Origin: Pleomorphomonas sp.
GTDB taxonomy: Bacteria > Pseudomonadota > Alphaproteobacteria > Rhizobiales > Pleomorphomonadaceae
Assembly: GCA_030603685.1 (NCBI GenBank)
Contig: JAUVXG010000015.1
Coordinates: forward strand, 1 to 45,035
Reading direction: 5' to 3'
Length of the DNA: 45,035 nucleotides
Of the stretch, positions 1 to 45,035 are shown in pieces. The notes beneath the pieces were generated by a model. That model saw only the letters and a list, made by a program, of their open reading frames with translations, was not told the origin of the DNA and did not search any database. Both the position numbers and the translations under genes were made by a program. The stretch's first letter is position 1; every line of letters starts with the position of its first letter.

Positions 1-2
1 GG

Positions 3-98
3 AAGAAGGAGCACCCGGCCGACCGCAGCGAAGGCGGCTGGGTGGAGGCAAAGGCCCACGACGATGCGCGGGCCGAACGGTGGGGCGAGAAGGGTTAG
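3..98 (+). CDS. C-terminal end of an unrecognised protein (5' end outside window)
   Basis: An open frame enters from the left edge and stops at TAG 96-98. The 31 visible residues are hydrophilic and end in RAERWGEKG. I do not recognise the family. The main argument that it is translated is comparative: the last 16 codons plus stop recur at 781-831 with five differences, all at third codon positions and all silent, as expected if both copies were under protein-level selection. It runs towards the vapBC module and, beyond that, the pirin gene. Its stop is one base from the vapC stop (TTA 95-97) on the other strand, so the two overlap tail to tail. Confidence 0.5.
   Translation, partial: KKEHPADRSEGGWVEAKAHDDARAERWGEKG
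48..98 (+). repeat. 51-bp direct repeat, copy A (3' end of upstream gene)
   Basis: This segment, from codon GCA 48 to the TAG at 96-98, matches 781-831 at 46 of 51 positions. The match stops sharply at both ends. All five mismatches are synonymous third positions (GCA/GCC, AAG/AAA, GAT/GAC, GAA/GAG, GGT/GGC). The two copies flank vapBC and are offset by 733 bp. Confidence 0.85.
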
Positions 99-502
99 GA
101 TCTAGCCTCGTCAGTTTTTGCCGCAGCGGCCGTTTTCGGCACGTATCGGACGCCATCCAGGTCCTTGAAGTGCGCATCGCAAGTCAGGAGGTCAGCCTCG
201 AGTAGCTGCGCTGTCGCGTACACGATGGCGTCGGCCATTGCCAGCTTGTGTCGCAGCCCGATTTCGGCGGCTGTCAGAGCCATATCGGTGTCAAGCGGAA
301 CGACGATGCACTTCTGGCTGAAGGCGGCCACGTCTTCGGCCAGGCTCTCTCCTGCGGTGCGCAGAATAAATTACGCCATTTCGAGCTGCACGATGGTCGG
401 AACCAGCCACTCATGGCGGAGTGGGAGCTCGGCGGCAATGAGTTGCCCTGTCGCGGAGCCATTCATGTACTCGAGCCATGCGGATGTGTCGACGACGCGC
501 AT
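95..502 (-). pseudogene. vapC: VapC-type PIN-domain toxin, interrupted by in-frame stop
   Basis: Read as one frame from ATG 502-500 this is a PIN-domain ribonuclease toxin of about 134 residues, normal for VapC. The N-terminus has the acidic MRVVDTSAWLEY motif. The C-terminal half has the second acidic cluster (AMADAIVYATA) and the late LLTCDAHF motif. A TAA stop at 373-371 falls after residue 43, in the stretch where relatives usually carry a Lys, so a single AAA-to-TAA change is the simplest origin. Sequence after the stop stays in frame and conserved, so decay looks recent. The start overlaps the vapB stop by one base (TGATG), typical of vapBC coupling. A short product could restart downstream (for example ATG 331) but would lack the first catalytic Asp. 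A sequencing error at the stop is the main alternative. Confidence 0.8.
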
Positions 503-714
503 CAGTAACGGTCGTTGCGGTCGCGGTAATCCTCAACGTCCACGCCGGCCAGCGTACCGGCGAGGTCTTCGATCTTCGGCACGGGAACGAGAAGGACGCC
601 GGAGCCCTTGGGGATAAATGCGAACTCTTGGCCCGGCTTCCACTTCCGGGCGTTTCGGACGGCCTTCGGGATGGAAATCTGGAACTTTGATGAGAGAGTG
701 GCGGTGTCGGACAT
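502..714 (-). CDS. vapB: VapB antitoxin, AbrB/MazE-type DNA-binding domain
   Basis: A 70-residue protein with a swapped-hairpin AbrB fold: residues about 5-48 hold KFQISIPKAVR and the following strand pair (WKPGQEFAFIPK, GVLLVPVP). The acidic C-terminal tail (EDLAGTLAGVDVEDYRDR) is the expected toxin-wrapping part. VapB antitoxins neutralise the cognate PIN toxin and repress their own operon. ATG 714 was chosen because the AbrB domain starts within a few residues of it; an ATG three codons upstream and a longer frame to 792 are open but the latter runs through the candidate operator at 736-766. The gene is intact although its toxin partner carries a stop codon. Confidence 0.85.
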   Translation of the reverse strand: MSDTATLSSKFQISIPKAVRNARKWKPGQEFAFIPKGSGVLLVPVPKIEDLAGTLAGVDVEDYRDRNDRY

Positions 715-735
715 TGGCAGCATCCACGATCGATC

Positions 736-766
736 GGCTATCGGTAAGACAGTATCACCGATAGCC
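736..766 (-). promoter_or_regulatory. vapB: Candidate vapBC operator (10-bp perfect inverted repeat)
   Basis: GGCTATCGGT (736-745) and ACCGATAGCC (757-766) are perfect inverted copies separated by 11 bp, giving a centre-to-centre distance of 21 bp, two helical turns. The site ends 22 bp before the vapB ATG. AbrB-type antitoxins bind such paired half-sites as dimers; binding here is inferred from position and symmetry. Confidence 0.6.
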
Positions 767-780
767 CTGTTCCTGTAGGT

Positions 781-831
781 GCCAAAGCCCACGACGACGC
801 GCGGGCCGAGCGGTGGGGCGAGAAGGGCTAG
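781..831 (+). repeat. 51-bp direct repeat, copy B
   Basis: This is the second copy of the 16-codon gene tail at 48-98, ending in TAG 829-831. It has no upstream reading frame of its own and overlaps the pirin stop codon (CTA 828-830). Its place against pirin suggests it is the resident 3' end of the upstream gene, displaced when vapBC arrived, with copy A the imported replacement. Confidence 0.85.
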
Positions 832-1700
832 TCTCCCGCCCGGATCAGCTTGGCCGGATCGCCGAACTTGCCGTCGCGATAGTCGGCGTAGGCCTCACGG
901 ATTTCGTCCTCGCTGTTCATGACGAAGGGACCGTGCGCCACCAGGGGCGCGTCGATCGGCGTGGCGTGGCCGAACAGCAGCACGGCGTCGTCGGCGGCGC
1001 CGACCACGAAGCTGTCGTCATCGTCGGTGAGCTCCACGAGGTGGTACTTGTCGACCTGCGTTCCCGCGATGTCGACCCGGCCGGCGACGACGTAGAGGAA
1101 GACGTGCCGTCCCTTCGCGGCCTGAAGGGCCGCCCTGGCGCCGGCCTTCAGCTCCACCCAGGACATGAAGGTCTCCGTCAGCGACTTGACCGGACCGGTC
1201 GCCCCGCCGAACTCGCCGGAGACCAGGTTGAGTGTGCCTTTGCCGGCGGCGATCGACAGGGCAGGAATGTCGGCCCGCTGCACGCCGGTATAGCGCGGCG
1301 CGGTCATCTTCAGCGACGGCGGCAGGTTCACCCAGAGCTGCAGGATTTCCAGCGGTCCGCCCTCGCGCTTGAAGGCCTCCGGCGACAGTTCTGCGTGGAC
1401 GAGGCCCGAGCCGGCCGTCATCCATTGCACGCCGCCGGCCTCGACGATGCTCTCGTGGCCGCCGGTGTCGAGATGGGACAGGCTGCCCTCGAGGATGAAG
1501 GTCACCGTCTCGAAGCCTCGATGAGGGTGCGGGCCGAAGGGCAGGCCGCGATTGCCCGGCGGGTAGGTCTGCGGACCGTGATGGTTGAGGAACAGGAAGG
1601 GATCCACCTGTTCGACGTCCGGTCCCGGCAGCGGCCGGCGGGTGACGAGATCGGCGATGTCGTCGCGATGGGCAGGGTGGACGGCGAGAACGCTACGCAT
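828..1700 (-). CDS. Pirin family protein
   Basis: A 290-residue bicupin with the pirin signatures in the N-terminal cupin: FLNHHGP near residue 40, the metal-binding PHPHRGFETVT stretch near 60 and a Trp-containing WMTAGSGLVHAE segment near 95. The His, His, His and Glu metal ligands are all visible. The C-terminal cupin is the usual divergent half. Bacterial pirins bind Fe or other metals and some act as quercetin dioxygenases; the substrate here cannot be told. ATG 1700 was preferred over GTG 1727 because GGAAGG lies seven bases before it. It is divergent from the MFS gene at 1909. The stop codon lies inside direct repeat copy B. Confidence 0.92.
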   Translation of the reverse strand: MRSVLAVHPAHRDDIADLVTRRPLPGPDVEQVDPFLFLNHHGPQTYPPGNRGLPFGPHPHRGFETVTFILEGSLSHLDTGGHESIVEAGGVQWMTAGSGLVHAELSPEAFKREGGPLEILQLWVNLPPSLKMTAPRYTGVQRADIPALSIAAGKGTLNLVSGEFGGATGPVKSLTETFMSWVELKAGARAALQAAKGRHVFLYVVAGRVDIAGTQVDKYHLVELTDDDDSFVVGAADDAVLLFGHATPIDAPLVAHGPFVMNSEDEIREAYADYRDGKFGDPAKLIRAGD

Positions 1701-1908
1701 GAAGGACCCTTCCGGCTGGCTACGCACTTCCGCCTAATATAGGCCACATTCGGAAACGGGCAACTTGCATCGATCGGCATCTTCAGGGCGAAGCGACACG
1801 AGCGTGCCGGCAGAGAAAGGCCTCGGCATAAGGCGCGAAGATCGCTATGAGGCGGTGCGCGGCACTTCTCAAGGCAAACTGGCTGGCGCGCCGGAAGGCG
1901 GGAACGAT

Positions 1909-3198
1909 ATGCAAGACGTGATGCGATCCGGTTCGAGAAAAATCGCCCTGAGACTCCTGCCGCTGCTGTGTCTCGGCTATGTGGCCGCCTATCTCGACCG
2001 CATCAACGTCAGCTTCGCCGCCCTGCAGCTGAACGAGGACCTCAGCCTGTCGCCGGCCGCCTACGGTCTTGGCGCCGGATTGTTCTTTGCCGGCTACGTG
2101 CTGTTCGAGGTGCCGAGCAACCTCATCCTGCGGCGCGTCGGAGCGAAGCTGTGGATCTCCCGGATCATGATCAGCTGGGGCGTCATCTCTGCCCTGACGG
2201 CCTTCGTCCACAACGAGGCCACGTTCTATCTCTGCCGCTTTCTGCTGGGCATCGCGGAGGCGGGCTTCCTGCCGGGCGTCATCCTCTACCTCAACCAGTG
2301 GCTCCTGCCGCGGGACCGCGCGCGGGCGTTGTCCGTGCTCGCGTCCTCGACGGCGGTGGCCGGGCTGGTGGGCAGCCCGTTGTCGATGTGGCTCCTCGGC
2401 ATGGACGGCCTCTGGGGCTTGCGCGGCTGGCAATGGCTGTTCGTCCTCGAAGGCCTGCCGGCGGTCATCCTCGGCGCGGCCATTCTCCTGACGCTGCCGA
2501 ACACGCCGATGGCGGCGAAATGGCTGACCGACGGGGAGAAGTCCGCCCTGCAAGACGCACTGGACAAGGAGGCGGGCTATTTCGAACTGCACCGGTTCAA
2601 CCTGATCGGACGCAGCCTGTTCTTGAAGATTGGCCTTCTGGGGATCGTCTACTTCTGCATGGTGCTGGGCATGTACGGCGTTGCCTTCTGGATGCCGCAG
2701 ATCCTGAAGGACACTCTCGGCGGCGCGGACCTGACGCTGCTCGGCTGGTATAATGCCATCCCGTTCCTGGCGGCGATTGTCGGCATGCTGGCGATCGGGT
2801 GGAGCTCCGACCGTCTTGGCGAGCGGAAGCTGCATGTGATCGGCGCGCTTGTCCTGGCGTCGGTCGGCTGCATCCTCGCCGGTGAGGCGACCGGCCTCAT
2901 CGGGAGCCTCATTGCGTTGTCGCTGGCGTTGATCGGGCTCTGGTCGGTGATCGGTCCCTTCTGGGCCTTCACCACCGCGCGCATGGGCGGCCTCGCCGCG
3001 GCCGTCGGCGTGGCGCTGATCAACTCGATCGGCAACACCGGCGGCTTCTTCGGGCCCTACGTCATGGGTTGGCTGAAGAGCGCCACCGCCGACTATCGGG
3101 CCGGGCTCTACGTCCTGGCGCTCGTCCTCGTCGTCGGCGTGGTCTCGATGGCGCTGGTGCGCGGCGACAGGGCGGCGGAGACGGCCATCAAAGCCTGA
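1909..3198 (+). CDS. MFS transporter, anion:cation symporter (ACS) type
   Basis: A 429-residue, 12-helix major facilitator. After a short cytoplasmic N-terminus comes the ACS-type signature YLDRINVSFA near residue 30, a good marker of the phthalate/glucarate/tartrate permease branch. The first half ends near residue 205 and a hydrophilic central loop (about 205-235, KEAGYFELHRF) precedes helix 7. Substrates of relatives are small organic acids; this one cannot be assigned. ATG 1909 has GGAACG upstream; the open frame extends back to 1765 without protein-like features. The 3' end overlaps the convergent flavodoxin-fold gene by 11 bp. Confidence 0.88.
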   Translation: MQDVMRSGSRKIALRLLPLLCLGYVAAYLDRINVSFAALQLNEDLSLSPAAYGLGAGLFFAGYVLFEVPSNLILRRVGAKLWISRIMISWGVISALTAFVHNEATFYLCRFLLGIAEAGFLPGVILYLNQWLLPRDRARALSVLASSTAVAGLVGSPLSMWLLGMDGLWGLRGWQWLFVLEGLPAVILGAAILLTLPNTPMAAKWLTDGEKSALQDALDKEAGYFELHRFNLIGRSLFLKIGLLGIVYFCMVLGMYGVAFWMPQILKDTLGGADLTLLGWYNAIPFLAAIVGMLAIGWSSDRLGERKLHVIGALVLASVGCILAGEATGLIGSLIALSLALIGLWSVIGPFWAFTTARMGGLAAAVGVALINSIGNTGGFFGPYVMGWLKSATADYRAGLYVLALVLVVGVVSMALVRGDRAAETAIKA

Positions 3199-3808
3199 GG
3201 GGAGGCTGTTCGTCAGCCTGACCCCACCGGTCGAGGACGTTGGCGATGCGCCGCTCAAAACGCGTCACTCGCTCGGCTGCCGGCTTCTCGGCCGAGTGAA
3301 GCGACAGCATGTTGAAGCGGACGCCACGGGCGCAGGCGCCGAGGATGGCGATGCGCAGGATGCGTCGCACCGGCTGCCACAGCACCAGCGTGTCGATCCA
3401 CCAGGGCGAGCCGAGCGTGGTGATCGCCAGCACGTGTGTAAGCTTGAGGCGAGGTTTGATCGGCCCGAAGTTGCTGGAATGGTCGAAGGCGATGCCCGGC
3501 GACCAGATGCGGTCGAACCAACCCTTCAGGATGGCCGGAAAGCCGTACCACCAGGTGGGAAATACCAGCACCAGCGCCTCGGCCTCGGTGAGTCGCGCCG
3601 CCTCGCCCGCTACGGCCGAGCTATCGAAGGCGTCGGCGTAATAGCTGCGACGCTCGGCCTCGGTCAGCGCGGCGTCGAAGCCGGCACCATAGAGATCCTC
3701 CACCGTCACCTCATGGCCGGCCGCTTCGAGCCGCTCAATGGCAAAACGGGCCAGCGACCGGTTGAGGCTGTCCGGCAGCGGGTGGGCGACGACGACGAGG
3801 CATTTCAT
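3188..3808 (-). CDS. NAD(P)H dehydrogenase (quinone), flavodoxin-like fold
   Basis: A 206-residue protein of the MdaB/NQO family: it starts with KCLVVVAHPLPDSLNRSLA (FMN/FAD phosphate-binding beta-loop-helix) and has the PTWWYGFPAILKGWFDR motif around residue 85-100 that packs on the isoalloxazine ring. Such soluble flavoproteins carry out two-electron reduction of quinones with NAD(P)H. ATG 3808 is the only sensible start since the first beta-strand follows directly. It converges on and overlaps the MFS transporter tail. Confidence 0.9.
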   Translation of the reverse strand: MKCLVVVAHPLPDSLNRSLARFAIERLEAAGHEVTVEDLYGAGFDAALTEAERRSYYADAFDSSAVAGEAARLTEAEALVLVFPTWWYGFPAILKGWFDRIWSPGIAFDHSSNFGPIKPRLKLTHVLAITTLGSPWWIDTLVLWQPVRRILRIAILGACARGVRFNMLSLHSAEKPAAERVTRFERRIANVLDRWGQADEQPPLRL

Positions 3809-3981
3809 GGACGGGACTCGGGAGGAGGAAGATGCGCGAACTTGGCATGTTCATGCCGGCGCGCCTACCCGATTTCCGAACAGGCCCCGAGTCTTGCGGA
3901 TCTTCGGTCGAGGTCGGTCCGTTGTTGCCGCTCATGCCGCAGGTGTGATCGCGCCACCGATTGACAGCGACCGGAAGCTAT

Positions 3982-4001
3982 TTATCTTGACGTCGAGACA
4001 A
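3982..4001. promoter_or_regulatory. Candidate palindromic operator before EamA gene
   Basis: A 20-bp palindrome centred on GAC|GTC pairs at 8 of 10 positions and ends 11 bp before the ATG at 4013. It resembles the TATCTTGA-type sites bound by some MarR-family repressors of exporter genes. No such repressor lies next to it, so the regulator would be encoded elsewhere. Confidence 0.4.
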
Positions 4002-4012
4002 ATGAGGTGATC

Positions 4013-4873
4013 ATGAACCGGCCGTCCGATATCGCGCTCACAGCCCTGGCTCCCCTGATCTGGGGCAGCACCTATATCGTGACGGTGACCTTCCTGCCGG
4101 GGCTCGATCCGCTTCTGGTCTCGCTTCTCCGGGCCTTGCCGGCCGGGCTGCTGCTGCTTCTGGTCACCCGGCAACTGCCGACGGGCCTCTGGTGGCCGCG
4201 CGTCTTCGTGCTCGGCGCGCTCAACTTCTCCCTCTTCTGGTGGATGTTGTTCATCGCCGCCTATCGGCTGCCCGGCGGCGTCGCCGCTACGGTGGGCGCG
4301 ATCCAGCCGTTGGTGGTGGTGTTCCTGGCACGCTTCTTCGTGGGCACGCCGATCATGTCCGTCTCGATCGTCGCGGCGGTGGGCGGCGCCTTGGGTGTTG
4401 GTCTGTTGATCTTGCAGCCAAGCGCGGAGCTCGACGCCATCGGAATCATGGCGGGGTTGTTGGGCGCCTTGTCGATGGCGCTCGGCACCGTGCTGACACG
4501 GCGTTGGCAGCCGCCGGTGCCGCTGCTCACCTTCACGGCCTGGCAACTGACGGCGGGCGGCATCCTGCTGTTGCCGGCGCTCATCGGAAACATGCCGGCG
4601 CTCGCCGCCTTCACGACCGACAACCTGATCGGCATCGCCTATCTCGGCCTGATCGGCGCCGGCCTCACCTACGTCGTCTGGTTCCGCGGCATCGCCCGCC
4701 TCAATCCCAACCTCGTGGCGCAGCTCGGCTTCCTGAGCCCGGTCACGGCCGTGGCCCTCGGCTGGCTGTTTAAGGACGAGACCCTGTCGCTCGCGCAGTG
4801 GCTCGGCATCGCCCTGATCTTCGGCAGCATCATGCTGGGGCAGAGGGGACTGAGACGGGGGAGGCAGGAGTAA
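4013..4873 (+). CDS. EamA/DMT-family transporter
   Basis: A 286-residue ten-helix drug/metabolite transporter made of two EamA repeats. Repeat one begins with LAPLIWGSTYIVTV near residue 10, the family's usual helix-1 motif. Repeat two ends with GWLFKDETLSLAQWLGIALI, matching the typical helix 9-10 stretch. Members export amino acids, metabolites or drugs; the substrate is unknown. ATG 4013 has AGGTGA six bases upstream, better than the in-frame GTG at 4007. A palindromic operator candidate lies just upstream. The gene faces the yhaV toxin with about 30 bp between the stops. Confidence 0.88.
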   Translation: MNRPSDIALTALAPLIWGSTYIVTVTFLPGLDPLLVSLLRALPAGLLLLLVTRQLPTGLWWPRVFVLGALNFSLFWWMLFIAAYRLPGGVAATVGAIQPLVVVFLARFFVGTPIMSVSIVAAVGGALGVGLLILQPSAELDAIGIMAGLLGALSMALGTVLTRRWQPPVPLLTFTAWQLTAGGILLLPALIGNMPALAAFTTDNLIGIAYLGLIGAGLTYVVWFRGIARLNPNLVAQLGFLSPVTAVALGWLFKDETLSLAQWLGIALIFGSIMLGQRGLRRGRQE

Positions 4874-4903
4874 GGACGCCGTTCAGGAAGATGGAACCGC
4901 TTC

Positions 4904-5392
4904 TTATGGGGCTGTGTCCTGAAACAGGTGCTGCAGTTCGTCAGGCAACTCCTTTGCCGCCGCCTGCAATGCCTTCCAGGTGTCGGGGGGATTCCCTCGC
5001 TCAAGCATGGCCTTGAACACCGTATAGGGATCCGACCTGCTGCCCCTGGCCCTCAGGGTGGTCTCGTCATTCACCCAGGCGAACACAATGATGCGGCTGC
5101 CGCTGTCGTAACGGAAGAAAAGCCTGAAGCGCTGTCCGAACTTTGCTCTGGACCAGTGGCGGTAATCGGGGCCCATGGTGTTGCCGATCCGATGGTCCGC
5201 GTGTCCGGGTTCCTGAGGAACGACCTGCAGCACCAGTTTGGCGATGGACGCGAACACGCGGACGTTGGCATTGGAACGGAAGCCGACGGGGTCGGCGGTG
5301 CGTGCCCGGTTGACCGCGTCAGCCAGCGTCTTGATCTGGCCGAGCATCATATCATGGAAAAGCAGCGTCCAGCCGTTGACGATCAGAGGCAC
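4904..5392 (-). CDS. yhaV: YhaV-type toxin (RelE superfamily endoribonuclease)
   Basis: A 162-residue protein matching YhaV: it opens with LIVNGWTLLFHDMMLGQI, has the family block GNTMGPDYRHWSRAKF near residues 70-85 and the core RFRLFFRYDSGSRIIVFAWV near 88-108, where the basic residues supply the ribonuclease surface. In E. coli YhaV inhibits translation by cleaving mRNA and is neutralised by PrlF. The start overlaps the antitoxin end by 10 bp, so the two are translationally coupled with antitoxin first. All regions are in one frame, so this toxin looks intact, unlike vapC nearby. Confidence 0.92.
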   Translation of the reverse strand: MPLIVNGWTLLFHDMMLGQIKTLADAVNRARTADPVGFRSNANVRVFASIAKLVLQVVPQEPGHADHRIGNTMGPDYRHWSRAKFGQRFRLFFRYDSGSRIIVFAWVNDETTLRARGSRSDPYTVFKAMLERGNPPDTWKALQAAAKELPDELQHLFQDTAP

Positions 5393-5712
5393 ACATCACC
5401 TTCGATCGGCTCGTTCAGGTCGACCTCGACGTCCTCAAGGGCGTGTTGGAGGCTTTCGACAAGATCGTGGGGAAGCGTGCCGACAGTGCCTTCCGTTGCA
5501 ATATCGTTGGCTATCAGACGCAGAAAAGCCTCGATGGCAGGATCGCTGTGCTCAGCTTCCACCTGCTCGATGGTGATACGACGGCCTTCCGCGCGCAAGA
5601 GGATTTGTCCGCCCTTGGCGACTCCCAGAAGTTGCCGAACGGCAAGCGGGAGAGTTGTTTGTCCCTTCCTGGTCACCGCGCAGGTTTTCTCGATGACGGC
5701 CGGTGCGTTCAT
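5383..5712 (-). CDS. prlF: PrlF-type antitoxin, AbrB-like
   Basis: A 109-residue antitoxin. Residues about 8-52 form the AbrB-type DNA-binding hairpin (AVTRKGQTTLPLAVRQLLG, GGQILLRAEGRRITIEQV). The acidic C-terminal half (about 55-109) is the YhaV-binding part. ATG 5712 has GGAG seven bases upstream and a promoter candidate about 30 bp further. PrlF proteins autoregulate the operon, so the site at 5739-5767 is the likely target region. Confidence 0.9.
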   Translation of the reverse strand: MNAPAVIEKTCAVTRKGQTTLPLAVRQLLGVAKGGQILLRAEGRRITIEQVEAEHSDPAIEAFLRLIANDIATEGTVGTLPHDLVESLQHALEDVEVDLNEPIEGDVCL

Positions 5713-5738
5713 AACTCATCTCCTTCGCCTTGTTCGGA

Positions 5739-5767
5739 AAGGTAGGGAATTTTCATTACCACGTCAA
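5739..5767 (-). promoter_or_regulatory. prlF: Candidate prlF-yhaV promoter
   Basis: On the minus strand TTGACG (5767-5762), a 17-bp spacer and TACCTT (5744-5739) form a sigma70-like promoter. It ends about 26 bp before the prlF ATG. GGTA and TACC half-sites inside it could serve autoregulation. Confidence 0.5.
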
Positions 5768-5815
5768 GGTCATCAGCGGCATTGCGAGGGAGAACAACTG
5801 TCGCTGGGGGTGCCT

Positions 5816-6205
5816 TTAGGGAGACGGGACAATCGTTCCCTGATGAAAGAGCATCTGCCAACGGCCATCGATCCGTTTCCAGATCGAGCTGCGCAGCGTG
5901 GTCCTTGCCGCCGTTCCCTCAGGGAGATGGCGGCTGCTGCGGTAGGTCACGAGCACGAGGTCGGACGATATCTCGCGAGCGACGAAATCATGCACATCCG
6001 GGACGAGAGCTGCCTCGGCCATGGACTCCTCGGCCAATGCCTTGATGATGGACGCCTTGTCGTAGACCCGACCCGAGCTGCCGAACTCGATGAAGTCATC
6101 GGCCAGCAACGCTTGCACGGAGTCCTGCGAGCGTCGAACCTCCGGACGGTGCAACTTCTGCTCAAGATGTCGAAAGACTTCTGCGTCCGGAGCGCTCGCT
6201 GCCAT
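5816..6205 (-). CDS. NTF2-like / DUF4440 protein
   Basis: A 129-residue single-domain protein of the SnoaL/NTF2 fold. A long N-terminal helix leads to [20 protein letters not shown], the typical DUF4440 segment, followed by strands containing [11 protein letters not shown] and [16 protein letters not shown], the usual end of the fold. Members range from enzymes to ligand-binding proteins; no function can be assigned. ATG 6205 has GAGAGGA upstream; the frame is open to 6262 but that part overlaps the uvrB end. It lies downstream of uvrB on the same strand with a 44-bp gap. Confidence 0.82.
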
Positions 6206-6249
6206 TCTCGTCCTCTCGACACGTTCCGGGTTGGCATGAGGCGGATCGC

Positions 6250-8943
6250 CTACTTCCCCCACCGTCCGCGCTTCTTGCCTGCCACCGTCCCCGCCGCCGT
6301 GCTCGGCGGTGGGCGCTTGGGCGGTTCGCTACCCATCGGCACCTCGGTGCGGCCGACGGTCATTTCGTCGAGGTTGTTCTTGCGAATGCGGGAGGGCGGC
6401 GTGTTGGCGGACTTGCCGTATTTCTTGCCGCCTCCGAAGCCACCGCCGGCGGCGTCGACGTCGCTCTGGCGGGCCATGGGGTCTTCGGCAATGGTCAGCT
6501 CGGCCGCCTGAAGGCGCTTCAGTTCGTCGCGCAGGCGCGCCGCTTCCTCGAACTCCAGGTCGGCGGCGGCCTTGCGCATCCGCCCTTCCAGGTCGGCCAT
6601 ATAGGCCTTGAGGTTGTGGCCGATCATCTCGCCTTCCTCGGCGAGGCCGGTATCGACGCGGACGTGATCCTGCTCGTAGACCGAGTTCAACACGTCGCCG
6701 ATCGAACGCTTGACACTTTCCGGCGTGATGCCGTTCTCGGCGTTGTAGGCCATCTGCTTTTCGCGGCGGCGGTTGGTCTCGGCGATGGCCCGCTCCATGG
6801 AGCCGGTCATGTTGTCGGCGTAGAGGATGACCTTGCCGTCGACGTTGCGGGCGGCGCGGCCGATGGTCTGGACCAGCGAGGTTTCCGACCGCAGGAAGCC
6901 CTCCTTGTCGGCGTCGAGAATGGCGACCAGCGCGCATTCGGGAATGTCGAGACCCTCGCGCAAGAGGTTGATGCCGACCAGCACGTCGAAGGCGCCGAGG
7001 CGCAGGTCGCGCAGGATCTCGATGCGCTCCAGCGTGTCGATGTCCGAGTGCATGTAGCGGACCTTCACGCCCTGCTCGTGCAGGTATTCGGTGAGGTCCT
7101 CGGCCATGCGCTTGGTCAGCACGGTGACCAGCGTGCGGTAGCCGGCGTTGGTCACCTGCCGCACTTCGCCGAGGAGATCGTCGACCTGGGTACGGGCCGG
7201 GCGGATCTCCACCGGCGGGTCGATCAGGCCGGTGGGGCGGATCACCTGCTCGGCGAACACGCCGCCCGACTGGTCGAGTTCCCAGCCGCCGGGCGTGGCC
7301 GAGACGCAGACGGTCTGCGGCCGCATGGCGTCCCATTCCTCGAAGCGCAGCGGGCGGTTGTCCATGCAGGAAGGCAGGCGGAAGCCATATTCGGCCAGCG
7401 TCGCCTTGCGGCGGAAGTCGCCGCGATACATGGCGCCGATCTGCGGCACGGTGACATGGCTCTCGTCGATGAACACGAGGGCGTTGTCCGGCAGGTACTC
7501 GAACAGGGTCGGCGGCGGCTCGCCGGGCGCGCGGCCCGTCAGGTAGCGCGAATAGTTCTCGATGCCGGCGCAAGAGCCGGTGGCCTCCATCATCTCCATG
7601 TCGAAGGTGCAGCGCTGTTCGAGGCGCTGCGCTTCCAGCAGGCGGCCGTGGGCGTTGAGCTCGACCAGTCGGTCGCGCAGCTCGGCCTTGATCGACTTGA
7701 TGGCCTGGGCCAGCGTCGGCTTGGGCGTCACATAGTGCGAGTTGGCGTAGATCTTGACGAACTTCATGTCGGCCGACTTGTGGCCGGTCAGCGGATCGAA
7801 CTCGGTGATCGCCTCCACCTCGTCGCCGAACAGCGAGATGCGCCAGGCGCGGTCCTCCAAGTGAGCCGGGAAGACTTCGATGGTGTCGCCGCGCACCCGG
7901 AAGGTACCGCGCGCGAAGCCGACGTCGGCGCGCTTGTATTGAAGGGCCACGAGGTCGGCCAGGAGCTGACGCTGGTCGATGCGGTCGCCGACTTCCAGGC
8001 CGAAGGTCATGGCGGTGTAGGTCTCGACCGAGCCGATACCGTAGATGCAGGACACCGAGGCGACGATGATCACGTCGTCGCGTTCGAGCAGGGCGCGCGT
8101 CGCCGAGTGGCGCATGCGGTCGATCTGCTCGTTGATGGTCGATTCCTTCTCGATATAGGTGTCGGTGCGCGGACCGTAGGCTTCCGGCTGGTAGGAGTCG
8201 TAGTAGGAGACGAAATACTCGACGGCGTTGTCCGGGAAGAAGCTCTTGAACTCGGAATAGAGCTGGGCGGCCAGCGTCTTGTTGGGGGCGAGAATCAGGG
8301 CGGGGCGGTTGGTGGCGGCGATGATGTTGGCCACCGTGAAGGTCTTGCCCGAGCCGGTGACGCCCAGGAGCACCTGCGTCTTGTCGTTCTGCTCGATACC
8401 GGCGAGGAGGTCGGCGATGGCGGTGGGCTGGTCGCCCTTCGGCTCGTAGGCGGACGACAGATTGAAGGTGATGCCGCCTTCCGACTTCGGCGGCCGTTCC
8501 GGACGGTGCGGCACCCAGGGCTGGCCGTCGCGGAAGATGTCGCGGCCCTTCTGGATCATCTCTTCCAGCGCCTTGACCGTGGCGGTGACGCCGCCGAGCG
8601 GCAGCGCCTGGGCCTCCTCCATCGACACGGACATGCCGGAAACGGGGTTGAGGCCGCCGGCGGCGCGCACCTTGGGATCGGTCGAGCCGCCCAGCGAACC
8701 GCCGCGCGACGACTTGCGCGAGGTCAGCTCGGCCTTCGGCTTGCGCTTGCCCGGCTTGGCGATGGTCTCCTCGACGACCCGCGACTCGGAGGGTTGGGGC
8801 TTGGCGGCATCGTCGGAGACGTCCTTCAGCCAGTCCGAGAAGGAACCCTTCAACGGCGTTCCCTCGAACGGCGCCTGCGGCATCTCGGAAAATCCGGGCG
8901 CCGGATCGTTATCGGGGGCGGAGGCGGGCTTGCGGGGTGCCAT
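6250..8943 (-). CDS. uvrB: Excinuclease ABC subunit B
   Basis: An 897-residue UvrB, the damage-verifying helicase-like subunit of nucleotide excision repair. After about 155 extra N-terminal residues rich in Pro, Ser and Lys, the conserved core starts at [17 protein letters not shown]. Walker A GVTGSGKT is near residue 195, the DNA-clamping beta-hairpin region [12 protein letters not shown] near 240, the Walker B-type DESH motif near 490, and the helicase C-terminal motifs ([21 protein letters not shown]) near 645-690. A UVR domain ([17 protein letters not shown]) near 815 binds UvrC. A basic Gly/Pro-rich tail follows. E. coli UvrB has about 670 residues; such extensions are usual in Hyphomicrobiales. 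ATG 8943 was chosen over GTG 8985, but its ribosome site is weak. Confidence 0.97.
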
Positions 8944-9101
8944 GAGCAGACTCGTCGGTTCCTGAGCGAACGAAGAGCTTATCACATTGACTGCGGTCAG
9001 AGCATGGCAGCAGGGCGACAGCTGTTGGCGGTTGGGCGGCGATTTCCAATCGGGATGAAGTGTGGTTTATGGCGCTGGCGTTGAGACGGGGGAGTTCGGC
9101 C

Positions 9102-10049
9102 ATGAAGAAATTCGTCATCGACCAGGGCAGCGGGCGCCTGGGCAACCAGATGATGCAGCTGATGGTGGCCAGCCGGCTGGTCGAGACCCTGCCCGATTTC
9201 GAGGTCTTCGGCTACCACATGCCGGAGTGGCGCCTGTCGAAGCCGGTCATCGTCGGCCAGCCCTACGTGCCTTTGCTGGTTCGGGGCGGCGCCGTTTCAC
9301 CCGATCACGTGTATCGTCTCTGTCGGTCGGGGCTGGCGACCTCCGTGATGATGCGGTCGATTACGGTCGACTATCGGCGCTTCCTGTCGCGCGAGGACGC
9401 CAATGCGTTGTTCCGGCCTCTCCCAGAGGAAGACGCACCGGGGTTCGACGACGCGCATATCGTCATCAACATCCGCGGCGAGGACATCCTGTTCGGCAAG
9501 TCCGCCGACTATGGGCCGATTCCGCTCACCTATTATCGATCGATCATCGAGGAGACGGGCAAGACACCGGTCTTCATGGGGCAACTATTCGACGACTATT
9601 ACAGCAACATGATCCGGGCGGCGTTTCCGGACGCCATCTATGTCCCGCACACGACGCCGATCCGCGACTTCCAGATCATCCGCAACTCGCAGAACATCGT
9701 CGTCAGTCTCAGCACGTTTTCCTGGCTGGCGGCGTGGATGTCCGACGCCAAGCGGATCTACATGCCGCTGATCGGTGGCTGGAACCCCGAACAGCGTCCG
9801 GACGGCAACCTGACGCCGGCCGACGATCCCCGTTTCGTCTACGATCTCTTCCCGATCCGCAAATGGAAGGCGACGCCCGAGCAGATCGCCGGGCTGACGA
9901 CCGAGAGCGACTTCCGCCGCGTCACGGTCGCCGAGATCGACAGGTTGCGCGCTGGCGCCTCGGGCAAACTCCTGCCCAAGCGGCTGCGCAAGACGACGCA
10001 GCTCTACCTTTATCTTCTGATGCACCTCGCCGGCCGCGCCTTCGACTGA
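9102..10049 (+). CDS. GT11-like glycosyltransferase (alpha-1,2-fucosyltransferase fold)
   Basis: A 315-residue protein with the landmarks of the GT11 / alpha-1,2-fucosyltransferase family: GRLGNQMMQL at residues 11-20 (family GLGNQ motif), VINIRGEDILFG near residue 127 where the family normally has HxRRGD, and VVSLSTFSWLAAWMSDA near 210 (family SxSTFSWW motif). The middle motif has NIRGED in place of HIRRGD, so a GDP-sugar-contacting Arg is missing and the donor may differ. No other glycan gene is nearby. ATG 9102 follows GGGGGAG at good spacing. No signal peptide or membrane segment is seen, so it should be cytoplasmic. Family confidence is moderate. Confidence 0.7.
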   Translation: MKKFVIDQGSGRLGNQMMQLMVASRLVETLPDFEVFGYHMPEWRLSKPVIVGQPYVPLLVRGGAVSPDHVYRLCRSGLATSVMMRSITVDYRRFLSREDANALFRPLPEEDAPGFDDAHIVINIRGEDILFGKSADYGPIPLTYYRSIIEETGKTPVFMGQLFDDYYSNMIRAAFPDAIYVPHTTPIRDFQIIRNSQNIVVSLSTFSWLAAWMSDAKRIYMPLIGGWNPEQRPDGNLTPADDPRFVYDLFPIRKWKATPEQIAGLTTESDFRRVTVAEIDRLRAGASGKLLPKRLRKTTQLYLYLLMHLAGRAFD

Positions 10050-10055
10050 GGGCGA

Positions 10056-10841
10056 TCAATCGTTGCGGCAAACGCCGTTCACCCACTTGCAGGGCGCGCC
10101 GGGCTTGCCGACGGCGCTGCCGTATTTCGGCTTGGCATCGGTCGGCGACGGCGTTGTCGTGCCCGGTGCCGCCGGCTGGGCGGAGCTGGCGGACGACTGG
10201 CCGGTCGGACCGGCTTGGGGTGTTGCCGACGGCTGGGTGACCGTCGCCGGAGGTGAGGACGGCTGGGTCGCCGGTGGCGTGCTGGCGACGACCGGTGGTC
10301 GCGCGCCTGCCGGTGGCGCGGTGTGGACGCGCGGCTGCTCGGGGTAGATGCCGACGTCCGGCTGGGGCAGGGCCGGCATCGGCGGGCCGACCACCACCGG
10401 CGGCCGGTAGACGTAGCCCGGCGGCGGCTCGATGTAGACCTCGCCCTGGTAGACGTCAGGCGGTCCCCACTCGGGCTCGCGGTAGACGGGCGGCGGGTTG
10501 GCGTAGACCGGCGGCTCGCGATAGATCGGCGGCGGCGTCAGCACCGGCGGCCGCAGGATGCGTCGTTCGGGCGACCAGTTGCGGACGGTGCCGAGGTAAC
10601 GCGAGGCGATCCAGCCTCTTGTCCGCCCGTAGCCGACGTCACACCAGCTGTCGTCGTTGAGGCAGCCGTAGATCTCGACCGGTGCGCCGGGCGGCAGCAC
10701 CATGATGGCATAATACTGCGCGCCCGGCCCGGTGCGGAGATTGACGGCGACCAGCACTTCGGCCGGCGCGGCCTGCGCGCCGGTCGTCGAGGAGATCAGG
10801 CAGGCCAGGCAAAGCGTCGCGGCCAGACGTCGCATCCTCAT
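10056..10841 (-). CDS. Secreted SH3b-domain protein with Pro-rich tail
   Basis: A 261-residue exported protein. Residues 1-25 are a signal peptide ending in GAQA. An SH3b domain (about 27-85) has VNLRTGPGAQYYAIMVLP and a Cys pair (YGCL, WCDV) before GWIASRYL. Residues about 95-235 are low-complexity, first rich in Pro-Pro-Tyr/Val, then Pro/Ala/Ser/Thr; the C-terminus has two more Cys (CKWVNGVC). Bacterial SH3 domains bind peptidoglycan or protein partners; the Pro-rich part could span the cell wall. It is a paralogue of the next gene (10900-11415), on the same strand, so a local duplication with divergent tails is likely. Confidence 0.8.
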   Translation of the reverse strand: MRMRRLAATLCLACLISSTTGAQAAPAEVLVAVNLRTGPGAQYYAIMVLPPGAPVEIYGCLNDDSWCDVGYGRTRGWIASRYLGTVRNWSPERRILRPPVLTPPPIYREPPVYANPPPVYREPEWGPPDVYQGEVYIEPPPGYVYRPPVVVGPPMPALPQPDVGIYPEQPRVHTAPPAGARPPVVASTPPATQPSSPPATVTQPSATPQAGPTGQSSASSAQPAAPGTTTPSPTDAKPKYGSAVGKPGAPCKWVNGVCRND

Positions 10842-10899
10842 CGCGTTCTATCCTCGGTCACGGGCGTGGCCCTCGCGAGCCACGATCGTTCATATGGTT

Positions 10900-11415
10900 T
10901 CAACGGTCCCAATCCCGGCGATCGCGGTCCCGGTCCCAATCCCGACGAACCCAGTCGCGACGATCGCGGTCCCGGTCCCGATCCCAGTCCGTGCGCGGAC
11001 GGTCGCGATCGTGGTGCCAGTCGGGACCGGGGCGACCCGGGCGCGGACGATGTTGATACCACGGACGGTGGGCATAGTGGTTGTCCCAGTAGCCGAAATT
11101 GAAGGTCAGGAACGGCACCGAGGCATAGGGACGCGGACGATAGGCCGGGCCGCGGTAGAAGGTGGAGAGATAGCGCGACGACACCCAGCCGCGCTCGCGA
11201 CCGTAGGAAACGTCGCACCAGGTGTAGCCCCGCAGGCAGCCGTAGAGGTTGACCGGGGCCCCGGCCGGCAGCACGAGGATCGGATAATACTGCGTTCCCG
11301 GGCCGGCCCGGAGGTTGACGTTGGCCGTGACGCGGGCGGGTGCCGCCGAGGCCACCGCCGGAGCCGCAATGGTCGCGGCGGCGAGCACGGCAATCGACAG
11401 AAGGGGTTTCAACAT
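10900..11415 (-). CDS. Secreted SH3b-domain protein with Asp/Arg-rich tail
   Basis: A 171-residue exported protein with a signal peptide (about 1-25, cleavage after ASA) and one SH3b domain (about 26-82: VNLRAGPGTQYYPILVLP, YGCL, WCDV, GWVSSRYL) very like that of the downstream neighbour. The tail first has aromatic and Pro residues, then about 50 residues dominated by Asp, Arg and Trp (DRDRDRRDW). The tail's DNA has a tandem near-repeat of period 42 bp. Alternating Asp-Arg tails occur in envelope proteins of this class; their role is unknown. ATG 11415 has AGGAG upstream and starts exactly at the signal peptide. Confidence 0.82.
   Translation of the reverse strand: MLKPLLSIAVLAAATIAAPAVASAAPARVTANVNLRAGPGTQYYPILVLPAGAPVNLYGCLRGYTWCDVSYGRERGWVSSRYLSTFYRGPAYRPRPYASVPFLTFNFGYWDNHYAHRPWYQHRPRPGRPGPDWHHDRDRPRTDWDRDRDRDRRDWVRRDWDRDRDRRDWDR
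10919..10985. repeat. 42-bp-period tandem repeat inside SH3b gene tail
   Basis: CGATCGCGGTCCCGGTCCC begins at 10919 and again at 10961. The unit encodes 14 residues of the Asp/Arg/Trp-rich tail. Repeats of this kind can expand or shrink by slippage. Confidence 0.7.
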
Positions 11416-11636
11416 GGCTCTTGCTCCTGGGTCGATCCGGGCGACCGGACATTCAATGGTCAACCTTATCCCACCCTTGCCTTGAGCACGGGCTGAACTG
11501 GTCATTCATGAACCGTTCATGTCCGCTTCAACGCTCGATTCGAAGTCTGGGTTGCACATGCGGCGGCAGTGCGGCTGGCGACGACAATGGCGAATTTCCT
11601 TGCCGGCGGGGCGGCATGTGATCTAGCTCTCGCGCC

Positions 11637-12488
11637 ATGAATTATCGCCACGCCTTTCATGCCGGGAACTTTGCCGACGTGCTGAAGCATGCCGTGCTTG
11701 CCCGCATCCTCGACTATCTCGGCCGCAAGGACGCCGGCTATCGCGTCATCGACAGCCATGCCGGCATCGGTCTCTACGACCTCGCCGCCGACGAGGCTCT
11801 CAGGACGGGCGAGTGGGAGGGCGGTGTGGCTCGCATCAGGGCGGCGCGCCTGTCGCCGGCGCTCGGTGACTGGCTCGCCCCCTGGCAATCGGCGCTTCGC
11901 GCCGTCAACGGCGGCGACGATCTTCTCGTCTATCCCGGTTCGCCGGCCATCGCCACGGCGCTCGGCCGTCTGCAGGATCGCTATCATTTCAACGAGCTGC
12001 ATCCGCAGGACGCGGCGACGCTCTCCGCGCTCTTCGCCGGTGACCGGCGGGTGCGCGTCGGCTCGGAGGACGGCTATGTCACCGTCCGCGCCCAGTTGCC
12101 GCCGCGCGAGCGACGCGGCGTCGTGGTCATCGATCCGCCCTTCGAGGAACCCGGCGAGTTCGACCGCCTGCTGCGCGCCGTTCATGACGCCCGCAAGCGC
12201 TTCGCCACCGGCTGCCTGCTGATCTGGTATCCGATCAAGGACATTGCCGCCGTCGACGCCTTCCTGAAAGGAGCCGCCGAGGCCGGCTATCCGCGCCTCG
12301 TCGCCATCGAACAATGGGTGCGCGAGCCGGGCGGCGACGGGCCGCTCTCCGGCGCCGGCGTGCTCTGCGCCAACCCGCCTTTCACACTGGCCGACGAGAC
12401 CGAGGCGATCCTGCCGGAGCTGACCCGTCTTCTCGCCGTGGACGAGGGCGCGGGCGGTCGCGTGCTGAGACTGGCCGAGGACGGCTGA
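11637..12488 (+). CDS. rlmJ: 23S rRNA (adenine-2030-N6)-methyltransferase
   Basis: A 283-residue RlmJ. The N-terminus MNYRHAFHAGNFADVLKHAV is nearly diagnostic. The SAM-binding region contains VIDSHAGIGLYDL near residue 42, and the catalytic [DN]PP[FY] motif appears as VVIDPPFEEPGEF near 165. RlmJ methylates A2030 of 23S rRNA. The start is fixed by the conserved N-terminus. It is transcribed away from the SH3b pair and is followed by an intrinsic terminator candidate. Confidence 0.95.
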   Translation: MNYRHAFHAGNFADVLKHAVLARILDYLGRKDAGYRVIDSHAGIGLYDLAADEALRTGEWEGGVARIRAARLSPALGDWLAPWQSALRAVNGGDDLLVYPGSPAIATALGRLQDRYHFNELHPQDAATLSALFAGDRRVRVGSEDGYVTVRAQLPPRERRGVVVIDPPFEEPGEFDRLLRAVHDARKRFATGCLLIWYPIKDIAAVDAFLKGAAEAGYPRLVAIEQWVREPGGDGPLSGAGVLCANPPFTLADETEAILPELTRLLAVDEGAGGRVLRLAEDG

Positions 12489-12492
12489 TCGG

Positions 12493-12520
12493 CCGGGGGC
12501 TCGGCTCTTCTCCCGGTTTT
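12493..12520 (+). terminator. rlmJ: Intrinsic terminator candidate after rlmJ
   Basis: CCGGGGG (12493-12499) can pair with CTCCCGG (12510-12516), seven pairs with one G-U, followed directly by TTTT. Confidence 0.5.
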
Positions 12521-12841
12521 CCGCGAAGAAGCGGTAATAATTTCTCAATGTGCAAGGAGTAGACGCGGTAGGACAAGGAGAAAGCCGCGTCCGCCGAAGC
12601 GAACCCATTCGCGTATCGGACGGCGTGGCTTGGTTGGCGTTCCGCCTTGGCGGCGCACCTCCATCTGGCAGGAACAGCCGGGCCGCCGGGACTTCCGGGG
12701 CCGAGCGGTTCAACTGACGGCCGCGGACAGCGGCCACGATCCAGAACGCATTGCGGCCTTCGCAACGCCCGCTGCGCTTGACGCGCGGCCGGGAGGCTTG
12801 GCGAACCAGGCGCGACACAAACACTACCGGGAAGCGGTCAG
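12521..12841. other. Intergenic region upstream of HD-GYP gene
   Basis: About 320 bp without a convincing gene; open frames here are shadows. It holds an AT-rich patch GCGGTAATAATTTCTCAA (12531-12548) that closely matches one upstream of the chemoreceptor gene (14899-14915). It may be part of the promoter for the HD-GYP gene. Confidence 0.4.
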
Positions 12842-13954
12842 ATGGGACGATCTCGTGTTGGCATCCAGCTCATGGGCGAGCCCCAGGCGGAGGTCGACGT
12901 CTGTCTCGCGGGGTTGCTGTCGCACGGTTTCGAGGCGCGCCGGATGTCCCCCGGGGAACGCGAGATCGCCAAGGCGGGCAAACAGGACATTCTGGTGTTT
13001 GCCGGCAAGTACCGACCGGACCAACATGTTCCCGCCCGCCTTTCCGATCTCGCCGGTTCGCTGAAACCGCGGACGGTCCTGTTCCTCAGCGACATGGACC
13101 CGCGCAGCTTCGTCGCCTTCGAGCAGGCGGGCTTTTCCTTCATCAACATCACCACCGACATGAGCGCGAAGAGCCTTGTCGGCCTGATCGCCCAGGTCGA
13201 TCCGCACGCGGTCTACCAGGCGTCCAAGGCGGCGGCCTTGCGGTCGTCGGTGTCGAACGGCATCGCCGATGCGGTCGTCGATCTGTTCGGTCGTCTCAGG
13301 GTCAACCCCGTGGCGCCGGCCCTCGAAGAGTCGGCGCGCCAGCGCCGGGCGATGACCGAGCTGATCGGCAAGTCGCCGATGTCGGTGTGGATCGACCTGA
13401 TCCAGAACTACCACGACGGCACGGCCCAGCATTGCGCGCTTGTCTCCGGATACACGCTCGCCTTCGCGCGGGCGCTCGGCGCCGGCGAGCGGCAGACGGG
13501 GCGCCTGTTCGACGCCGCCTTCTTCCACGACGTCGGCAAGGCGATGATCCCTCTGGAGATCCTCGACAAGCCGGGCGCGCTCGACGCGGCCGAGTGGGAG
13601 ATCATGAAGCGGCATGTCGTCCACGGCTACGACATTCTCTCCCGCGACGCGCACACCAGTGGCGAGATCGCCCGCGTCGCCCGCGATCACCACGAGTATC
13701 TCGACGGTTCCGGCTACCCGCAGGGCAGCCGCGCCGGAGAGATCGACGATATTACCCGCATCATCACCATCTGCGACATCTTCGCGGCGCTGACCGAGAG
13801 GCGAGCCTACAAGCCGCCCAAGCCGGCCGAGGAAGCCTACTCGATCCTCCGGTCGATGGCCGGCGCGAAGCTCGATCCGGATCTGGTGCGTGTGTTCGAG
13901 AAGGTGGCTGCCGAATGCGATGGCGGCCATCGGCCCGTCCTGTCGGCCGCCTGA
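12842..13954 (+). CDS. HD-GYP domain protein with receiver-like N-terminus
   Basis: A 370-residue protein. Residues about 5-125 look like a degenerate receiver-type alpha/beta domain (DILVFAGKYRP, RTVLFLSDMD) but lack a clear DD...D...K phosphorylation set. A linker helix leads to an HD-GYP domain (about 190-360): QHCALVSGYTLAFA, FFHDVGKAMIP with the HD pair, HVVHGYDIL, and the intact HHEYLDGSGYPQG. HD-GYP proteins hydrolyse cyclic di-GMP, so a phosphodiesterase role is expected. ATG 12842 has GGAAG upstream. It is followed after 53 bp by a two-receiver protein, suggesting one signalling unit. What the N-terminal domain senses is unknown. Confidence 0.85.
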   Translation: MGRSRVGIQLMGEPQAEVDVCLAGLLSHGFEARRMSPGEREIAKAGKQDILVFAGKYRPDQHVPARLSDLAGSLKPRTVLFLSDMDPRSFVAFEQAGFSFINITTDMSAKSLVGLIAQVDPHAVYQASKAAALRSSVSNGIADAVVDLFGRLRVNPVAPALEESARQRRAMTELIGKSPMSVWIDLIQNYHDGTAQHCALVSGYTLAFARALGAGERQTGRLFDAAFFHDVGKAMIPLEILDKPGALDAAEWEIMKRHVVHGYDILSRDAHTSGEIARVARDHHEYLDGSGYPQGSRAGEIDDITRIITICDIFAALTERRAYKPPKPAEEAYSILRSMAGAKLDPDLVRVFEKVAAECDGGHRPVLSAA

Positions 13955-14007
13955 CGGGGCGAGGCGCAAGGCGCGGAAAGGTTGTTCGGTTCGACCGGGG
14001 AAACAAG

Positions 14008-14832
14008 ATGCTGAACCTCAGGGCACTCATTGTGGACGACTCCGCGATCGTCCGAACGCAACTGCGGAACGAGATCCGGGAAATCGTGCCGGACTGTCAC
14101 GTCTTCGAGGTCGAAAGCGTCCTCGAAGCCGGGCGGTTCCTGCTGCGCGGCGTACCCGACGTGCTGTTCCTCGACCTCAACATGCCACATATCAACGGCA
14201 TCGAGCTGCTGAAGAAGTTCGATTCCGTGCTCGGCGGGCGCCGGCCACCCATCGTCGTCTCCATCTCCACCGACATGCGGCAGGCCACGCTGGAGGCGCT
14301 GAAGGCGCGCGGCGCCTATGCGCTGCTGCCCAAGCCCTTCGACAAGTCGAAGGTGGCGATGATGCTGCTGCGCGTCGTCAAGATGGTGCAGTCGCGCCGC
14401 GTGCTGATCGTCGACGACAGCGCCACCGTCCGCTCGGTGGTCAAGCGCATCATCAAGCACAGCCGTTTCAAGCTCGACGTCGAGGAGGCGGCCAACGGCG
14501 CCGACGCCATCCGCCAGTTTCGGAGCGGCTGCTTCGATCTTGCCTTCATCGACGTGGAGATGCCGGGCATCGACGGCCTCGAGGCGGCGGGCGAGATCCT
14601 GTATTCGTCCGGAGATGCGCATGTCGTGCTGATGTCCGGCAAGGCTGACGAGGCGATCCGTCGCGCGGCGGCCCATATCGGCGTGGACTTCTTCCTCAAG
14701 AAGCCCTTCTACGCCAGGGATGTCGATGAGGTCCTGCACAGTCTCTACAGCGTGGCCGAAACGGAGTTCGTCACGACGCGGGAGCCGGACGTGTTCGAGG
14801 AACCGGAAACCAACATCGTCTATCTGTCGTGA
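14008..14832 (+). CDS. Response regulator with two receiver domains, no output domain
   Basis: A 274-residue protein of two CheY-like receivers. Receiver 1 (about 4-128): ALIVDDSAIVR, phospho-acceptor Asp in VLFLDLNMPHING, Ser/Thr in VVSISTD, Lys in LLPKPFD. Receiver 2 (about 130-250): VLIVDDSATVR, Asp in AFIDVEMPGIDG, VVLMSGKAD and FFLKKPF. Both have complete catalytic sets, so both should be phosphorylatable. An acidic tail of about 22 residues ends in YLS. With no DNA-binding or enzyme output it must act by protein contact, plausibly with the upstream HD-GYP protein or a kinase. ATG 14008 follows GGGGAAACAAG; the longer open frame upstream is the HD-GYP gene in another frame. Confidence 0.9.
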   Translation: MLNLRALIVDDSAIVRTQLRNEIREIVPDCHVFEVESVLEAGRFLLRGVPDVLFLDLNMPHINGIELLKKFDSVLGGRRPPIVVSISTDMRQATLEALKARGAYALLPKPFDKSKVAMMLLRVVKMVQSRRVLIVDDSATVRSVVKRIIKHSRFKLDVEEAANGADAIRQFRSGCFDLAFIDVEMPGIDGLEAAGEILYSSGDAHVVLMSGKADEAIRRAAAHIGVDFFLKKPFYARDVDEVLHSLYSVAETEFVTTREPDVFEEPETNIVYLS

Positions 14833-14898
14833 TCGGCGCCGGAGAGTGCCCGACGTCGAGCCGACGGCTTCGCGCAAGCTACCCTGGGTAAAGATGGC

Positions 14899-14980
14899 GC
14901 GGTAATATTTATCAAGGACAGATTAAACATTCTTAAGTAAATTTTTATTAGCCTGGAGAGAATTCGTAGCAGGAGCCGAA
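14899..14980 (+). promoter_or_regulatory. AT-rich promoter region of chemoreceptor gene
   Basis: The region begins with GCGGTAATATTTATCAA (14899-14915), a near match to 12531-12548 upstream of the HD-GYP gene, and continues AT-rich (TAAGTAAATTTTTATTAG) up to the ribosome site GGAGAG. It clearly contrasts with the GC-rich surroundings. Exact promoter hexamers cannot be fixed. Confidence 0.45.
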
Positions 14981-17071
14981 ATGAACCGTCTGACCGTCAG
15001 CCTCACGCTGAGAATAACCATCGTCGTGCTCGTGGCCGGCATTCTGGTCCAGGTGGGGATCGACGCCTGGACGTCTTGGCAGAGCGCCCGGACGGCGGCG
15101 CGCATCGAAACGGTTTCTCGTGCCACGACGCAGATGTTCCAGGCCTTGCCGAACCTCAGGATCGATCGAAGCAGCACCGTCAGAGCCATCAAGGCCGAAG
15201 AAGGGCTGGAAGGTTTCGTCAAGCAGGTGAGCGATGCCCGGAGTGCCGAGATGCCGGCCATCGAGGCGGCCATCGCGACGCTCCAGGGCGCCGACCTTCC
15301 CGATGGCGCGCAGCTCGCCGGGTCGCTTCGCGGCACGTTCGACGCGCTCAAGGCGCTTCAGGCCAAGACCGACGACGCCTTCAAGCAGGACAAGGCCAGC
15401 CGTCAGGCGTCGCTTGCCGACGACTACACCAAGGCCGCCACGGCGATGATCGACCAACTGTCATCGGCGTCTTCCAGGATCGCCGAGGAAGTCCGCCTGG
15501 CCGACGGGCTGATCGACCGGTTGCTCGACATCAAGGCGCTGGCCTGGGTGATGCGCAACAGCGCCGGTGACGCGTCCGGTCTGACAGCCAACGCTCTCGG
15601 GCCGATCGGTGTTCCCGAAAACGGCCTGGAAACCTACTTCACGCACATGGCGTCCGCCCAGGTGGCGTTCGCGACCATCAAGGACATGTCGTCGGGCGTC
15701 GACCTGCCGCCGGCCTTTGCCGAAGCGGTGGCCGCCGCCGATCGGGAGTATTTCAGCTCGGGCGCCATCGAGCGGCAGACCAAGCTTTTCAAGACGGTCA
15801 TCGCCGGCGAGACGGCCGACACCGACACGCTGGGCTGGAGCACCTATAACGCGCCGCGGCTGATGTCGCTGCTCAACGTCGCCAATGTCGCGCTCTCCAT
15901 CGCCGAAACCAAGGCCATCGAGGTCAACAGGCAGGCGACGCTGTCGCTGTGGACGAACCTCGGCCTGTTCGTCGGCGCGCTAGCGCTGGCCATTGGCGTC
16001 GCCATTCTGGTGCAGCGGCGCATCATCCATCCGCTCGACGTCATCGGCGACCGCATGATGGCGCTGTCGAGGGGCGAGTTCTCGATCGAGGCGCCCTACA
16101 CGGAGCGCAACGACGAGATCGGCGCGCTCGGCAAGACCATGGCGGTGTTCCGCGACAGCATGCAGGAGACCGAAAGGCTGCGCGCCGAGCGGGCCGATCA
16201 GGAACGCCTCGAACAGGAGCGCCGCGCGGCTGACATGAACGCGCTGGCGCTGCGCTTCGACGAGGCGGTGGGCGATATCGTGACCATGGTGGCCTCCGCT
16301 TCCACCGAGCTTCAGCTGTCGGCCAAGTCGCTGACCTCGCTGGCCGACTCGACGCAGAACCAGTCGGCTTCGGTGGCTGCCGCCGCCGAACAGGCGTCGG
16401 CCAACGTCGCCTCGGTGGCGTCGGCGACCGAGGAGCTGTCGTCGTCGGTGTCGGAAATCGCCAGGCAGGTGGAAAAGTCGTCGGAGATCGCCTCGAAGGC
16501 GGTGAGCGAGGCCGAACACACCAACGACAAGGTCAAGGGACTGGCCGCGGCGGCCGAGAAGATCGGCGCGGTGGTCGAACTCATCAACAATATCGCCGGC
16601 CAGACCAACCTTCTGGCGCTCAACGCCACCATCGAAGCGGCACGGGCGGGCGAGGCCGGCAAGGGCTTCGCCGTGGTCGCTGCCGAAGTCAAGCAGCTCG
16701 CCGACCAGACCGCCAAGGCCACGGCCGAGATCGGCGCGCAGATCGGCGCCATCCAGGCGGCGACGACCGAGGCGGCGGAGGCCATTCGCGACATCGGCGC
16801 CACCATCGAAACCATGAACGACATCTCCAAGTCGATCACCGGCGCGGTGGACGGGCAGAACGCCGCCACGGTGGAGATCGCCCGCAACGTTCAGGAAGCC
16901 TCGATCGGAACGGGCACGGTATCGGAGAACATCACGTCCGTTACCATGGCGGCCAGCGAATCGAGCAGCGCGGCGACCCAGGTGCTGGCCTCGGCGTCCG
17001 AGCTCAGCAAGAATGCCGAGCGGCTGCGGCACGAGCTGACGACTTTCCTCGGATCGATCCGCGCCGCGTGA
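14981..17071 (+). CDS. Methyl-accepting chemotaxis protein
   Basis: A 696-residue transmembrane chemoreceptor. TM1 spans about 8-28 ([21 protein letters not shown]). A periplasmic helical sensor domain of about 290 residues follows, then TM2 near 322-345 ([18 protein letters not shown]), a HAMP domain (about 346-400, [14 protein letters not shown]) and the long cytoplasmic coiled coil. The signalling tip is intact: [20 protein letters not shown] near residue 540-560. Likely methylation-region Glu/Ala/Ser heptads flank it. There is no C-terminal CheR-tethering pentapeptide. The ligand is unknown. No che or flagellar genes are in the window. Confidence 0.95.
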
Positions 17072-17121
17072 GGCGTTGGGGCGCCCATTCCGGCGCGACG
17101 CGGTACTGAACCGAACCCGTG

Positions 17122-17148
17122 TTCCCGGCGGACATCGTCTGCCGGGAA
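17122..17148. other. Strong intergenic hairpin
   Basis: TTCCCGGCGGAC and GTCTGCCGGGAA form a 12-bp stem with one G-U pair around an ATC triloop. It lies 51 bp after the chemoreceptor stop. No T tract follows, so it is not a classic terminator. Confidence 0.5.
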
Positions 17149-17331
17149 GGCGCGAGGGGCGGCCAGCATGGTCCGGAAACATCTTCCTGTGTCGCGGAAG
17201 TATCTCAGTCCTTTGAATCTACGTAGTTTCTTTGAACGCAGCGGCATCCGCTCCGATCAAGATCGCGGTATGGTCTCCTGCCGAGCCGAAAGCGCGACGC
17301 GCCGAACCGGGTGTCGGTGGAGATCCTTCCA

Positions 17332-17739
17332 ATGGCAGACGATCAGAAGCACTTCCGAGTCGTGTCGAGCATCACCCTCGGCGTGGCCGACCTCCCTCGT
17401 GCCCGCGCCTTCTACGACGCCCTTGGCTTCGTGGCCGACCCGGCATCGAACGACGAGTACGTGATCTACGCACTCGAAAATCTGAAGCTTTCGCTCTTTC
17501 CAAGGGCGCTGTTGGCCAAGGACGCCGCAGTCGCCGACGACGGTCATGGCTTCGACGGCATCACCTTCGCTCACGGCTACCCGTCCGAAGCCGCCGTCGA
17601 CGCGGCGATGGCCCACGCGCTCGCGGCGGGGGCAGTTTTGCGCCGACCGGCCCAGACGGTGTTCTGGGGTGGCTATTCAGGCTACATCGCCGACCCGGAC
17701 GGTCACCTCTGGGAGCTGGTATACGACCCGTTCGTTTAG
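17332..17739 (+). CDS. VOC (glyoxalase/bleomycin-resistance) family protein
   Basis: A 135-residue vicinal-oxygen-chelate protein with the two babab repeats: first SITLGVADLPRARAFYDALGF, second ending in FWGGYSGYIADPDGHLWEL, the usual C-terminal VOC signature with the metal Glu. The substrate is unknown. ATG 17332 has GGAG nine bases upstream; GTG 17311 is an alternative. It is tail to tail with a paralogue: the two stops share the TTAG at 17736-17739. Confidence 0.88.
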   Translation: MADDQKHFRVVSSITLGVADLPRARAFYDALGFVADPASNDEYVIYALENLKLSLFPRALLAKDAAVADDGHGFDGITFAHGYPSEAAVDAAMAHALAAGAVLRRPAQTVFWGGYSGYIADPDGHLWELVYDPFV

Positions 17740-18152
17740 GGAGCGAAGGCCGGATTCCAGACGATTTCCCAGACGTGTCCGTCGGGGTCCTGGAAGTAGC
17801 CGGCGTAACCGCCCCAGAAGGTGTCCTTGGCGGGCTTGAGGATTTGGGCTCCCGCCTTGCGGGCCTCGTCCATCACCGCGTCCACCTCGTCCCTGCCGCC
17901 GACGTTGTGGCCGATCGTCACATTGCCGGGGCTCGAGGTCGCCGTCGGCAACCCCGCGTCATGGGCGAGGTCGCCGCGCGCCCAGACCGCCAGCTTCAGC
18001 TGCGATTGCAGGTCGAAGAAGGCAACCGCGCCATGTTCGAACTCCTTGCCGACGATGCCTTCCGTCGGCAGCCCGAGGCCGTCGCGATAGAAGGCGACGG
18101 CGCGTTCGAGATCGTCGACGCCGAGCGTCAGTACCGAAATGCGTGGTTTCAT
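17736..18152 (-). CDS. VOC family protein, inverted paralogue
   Basis: A 138-residue VOC protein: SVLTLGVDDLERAVAFYRDG at the N-terminus and FWGGYAGYFQDPDGHVWEI near the end, clearly related to the convergent neighbour. ATG 18152 has GAGGAG seven bases upstream. It may have arisen with its neighbour by an inverted duplication, since the similarity is concentrated in the facing 3' ends. Function cannot be assigned beyond a small-molecule-binding or dioxygenase/isomerase fold. Confidence 0.88.
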   Translation of the reverse strand: MKPRISVLTLGVDDLERAVAFYRDGLGLPTEGIVGKEFEHGAVAFFDLQSQLKLAVWARGDLAHDAGLPTATSSPGNVTIGHNVGGRDEVDAVMDEARKAGAQILKPAKDTFWGGYAGYFQDPDGHVWEIVWNPAFAP

Positions 18153-18352
18153 GTCATCGCTCCTCGCTGTGGCCGCCAAGGGCAGTCACCGACAGATGGC
18201 GTCGGGGATGGTCGTCTTCAACGAATGAAACGCTCGGCCGAAAAATCAGGTCGACAAGCCAACGGTCACGATTATTCTCAGTTCCCGAATCCGCCCTCCG
18301 CTCGGGCGCCCGGCCTCATGGCCGCTCTCGTGTCGATATCGAGGATCGTCCC

Positions 18353-18739
18353 ATGCGCCTTGTCTCCGCCTTGCTTGCGCTGAGCTGTTCGACCGTGATG
18401 GCCGCCGCCGGGGAGCTTCCCGGCTGCGACGACGCATCGGTTCTCTCCACCCTGTCGAGCCGGCAGGCCTGGGCCGAGGCCCATACCTGGAAGGACGGCG
18501 TCACCATCGCCGCGCTCGACCGGGTGGGCGAGCGGCGTCTGGTGACCGAAGGCTTCAGCGCCATCGACCGACGCTATTGCGCGGCCCGTGCCGCGCTCAC
18601 CTCGGCACGGCCGACGACGCTCTACTACGTGGTGTCGGCGGGCGAGGGCTTTGCCGGCTATGGCTGGAACGTCGAGTTCTGCCTCAGCGGCCACGATCCC
18701 TACCGGGTCTACGGTGCCGACTGCCAGGTCCTGAAGTGA
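18353..18739 (+). CDS. Small secreted four-Cys protein coupled to RNase T2
   Basis: A 128-residue exported protein of no family I recognise. Residues 1-20 are a signal peptide (MRLVSALLALSCSTVMAAA). The mature part has four Cys (PGCDD, RRYCAARA, VEFCLSGH, ADCQVLK), enough for two disulfides. ATG 18353 has GAGGA upstream. Its TGA stop overlaps the GTG start of the RNase T2 gene in a GTGA arrangement, so the two are translationally coupled and likely work together in the periplasm. An inhibitor, chaperone or substrate-targeting partner for the nuclease is possible; this is inference from context only. Confidence 0.75.
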   Translation: MRLVSALLALSCSTVMAAAGELPGCDDASVLSTLSSRQAWAEAHTWKDGVTIAALDRVGERRLVTEGFSAIDRRYCAARAALTSARPTTLYYVVSAGEGFAGYGWNVEFCLSGHDPYRVYGADCQVLK

Positions 18740-19374
18740 TCGTCCGCCTGGTTCGGCTGCTGGTCCTGCTGGCCGCGTGGCCGGTTGCCGCGCTGGCCGG
18801 CGACGCGCCGGGGCGGTTCGATTTCTACGTTCTGTCGCTCACCTGGTCGCCGAGCTATTGCGAGGCCGAGGGTGGCGCGCGGAATGACGCCCAATGCGAG
18901 ACCGGCCGCCGTTACGGTTTCCTGGTGCACGGCCTGTGGCCGCAGTACGAACGCGGCTATCCCGAGGATTGCCCGACGCGCCTTACGCCGGATTCGGCGG
19001 AGATCCGCGCCGTTGCCGACCTGATGCCGGCGCCCGGCCTCGTTCGCCACGAATGGCGCAAGCACGGATCCTGTTCCGGCCTTTCGCCCGCCGACTATCT
19101 CAAGACGGTCCGGGCGGCGCGCGAGGCGGTCCGCATTCCGGCCGCCTTTCGGCGGCTCGATAACTATGTCATGGTCTCCCCCGCCGAGGTGGAGGCGGCT
19201 TTCGTCGCCGCCAATCCCGGGCTCCGGCCCGGCGGCGTCGCCGTCACCTGCGACGGGCGTCGCCTCAGGGAAGTGCGCGTCTGCCTGACGCGCGGCCTCG
19301 GCTTTCGCGCCTGCGAGGAGGTCGACAGGCGGGCCTGCCGCGCCAGCCGGGTGGTGTTGCCGCCGATCAGGTGA
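18736..19374 (+). CDS. Ribonuclease T2 family protein, exported
   Basis: A 212-residue secreted RNase T2. An N-terminal signal peptide (about 1-22, LVLLAAWPVAALA) precedes FDFYVLSLTWSPSYC. The two active-site segments are intact: CAS I as FLVHGLWPQY near residue 60 and CAS II as HEWRKHGSC near residue 110, giving both catalytic His, the Glu and the Lys. Several Cys fit the family's disulfides. RNase T2 enzymes cleave single-stranded RNA to nucleoside 3'-phosphates via a cyclic intermediate, here in the periplasm or outside. The start is GTG 18736, overlapping the stop of the upstream gene. Phosphate or nucleotide scavenging is the usual inferred role. Confidence 0.92.
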   Translation: MIVRLVRLLVLLAAWPVAALAGDAPGRFDFYVLSLTWSPSYCEAEGGARNDAQCETGRRYGFLVHGLWPQYERGYPEDCPTRLTPDSAEIRAVADLMPAPGLVRHEWRKHGSCSGLSPADYLKTVRAAREAVRIPAAFRRLDNYVMVSPAEVEAAFVAANPGLRPGGVAVTCDGRRLREVRVCLTRGLGFRACEEVDRRACRASRVVLPPIR

Positions 19375-19585
19375 GGCGCCAGGCGCCATCGGCCTCGTTC
19401 GTGCGGGGCGACCACGCGGTTGCCTTTTCCGGTGGGCCATGGCAGTAACCTAAGCGTTCACACGGACCCGCCTCGCGGGTGGCTCTTCCGGCCGCCGATC
19501 CGCCGGACAATCTCTGACGACACGCGCGATTCACTCGCCTTTCCAGGGCGTGGCGTGGCCTGTCGTCTCGGGACGCAGAGATCCA

Positions 19586-21064
19586 ATGACCTTGTTCGAG
19601 ACCCTCCGGAAGGAATGGCTGTCCAATATTCGCGGCGACATCCTTGCGGGCATCGTCGTCGCGCTTGCCCTCATTCCGGAGGCCATCGGATTCTCGGTCA
19701 TTGCCGGCGTCGATCCCAAGATCGGCCTCTACGCCTCGTTTGCGATCGCCGTGACGTCGGCCATCGTCGGCGGCCGGCCCGGCATGATCTCGGCGGCGAC
19801 GGCGGCCACGGCCGTGCTGATGGTGGACCTCGTTCGCGACCATGGCCTGCAGTACCTGCTGGCCGCGACCATCCTTATGGGCCTGTTCCAGATCCTGGCC
19901 GGCTTTCTGAAGCTCGGCTCGCTGATGCGCTACGTCTCGAAGTCGGTGATGACCGGCTTCGTCAACGCGCTGGCCATCCTGATCTTCATGGCCCAGCTTC
20001 CCGAACTCATCGGCGTTGCGCCGGTGACCTACGTCCTGGTCGCCGCCGGCCTCGCCGTGATCTATCTCTTTCCCTACGTCACCAGGGCCATTCCGAGCCC
20101 GCTCGTCGCCATCGTTCTGGTGACCGGCGCGGTCCTGGCGCTGGGAATCGATGTACGGACGGTCGGCGATCTCGGCGAACTGCCGTCCTCCTTGCCGTCC
20201 TTCCTCATCCCCGACGTGCCGTTCAACCTGGAAACGCTGCGGATCATCCTGCCCTATTCGGTGGCGCTCGCGGCGGTTGGGCTTCTGGAATCGCTGTTGA
20301 CGGCGGCGATCGTCGACGATCTCACCGATACCCCGAGCAACAAGAACCGCGAGTGCGGCGGCCAGGGCGTCGCCAACATCGTCAGCGCCTTTCTTGGCGG
20401 CATGGGCGGCTGCGCCATGATCGGCCAGTCGGTGATCAACGTGAAGTCGGGTGGCCGGGGACGTCTCTCCGGCCTCGTCGCCGGCGCCTTCCTGCTGTTC
20501 CTGATCGTCGTGCTCGGCCCCTGGGTCAGTCAGATCCCGATGGCCGCGCTGGTGGCGGTGATGATCATGGTGTCGGTCGGCACCTTTTCCTGGAGCTCGA
20601 TCCGCAGCATGCGGCAGTACCCGCCGTCGGCGTCCATCGTCATGCTCGTCACCGTGGTGGTGGTGGTCTACACGCACGATCTCGCCCAGGGCGTCCTCGC
20701 AGGCGTGCTGCTGTCCGGCATCTTCTTCGCCTCCAACGTCGCCCGCGTGTTCGCGGTGTCCTCCTCGCTGTCGCCGGACGGTCGGACGCGCACCTATGTC
20801 GTTCACGGACAGCTGTTCTTTGCCTCGTCCGATGCCTTCGTCGCCGCGCTCGACTTCAAGGAGGTGGTGGAGCGCGTCGTGATCGACGTCAGCCATGCCC
20901 ACCTTTGGGACGTTTCGGCGATCGCGGCGCTCGACAAGGTGGTCATCAAGTTCCGCCGCGAGGGGGCTGAGGTGGAGGTTCTCGGCCTCAACGAGGCGAG
21001 CGCGACCATGGTCGATCGCTTCGCGATCCACAACGATCCGGACGCCGTCGACAAGGTCATTTGA
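19586..21064 (+). CDS. SulP/SLC26-family anion transporter with STAS domain
   Basis: A 492-residue inner-membrane transporter. The first ten or more helices (about 20-395) include GIVVALALIPEAIGFSVIAG and GLYASFAIAVTSAIVGGRPG, the SulP hallmark. The C-terminal STAS domain (about 405-490) begins at TYVVHGQLFFASSDAFVAAL and has the loop VVIDVSHAHLWDVSAIAALD, where relatives bind regulators. SulP proteins carry sulfate, bicarbonate, nitrate or organic anions; the substrate is not readable here. A Usp gene follows after 56 bp on the same strand, suggesting a two-gene operon. Confidence 0.92.
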   Translation: MTLFETLRKEWLSNIRGDILAGIVVALALIPEAIGFSVIAGVDPKIGLYASFAIAVTSAIVGGRPGMISAATAATAVLMVDLVRDHGLQYLLAATILMGLFQILAGFLKLGSLMRYVSKSVMTGFVNALAILIFMAQLPELIGVAPVTYVLVAAGLAVIYLFPYVTRAIPSPLVAIVLVTGAVLALGIDVRTVGDLGELPSSLPSFLIPDVPFNLETLRIILPYSVALAAVGLLESLLTAAIVDDLTDTPSNKNRECGGQGVANIVSAFLGGMGGCAMIGQSVINVKSGGRGRLSGLVAGAFLLFLIVVLGPWVSQIPMAALVAVMIMVSVGTFSWSSIRSMRQYPPSASIVMLVTVVVVVYTHDLAQGVLAGVLLSGIFFASNVARVFAVSSSLSPDGRTRTYVVHGQLFFASSDAFVAALDFKEVVERVVIDVSHAHLWDVSAIAALDKVVIKFRREGAEVEVLGLNEASATMVDRFAIHNDPDAVDKVI

Positions 21065-21120
21065 AAACAGGTAGATAGATCGGAAGGCAGGGCGCGCGAC
21101 CCGGCCACAGGGAGGGACGA

Positions 21121-21972
21121 ATGACCAAGGTACTCGCCTGCGTGGACGTGTCGGTCTATGCGATCAGCGTGGCGGATCACGCCGCCTGGGCGGCCGGACG
21201 AATGGGCGCTTCGGTGTCGATCCTGCATGTCATCGGCCGGAAGGAGCGGGGCGACCTGCTCGACCTGTCCGGCGCCCTTGGGGTGGACGCCAACGCGCAG
21301 CTTCTCGACAGTCTTGCGAGGATCGACGAGGAGAGCGCCAAGCTCGCCCAGGAGCGAGGGCGCGCGCTGCTCGATACGAGCCGTAGCCGCCTGACCGAGC
21401 AGGGCGTCGCCGAGGTGGACGTCAAATTCCGTCACGGCTCCTTCGTCGACACCGTCGCCGAGTGCGAGGCGGATGTGTCGCTGATCGTCATCGGCAAGCG
21501 AGGCGCCAATGCCGACTTCGCCCAGATGCACATCGGCAGCAATCTCGAGCGGGTGGTTCGGTCGGCCAAGCGGCCGATCCTCGTCGCCTCGCGCGAGTGG
21601 AAGGGCGTCCGCCGCGTGCTCCTTGCCTATGATGGCGGCCCCAGTGCCCGGAAGGCGCTGGAGTACATGGCGTCTGAGCCGCTGTTCGGCGGTCTGGAGG
21701 TCCATGTGGTGACGGTCGGAGACGATACGCCGGCCAACCGTCAGCGGCTGGAAGAGGCCGCGCGGGTGCTCGGCGGTCGCGGGGAAACCGTGGTGTCAAA
21801 GCTCCTGCCCGGCGAGCCGACGAAGGTCATCGGCGACTATGTCCGGGCCGAAGGCATCGACCTTCTGGCCATCGGCGCCTATGGTCACTCGGCGGTGCGC
21901 AACCTGCTGGTCGGCAGCACGACGTCGGCCATGATCCGCACCTGCCTGATCCCGCTGATGCTGTTCCGCTGA
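21121..21972 (+). CDS. Tandem universal stress protein (two Usp domains)
   Basis: A 283-residue cytoplasmic protein with two Usp domains (about 1-155 and 160-283). The second ends in GAYGHSAVRNLLVGSTTS, the G-2x-G-9x-G-S/T ATP-binding motif. In the first, the equivalent GKRGANADFAQMHIGS has ten residues between the glycines, one more than usual, so only one domain may bind nucleotide. ATG 21121 follows GGGAGGG. The pairing with the SulP transporter suggests modulation of transport or a joint stress response. Confidence 0.9.
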   Translation: MTKVLACVDVSVYAISVADHAAWAAGRMGASVSILHVIGRKERGDLLDLSGALGVDANAQLLDSLARIDEESAKLAQERGRALLDTSRSRLTEQGVAEVDVKFRHGSFVDTVAECEADVSLIVIGKRGANADFAQMHIGSNLERVVRSAKRPILVASREWKGVRRVLLAYDGGPSARKALEYMASEPLFGGLEVHVVTVGDDTPANRQRLEEAARVLGGRGETVVSKLLPGEPTKVIGDYVRAEGIDLLAIGAYGHSAVRNLLVGSTTSAMIRTCLIPLMLFR

Positions 21973-22249
21973 CGGCGCCGCCATGCCGCAAGGGGCGCGG
22001 CGCGATGCCGGGCGGCGTGTTGGCTCAGGCGGGCAACCGTCTGGTCCGGCATACTGTTTCGGCCTCACCGCTTTTCCGATGTGGCGCGTCGCGCGCCGGT
22101 GTCCCTCGTTGCCCGTGAATGCGAAGCCTTCCGGCCTTAGGACGGAAGGGGGTGTTCAGACTGCCTTTCGGACCGCCCATATGTGTGCAATGGTCCTGGC
22201 CGGGAGAGATGCCTCTCGTTCGGATCCGGATGAGGCGATTGGGGGAGAC

Positions 22250-23284
22250 ATGTCGCGGCGGTCGGTTTTTGCATTCGCGTTCCTGACACTGGCTCTCGGC
22301 TTGGCGGCCGACGCGTCGGCGGCGGTGTCCAAGCGGTTCGGCTCTGTCTCGATCGCCTGTGACGAAGCCCGGCATTGCGCCGCCAGCGTGCAGGCGGCCA
22401 ACCAGGACAAGGCCAGCGTCGTCGTGCTCCAGCGCTCGCCGGAGAGTCGGGCGCGCTGGACGGTGTCGATCTCGACGCTGGGCGTTCTTGCCGACCGCAA
22501 CCGGCCGGTGGCGGTCTCCGTCGACAATGGCGTCGACATCACGCTCTACCCCGGCTCGGACTACGCGCCCTTCGTCCATCCCTCCGACTACTACATCGTG
22601 TCTCCCGCCGCGCTCGGCCGGCTGATGCTGCAGATCCAGCGCGGTCACATGCTGCGCTTTTCGTTCATCGACATCGCCGGCAAGGCGCACACGGACCGCT
22701 TTCCGCTCGACGGACTGTCGGATGCCCTCAACGAGATCGACCGCCAGCAGGGGCGCATTCCCGGTGACCGTAGGGCCGGACCGCCGGAAGACCTGCCGGA
22801 GGCGCCGGATGTCGATGCCGGCGCCCATCTCTCGGCGGCCGGCGTTCCGCCGCGCCTTCTGGAGCTGCATCTGGCCTCGATCGCCTGTGAGAAGCCTGAT
22901 GCGGCCGACATCGCCGGCGCCGAGCCGCTGATCGCGCCGCTTGGCGAGACGGCGATGCTCTATGTCATCCCCTGCTATCGCAACGCCTCGGGACTGGCCT
23001 CCCGCCTCTACACGATCGACAGAGGCGAGATCGGTGGCATCAATCCGCTCCTCTTCGCCGGCTTTTCCGACCGGCTCGGCTGGTATGGCGTCGACGTGCT
23101 GTTCGACGTCGCCTACGATGCGGAGAACCGCCGCCTGGAGGCGACTGGCGCCGATGACAACGGCTGCGCCTTCAAGGCCGGTTGGACCTTCACCGATACC
23201 GCTTTTCGCCTCGACCGTCTCTCGGCCGCCACCAGCTGCGGCGGCGGCGCGTCCGGCTGGAAGGATGTCTATCCGGCGCCTTGA
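22250..23284 (+). CDS. DUF1176 domain protein, exported
   Basis: A 344-residue protein with a signal peptide (about 1-25, FAFLTLALGLAADASA). The body matches the DUF1176 layout: an N-terminal invasion-protein-like part (CDEARHCAASV, VSVDNGVDITLY) and a C-terminal part with YVIPCYRNASG, LFDVAYDAENRRLEATG and the paired Cys (NGCAFKAGWTF, ATSCGGG). Function of the family is unknown. ATG 22250 has GGGGGAG five bases upstream, which decides the start over the long open frame back to 21983. Confidence 0.8.
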   Translation: MSRRSVFAFAFLTLALGLAADASAAVSKRFGSVSIACDEARHCAASVQAANQDKASVVVLQRSPESRARWTVSISTLGVLADRNRPVAVSVDNGVDITLYPGSDYAPFVHPSDYYIVSPAALGRLMLQIQRGHMLRFSFIDIAGKAHTDRFPLDGLSDALNEIDRQQGRIPGDRRAGPPEDLPEAPDVDAGAHLSAAGVPPRLLELHLASIACEKPDAADIAGAEPLIAPLGETAMLYVIPCYRNASGLASRLYTIDRGEIGGINPLLFAGFSDRLGWYGVDVLFDVAYDAENRRLEATGADDNGCAFKAGWTFTDTAFRLDRLSAATSCGGGASGWKDVYPAP

Positions 23285-23302
23285 CCTTACTGGATTTTTG
23301 CC

Positions 23303-23911
23303 ATGGCCGACATGATCCTGCGTACCAGTCTCACCTCCCCCTTCGGTCGCAAGCCGCGCCTTGCCGCCGCCGTTCTCGGCCTGTCCGGGCGGATCGAGGT
23401 GACGCCGGCCGATACCTTCGACGACAATGACGATCTTCGGGCGCAGAATCCGCTCGGCAAGGTGCCGACGCTGGTGCTCGCCGACGGGGCGACGCTCTAC
23501 GACAGTCGCGTCATCCTCGAGTATTTCGACGACCTCGTCGGTGGCGGCCGCATCCTACCGAGCGAGCCGGCGGCGCGCTTCGTGGCGCTGAAGCTGCAGG
23601 CGCTCGGCGACGGCATTCTCGATGCCGGCGTGCTGCGGCGGCTCGAAACCCTGTTCCGCGACGAGCCCTCATGGTCGCCGCGCTGGCTCGGCTACCAGAG
23701 CGGCAAGATGAACCGCGCCCTCGACGTGCTGGAGATGGCGCCGCCGTCGGATACCGACATTCTCGTGGGCGAGATCGCCGTCGCCTGCGGCCTCGGCTTC
23801 ATCGACTTCCGCCTCGGCGACGACTGGCGGGCCGGCCGGCCGCGTCTTGCCGGCTGGTACGATCGCTTCGCCGCCCGCTGCCCCGGCTTCGCCGAGACCG
23901 CGCCGCGTTGA
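23303..23911 (+). CDS. Glutathione S-transferase family protein
   Basis: A 202-residue GST. The thioredoxin-like N-terminal domain (about 1-80) has LRTSLTSPFGRKPRLAA as the active-site region and NPLGKVPTLVLADGATLYDS with the cis-Pro and the glutathione gamma-Glu site. The all-helical C-terminal domain follows. Substrate is unknown. ATG 23303 follows the DUF1176 stop by 18 bp, so co-transcription is likely. It converges on the LysR gene with about 27 bp between stops. Confidence 0.9.
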   Translation: MADMILRTSLTSPFGRKPRLAAAVLGLSGRIEVTPADTFDDNDDLRAQNPLGKVPTLVLADGATLYDSRVILEYFDDLVGGGRILPSEPAARFVALKLQALGDGILDAGVLRRLETLFRDEPSWSPRWLGYQSGKMNRALDVLEMAPPSDTDILVGEIAVACGLGFIDFRLGDDWRAGRPRLAGWYDRFAARCPGFAETAPR

Positions 23912-23938
23912 GGCGCCAGCGCGTCCGGAATGCAATCG

Positions 23939-24853
23939 TCATTGCTCCCCGGCCCGCCGGCTCCCCGGTCCGAACTCCTCGATCACGGCGTCGACGAAGC
24001 TGCGAAGCTTGACGGTCGGCCTGCGACCGGCGGGGTAGAGGACGTGCATGGGCTTGGCCGGTCCTTCATAGTCCGGCAGCACGCGCACGAGGCGGCCGGC
24101 TGCGATCTCGCCGTTCAATATGCTCTCCGGCCCCAGCGTCACGCCAAAGCCCTCGACGGCGGCGTGCAGCAGGGCCTTCCAGTCGTTGCTGCGGAAGCGG
24201 CCGTTCGCCCTGACTTCCTCGGTCTTGCCCGCGCGCGAGAACAGCCATCGGCAGGGGATGCTGGGCGACCAATAGCCATAGGCGAGGCAATCGTGCCCTT
24301 CGAGGTCGACCGGCGTTTCCGGCGTGCCGCGTCGCTGAAGATAGGCGGGCGAGGCGCAGGCGATGAGCCGATAGGGCGCGAGCGGATGGACGACCAGCGC
24401 GTTGTCGTCGACCTCGCCAACGCGGATCATCACCTCGAATGCCTCTTCCAGCGGGTCGATGAACCGATCATTGAGCGTCAGGTCGACCCGCATGCCGGGG
24501 TAGCGGTCGAGATAGCGCGTGACGAAGGGGGCGAGGCTGAAGGCGCCGAAGGTCACCGGCGCGTTGACCCGCAGCACGCCCTCCGGCCGCGACCGCATGT
24601 CGAGCGCCAGCGTGTCGGCGGCTTCGGCTTCGGCCAGCACCAGCTTGCAACGATCATAATAGGCTCGTCCCACGTCGGTCAGGCTTTGCCGGCGCGTCGT
24701 GCGGTGAAGCAGGGTGGCGCCGAGGCGATCCTCCAGAAACACCACGTGCTTGGCCACCATCTGGGGCGACATGCCCATCGCCTCGGCGGCGGATGCGAAG
24801 GAGCCGAGATCGGAGGCCTTCACGAAGACCGCCATGCTGGTGAGCCGATCCAC
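23939..24853 (-). CDS. LysR-family transcriptional regulator
   Basis: A 304-residue LysR protein. The winged helix-turn-helix is at about 5-65 (AVFVKASDLGSFASAAEAMG, SPQMVAKHVVFLEDRLGATL), followed by a linker helix and a two-lobe effector domain. The SPQMVAKHV recognition helix marks the AaeR/DsdC-like LysR subclass common in proteobacteria. GTG 24853 was chosen because GAAGGGAT precedes it at good distance; ATG 24835 is the alternative. It is divergent from an NAD(P)-binding oxidoreductase with two palindromes between them, the usual LysR regulator-target pattern. Confidence 0.92.
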   Translation of the reverse strand: MDRLTSMAVFVKASDLGSFASAAEAMGMSPQMVAKHVVFLEDRLGATLLHRTTRRQSLTDVGRAYYDRCKLVLAEAEAADTLALDMRSRPEGVLRVNAPVTFGAFSLAPFVTRYLDRYPGMRVDLTLNDRFIDPLEEAFEVMIRVGEVDDNALVVHPLAPYRLIACASPAYLQRRGTPETPVDLEGHDCLAYGYWSPSIPCRWLFSRAGKTEEVRANGRFRSNDWKALLHAAVEGFGVTLGPESILNGEIAAGRLVRVLPDYEGPAKPMHVLYPAGRRPTVKLRSFVDAVIEEFGPGSRRAGEQ

Positions 24854-24881
24854 GATTGATCCCTTCTGGTGTTGAATGTAG

Positions 24882-24914
24882 GTGCGTAGCGCACATTTAT
24901 CGCCTTTTGGCGAT
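24882..24914. promoter_or_regulatory. Two palindromes in LysR/oxidoreductase intergenic region
   Basis: GTGCG-tag-CGCAC (24882-24894) and ATCGCC-TTTT-GGCGAT (24899-24914) are perfect inverted repeats only four bases apart in a 101-bp divergent promoter region. They are the best candidates for the LysR binding site(s). Confidence 0.55.
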
Positions 24915-24954
24915 CAATTAAACCTTCATGTGACGGGACACATGGAGAAGAGCA

Positions 24955-25599
24955 ATGAAGATTGGAATCATCGGCGCGGGCTTTGTCGGGCGCGCCATCG
25001 GCAAGCTGGCGGTCCAGGCGGGGCATCAGGTGATGCTCAGCAACTCCCGTGGGCCGGAGACGATGTTCAGCCTGCGCCACGCGGTGGGCGGTGAGGTCGG
25101 CACGGTGGACGAGGCGGTGGCCTTCGGCGACATCGTCGTGGTCGCCATACCCCTGTCGGCCTATCGCTCCGTGCCGGTCGAGCCGCTCGCAGGCAAGATC
25201 GTGATCGACACCAACAACTACTATCACGAGCGCGACGGACGGTTTCCCGAACTCGACGCGCGCGCGACGACGACCAGCGAACTGCTGGCCGGTCACCTGC
25301 CGAGATCGAAGATCGTCAAGGCGTTCAACGCCATCACCATGAAGGACCTGGAAAGCGACGGCCGGCCGGCGGGAGCATCCGAAAGACGCGCGCTGCCCGT
25401 GGCGGGCGACGACGCCGACGCCAAGGCGGTGGCCATCAAACTCTATGACGAGTTCGGCTTCGATGCGGTGGATGTCGGGCCGCTGTCCGAGGGATGGCGG
25501 TTCGAGCGGGGAACGCCGGCCTATTGCGTGCCGTTCGGCAGTGCGGAGCTTGCGAAGGTACTCGCGGCCACGACGCGCGACGGGCCGCTTTCGGCTTAA
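24955..25599 (+). CDS. NADPH-dependent F420 reductase-like dinucleotide-binding protein
   Basis: A 214-residue Rossmann protein. GIIGAGFVGRAIGKLAVQAG at residues 4-23 is the GxGxxG cofactor site, followed by MLSNSRGP, where Ser/Arg after the second strand favour NADP. Later motifs (IVVVAIPL, KIVIDTNNYY, KAFNAI) match the F420-dependent NADP oxidoreductase / FNO-like family. Many members in F420-free bacteria have other, unknown substrates. Divergent from a LysR regulator that probably controls it. ATG 24955 follows GGAGAAGAGCA. Confidence 0.85.
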   Translation: MKIGIIGAGFVGRAIGKLAVQAGHQVMLSNSRGPETMFSLRHAVGGEVGTVDEAVAFGDIVVVAIPLSAYRSVPVEPLAGKIVIDTNNYYHERDGRFPELDARATTTSELLAGHLPRSKIVKAFNAITMKDLESDGRPAGASERRALPVAGDDADAKAVAIKLYDEFGFDAVDVGPLSEGWRFERGTPAYCVPFGSAELAKVLAATTRDGPLSA

Positions 25600-25616
25600 G
25601 GTCACGCCATCCATAG

Positions 25617-25648
25617 AAAAGGCCCCGGAAGCCGAAGCTGCCGGGGCC
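25617..25648 (-). terminator. Intrinsic terminator of the porin gene
   Basis: GGCCCCGG (25621-25628) pairs with CCGGGGCC (25641-25648); inside, AGC and GCT add three pairs around a CGAA tetraloop. On the minus strand the stem is followed by TTTTC. It lies 27 bp after the porin stop. Confidence 0.85.
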
Positions 25649-25674
25649 ATTCCATTGTTCGACCTGAAGACAGA

Positions 25675-26280
25675 TCAGAACTTGTAGCCGATACCGACCT
25701 TGACGGCGTTGCCGTCGAGATCACCCTTGTCGCCGTTGTAGTCGCGGCTGTTGGTGTCGGTGTAGAGATACTCGGCACGAGCCGTGATGTTGGTGGTCAG
25801 AGCGGCTTCGATACCGGCGCCGACCTGATAACCGACATGGGTGCGGGTCTCGTCACCGGTGCTGTTCTTCATCTCGCCCTGGCCGACCAGGCCGCCGACG
25901 GCGCCGTAGACCAGGATGTTGTCGAAGGCATAGCCGGCGCGGCCGCGGACGGCACCGGTCCAGGTGGCCAGCGGGTCGGCGCCACCATAGGCGACTTCGG
26001 CTTCACCACCGACGACGACGTTGTTCGGCATCTGGTAGTTATAGCCGGCGAACACGCCGCCAACGGCAGCGTCACGATCCTTGCCGCCAGCCTCGGGCTG
26101 GTTGGCCCAAGTGTAGCCGACGTTGGCGCCGACATAGGCGCCGGTCCAGTCGAAGGCGGAGCTGGTCACCGGGGCGGCATAGGGAGCCTGGGGGATCGGC
26201 TCGTTGAGGTCGGCAGCGAAAACCGGAGCCGACAGGAGAAGGGCCGAACCGGCGACGGCGCCAAGAAGCAGCTTGCTCAT
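25675..26280 (-). CDS. Outer-membrane beta-barrel protein (Omp25/Omp31-like)
   Basis: A 201-residue outer-membrane protein. The signal peptide is about 1-22 (LLLGAVAGSALLLSAPVFAA). The mature part starts with a Pro-rich linker then FDWTGAYVGANVGYTW, the typical first strand of Hyphomicrobiales 8-strand barrels. It ends in KVGIGYKF with the C-terminal Phe needed for BAM assembly. ATG 26280 has AAGGAG eight bases upstream. A nested inverted repeat lies about 180 bp upstream and a strong terminator follows, so it is probably a highly expressed monocistronic gene. Confidence 0.93.
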   Translation of the reverse strand: MSKLLLGAVAGSALLLSAPVFAADLNEPIPQAPYAAPVTSSAFDWTGAYVGANVGYTWANQPEAGGKDRDAAVGGVFAGYNYQMPNNVVVGGEAEVAYGGADPLATWTGAVRGRAGYAFDNILVYGAVGGLVGQGEMKNSTGDETRTHVGYQVGAGIEAALTTNITARAEYLYTDTNSRDYNGDKGDLDGNAVKVGIGYKF

Positions 26281-26749
26281 TACTTTCACTCCTTACATCC
26301 GGTGCGGTGACACTGGGAGGACGTCCCGCACGCTTTCCATCAGGCCGTAAGCAATTGCTGCCCGGCTGTTCGATGGGTTGAAGATGATGACCAATTGAGG
26401 CGATGTCCATGCGAGAATTTGACGAAATCGGGGCAAGACGACGGCGCATTTTGGCTGATGTATTGATGCAACAGTATGGTTACTGATCTGAAACGGTGCA
26501 TCAATCGAACTTTAATACAAATGAATATTATCACGATTTCGCGATTAGCGGTCACATTCGATTAACCATAAATAGGGCATCTCCCAAGGGTGCGGGCGGG
26601 AGCGACGGGATGGACGTTTGGCGATTCGGAGCCGCTACGGCCCTCGCGGGGCCTGCCTCGGCTTTTCTGACGAGCCGATTTGTGGCAGACCGGAGGCAGT
26701 CGGATCGTCGGCCCCGCGCATGAGGTCGGGGCCGGACGGGGAGATCATC
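26281..26749. other. Intergenic region between porin gene and proC
   Basis: About 470 bp with no convincing gene. The part 26400-26580 is markedly AT-rich and holds the inverted repeat at 26462-26505; it probably carries the porin promoter and a long 5' leader. The part nearer proC is GC-rich; only the ribosome site GGGGAG just before 26750 is clear. Confidence 0.5.
26462..26505. promoter_or_regulatory. Nested inverted repeat upstream of porin gene
   Basis: ATTGATGCA (26462-26470) and TGCATCAAT (26497-26505) are perfect inverted copies 26 bp apart. Within them CAGTA-TGGT-TACTG (26472-26485) is a second perfect inverted repeat. It could be a paired operator or a structured leader. Confidence 0.55.
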
Positions 26750-27571
26750 ATGCCATTTTCGGAAATCGGTTCGCTCGTGCTTGTCGGTGCCGGCAAGATG
26801 GGTGGCGCCATGCTGCACGGCTGGCTCAAGAAGGGGATGAACCCCAAGTCGGTGTCGATCGTCGATCCGCACATCGGGTCCGAAGCCTTCTCGATGCTGA
26901 TCGAATACTCGGTCACGCATTACAAGGACGCCGCCGACATCTCCGAGCCGGCCGACGTGGTGATGCTCGCCGTCAAGCCGCAGCAGATGGGCGAGGCACT
27001 GCCGGCGCTGAAGCGCGTGGTGGGGCCGTCGACGCTGGTGGTGTCGATCGCCGCCGGCACGACGCTGGCCACCCTCGCGGCGGCGCTGGGCGACGGACCG
27101 ATCATCCGCGTCATGCCCAACACGCCGGCCCAGGTGGGGCAGGGCATGTCGGTGGCCGTCGGCAACGGCGCCGTCACCGAGGCGCATCGGCGCGTCGTGA
27201 CCAGCCTGCTCAACGCCGTCGGCAAGTCGGCGTGGATCGGCGACGAGGCGCTGATCGATGCGGTGACCGGCCTGTCGGGCAGCGGGCCCGCCTATGTCTT
27301 CCTGCTGGTCGAGGCGATGGCGGCGGCCGGCGAGAAGGCCGGCCTTGCGCCCGATCTCGCCATGCAACTTGCCCGGCAGACCGTCGTCGGCGCCGGCGCA
27401 CTGCTCGGCGGCGTGCCGACCGACGCCGCGACGCTCAGGAAGAACGTCACCTCGCCGGGCGGCACCACCGCCGCCGGATTGGCTGTGCTGATGGGCGAGG
27501 AAGGCTGGCAGCCGCTGGTCGACGCGGCCATCGCCGCCGCCACCCATCGCTCGCGCGAACTGGCGGGCTGA
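26750..27571 (+). CDS. proC: Pyrroline-5-carboxylate reductase
   Basis: A 273-residue ProC that makes L-proline from pyrroline-5-carboxylate with NAD(P)H, the last step of proline synthesis. The Rossmann site VLVGAGKMGGAMLHGWL is at residues 10-26. The family signature in the dimer domain is intact: SGSGPAYVFLLVEAMAAAGEKAG near 180-200 and a late VTSPGGTTAAGL near 235. ATG 26750 follows GGGGAGATCATC. The csaA-like gene begins three bases after its stop, so they share a transcript. Confidence 0.94.
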   Translation: MPFSEIGSLVLVGAGKMGGAMLHGWLKKGMNPKSVSIVDPHIGSEAFSMLIEYSVTHYKDAADISEPADVVMLAVKPQQMGEALPALKRVVGPSTLVVSIAAGTTLATLAAALGDGPIIRVMPNTPAQVGQGMSVAVGNGAVTEAHRRVVTSLLNAVGKSAWIGDEALIDAVTGLSGSGPAYVFLLVEAMAAAGEKAGLAPDLAMQLARQTVVGAGALLGGVPTDAATLRKNVTSPGGTTAAGLAVLMGEEGWQPLVDAAIAAATHRSRELAG

Positions 27572-27574
27572 GCG

Positions 27575-27916
27575 GTGAGCGACCTGATCGGCTACGACGA
27601 CTTCCTGAAAGTCGACATCCGCGTCGGCCGCATCATCGCGGCCGAGGTGTTCAAGGAGGCGCGGCGGCCGGCCTACAAGCTCCGCATCGACTTCGGGCCG
27701 GAGATCGGCGAGCGGCGCTCGTCGGCGCAGATCACCGAGAACTACAAGGTCGAGGACCTCGTGGGGCGGCTGGTGCTGGGCGTCGTCAACTTCCCGCCCA
27801 AGCAAATCGGGCCGATGCGCTCGGAGGTGCTGACGCTGGGCGTTCCCGACGCCGCCGGGCATGTGGTGCTGGTGGCGCCGGACAAGGACGCCGTGGTCGG
27901 CGGCCGTCTCTACTAA
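27575..27916 (+). CDS. csaA: CsaA-type tRNA-binding protein
   Basis: A 113-residue single OB-fold protein of the CsaA family. DFLKVDIRVGRIIAAEVF near residues 9-26 and YKLRIDFGPEIGERRSSAQIT near 38-58 are the family blocks; the C-terminus has EVLTLGVPDA and a closing GGRLY. CsaA proteins are dimers that bind tRNA and have been linked to chaperone-like export activity. The start is GTG 27575, fixed by conservation of the N-terminus. Confidence 0.9.
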   Translation: MSDLIGYDDFLKVDIRVGRIIAAEVFKEARRPAYKLRIDFGPEIGERRSSAQITENYKVEDLVGRLVLGVVNFPPKQIGPMRSEVLTLGVPDAAGHVVLVAPDKDAVVGGRLY

Positions 27917-27990
27917 AGGCATTGTGGACACTCTCGCGCATCGGAGGTACTTCGCGCGGACTTTGAATCAATTCAAATTTGAGGTTCTCA

Positions 27991-28737
27991 GTGGACATCC
28001 CTCGAATATTCAACATCACCGAAAGCGCCCATCGCATCCATAATCCGATGACGGCCGACAAGCTCGCCACGCTCGGCGCGGCGCTGCGCCTGGAGCCGGG
28101 CGCGCGCGTGCTCGACCTCGGCAGCGGCTCGGGCGAGATGCTCTGCACCTGGGCGCGCGATCATGGCGTCTTCGGCACCGGCGTCGATCTGAGCCGGCTG
28201 TTCACCGAGCAGGCGAAGCGCCGGGCCGCGGAACTCGGCGTTGCCGACAAGGTCACGTTCATCCATGGCGACGCCGCCGGCCATGTCTCTGACGAGAAGG
28301 TCGACGTGGCGGCCTGCGTCGGCGCCACATGGATCGCTGGTGGCGTCGGCGGCTGCATCGAACTCCTGTCGCAAAGCCTCCGTCCCGGCGGCATCATCCT
28401 GATCGGCGAGCCCTACTGGCGGACGCTGCCTGCGACGGATGCGGTCGCCAAGGGCTGTCTTGCCCACTCGGTCTCTGACTTCCTCGTACTGCCGGAGCTC
28501 GTGGCGTCCTTCGGCGCTCTCGGCTGCGATGTCGTCGAAATGGTCCTGGCCGACCAGGACGGTTGGGACCGCTACGAGGCGGCCAAATGGCTGACCATGC
28601 GCCGCTGGCTCGACGCCAACCCGGACGACGAACTGGCGGGCGAGATGCGCGCCAAGCTCACCTCGGAGCCCGAGCGCTACGCCGCCTACACTCGAGAGTA
28701 TCTGGGGTGGGGCGTGTTCGCGCTGATGAAGCGCTGA
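27991..28737 (+). CDS. Class I SAM-dependent methyltransferase
   Basis: A 248-residue methyltransferase. Motif I is VLDLGSGSGEMLCTWA near residue 38; post-I acidic GTGVDLSRLF near 63; VTFIHGDAAG near 88. The remaining part (GGIILIGEPYWR, WLTMRRWLDANPDDE) fits a small-molecule methyltransferase. Substrate unknown. GTG 27991 was chosen because GAGG lies seven bases before it; TTG 27979 is the alternative. It converges on the ABC ATPase gene. Confidence 0.85.
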   Translation: MDIPRIFNITESAHRIHNPMTADKLATLGAALRLEPGARVLDLGSGSGEMLCTWARDHGVFGTGVDLSRLFTEQAKRRAAELGVADKVTFIHGDAAGHVSDEKVDVAACVGATWIAGGVGGCIELLSQSLRPGGIILIGEPYWRTLPATDAVAKGCLAHSVSDFLVLPELVASFGALGCDVVEMVLADQDGWDRYEAAKWLTMRRWLDANPDDELAGEMRAKLTSEPERYAAYTREYLGWGVFALMKR

Positions 28738-28767
28738 CGGGAGGCTCGCGGCCCCTCGTCCTCTCTC

Positions 28768-30459
28768 TCAGCCCGCCATCGCCAGGCGTCGTCGGGACGG
28801 ATCGGGGATCGGAACGGCGTCGATCAGGCGTCGGGTGTAGTCCTGCCCGGGGTTTTCGAAGACGGCGCGGCGCGGGCCGTGTTCGACGATCCTGCCGCCG
28901 TTCATCACCGCGACGTCGTGCGACATGCGCTCGATGACCGCCATGTCGTGCGAGATGAACAGATAGGCCAGCCCCTCCGTCTCCTGAAGCTCCAGCATCA
29001 GATCGAGCACTTTGGCGCGAACCGACACGTCGAGCGCGGCGACGCTCTCGTCGGCGACGATCAGCTTGGGCTTTAGCGACAACGCACGGGCGATGCAGAT
29101 GCGCTGGCGCTGGCCGCCGGAAAACTCGTGCGGATAGCGGCTGGCCACATCCGGCGTCAGGCCGACGCGGCGCAACAGCTCCGCGACCCGGTCGGCGCGA
29201 TCGGACCTGTCGCCAATACCGTGGATCGCCATGGGCTCGGCAATGGCGGCGCCGACGGTCATGCGGCTGTCGAGCGAGGCATAGGGGTCCTGAAAGATCA
29301 TCTGGGCGAGGCGGCGAACCGGCCGCATCGCCTTGACCGAGAAGTCCATCAGCTCTTCGCCGCCGATGGCGACATAGCCTTCGTAGGGGATCAGGCCGAG
29401 CACGGCCTTGCCGGTGGTCGATTTGCCCGAGCCACTCTCGCCGACGAGGCCGAGCGTCCGCCCGGCCCTGAGCTCGAAGGAGACGCCGTCGACCGCGAGC
29501 TGGCCCGGCTTGCGACCGAACAGGCTGGCGCGGGCGCCGTAGGTGACCTTGAGATTGTTGACGGCGAGGACCGGTTCAAGCGACTTATCGGCTCGCGGCG
29601 CCGCCATCGCTTCCGCCGTGACAGCCGGCGGCCCATCGGTGCCGGCGCGGGCGCCGATGCGGGGGACGGCGGCGATCAGCTCGCGCGTGTAGGTCTGGGT
29701 CGGCTGTTCGAAAATGTCGACCGCCGAGCCGATCTCGACGAGGCGCCCATCCTTCATGACCGCGACCCGATCGGCCATCTCGGCGACGACGCCCATGTCG
29801 TGGGTGATCAGGATGGTGGACGTGCCGAACTCGCCCTTCAATTCTCGCATCAGCTTCAGGATCTGCGCCTGCACCGTAACGTCGAGAGCGGTGGTGGGTT
29901 CGTCGGCGATCAGCACCTTGGGCCGGCAGGACAGCGCCATGGCGATCATCACCCGCTGGCGCATGCCGCCCGAAAGCTCGTGCGGATACTGACCGAGGCG
30001 CCTTGCCGGTTCGGTGATCTGCACCGCATCCAGCATGCGCAGCGCCTGGGCGCGGGCGGAAGCTTCGTTGCCACCCTGGTGGATCAGAATTGGCTCCAGA
30101 AGCTGCTTGCCGATGGTCATCACCGGGTTGAGCGATGTCATCGGTTCCTGGAAGATCATGGCGATGTCGCGGCCACGCACCTCCCGCATGGTCCGCTCGC
30201 CGAGGGTGGTGAGGTCACGCTCCTCAAGCTTGATCGAGCCGGAGACGATGCGCAGCGAGGCGCGCGGCAGAAGCCGCATCACGGACAGCGACGTGACCGA
30301 CTTGCCGGAGCCGCTTTCGCCGGCCAGGCAGAGCGTCTCTCCCGCCGCCAGCTCGAAGCTCACGGCGTCGAGCACGCGCTTTGCCCCGCGATCGGTCAAC
30401 GCGTCGACGGTCAGCCCGTCGACGCTGAGAACCGGGGCTGCCCTGAAGTCTCCGCTCAT
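28768..30459 (-). CDS. Fused double ATP-binding protein of a peptide/nickel-type ABC importer
   Basis: A 563-residue fusion of two ABC ATPases (DppD-like and DppF-like). Each half is complete: half one has Walker A GESGSGKS, signature ELSGGMRQR and Walker [13 protein letters not shown]; half two has [30 protein letters not shown] and [12 protein letters not shown]. In half two the Walker B end is DESVAALD rather than the common DEPVSALD, the catalytic Glu being kept. It energises the two permeases encoded upstream. It is the last gene of the amiC operon, five bases after the acetamidase stop. An in-frame GTG at 30468 overlaps that stop (GTGA) and could be the real start. Confidence 0.93.
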
Positions 30460-30464
30460 ATCGG

Positions 30465-31409
30465 TCACTGGAGCACGATCCTTGGGAAATAGAAGCTCAC
30501 CACCACGTTCGGCATGTCGACGATCTCGGAAATGCGCAGATCGCCGGCCACTGAACAGAGCATGTAGGCGTCGGCCGGATTGTAGCCGTGCTCGGCGGCG
30601 AGAAGATCGATCATCCGGCTGAGCGCCTCGCGCGACGCGGTCAGCAGGTCGGGACCGACACCGGTGGTCACCTCGTAGCCGGCGGCGTCGAGATGGCGCG
30701 TCACAGGTCCCGGCGTGGTGAAGCGGGGGCTTTCGAGCGCCTGTCCCTTGAGAATGCTGAGCGTCAGCGTGACGTTCATGGCGCTTTCGATGGCGGTGCC
30801 GCAGACCTCGCCGTCGCCTTGGGCGGCGTGCGTGTCGCCGACCGAAAACAGGGCGCCCTCGACCTCGACCGGCAGATAGAGCGTAACGCCCGAGGAGAGA
30901 TCGCGGATGTCGAGATTGCCGCCGACGCGGCGTGGCGGAACGACCGAATGGACGCCCGGCTCGGCCGGGGCGACGCCGATGGTGCCGGCGAACGGCTTGA
31001 GCGGTACGCGGCCGCCGGGACCGAACAGCGAAGGCGCCATCGTGCCGGGCTCGTATGTCCAGACGTGCAGCGCCGGATCGGTGAACTGGTCGGCCAGGAG
31101 GCCGAAGCCGGGGATCACCGCCGTCCAGCCGATGCCCGAGGGAACGAACTCGCGAATCTCGACCTTCAGCACGTCGCCGGGTTCGGCGCCTTCCACATAG
31201 ATCGGACCGGTGACCGGGTTGACCTTGGCAAAGTCGAGGTTGACCACGTCGGCCACCGTCGAGCCCGTGCCGAGCTGACCGCCGGAACTGTCGAGACATT
31301 CGAAATGGATGGTCGAGCCGGATTTCGCCACGGCGGCAGGCGCGAAGTCGCGGCTCCAGCCATAATGATGATCGCGGCGATGGATGGTGTAGTCGCAGGC
31401 AACGCACAT
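30465..31409 (-). CDS. Acetamidase/formamidase family protein
   Basis: A 314-residue member of the FmdA/AmdA family, which hydrolyse formamide, acetamide or related short amides to the acid and ammonia. It starts with HHYGWSRDFAPA, then DSSGGQLGTGST near residue 40, PVTGPIYVEGAEPGDVLKV near 68-86 and the conserved GDTHAAQGDGEVCGTAIE near 190. No signal peptide, so it acts in the cytoplasm. ATG 31409 has GGGAG eight bases upstream. Lying between the substrate-binding protein and the ATPase of an importer, it should act on what that importer brings in. Confidence 0.92.
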   Translation of the reverse strand: MCVACDYTIHRRDHHYGWSRDFAPAAVAKSGSTIHFECLDSSGGQLGTGSTVADVVNLDFAKVNPVTGPIYVEGAEPGDVLKVEIREFVPSGIGWTAVIPGFGLLADQFTDPALHVWTYEPGTMAPSLFGPGGRVPLKPFAGTIGVAPAEPGVHSVVPPRRVGGNLDIRDLSSGVTLYLPVEVEGALFSVGDTHAAQGDGEVCGTAIESAMNVTLTLSILKGQALESPRFTTPGPVTRHLDAAGYEVTTGVGPDLLTASREALSRMIDLLAAEHGYNPADAYMLCSVAGDLRISEIVDMPNVVVSFYFPRIVLQ

Positions 31410-31491
31410 GGCGATTTCTCCCTGTCGCCAGTTGGCGGGGGGGAAGACAAGCCTCCCCCCGCGCTGGCGCGGACTTGCGGTCAAGTCCTTG

Positions 31492-33108
31492 TTATTGCTT
31501 CACATAGATGGCGTCGTAGTTGATGACCCGCGTCGGGTCGATGTAGATGTTGCCCGGTCCGCCCATGCGCTTGGACTTGGCGACGACGCGGCGCTCGTTG
31601 AACACCGGGATCCACGGCGCGTCGGCCATCAGGTCGGTGAACACCGAACCCCAGAGCTTGGCGCGCTCGTCCTTCTTGGCCGGATCGGACATCGAGTCGG
31701 CCGCGATGGCGCGGGCGTCGAGATCCTTGTTGCAGTACCAGGACCAGTTCCAGCCGCCCTGAACGGCGCCGGCGCAGCCCAGGATCGGACCGTAGAAGTT
31801 CGAGGGATCGGGGAAGTCGGCGATCCAGGCCATGCCGCCCGACCAGATCATCGGCGCCTCGCCCTCGGTTCCACCGGCGGCGATGACGTTGGCGTTGGCC
31901 AGCGCCTTGATCTCGGCCTTGACGCCGATGGCGGCGAAATCCTGCTGCAGCGCTTGGGCGATGCGCGGGTTGGGATCGGTCGAGGAGGCGTAGAGCGCCG
32001 TGGTGAAGCCGTCCGGATAGCCGGCTTCGGCGAGCAGCGCCTTGGCCTTCTCGATGTCGTAGGCGTAGCCCTTGTAGTCCTTGTCGTAGCCGGGCATCAG
32101 TGGCGGCAGCGGCTGGTTGGCCGGCGTGGCTCTGCCGTTGACGATGCGGGTGATGCGCTCCTTGTTGACGGCCATGTTGAGGGCCTGGCGTACCTTGACG
32201 TCGTCGAGCGGCTTGACGCGGGTGTTGAGGGCGACGTAGCCGGTCTGCAACTGCTCGCCGTCGACGATGATGTCGGCGGCATCCGGGCCGTTCTTGATCT
32301 CGAGGAACTTGGCCGGCGGAATGCCGTCACCGGCGATGTCCACCTCGCCCTGCTGCAGGCGCAGCAGCGCCACCAGCGGCTCCTGGCCGACCTCGACGGT
32401 GAAGCCGTCGATCTTCGGCGTGTCGGCAACGTAGAAGTTCGGGTTCTTCTCGAACACCAGCTTCTGGCCGATCACCCAGTCCTTCAGCACGAAGGCGCCG
32501 GAGCCGACCGGCTTCTTGCCAAAGTCCTGGCCTTCCGCCTCGACCACTTCCTTGGGCACCACCGACGCGAAGTTGATGGCGAGGACGTGCAGGAAGGTGG
32601 CGTCGGGACGGCTGAGCTTGAAGATCACCGTCTGGTCGTCGGGAGTCTCGATGCCGGAGAGCCCCTCGGCCTTGCCGCCCGACATGTCGTCGAAGCCGGA
32701 GATGGCGCCGAAGAAGCCGGCGCCGGGGCCTTGCGTCTTGGGATTGACGGCGCGCTCGATGGAGTACTTGACGTCGGAGGCCACCACTTCGCGACCGTTG
32801 GAGAACTTCACGCCCTTGCGGAGCTTGAAGGTATAGGTCAGGCCGTCCGGCGAGATTTCGAAGCTCTCGGCCAGCGACGGCACCAGGTCGGCCGTTCCGG
32901 GCGTGTACTCCATCAGGCGGGAGAACAGGCTCTTGATCATCGACCAGTTCTGCCAGTCGTAGCCGATGGCCGGGTCGAGGGTGGCGATGTCGTCCTTGTA
33001 GGTGACGACGATGGTGGCGCCCTTGACGGGCGTCTCGTCGGCCAGCGCGGCGAGCGGCGTCAGCGCCATCAGTCCTGCGATCGCGGTTCTGTGCAGCCAG
33101 TGTGTCAT
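31492..33108 (-). CDS. ABC transporter substrate-binding protein, family 5 (peptide/nickel type)
   Basis: A 538-residue periplasmic protein. Residues 1-23 are a signal peptide (GLMALTPLAALA). The mature part has the family 5 layout: TLDPAIGYDWQNWSMIKSLF, the signature LVPSLAESFEISPDGLTYTFKLRKGVKFSNG near 78-108, and a long C-terminal lobe ending in VINYDAIYVKQ. Members bind peptides, heme, nickel or other solutes; the neighbours suggest an amide-bearing solute. ATG 33108 has GGGGAAC upstream. A GC-rich structured spacer separates it from the permease gene. Confidence 0.93.
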   Translation of the reverse strand: MTHWLHRTAIAGLMALTPLAALADETPVKGATIVVTYKDDIATLDPAIGYDWQNWSMIKSLFSRLMEYTPGTADLVPSLAESFEISPDGLTYTFKLRKGVKFSNGREVVASDVKYSIERAVNPKTQGPGAGFFGAISGFDDMSGGKAEGLSGIETPDDQTVIFKLSRPDATFLHVLAINFASVVPKEVVEAEGQDFGKKPVGSGAFVLKDWVIGQKLVFEKNPNFYVADTPKIDGFTVEVGQEPLVALLRLQQGEVDIAGDGIPPAKFLEIKNGPDAADIIVDGEQLQTGYVALNTRVKPLDDVKVRQALNMAVNKERITRIVNGRATPANQPLPPLMPGYDKDYKGYAYDIEKAKALLAEAGYPDGFTTALYASSTDPNPRIAQALQQDFAAIGVKAEIKALANANVIAAGGTEGEAPMIWSGGMAWIADFPDPSNFYGPILGCAGAVQGGWNWSWYCNKDLDARAIAADSMSDPAKKDERAKLWGSVFTDLMADAPWIPVFNERRVVAKSKRMGGPGNIYIDPTRVINYDAIYVKQ

Positions 33109-33243
33109 GCGGGTTCCCCTTTGTTTCAAGGTCTGTTGTTGTCGTTGGTCGGGCCGGAGGCCCGGCGTCATCAAGGCCGTCGACCGGCCTGGATCCTGTT
33201 GTTTCCGGCCCCAGCGGGCCCGGACTGCATTCTTTCATGGGCC
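33109..33243 (-). repeat. Hairpin-rich spacer between permease and binding-protein genes
   Basis: The 135-bp gap holds three inverted repeats in a row: CGGGCC-gga-GGCCCG (33150-33164), AGGCCG-tcgac-CGGCCT (33174-33190) and GGCCC-cagc-GGGCC (33207-33220). No T tract follows any of them on the minus strand. Such structures commonly protect or separate the mRNA for an abundant binding protein. Confidence 0.6.
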
Positions 33244-34164
33244 TTATCTGGCCCGTATTCTGGGATCGATCAGCGGGGCGACGAGATCGGCGATCAGGTT
33301 GCCGGTGACGATGGCCAGCGAAGAAATCAGCGTGACGCCCATGATGATGGGAATGTCGACCTGCTGGATCGCCTGCCAGGCGAGCTGGCCGATGCCGGGC
33401 CAGCCGTAGACGGCCTCAACCACCACCACGCCGCCCATGAACTGGCCGATGTCGATGCCGATCATGGCGACGATCGGCAGCAGCGCGTTGGGCACGGCAT
33501 GGCGCAGGATCACCGTGCGCTCGGCGACGCCCTTGGCGCGGGCCGTGCGGATGTAGTCCTGATTGAGGACGTCGATCATCGCCGAGCGGACCATGCGGGC
33601 GTACCAGCCGGCGCCGAGAACGCCGAGGGTCAACGCCGGCAGCACGACGTGGCTGAAGCCGCCGAAACCGGCCATCGGGAACCATTGCAGCGTTGCCGCG
33701 AAGACGTAGAGCAGCAGCAGGGCGACGACGAACTGCGGCGCCGACACGCCGATGAAGGACACCGTCATCACCAGCCGGTCGACGGCGCCGCCCCGGTTGA
33801 GGGCGGCGATGGTGCCGAGCGTCAGGCCGATCGCCACCTCCACCAGAATGCCGGAGACCATCAGGATCAGCGTCGCCGGCAGGCGGGCGAGGATGAGCGT
33901 CATCACCTCGGTTTTCTGGGTGTAGGAGCGACCGAGATCGCCCTGCACGAGGTTGCCGAGATAGTGGACGAACTGGACGATCAGCGGCTGGTCGAGGCCG
34001 AGCTCGTGGCGGATGTTGGCCACCGTCTGGGCGGTGGCCGAGCGGCCGGCGAGTTGCACGGCGGGGTCGGCCGGCAAGGCGTAGAGCAGCACGAAGGTGA
34101 TGGCGGCGACGCCGAACAGGATCATCAGGGCGCCGCCGAACCGGCGCAGGATCAGCTCGATCAT
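33244..34164 (-). CDS. ABC transporter permease, DppB type
   Basis: A 306-residue inner-membrane permease of the BPD_transp_1 family. TM1 is near residues 10-30 (GGALMILFGVAAITFVLLYAL), the N-terminal region has the usual GLDQPLIVQFVHYLGNLVQGDLGRS-type block, and the cytoplasmic EAA loop is RMVRSAMIDVLNQDYIRTARAKG near 195-215. Six helices are expected. It pairs with the DppC-type permease encoded immediately upstream with one base between the genes. Confidence 0.93.
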   Translation of the reverse strand: MIELILRRFGGALMILFGVAAITFVLLYALPADPAVQLAGRSATAQTVANIRHELGLDQPLIVQFVHYLGNLVQGDLGRSYTQKTEVMTLILARLPATLILMVSGILVEVAIGLTLGTIAALNRGGAVDRLVMTVSFIGVSAPQFVVALLLLYVFAATLQWFPMAGFGGFSHVVLPALTLGVLGAGWYARMVRSAMIDVLNQDYIRTARAKGVAERTVILRHAVPNALLPIVAMIGIDIGQFMGGVVVVEAVYGWPGIGQLAWQAIQQVDIPIIMGVTLISSLAIVTGNLIADLVAPLIDPRIRAR

Positions 34165-34165
34165 C

Positions 34166-35017
34166 TCACATTCTCCCGCGCTGGGTGGGGTCGAGGATGT
34201 CGCGCAAGGCGTCGCCGACCAGATTGAACGACAGCGCCGTCAGCAGGATGGCGATGCCGGGGAAGATCACCAGCCAGGGGGCCGCCGTGAAGAAGCTCTG
34301 GCTTTCGAAGATGATGTTGCCCCAGGAGGGTTCCGGCGGCTGCACGCCGACGCCAAGGAAGGACAGCGTCGCCTCCAGCAGCACGGTGGTGGCGATGCCG
34401 AGCGTGCCCCAGACGATGGCGGTCGGCACGAGATGGGGCAGGATATGCTTGAAGACGATGCGGGCGTGGCCGGCGCCCAGCGACCGCTCGGCGAGGATGA
34501 AGTCGCGCTCCACGAGGCCGCGCGTCTCGGTGTAGACGATGCGCGCCACCTGCACCCAGTTGACCATGGCGATCACCATGGCGACGATCCAGAGGCTGGG
34601 GTGGAACAGCGCCGCCAGCACGATGGCGAGCAGCAGGGCGGGAAAGGCCATCATCAGGTCGGTGAAGCGCATCAGCGCATTGCCGGCCGGGCCGCGCAGG
34701 TAACCGGCCAGCATGCCGATGCCGAGGCCGATGGTCACGGCCGTGCCGTTGGCGACGACGCCGATGATCAGCGAGGTGCGGGCGCCGAACAGCAGACGGG
34801 TCAGCAGGTCGCGGCCGAGCGTGTCGGTGCCGAGAAGAAAGACCGCGTCGGGGCCGATGGGGGCGCCTTCGAGGGTCAGGCCGTCGAACAGTTGCTCGTC
34901 CGGGGCGTAAGGCGCGATCAGGGGCGCCGCCAGGGCGCCGATCACCACAAGGAGAACGACGATCAGGCCGAAAACCGCCGTGGGCCGGCGCAGGAACTCA
35001 CGAAAGATGCGCTGCAT
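34166..35017 (-). CDS. ABC transporter permease, DppC type
   Basis: A 283-residue permease. It opens with REFLRRPTAVFGLIVVLLVV, typical of DppC/OppC, has LLGTDTLGRDLLTRLLFGAR near residue 60-80 and the EAA loop RGLVERDFILAERSLGAGHARI near 165-187. The start ATG 35017 overlaps the amiR stop by one base (TGATG), so it is translationally coupled to the regulator, strong evidence that regulator and transporter belong together. Confidence 0.93.
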   Translation of the reverse strand: MQRIFREFLRRPTAVFGLIVVLLVVIGALAAPLIAPYAPDEQLFDGLTLEGAPIGPDAVFLLGTDTLGRDLLTRLLFGARTSLIIGVVANGTAVTIGLGIGMLAGYLRGPAGNALMRFTDLMMAFPALLLAIVLAALFHPSLWIVAMVIAMVNWVQVARIVYTETRGLVERDFILAERSLGAGHARIVFKHILPHLVPTAIVWGTLGIATTVLLEATLSFLGVGVQPPEPSWGNIIFESQSFFTAAPWLVIFPGIAILLTALSFNLVGDALRDILDPTQRGRM

Positions 35018-35601
35018 CAGCCGGCCTCCGACAGAGGAATGACGCCGGCCAGCATCTCGGCGGCGGTTTGTTCGATGGTGATGCGGCGCTTCATGGCCGC
35101 GCGCCGTAGCGCCGCATAGGCGGCCTCCTCGTCACATCCGGACGCCATTTCGATCGCCCTGACGGCGGCATGCACCAGCGGCCGCATGCGAAGCCTCTCT
35201 TCGAGCCGCTCCATGCGGGCAGCCGCTTCGGCGGCGCGGGCATGCGCGGTGACGGCCAGCACCAGCGCCGGATAGACCGCGGCGGGCGCTACCGGCTTGG
35301 GCAGGATGGAAAGCGCGCCTTCCGAAATGGCCCAGGCCACCCGGCCCGGCGCTTCCGACTGCAGCAGTGCGACCACGGGGATCGGCGCCAGCTCGCCCGA
35401 CCAGGGCAACAAGCCCGACCAGCCCTGATCGGCGTCCACCAGCACGATGTCCGCCGGCGTTGCCTCCAGGTCCAGCGGCGTCCATTGCACGTTCGCCTCG
35501 AGGCCGAGCAGGCCAAGCTGACGGACAAGGCGACCGGTCCCCTCGTCGGGGCGATGGAGAACGACGGCCCTGAGGCCGACAAGGTCGGGGATCACCGTCA
35601 T
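35017..35601 (-). CDS. amiR: AmiR-like ANTAR-domain antiterminator
   Basis: A 194-residue regulator. Residues about 8-118 form a receiver-like domain (LRAVVLHRPDEG, DIVLVDADQGW, SILPKPV) that lacks a normal phosphorylation set, as in AmiR. A coiled coil (ARMERLEERLRMR) leads to the ANTAR domain (about 135-190: AVRAIEMASGCDEEAAYAALRRAAMKR in part), which binds paired RNA stem-loops. In Pseudomonas, AmiR is held inactive by AmiC until an amide binds, then antiterminates amidase mRNA. ATG 35601 overlaps the amiC stop (ATGA). The likely RNA target is the leader at 36766-36880. Confidence 0.85.
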   Translation of the reverse strand: MTVIPDLVGLRAVVLHRPDEGTGRLVRQLGLLGLEANVQWTPLDLEATPADIVLVDADQGWSGLLPWSGELAPIPVVALLQSEAPGRVAWAISEGALSILPKPVAPAAVYPALVLAVTAHARAAEAAARMERLEERLRMRPLVHAAVRAIEMASGCDEEAAYAALRRAAMKRRITIEQTAAEMLAGVIPLSEAG

Positions 35602-36737
35602 GAGACCACCCTCAGGCTGGATCGGCCGCCTTCGCGCGGCGCCGTCATGTAGGGGTCGGCCGCCATGGCCGGGCGGCTGGCGATGATGTCGAAGTTGCCA
35701 TCGTCTCGGATGCGGCCGAGGTGGAACGGCAGGGCCGCGTGGTTGGTCCGTGGGTCGATGCGCATCGGGCCGTGCGGCGTCTCGAACAGGCGGGCGTGGA
35801 CCGCCGCGCGCACGGCGGAGGGCTCGTCGCTTCCGGCGCCGCGTACCGCGTCCATCAGCATGTGAGCGGCGACATAGGCGCCTTCGACGAAGGACGAAAG
35901 CCGGCGATCCGGGCCGAAGGCCGCGGCGGCGCGTGCCCGGAAGCGCTCGTTCTCCGGCGTCGGCAAGGAGCCGAAATAGCTGGCGGCCGACAGATGACCG
36001 GTGGAAAGGCCAAGGCCGATCTCGCCGATCTCGGCCTCGGTGAGATCGCAGCTCACGACGGGGCGCACCTCCGGCCGGAAGGCGGGATCGGCATCGCCGA
36101 GCGCCTTGTAGGCCCTGAGGAAGGCATGGCTCGAAGGGCCGATCATGTTGTTGAGGACGAAGTCGGGGCGGCGGGCCTGGATGTCGGCGATCAAGCGGTC
36201 GACATCGGTTTCCTCGATGGGCAGACAGCGCTCGCCGACCACCTCGCCGCCGGCCTCTCTGAGCAGGTCGCGGGCGATGCGGTTCATCTCCCAGCCCCAG
36301 ACATAGTTGGCGCCGATGAGATAGACCCGCCGCCCCTGCCTTGGCAGCAGGTGCTCGAACAGCGGCATCAGGTGCTGGTTGGGGCAGGCGCCGGTATAGA
36401 TGACGTTCTCGTTGGCCTCGAAGCCCTCGTAGGGGCAGATGTACCAGAGCAGGCCGTCGTGCTTTTCGATGAGCGGGATGACTTCCTTGCGGGCGAGCGA
36501 GGTGATGGTTCCGACAATCAGGCGGCATCCGTCGCGCAGCATGGCGCGCGCCTGCTCCAGATAGGCGCGCGGCTCGCCCTCGGGATCGGCGTAGACCGGC
36601 TCGAAGGAAATCCCGCCGCTGCGATCGCCCGCCGCCTCGTCAAAGGCAAGCGCCGCCCCGTCGCGGCAGTCGCGCCCTATGGAGCTGTAGGGCCCCGTGC
36701 AGGAGAACAAGATCCCGACCTTGATCGTGCCGACCAT
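35598..36737 (-). CDS. amiC: AmiC-like amide sensor (periplasmic-binding-protein fold, cytoplasmic)
   Basis: A 379-residue protein of the AmiC / urea-short-chain-amide binding family. It begins directly with TIKVGILFSCTGPYSSIGRD, without a signal peptide, as AmiC does and as exported binding proteins do not. Other family blocks: DPEGEPRAYLEQARAML, RLIVGTITSLARKEVIPLIEK, PNQHLMPLFEHLL and YVWGWEMNRIARDLL. ATG 36737 has GAGG six bases upstream; the frame is open to 36782 but that part covers the terminator stem. AmiC senses amides and releases AmiR. The coupled amiR gene follows with a 4-bp overlap. Ligand identity cannot be read from sequence. Confidence 0.88.
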   Translation of the reverse strand: MVGTIKVGILFSCTGPYSSIGRDCRDGAALAFDEAAGDRSGGISFEPVYADPEGEPRAYLEQARAMLRDGCRLIVGTITSLARKEVIPLIEKHDGLLWYICPYEGFEANENVIYTGACPNQHLMPLFEHLLPRQGRRVYLIGANYVWGWEMNRIARDLLREAGGEVVGERCLPIEETDVDRLIADIQARRPDFVLNNMIGPSSHAFLRAYKALGDADPAFRPEVRPVVSCDLTEAEIGEIGLGLSTGHLSAASYFGSLPTPENERFRARAAAAFGPDRRLSSFVEGAYVAAHMLMDAVRGAGSDEPSAVRAAVHARLFETPHGPMRIDPRTNHAALPFHLGRIRDDGNFDIIASRPAMAADPYMTAPREGGRSSLRVVS

Positions 36738-36765
36738 TGCAAACCTCAACGCAACGACCAATGCG

Positions 36766-36822
36766 AAAAAGCCCCACGACACGCTCCGGCTCGCTCGAAC
36801 GAACGCCGAAAGGTCATGGGGC
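36766..36822 (-). terminator. amiC: Leader intrinsic terminator before amiC
   Basis: On the minus strand GCCCCATGAC (36822-36813) pairs over all 10 positions (one U-G) with GTCGTGGGGC (36780-36771), followed at once by TTTTT (36770-36766). The 32-nt loop itself folds (CGGC with GCCG, GTTC with GAGC). It lies about 30 bp before the amiC ATG, between promoter and gene, so it must be bypassed for expression. Confidence 0.85.
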
Positions 36823-36880
36823 CATGCTGCCCGTTGCTCTGGAAGAGCTCATGTCATGGGCGCGATGATCTGCAGCCCAT
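36819..36880 (-). promoter_or_regulatory. amiC: Candidate ANTAR-target tandem hairpins in amiC leader
   Basis: Hairpin 1 (36880-36856) has arms ATGGGC and GCCCAT. Hairpin 2 (36832-36819) is GGGC-AGCATG-GCCC with a six-base loop starting with A. Both hairpins are followed by AUGAC-type sequence, so they look like a repeated module. Hairpin 2 uses GCCC, the 5' arm of the terminator stem, so the two structures exclude each other, as in known ANTAR sites. The known loop consensus has G at position 4; here it is A. Confidence 0.55.
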
Positions 36881-36893
36881 CAATTAGGCATGA

Positions 36894-36923
36894 ATGCTAA
36901 CTGAGCTTCTTTGCCGCTGTCAA
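36894..36923 (-). promoter_or_regulatory. amiC: Candidate promoter of the amiC operon
   Basis: On the minus strand TTGACA (36923-36918), an 18-bp spacer and TAGCAT (36899-36894) make a good sigma70-type promoter. Transcription would begin near 36887, leaving a leader of about 150 nt before amiC. Confidence 0.65.
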
Positions 36924-37002
36924 GGATGGAAAGAGCGGCAGCGATACCCTGCTGTTGGTGCCCTGCCTGTTTCGGGGGCATGATGGCGAGGTGCTCGGGA
37001 AT

Positions 37003-37899
37003 TCAGCCGCCTTCGTTCATCTCCTCCACCTGTGCATAGAGCCACTCGACGAAACGCGTCACTTCCGGCTTGGGGCGCAGGCGATCTCGGCGGACGACAT
37101 AGAGGTCGTCGACGCCGGTGACGACGGTGAACGGCGCCACGAGCCGGCCGAGGCTGACGTCGTTGCCGATCAGCGACAGGTCGCCGATGGCGAAGCCGCG
37201 ACCGGTCTCGGCGGCGCGCAAGGCCGTGTCCATGGTGTCGAAGATCTCGCCATGCTCGACGTCGAGGCCACTGTTGTCGAAGGCCTTGTTCACCCAGCGC
37301 TTCCAGTCGGCAAAGCCGGCGCCGTGCAGGATCTGGCCGCGCCGGATCTGCTCGATCGGATCGAGATGGGCGACGGTCTGGTAATAGGCGGGCGAGCAGA
37401 CCGGCGTCAGCCGTTCCATCAGGAAGGGCATCATCTCCTCAGGTGGCCACTGGCGCGATCTGTAGAGGATGCCGACGTCGTTCTCGACGTCGCTGGGGTC
37501 CATGTTCTCCCACAACACCGATACGCGGACGGTGAGGTCGGGGTTGGCCGTCTCGAAGCTCCTGAGGCGCGGCAGCAGCCAGCGGGCGCCGAAGGTGGGC
37601 GGCGTGCGGACGCGGACGACGCCGGGGCGGGCGCGGATCTGTTCGACGCCGCGCCGGATCGCCTCGAAGGCGGTGCCGAGCGACAGCGCCAGCTGTTCGC
37701 CCTCAGGCGACAGGCGGACGCCGCGATGGACGCGGCGGAACAGCTCGACGCGCAGATCGTCCTCCAGGGCGCGAATCTGCCGGCTGACGGCGCTCTCGGT
37801 GACGTTGAGCTCCTCGGCGGCGCGGTTGAGGGCGCCGAGGCGGGCGACGCTTTCGAAAGCCTTGAGGGCGTTGAGGCTGGGCAGGCGGCTGACGGCCAC
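37003..37899 (-). CDS. LysR-family regulator, GcvA subgroup
   Basis: A 298-residue LysR protein with the GcvA-type N-terminus LPSLNALKAFESVARLGALNRAAEELNVT in outline (residues about 6-34), recognition helix ESAVSRQIRALED and VELFRRVHRGVRLSPEG. The effector domain follows. GTG 37899 was preferred over GTG 37908 because GGGGAG is eight bases from it and almost touching the other. It lies upstream of the amiC operon on the same strand, 266 bp from amiC, with its own-operon promoter between, so it need not regulate it. Its target is unknown. Confidence 0.9.
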   Translation of the reverse strand: MAVSRLPSLNALKAFESVARLGALNRAAEELNVTESAVSRQIRALEDDLRVELFRRVHRGVRLSPEGEQLALSLGTAFEAIRRGVEQIRARPGVVRVRTPPTFGARWLLPRLRSFETANPDLTVRVSVLWENMDPSDVENDVGILYRSRQWPPEEMMPFLMERLTPVCSPAYYQTVAHLDPIEQIRRGQILHGAGFADWKRWVNKAFDNSGLDVEHGEIFDTMDTALRAAETGRGFAIGDLSLIGNDVSLGRLVAPFTVVTGVDDLYVVRRDRLRPKPEVTRFVEWLYAQVEEMNEGG

Positions 37900-37908
37900 G
37901 TTCGGCAC

Positions 37909-38238
37909 TCCCCGTTTGACGGCTCCGGTTGATTTTCACGCACGTTTCAGCGGCGCGGAGACTCGCGACGTCCGCCTATCGACCAAGGTATCAGCGGCAT
38001 GCCGCCATCCTGCAAATCCCTTAGATCATGGCCGAAAAAGGCTTGATTTGTCAGAAATATGGCAGGGCGTCACGCAGTTTCACCTAGACGGCGACCTCGC
38101 GCGCCCGCCGGTTGGGCGCGTTTGGCAAGAAATTGTTTACGGTTGAGTTTTTGGAACGTCAAGCGGGCGAAAAAGGCGTTTGAAGCGGCGGGGGCGCATC
38201 GTCATATAGAGGCCAGACGCAGCTCACGGAGTTTAGTC
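37909..38238. other. Divergent promoter region, LysR / DUF1127
   Basis: About 330 bp without a convincing gene. It must hold promoters for both flanking genes. AT-richer patches occur at 38030-38060 and 38125-38155, but no hexamer pair is clear enough to call. Confidence 0.4.
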
Positions 38239-38475
38239 ATGATTTTCTCGATGTCCCTCCGCCAGTGGGCCGGCAACACCTTCAATCCGGGGCAGATCTA
38301 CCGGCAGTGGCGCAAGCGCAGCCTGCTCAGGCACGACCTGCAGCGGTTGGTCGAGGATCCGTATCTGCTCGACGACGTCGGCTTCTGCCGCGAGACCGCC
38401 GAGCGCGAGCTCGATCGCGCCGTCTGGGAGCCGGTGGCCAACCTGCGCCAACCGCCGCACAAGCGCGCCGCCTGA
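38239..38475 (+). CDS. DUF1127-like small protein
   Basis: A 78-residue basic protein. The stretch IYRQWRKRSLLRHDLQRLVEDPYLLDDVGF (positions about 20-49) fits the DUF1127 pattern of a Trp/Arg-rich helix followed by a D-IGL-like turn, then a helix and a Trp near the end. Small Arg-rich DUF1127 proteins in alphaproteobacteria affect RNA turnover, phosphate and stress physiology. ATG 38239 has CGGAG upstream; the open frame reaches back to 38059 without protein-like sequence. A strong terminator follows, so it is monocistronic. Confidence 0.8.
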   Translation: MIFSMSLRQWAGNTFNPGQIYRQWRKRSLLRHDLQRLVEDPYLLDDVGFCRETAERELDRAVWEPVANLRQPPHKRAA

Positions 38476-38503
38476 CGGATCCAAGATCAAAAGCGAATCG
38501 ATA

Positions 38504-38537
38504 CGCCCCGGTGCCATCCGCGCCGGGGCGCTTTGTT
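38504..38537 (+). terminator. Intrinsic terminator after DUF1127 gene
   Basis: CGCCCCGG (38504-38511) pairs with CCGGGGCG (38523-38530), followed by CTTTGTTT. Confidence 0.85.
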
Positions 38538-38682
38538 TGGTGGGCGGTTTCACCAGAGGCCAAGCGCTGACGTCAAGGAGTCCTGCGGGAGAGATTTCTC
38601 CATGGCGCCATCCGTCTGAGGAATGCCCTGAGGCGGGCCCTGTTCTACCATGCGGCAGCGATCTGGCGTCGTCTTGAAAACC

Positions 38683-40155
38683 TCACGCCGGCAGGCGGAT
38701 GGTGGCCTTGAGGCCGCCGTGCGGGCTTTGGCCGAGTTCGATGTCGCCGCCGTGGCTGCGGGCGACGTCGCGGGCGATGGCAAGGCCCAAGCCGGTACCG
38801 GGGACATCCTGGTTGCGCGCGGCGTCGAGCCGATAGAAGGGGCGGAACACCGCTTCCATTTCGTTCTCGGGAATGCCGGGGCCGTCGTCCTCGATGGATA
38901 TCGACAGCCAGCCCTCGCGCCGCTCGCCGGTCACCCACACCGCCGCGCGACCGTAGCGGACGGCGTTGCCGACGAGGTTGGCGATCAGCCTGCGGAAGGC
39001 GGTGGGGCGCAGTGTCAAGTGGCCGTCGCCGGTGAAGGCGAAGTGGGCCTCCCGTCCCACCGGCTCGGCCATCTGGCGCAGGCAGTCGGCAAGCGTCGCC
39101 TCGACGTCGAGCGGTTGCGGCGCCTCGTCGGCGTCGCCCCTGGCGAAGTCGACGTAGGCTTCCAGCATTGCCTCCATCTCGGCGACGTCGGCGCGGAGGT
39201 CGGCGGTCTCCTCGCCTTCGGGCAGCAGCGCGAGGCCGAGGCGGAAGCGGGTGAGGATGGTCTTGAGGTCGTGGCCGACGCCGGCCAGCATGGTGGTGCG
39301 CTGTTCGATCTGGCGCTCGATGCGCCGGCGCATGCCGATGAAGGCGTGGGCGGCCTGCCGCACCTCGCGGGCGCCGGTCGGCGCGAAGCCCTCCACGGGG
39401 CGCCCTCGGCCGAAGGCTTCGGCGGCGGCGGCCAACCGTTCGATCGGCTTGATCTGGTTGCGCAGGAAGATCAGCGACACCAGCACCAGGAACAGGGCGG
39501 TGCTGACCATCCACACCAGGAAGAAGTGCCAGTTGGCGGCATAGGCGAGGCTGCGCGGAAACTCGACGCGCAGCACGCCGGCATGGACGATCATCCGCAC
39601 CTCGATGCGGTTGCCGTCGGGCAGGTCGTGGATCGAGAACGGCATGGACAGCGGACGCTTCTGGAGGGCGCCGGCCAGCATGGTGTGGACGATGTCGGCC
39701 GAGGCCCGGCGGGTCCGGCCGATCTCGCTGGGCGGAAGCACCTCTGCGGTCAGCCCCATGGCCCGGCCGGTGGTGGCGACGGTGTCGATCCTGACCTCAT
39801 CGGGGATGGCGGTGTTGTCGGCGATGTTGGCGAGGCCGAGGATGGAGGCGGCGACGGCGTCCGACAGACGCTGGGTGACCAGCATCCAGTGGCGATCCAT
39901 GAACACGCCGGTCAGCACGCCGAGCAGGATCAGCATCGGCACGACGACGATCAGGAGCGACCGGCCGAGAAGGCCCTTGGGCAGCGTCCGGTTGATGGCG
40001 TGGCCGGTGCCGATCCAGGCCCGCCGCAGCACCGTGGGGCTGTTGCGGGCGATGAAGTTGCGGATGTGGCGGATGGCGTCGTCCAGCCGGTCGAGGCCGG
40101 CGGCGATGCGGCCACGGGGGGCGGCTGGCTCTGGCGTTTCCGACATCTCGCTCAC
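38683..40155 (-). CDS. EnvZ-like sensor histidine kinase
   Basis: A 490-residue membrane kinase. TM1 is near 65-87 (SLLIVVVPMLILLGVLTGVF), a periplasmic segment of about 120 residues, TM2 near 210-232 (FFLVWMVSTALFLVLVSLIFL), HAMP to about 290, then the H-box GVGHDLKTILTRFRLGLALL near 294, with Ile where EnvZ has Pro after the Thr. The ATPase domain has the N box (ANLVGNAVRYG), G1 (EDDGPGIP), F box and G2 (GTGLGLAIARD). GTG 40155 overlaps the response-regulator stop (GTGA); ATG 40146 is the alternative. It should phosphorylate the OmpR-type regulator encoded just upstream. Confidence 0.93.
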   Translation of the reverse strand: MSEMSETPEPAAPRGRIAAGLDRLDDAIRHIRNFIARNSPTVLRRAWIGTGHAINRTLPKGLLGRSLLIVVVPMLILLGVLTGVFMDRHWMLVTQRLSDAVAASILGLANIADNTAIPDEVRIDTVATTGRAMGLTAEVLPPSEIGRTRRASADIVHTMLAGALQKRPLSMPFSIHDLPDGNRIEVRMIVHAGVLRVEFPRSLAYAANWHFFLVWMVSTALFLVLVSLIFLRNQIKPIERLAAAAEAFGRGRPVEGFAPTGAREVRQAAHAFIGMRRRIERQIEQRTTMLAGVGHDLKTILTRFRLGLALLPEGEETADLRADVAEMEAMLEAYVDFARGDADEAPQPLDVEATLADCLRQMAEPVGREAHFAFTGDGHLTLRPTAFRRLIANLVGNAVRYGRAAVWVTGERREGWLSISIEDDGPGIPENEMEAVFRPFYRLDAARNQDVPGTGLGLAIARDVARSHGGDIELGQSPHGGLKATIRLPA

Positions 40156-40853
40156 TCGAAGCGCAGGCGGTAGCCGACGCCGCGCACCGTCTGGAGGAAC
40201 ATGGGGTTGCCGGGGTCGGTCTCGATCTTGCGGCGCAGGCGGTTGATCTGCACGTCTATGGTCCGTTCGCCCACTTCGCCCACTTCGCCGGCGAGCGCCT
40301 CGCGCGACAGCGTGCCGTCCGGGCTGGCGGCGAACTGGCCGAGCAGCTGGCGTTCGCGGTCGGTGAGGCGCACCGGCATCTCGCCGTCGCAGAGTTCCTC
40401 GCGCTTGGCGTTGAAGACGAAGCGCCCGAAGCGGATCTCCTCGCGCGTCAGCGGCGCCTCGGGCAGCGGCCGGCGCTTCAGGATGTTGTTGAGGCGCAAG
40501 AGAAGTTCGCGCGGCTCGAAGGGCTTGGTGAGATAGTCGTCGGCGCCGGCTTCGAGGCCGCGAATGCGGTCGGCGCCGTCCGATCTCGCGGTGAGCAGCA
40601 GGATCGGCACGTCCTGCTCCGATCTCAGCGACTGGGTGAGGCTGAGGCCGTCCTCGCCCGGCATCATCACGTCGACCACCAGGATGTCGAACTCGATGGC
40701 CGAGATCTTTCGCCGGGCCTCGGCGGCGTCGGCGGCGGCGGTGACGCGATAGCCGTGGCCGCCGAGATACTTGGCGAGCAACTGGCGGATGCGGCTGTCG
40801 TCATCGACGACGAGAACATGGCTGGCGCTGTCGGCAGGGGCGATGGAGACCAT
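40152..40853 (-). CDS. petR: OmpR-family response regulator (PetR-like)
   Basis: A 233-residue regulator. Receiver (about 12-125): HVLVVDDDSRIRQLL, phospho-acceptor Asp in ILVVDVMMPGEDG, Thr in LLLTARSDG and Lys in YLTKPFEPREL. The winged-helix DNA-binding domain (about 140-230) has VRLTDRERQLLGQFA and the closing GVGYRLRFE. It sits between a MarR-type gene and a histidine-kinase gene in the order known for petP-petR of Rhodobacter capsulatus, where PetR is needed for cytochrome bc1 genes. Orthology is suggested by gene order and type, not proven. ATG 40853 is three bases after the upstream stop. Confidence 0.9.
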   Translation of the reverse strand: MVSIAPADSASHVLVVDDDSRIRQLLAKYLGGHGYRVTAAADAAEARRKISAIEFDILVVDVMMPGEDGLSLTQSLRSEQDVPILLLTARSDGADRIRGLEAGADDYLTKPFEPRELLLRLNNILKRRPLPEAPLTREEIRFGRFVFNAKREELCDGEMPVRLTDRERQLLGQFAASPDGTLSREALAGEVGEVGERTIDVQINRLRRKIETDPGNPMFLQTVRGVGYRLRFE

Positions 40854-40856
40854 GGT

Positions 40857-41384
40857 TCAGCCTTCGCTGCCGGCCGGCGCGCCGGGCGCGCGGGCATCGA
40901 TCATGTTGCTCAGGAAGTCGCGCACGGTGGCGCGCGAGCCCGGCGGCAGCGTGGCCAGCGCCCTGACGATGCGGGCGTGCTGGCGGGCCGAGAGATCGTT
41001 TGCCAGTTGCTCGCCCTTCTCGGAGGCATAGAGCAGTCGCTCGCGTCGGTCGACCGGGCCGGGGCGTTGCTCGATGTAGCCGTCGTCGACGAGCTGCTTC
41101 AGCACGCGACCGAGGCTCTGCTTGGTGATCTGCAGGATATCCAAGAGGTCGGAGACGCGAAGGCCGGGGTTGCGCATCACGAAATAGACGACGCGGTGAT
41201 GGGCGCGGCCGTAGCCGATCGATTCCAGGATGTGGTCGGCCTCGCCGACGAAGTCGCGATAGGCAAAGAACAAAAGCTCGATCAGCTCAAGGTCGAGCTC
41301 TCCGCCGCCGCTGCCGCCGGGGTGTTCCGCTTCGGGCTTTTCGGACGGACGAATGGCGTCGGAGGGAAAATTTATGGCAGTCAT
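40857..41384 (-). CDS. petP: MarR-family regulator (PetP-like)
   Basis: A 175-residue MarR protein. A disordered acidic N-terminus of about 30 residues precedes helix 1 (LELIELLFFAYRDFVGEAD). The winged helix-turn-helix is at about 65-125: GRAHHRVVYFVMRNPGLRVSDLL, the recognition helix ITKQSLGRVLKQL and the wing DGYIEQRPGPVDRRERLLY. It heads an operon with the OmpR-type regulator and kinase and is divergent from ilvE. ATG 41384 has only a weak ribosome site; no better in-frame start exists at the domain edge. Confidence 0.88.
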   Translation of the reverse strand: MTAINFPSDAIRPSEKPEAEHPGGSGGGELDLELIELLFFAYRDFVGEADHILESIGYGRAHHRVVYFVMRNPGLRVSDLLDILQITKQSLGRVLKQLVDDGYIEQRPGPVDRRERLLYASEKGEQLANDLSARQHARIVRALATLPPGSRATVRDFLSNMIDARAPGAPAGSEG

Positions 41385-41385
41385 G

Positions 41386-41414
41386 TTGACATACTTCGAT
41401 TCATTTGTTACTAG
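41386..41414 (+). promoter_or_regulatory. ilvE: Candidate ilvE-side promoter in marR/ilvE gap
   Basis: TTGACA (41386-41391), a 17-bp spacer and TACTAG (41409-41414) resemble a sigma70 promoter facing ilvE. The -35 lies in the short palindrome ATGTTGACAT just before the MarR start codon, so MarR autoregulation could affect both directions. The stretch to ilvE also has a perfect AACGATCGTT palindrome and a GCCCG/CGGGC hairpin (41547-41562). Confidence 0.45.
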
Positions 41415-41594
41415 AATACCCGTCACGACGAAACGATCGTTCGCACGACGCGGTCGCAAGGGACATCCGGCACACAAGGGATCCACTGATCCGCGAGCAT
41501 AGCCGCTTGTCGACGCCGAGGCAAAACGTGTCCCGTGCAAGAGGTCGCCCGCCATGTCGGGCAAAAGACAAAAGAAAAGGTCTGGGAGTTCAAG

Positions 41595-42485
41595 ATGGCC
41601 AGTGTCCCCTTTGACAGCCGCGACGGTGTGATCTGGTACGACGGCAAGTTCGTCGACTGGAAGGACGCCAAGGTGCACATTCTGACCCACGCGCTTCACT
41701 ATGGCAGCGCCGTCTTCGAGGGCGAGCGCGCCTATGGCGGCGAGGTCTACAAGCTCCGGGAGCACAGCCAGCGCCTGATCGAGTCGGCCGAGATCCTGGG
41801 CTTCAAGCTGCCCTACTCCCTTGAGGAGATCGAGGCGGCGACCAACGAGGCGCTGGCCCGTTCGGGGCTTTCCGACGCCTACGTCCGGCCGATCGCCTGG
41901 CGCGGTTCGGAAGCCATGGGCGTCGCCGCCCCCAACAATACCATCCACATGGCCATCGCCGTCTGGGAGTGGCCGAGCTACTTCAGCCCGGCCGAGAAGC
42001 TGAAGGGCATCCGCTTGACCTGGGCGCCCTACCGCCGTCCGGACCCGATGACCATCCCGTGCAAGTCGAAGGCCGCCGGTCTCTACATGATCTGCACCAT
42101 CTCCAAGCATGCGGCGGAGGCCGAGGGCTACACCGATGCGCTGATGCTCGACTATCGGGGCTATGTGGCGGAATCGACCGGCGCCAACATCGTTTTCGTC
42201 CGCGACGGCGAGCTCTACACGCCGGATCCGGACTGCTTCCTCGACAGCATCACCCGCCAGTCGGTGGAAGCAATCGCCGCCCGCCACGGCATCAGGGTCA
42301 ATCGCAAGCACATCCTGCCCGAAGAGCTCTCGACCTTCACCGAGGCCTTCCTGGTCGGTACGGCCGCCGAGGTGACCCCGATCTCCGAGATCGGCGAGTA
42401 TCGCTTCAAGCCGGGCAAGATCAGCGAGCTGTTGATGCACGCCTATCTCGACGAAGTGCAGCCCAAGAAGGTTGCCGCCGCGTAA
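41595..42485 (+). CDS. ilvE: Branched-chain amino acid aminotransferase
   Basis: A 296-residue fold-type IV PLP aminotransferase that interconverts Leu, Ile and Val with their keto acids. ALHYGSAVFEGERAYGG near residue 33 is the family start block, YVRPIAWRGSEAMGV near 95, the pyridoxal Lys lies in PCKSKAAGLYM near 155, and YVAESTGANIVFVRDG near 190 is the phosphate-binding region. ATG 41595 has GGGAG eight bases upstream; the extra 20 residues open upstream are not conserved-looking. Two palindromic elements and a terminator follow. Confidence 0.94.
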   Translation: MASVPFDSRDGVIWYDGKFVDWKDAKVHILTHALHYGSAVFEGERAYGGEVYKLREHSQRLIESAEILGFKLPYSLEEIEAATNEALARSGLSDAYVRPIAWRGSEAMGVAAPNNTIHMAIAVWEWPSYFSPAEKLKGIRLTWAPYRRPDPMTIPCKSKAAGLYMICTISKHAAEAEGYTDALMLDYRGYVAESTGANIVFVRDGELYTPDPDCFLDSITRQSVEAIAARHGIRVNRKHILPEELSTFTEAFLVGTAAEVTPISEIGEYRFKPGKISELLMHAYLDEVQPKKVAAA

Positions 42486-42494
42486 TCGATCCGC

Positions 42495-42536
42495 TAGAGT
42501 TTTTCCGGTGAACTTGGGTTCGCCGGAAAAACTCTA
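42495..42536. repeat. Long near-perfect hairpin element after ilvE
   Basis: TAGAGTTTTTCCGG (42495-42508) and CCGGAAAAACTCTA (42523-42536) are perfect inverted copies. Inside, TGAAC pairs with GTTCG (one U-G) around TTGG, making a 19-bp stem with a tetraloop in either strand. It forms the first half of a composite repeat. Confidence 0.8.
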
Positions 42537-42551
42537 TCTCTTTGTTAAGAC

Positions 42552-42595
42552 GCAGTTCCGGACGCAAAACCGGTACCCACTTTTGCTGGAACTGC
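42552..42595. repeat. REP/RIME-like palindrome after ilvE
   Basis: GCAGTTCC (42552-42559) pairs with GGAACTGC (42588-42595), and GCAAAA (42564-42569) with TTTTGC (42581-42586). The core AAAACCGGTACCCACTTTTG resembles widespread intergenic palindromes of Rhizobiales. Confidence 0.75.
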
Positions 42596-42609
42596 TCTAG
42601 AACGACAAG

Positions 42610-42642
42610 AACCCCGCTGCGCCTGTGCGCGGCGGGGTTTTT
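42610..42642 (+). terminator. ilvE: Intrinsic terminator of ilvE
   Basis: AACCCCGC (42610-42617) pairs with GCGGGGTT (42632-42639); GCGC-CTGT-GCGC extends the stem inside. A T tract follows on the plus strand. Confidence 0.9.
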
Positions 42643-42652
42643 CATGCGTCGA

Positions 42653-42931
42653 TCAGCGATACCAGGTGGGTCCGGTCACCAGCCGCTGGATGGTGAAGAC
42701 GGCAAGCCCCAGGGCTGCGGTGGCCGCCAGCCAGAAGGGCAGGCCCATGCCCTGGAAGTAGAACAGGAACGGCAGCACGACGGCCAGCGGGATCAGAAGA
42801 CCGAAAGCAAACAGGAAGAAGAGGCCCCGGGATCTGCGGTTGAAGTACAGGTAACCCTTCTCGGCGCCGCAGGCGGGGCAGACAACGTCGTTCTTCGAAA
42901 CGGGGCTCAGGCAGTACGGGCAATGCGCCAT
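42653..42931 (-). CDS. Small zinc-ribbon membrane protein
   Basis: A 92-residue protein. The N-terminus has two Cys pairs (CPYC near residue 4 and CPAC near 18) forming a zinc ribbon. Two hydrophobic segments follow (about 37-57, LFFLFAFGLLIPLAVVLPFLF, in part, and 64-82, PFWLAATAALGLAVFTI), so the ribbon is cytoplasmic next to an integral membrane hairpin. No function is known to me. It is transcribed towards the ilvE terminator. Confidence 0.75.
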   Translation of the reverse strand: MAHCPYCLSPVSKNDVVCPACGAEKGYLYFNRRSRGLFFLFAFGLLIPLAVVLPFLFYFQGMGLPFWLAATAALGLAVFTIQRLVTGPTWYR

Positions 42932-42979
42932 TTCACGATCTACCTTCGTCTAGAGATAAAATAACAGAAACGGGTCGAT

Positions 42980-43360
42980 TTATCTGTATCCTCGGTCGTG
43001 GATCCGGTCCAAGTCATGCCTGAACCGGTCGAGTTCGCCGCGCCGGGAGGCCATCTCCGCACTGGCCCAAGGGGCCTGGAGCACCGCCGAGAGGTGGTCT
43101 TCCAGCTCGATCAGTTTGCCGATCAGCTCGCGACGGGCGATCCGTCCATCTTCCGAGGCGGCCGGAATCCGGACGACGTGGTCCACGCTGGCCTGAAACT
43201 GTCTCTCGAGAAGGCTCGCTTCCTGCTCGCCGAGACATATCGAGCCGGCGAGCCGAACCCGGTGGGCAAGAGAGAGACATACGGCCTTGATGTCTCGGTC
43301 TACCTGGGCGAGCTGCCTGGACAGTATGGTTCCACGCCTCTCCTTTATTTTCGGATGCAT
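42980..43360 (-). CDS. Unrecognised 126-residue helical protein
   Basis: I do not recognise this gene. The product is soluble, highly charged and predicted mostly helical, with two Cys in the middle (AVCLSLA, GSICLGE) and alternating Arg/Glu/Asp near the end (RRGELDRFRHDLDRIHDRGYR, in part). ATG 43360 follows TGAGGACGTC, a fair ribosome site, after an AT-rich stretch that may be the promoter. Its codons use A/T at third positions more than neighbours, so it may be acquired. A competing plus-strand frame (42998-43384) looks like a shadow. Confidence 0.5.
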   Translation of the reverse strand: MHPKIKERRGTILSRQLAQVDRDIKAVCLSLAHRVRLAGSICLGEQEASLLERQFQASVDHVVRIPAASEDGRIARRELIGKLIELEDHLSAVLQAPWASAEMASRRGELDRFRHDLDRIHDRGYR

Positions 43361-43384
43361 GACGTCCTCAATATAGTTTTATGA

Positions 43385-44001
43385 AACAAAGACGATGAAA
43401 GGGATTCGGTATTTGGAACTAGTCGTCTTGGGTAATGCTTCTCAGTATCAGCCCGTGATTACCTGATAGAGCGTGCACTTCGTCAGGTCATTCGGAAGAT
43501 GCCCGGCCGCCATGCGCCTGCGACTTGCGGTCACACCGCTTCGCACAAAGCCTGTTCACACATATTGCCGGGCCTGTTCCGGCAGTCTGGGACGCGATCG
43601 GGTGCATTGCGCCTGGGTGGCGCTACTTCTTCTGCGACGTGAAAACGCGATGCCGGAAGACTGGCTTGAAGGTCATGGCGAATATCCATCTCGTGGCCTC
43701 GGGTCGGTAAAACGACCCGAAAAAAGTTTCAAAACAAATACAACGGCAAAACGCCTGAATCCCTTGGCGCTTTCACGGCGCACAGGGCATATGCGATCCG
43801 TATATATGACAGGATAGGGCGTTGCAAGGGACAAGATCACCTTCCAGGTTTCTGCCGAGCCGATTGTAACACATCAAGCAACGGATGCCATTTGCCTTCA
43901 TGCCGCCGAACATGCCAGTAATTTGAGCAGAAGGTCATTCTATACTGAGCCCGAAGCCCCGGCTCTGTTGTGGGCGGGCCGAACGCCGGGGAGACCCAAG
44001 C
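43385..44001. other. Lower-GC intergenic region without a convincing gene
   Basis: About 620 bp. Open frames here (for example 43473-43817 on the plus strand) have no family resemblance and no good ribosome site. An inverted repeat GGTAAT (43431-43436) / ATTACC (43458-43463) lies near the unknown gene's promoter side. The last 20 bases carry the methyltransferase ribosome site GGGGAG. Confidence 0.45.
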
Positions 44002-44742
44002 ATGATCCCTTCCGATCCCTGGGACAGCGAGACGGCCAGGTCCTACGACACGCCGGGCACCGGCATGTTCGCGCCCGAACTCCTCGGGCAAACCGTCGAC
44101 CTACTGGCCGCGCTGGCCGGTGGCGGCCGGGCGCTGGAGTTCGCCATCGGAACGGGGCGGATTGCCGTTCCGCTCCACGAGAGAGGCGTTCCCGTCACCG
44201 GCATCGAGCTGTCGACGGCGATGATCGACGAACTGCGCACCAAGGTGGGCGAAACCGAAATCCCGGTGATCGTCGGCGACATGGCCAGGGCCTCGGCGCC
44301 GGGATCCTTCAGCCTCGTCTACCTCATCTACAACACCATCACCAACCTGCTGACCCAGCGGGAACAGGTCGCCTGTTTCCGCAACGCGGCACGGCATCTC
44401 GAGGCCGGCGGGTGTTTCGTGGTGGAACTCGGCGTTCCCGACCTGCGCAAGCTGCCGCCCGGCCAGACCGCCGTCGTCTTCGCCGATGAGCCCGGCTACA
44501 TCGGCCTCGACACCTACGACGTGCTCAACCAGCGCGTCGTGTCGCACCATTTCCGCTTCGGCGACGGGCGGCAGGCGAAGCTGATGCGGTCCGCCCACCG
44601 CTACATCTGGCCGACGGAGCTGGATCTCATGGCCGAACTGACCGGCTTCGAGCTCGAGGAAAGATCGGCGGACTGGGCAGGAACGCCGCTCACCGCCGAG
44701 TCCGGCTCGCAAGTCTCCGTCTACCGGCTTCCCGCCCGTTGA
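44002..44742 (+). CDS. Class I SAM-dependent methyltransferase
   Basis: A 246-residue methyltransferase. Motif I is ALEFAIGTGRIAVPLHERG near residue 43, then VTGIELSTAMIDELR near 64 and IPVIVGDMARA near 85, with SLVYLIYNTITNLLTQ as the motif IV-like region. FAIGTGR in place of VLDLGCGTG places it with the small-molecule methyltransferase type. Substrate unknown. ATG 44002 has GGGGAG nine bases upstream. Confidence 0.85.
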   Translation: MIPSDPWDSETARSYDTPGTGMFAPELLGQTVDLLAALAGGGRALEFAIGTGRIAVPLHERGVPVTGIELSTAMIDELRTKVGETEIPVIVGDMARASAPGSFSLVYLIYNTITNLLTQREQVACFRNAARHLEAGGCFVVELGVPDLRKLPPGQTAVVFADEPGYIGLDTYDVLNQRVVSHHFRFGDGRQAKLMRSAHRYIWPTELDLMAELTGFELEERSADWAGTPLTAESGSQVSVYRLPAR

Positions 44743-44754
44743 CGTCGAGGGCGG

Positions 44755-44994
44755 TCAGCCCTTGGCAGCCGCCTGGCGCTTGAGGACGTCGGCACAGGCG
44801 GCCGACAGTTCGCTCTTGTGATCGGCGAAGCACTGGCGCAGTTCGCCACTTCCTGGCGAGATATCGCTGCAGAGACGCTTGTAGTCGGAGTAGCAGGCCT
44901 TTCGCATTTCCGAGCGCGACGGAGCCTGGTCGGCTGCGGCCGCCGCCGAAGCGAACAGGCAGACAAGGGCAACGGAGAAGGCAGGTGACAGCAT
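44755..44994 (-). CDS. Small secreted Cys-rich-repeat protein
   Basis: A 79-residue exported protein with a signal peptide (about 1-20, AFSVALVCLFASAAAA). The mature part has four Cys spaced as KACYSDYKRLCSDI and LRQCFADHKSELSAACADVL, which matches the Cys-rich-repeat motif also seen in GLG1-type proteins and common as single repeats in Hyphomicrobiales. Its role is unknown. ATG 44994 has AAGGAG seven bases upstream and was preferred over the GTG at 45009. It converges on the methyltransferase gene with 12 bp between them. Confidence 0.8.
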   Translation of the reverse strand: MLSPAFSVALVCLFASAAAAADQAPSRSEMRKACYSDYKRLCSDISPGSGELRQCFADHKSELSAACADVLKRQAAAKG

Positions 44995-45035
44995 GTTTGT
45001 CTCCTTCACCGGCAGCGTCGGCCGGCGCCGACCAC

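Follow-up and report, generated by a model that had tools for sequence, protein, structure and literature searches.

The amiC-amiR operon and its leader

On the minus strand of the window (the whole stretch of Pleomorphomonas sp. DNA that was analysed, 45,035 nucleotides), a LysR-type gene is followed by a promoter and a leader of about 120 nt, and then by amiC, amiR and a series of transporter and amidase genes (Table 1). The LysR-type gene upstream of the leader is read in the same direction and ends at 37003. The sequence-only reading that preceded this analysis took the second gene of the operon to encode an ANTAR protein, and the AmiR_N and ANTAR domains of its product do score above their Pfam cut-offs (36.1 bits against 27, and 32.6 against 27.3); the protein also matches P. 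aeruginosa AmiR (E 4.7e-11) and adjoins an AmiC homologue. The FmdA_AmdA protein, at 136.1 bits, falls far below the NCBIfam formamidase cut-off of 500. Among named relatives, Pleomorphomonas strains have the closest AmiC. Elsewhere in the window, Rfam sul1 RNA (RF03058) is matched at 19461-19512 on the plus strand (66.5 bits, E 4.8e-10).

Table 1. Positions of the leader elements and operon genes in the window
Feature	Position	Strand	Remarks
Sigma-70-type promoter	36894-36923	-	TTGACA 36923-36918, 18-nt spacer, TAGCAT 36899-36894
Imperfect 17-bp dyad GC-N11-GC, candidate DNA operator	36874-36890		around the expected +1
5' hairpin A (AUGGGC...GCCCAU)	36855-36881	-	exists here; sequence not kept in relatives
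Hairpin B (GCUCU-UCC-AGAGC), P1-like	36836-36848	-	covarying stem; loop of 3-8 nt without consensus
P2 antiterminator hairpin (GGGC-AGCAUG-GCCC)	36819-36832	-	hexaloop with A1, without G4
Intrinsic terminator	36766-36822	-	opens with the four bases of the P2 3' arm
amiC, amide/urea-type binding protein	35598-36737	-	Peripla_BP_5; matches P. aeruginosa AmiC 1pea, E 8.5e-52
amiR, AmiR_N pseudo-receiver and ANTAR	35017-35601	-	Val in place of EutV Lys149; overlaps the amiC stop codon
dppC-type ABC permease	34166-35017	-	
dppB-type ABC permease	33244-34164	-	
Family 5 solute-binding protein	31492-33108	-	
Acetamidase/formamidase family protein (FmdA_AmdA)	30465-31409	-	
Fused DppD-DppF type ABC ATPase	28768-30483	-	

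The same reading had proposed a TTGACA/TAGCAT promoter, an intrinsic terminator shortly before amiC and a hairpin that would be mutually exclusive with it, and all three are borne out. The promoter has 10 of 12 consensus matches and is the one such site in 36500-37100, where shuffled sequences have a mean of 0.2. The 10-bp terminator stem pairs GCCCCAUGAC (36822-36813) with GUCGUGGGGC (36780-36771) and is followed by U5 (36770-36766), which leaves 28 nt to the amiC ATG (36737). GCCC (36822-36819) is common to P2 and the 5' arm of the terminator. The P2 loop was also read correctly, with A at position 1 (A1) and A at position 4. A simple terminator scan does not list this terminator; the scan presumably needs an uninterrupted stem and a short loop, and the terminator does appear in the folds.

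The fold of 36890-36737 is better than expected from shuffled versions of the stretch (z -3.05), of which 2 in 200 do as well. With transcription assumed to start at 36887, RNA ending at P2 is predicted to fold as hairpins A, B and P2 (-24.0 kcal/mol), and the full leader as A, B and the terminator (-51.5 kcal/mol). When P2 is formed in these folds, the GCCCC/GGGGC pairs beside the U-tract are lost. The folding energy of the terminator dwarfs that of P2, and in a predicted 93-nt intermediate P2 is retained and hairpin B is rearranged.

The dyad around the expected start site begins about 3 bp past the -10 box, its left half being like TGCCTAAT and its right half like ATTAGGCA. In 70 of the 81 leaders described below it is 31-33 nt away from where the TTGAC box begins, its place in each having been picked as the best half-site fit, and it is unrecognisable in the Mesorhizobium-type leaders among them. 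Because its inner arms are seldom complementary, the dyad is more likely a DNA operator than an RNA stem. Directly 5' of hairpin B, the sequence ACA (ACAU, 36851-36854) is at least 90% conserved over the 81 leaders, although it does not regularly open into a start codon, and is a possible contact site for protein or RNA.

Conservation and covariation of the leader

The best 80 of 150 AmiC matches in the genome collection were taken as relatives, giving 81 leaders with that of the window. By record titles the 80 come from Rhizobiales genera or MAGs, one being titled only "Proteobacteria". The amiC, amiR, dppC and dppB frames occur together in all 80 loci and the binding protein in 79; the gene order of the window is found in 77, and the other three (L041, L049, L072) are sorted otherwise by crude frame starts. 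In each of the 81 leaders, a TTGAC box precedes the start of the AmiC match by 147-191 nt, and a terminator comes after a GGGCA/AGGCA hairpin; the U-tract of the terminator is interrupted or shifted in nine Mesorhizobium-type leaders (UUUG, or UUUU after CC).

One might suppose that the terminator merely insulates the operon from the gene upstream and regulates nothing, as the co-directional LysR-type gene, ending at 37003, could suggest. However, a TTGAC box stands between that gene and the terminator in the window and precedes the terminator in 81 of 81 leaders. The upstream neighbours also vary between genomes (80 loci), and yet the P2 overlap and A1 are maintained. Insulation of this kind is extremely unlikely.

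Covariation was scored over a shorter aligned stretch in 53 leaders less than 93% alike, for pairs that were named after the sequences had been seen. Two-sided changes occur at 9 of 16 pairs in the terminator, which scores 0.277 (shuffles 0.184, none of 500 as high), and at every one of the four pairs counted in hairpin B. Hairpin B and P2 together score 0.204, against 0.120 in shuffles (0 of 500 as high); of the five covariation measures, one, the count of pair types, puts them no higher than shuffles (208 of 500). P2 is paired in 53 of 53 leaders; its outer pair is G-C, G-U or A-U, and its arms in deeper relatives are GGC/GCC or AGC/GCU. Because the other three of its four pairs are invariant, the evidence for P2 pairing comes from this single position plus the deeper relatives. 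RNAalifold run on the whole alignment finds P2 together with a portion of the terminator that is shifted (10 pairs, 2 two-sided), and it does not recover hairpin B, which is also unexceptional in single sequences, where on average 29% of shuffles have a stem as long.

These results change the choice of hairpins. The sequence-only reading had paired two look-alikes, each GGGC...GCCC followed by AUGAC, as the ANTAR target. Both are present, the first at 36878-36858, but the sequence of the first and its AUGAC tail are lost in relatives outside the nearest group, and hairpin A was rejected as P1. The better partner of P2 is the covarying hairpin B (36848-36836), which had been overlooked. The covariation that had been proposed as a check is seen in related genomes for the terminator and for the hairpin just upstream of P2. 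What stands is the P2/terminator switch ahead of the amiC-amiR and transporter/amidase operon, which both conservation and covariation support: by sequence, covariation and folding there are two hairpins, and formation of the second excludes that of an intrinsic terminator, as in an ANTAR target.

Distribution across genomes

A covariance search for the leader upstream of amiC-amiR homologues had also been suggested, and was carried out with a model built from hairpin B and the terminator. In the genome of the window there is one strong match (E 4e-13; the next best, 4.3). Of 249 genomes from the order, nine, counting the window's own, have a single match, in every case directly upstream of amiC; this search used stricter filters, and 9 is a lower bound. 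Eight of 17 chosen genomes (16 of the family and one other) matched at E 1.0e-11 or better. Six leader-bearing genomes have no ANTAR match besides AmiR at E 0.001 (G404, G409, G412, G414, G416 and G451; draft or complete, mostly drafts, with G409 89% complete).

Covarying hairpins and a terminator alone name no effector, and the same anatomy could serve attenuation by something other than AmiR, such as a leader peptide, a riboswitch or another RNA-binding protein. In 64 of 81 leaders an AUG closely precedes hairpin B and might mark the start of a leader peptide. However, it is missing in 17 leaders, and in the other 64 the preceding 14 nt contain no Shine-Dalgarno-like tetramer. The frames that it opens stop after 11 to 180 codons, three of them having no stop in 900 nt; relative to amiC, 18 are in frame, and 24 and 22 are not. 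The leader peptide was rejected because no frame is conserved. As for a riboswitch, the leader has no Rfam match at gathering level and no meaningful one up to E 10. Nor is there a strong leader match without the regulator: in the three family members in which AmiR was not detected (G402, G406, G410), the best leader matches reach only E 0.05, 4.8 and 8.7. An effector other than AmiR is distinctly unlikely.

More distant, window-like AmiRs are found in a deeper set of 21 loci (L138-L149, L151-L158, L184); outside this set were left L150, L159 and L161, which are of the core type, and L137, whose AmiR is of another type. The deeper loci represent other leader types, which the covariance model scores poorly or to which it was not applied. 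The leader plan is shared by 19 of the 21 (16 by an automatic rule, L152 by another rule, L141 and L143 by eye), and no leader precedes amiC in L148 and L149. On the opposite strands of all 102 regions, the automatic rule, which does not demand A1, gave 12 matches, their first base being A in 6, G in 4, C in 1 and T in 1. One of the 19 deeper leaders, L153, is from outside the class (Alphaproteobacteria). The leader on the amide-uptake operon appears to span Rhizobiales and other Alphaproteobacteria.

Among 13 stretches, the downstream set of dppC, dppB, binding protein, FmdA and ATPase is also found in L186, L187, L189 and L195, with variations in others; in two named plasmids, FmdA and the ATPase come after. 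The amiC and amiR genes, overlapping in the window, are about 1.1 kb apart in L196 (genome G414), with an extra reading frame between them.

Loop bases and the ANTAR residues that read them

In the EutV-RNA structure, the G at position 4 of the hexaloop (G4) is contacted by Tyr164, Arg142, Lys149 and Glu160 (PMC8934654). Both sides of this contact were followed through the relatives. All 81 P2 loops fit a pattern requiring A1 and a purine at position 2: AGUUUC in 43, AGCAUG in 15, AGUUUG in 10, AACAGC in 5, AGCGUG in 2, and six singletons. When A1 is not required, the pattern finds 79 of the 81, each including an A1 loop and five with an extra stray match. G4 is missing in 79 of the 81 core leaders and present in 2; the 19 deeper leaders all have A1, and one, L153, has G4.

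The hexaloop and its A1 are confined to P2, as hairpin B in the set of 53 has loops of 3-8 nt with no consensus (hairpin B was picked as the longest stem, which in a few leaders, e.g. L023, is not the intended hairpin). The gap between B and P2 is 2-3 nt in 46 of 53 leaders, and in one more if a terminal U-G pair is not counted, shorter than the linker of about 5-12 nt given for EutV targets (PMC3369931). This weighs against the model given below, as a 3-nt linker drastically reduced EutV-dependent induction (PMC3369931).

On the protein side, EutV numbering was transferred to the AmiRs by matching Tyr164, Arg168 and Met172. Lys149 is replaced in 81 of 81 AmiRs (V in 69, M in 9, I in 3) and the other positions are kept (Arg142 in 81, Glu160 in 80, Tyr164 in 80, Met172 in 81), so that the complete EutV-type G4 pocket of Arg142, Lys149, Glu160 and Tyr164 occurs in 0 of 81. 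In 20 deeper AmiRs (without L184), position 149 is V in 14, T in 4, Q in 1 and G in 1, and Tyr164 is present in 11; L156 is badly aligned within this set. The suspicion raised by the loop of the window, that recognition may differ, therefore holds generally. G4 and Lys149 appear to have been lost together in this branch, possibly by a single ancestral change; three leaders (L007, L009, L153) have G4 loops despite the missing lysine.

These counts bear on whether the leader could still be a canonical one, with two A1/G4 hexaloops, like those of eut, nas and amiE, recognised by AmiR or a NasT-like protein. The position is alike, P2 shares the terminator arm and an ANTAR gene lies within the operon; moreover, the genome encodes a second ANTAR protein, NasT-like, with the full EutV-type residue set (R142, K143, K149, E160 and Y164, read off the translation). 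However, neither the general lack of G4 nor the consensus-free loops of hairpin B fit such a leader, and in the six leader-bearing genomes named above no ANTAR protein other than AmiR was detected. A search for A1/G4 pairs picked out L135 and L136 and found none in the window-like amiC leaders that it covered. The canonical reading is very unlikely. A further A1/G4 match in L149 was discounted, being 3.4 kb from amiC and having a poor P2.

Eleven loci with Lys149 AmiRs were examined (L122, L124, L125, L137, L197-L201, L203, L204). A1/G4 in both hexaloops on a terminator occurs in 3 of the 11, L197-L199, of which the near-identical L197 and L198 correspond to L135 and L136. The other eight have no canonical leader in the stretches examined, which cover about 11 kb upstream and little downstream for L122, L124, L125 and L137, and 1.5 kb on each side for L200, L201, L203 and L204. 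In L135, L136 and L199, the dual-hexaloop terminators lie directly behind amiR, and so the regulator genes are outside the switch there. Another AmiR group (L123, L126-L131, L133, L134, L205, L206, L208) has T for Met172 and V, T, I or S at 149, and no A1/G4 leader was found in the stretches examined for it.

On balance, we lean towards an ANTAR branch with a changed RNA code, in which Lys149 and G4 were lost together and the regulator recognises one C:G-closed A1 hexaloop and a sequence-free hairpin.

A model for the switch

The leader is most likely an AmiR-dependent transcription antiterminator of its own operon, in which the contact between protein and RNA has changed. Sequence shows the anatomy, conservation and covariation of the leader, its single genomic copy, its co-occurrence with amiR and the changed residues; AmiR binding, the role of AmiC, the inducer and the feedback are inferred.

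RNA polymerase would start at the conserved promoter. Without inducer, AmiR would be held by AmiC, and most transcripts would end at the terminator before amiC; that AmiC sequesters AmiR until ligand binding is suggested by the established AmiC-AmiR system (PMC3369936). Binding of an amide-like ligand by AmiC would free AmiR, and the AmiR dimer would grip hairpin B and P2. P2 would then capture the GCCC of the terminator stem, so that the pairs next to the U-tract are gone. P2 would be read via its C:G-closed hexaloop with A1, and hairpin B as a helix or not at all. Transcription would thereby extend through amiC-amiR and the genes of the Dpp-type transporter and FmdA-type amidase, which would amplify the response. 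The switch precedes both regulator genes, so the circuit should be self-reinforcing, and self-activation of the operon is probable.

Relationship to known ANTAR systems

ANTAR antitermination has been known as a mechanism class since AmiR and NasR. The leader described here would be an altered version of it, in which the RNA base and the protein residue of recognition have both been lost. No description of this leader was found in the literature searched, and the Ramesh 2012 survey may list some of the loci. The first large search for ANTAR targets required A1 and G4 in two hexaloops (PMC3369931), and a later actinobacterial survey allowed more variety, the A and G of the loops being only >50% conserved (PMC8164766). 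Loop departures thus have precedents; here the departure is consistent within a branch and paired with a protein change, and so the code can be tested by a one-residue/one-base swap between two natural pairs. If the changed code is true, searches for A1/G4 dual hexaloops would miss this branch. The finding would also give a widespread rhizobial amide uptake operon a regulator and an RNA switch.

The EutV-eut and NasR-nasF leaders resemble that of the window in having two small hairpins, the second of which excludes the terminator, and a C:G-closed A1 hexaloop. They differ in that G4 is absent here, the gap between hairpin B and P2 is mostly 2-3 nt rather than 5-12 nt, and Lys149 is replaced. 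By residue spacing, Lys149 would correspond to K347 of NasR, and the K347R change in NasR gave about 10-fold weaker binding (PMC7496416). The paralogous amiC-amiR loci of the K149 type, L197-L199, also have an AmiR homologue and a P2 that overlaps a terminator, but their leaders lie downstream of amiR and carry A1/G4 in both hexaloops (AACGAC/AACGGA; AAUGAC/AAUGUU).

With the P. aeruginosa AmiC-AmiR/amiE system, the window shares adjoining AmiC and AmiR homologues, a hairpin overlapping an intrinsic terminator and an amide-type enzyme in the operon. Both amiE hexaloops carry A1 and G4 (PMC3369931, PMC3369936), whereas here G4 is absent, hairpin B has no consensus loop and Lys149 is gone. P. 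aeruginosa AmiR itself has Q and H at 142 and 164, so the G4 pocket is no strict rule for AmiRs. Finally, the leader of the window lies directly before amiC, unlike that of P. aeruginosa, and a Dpp-type transporter and an FmdA-type protein take the place of AmiE.
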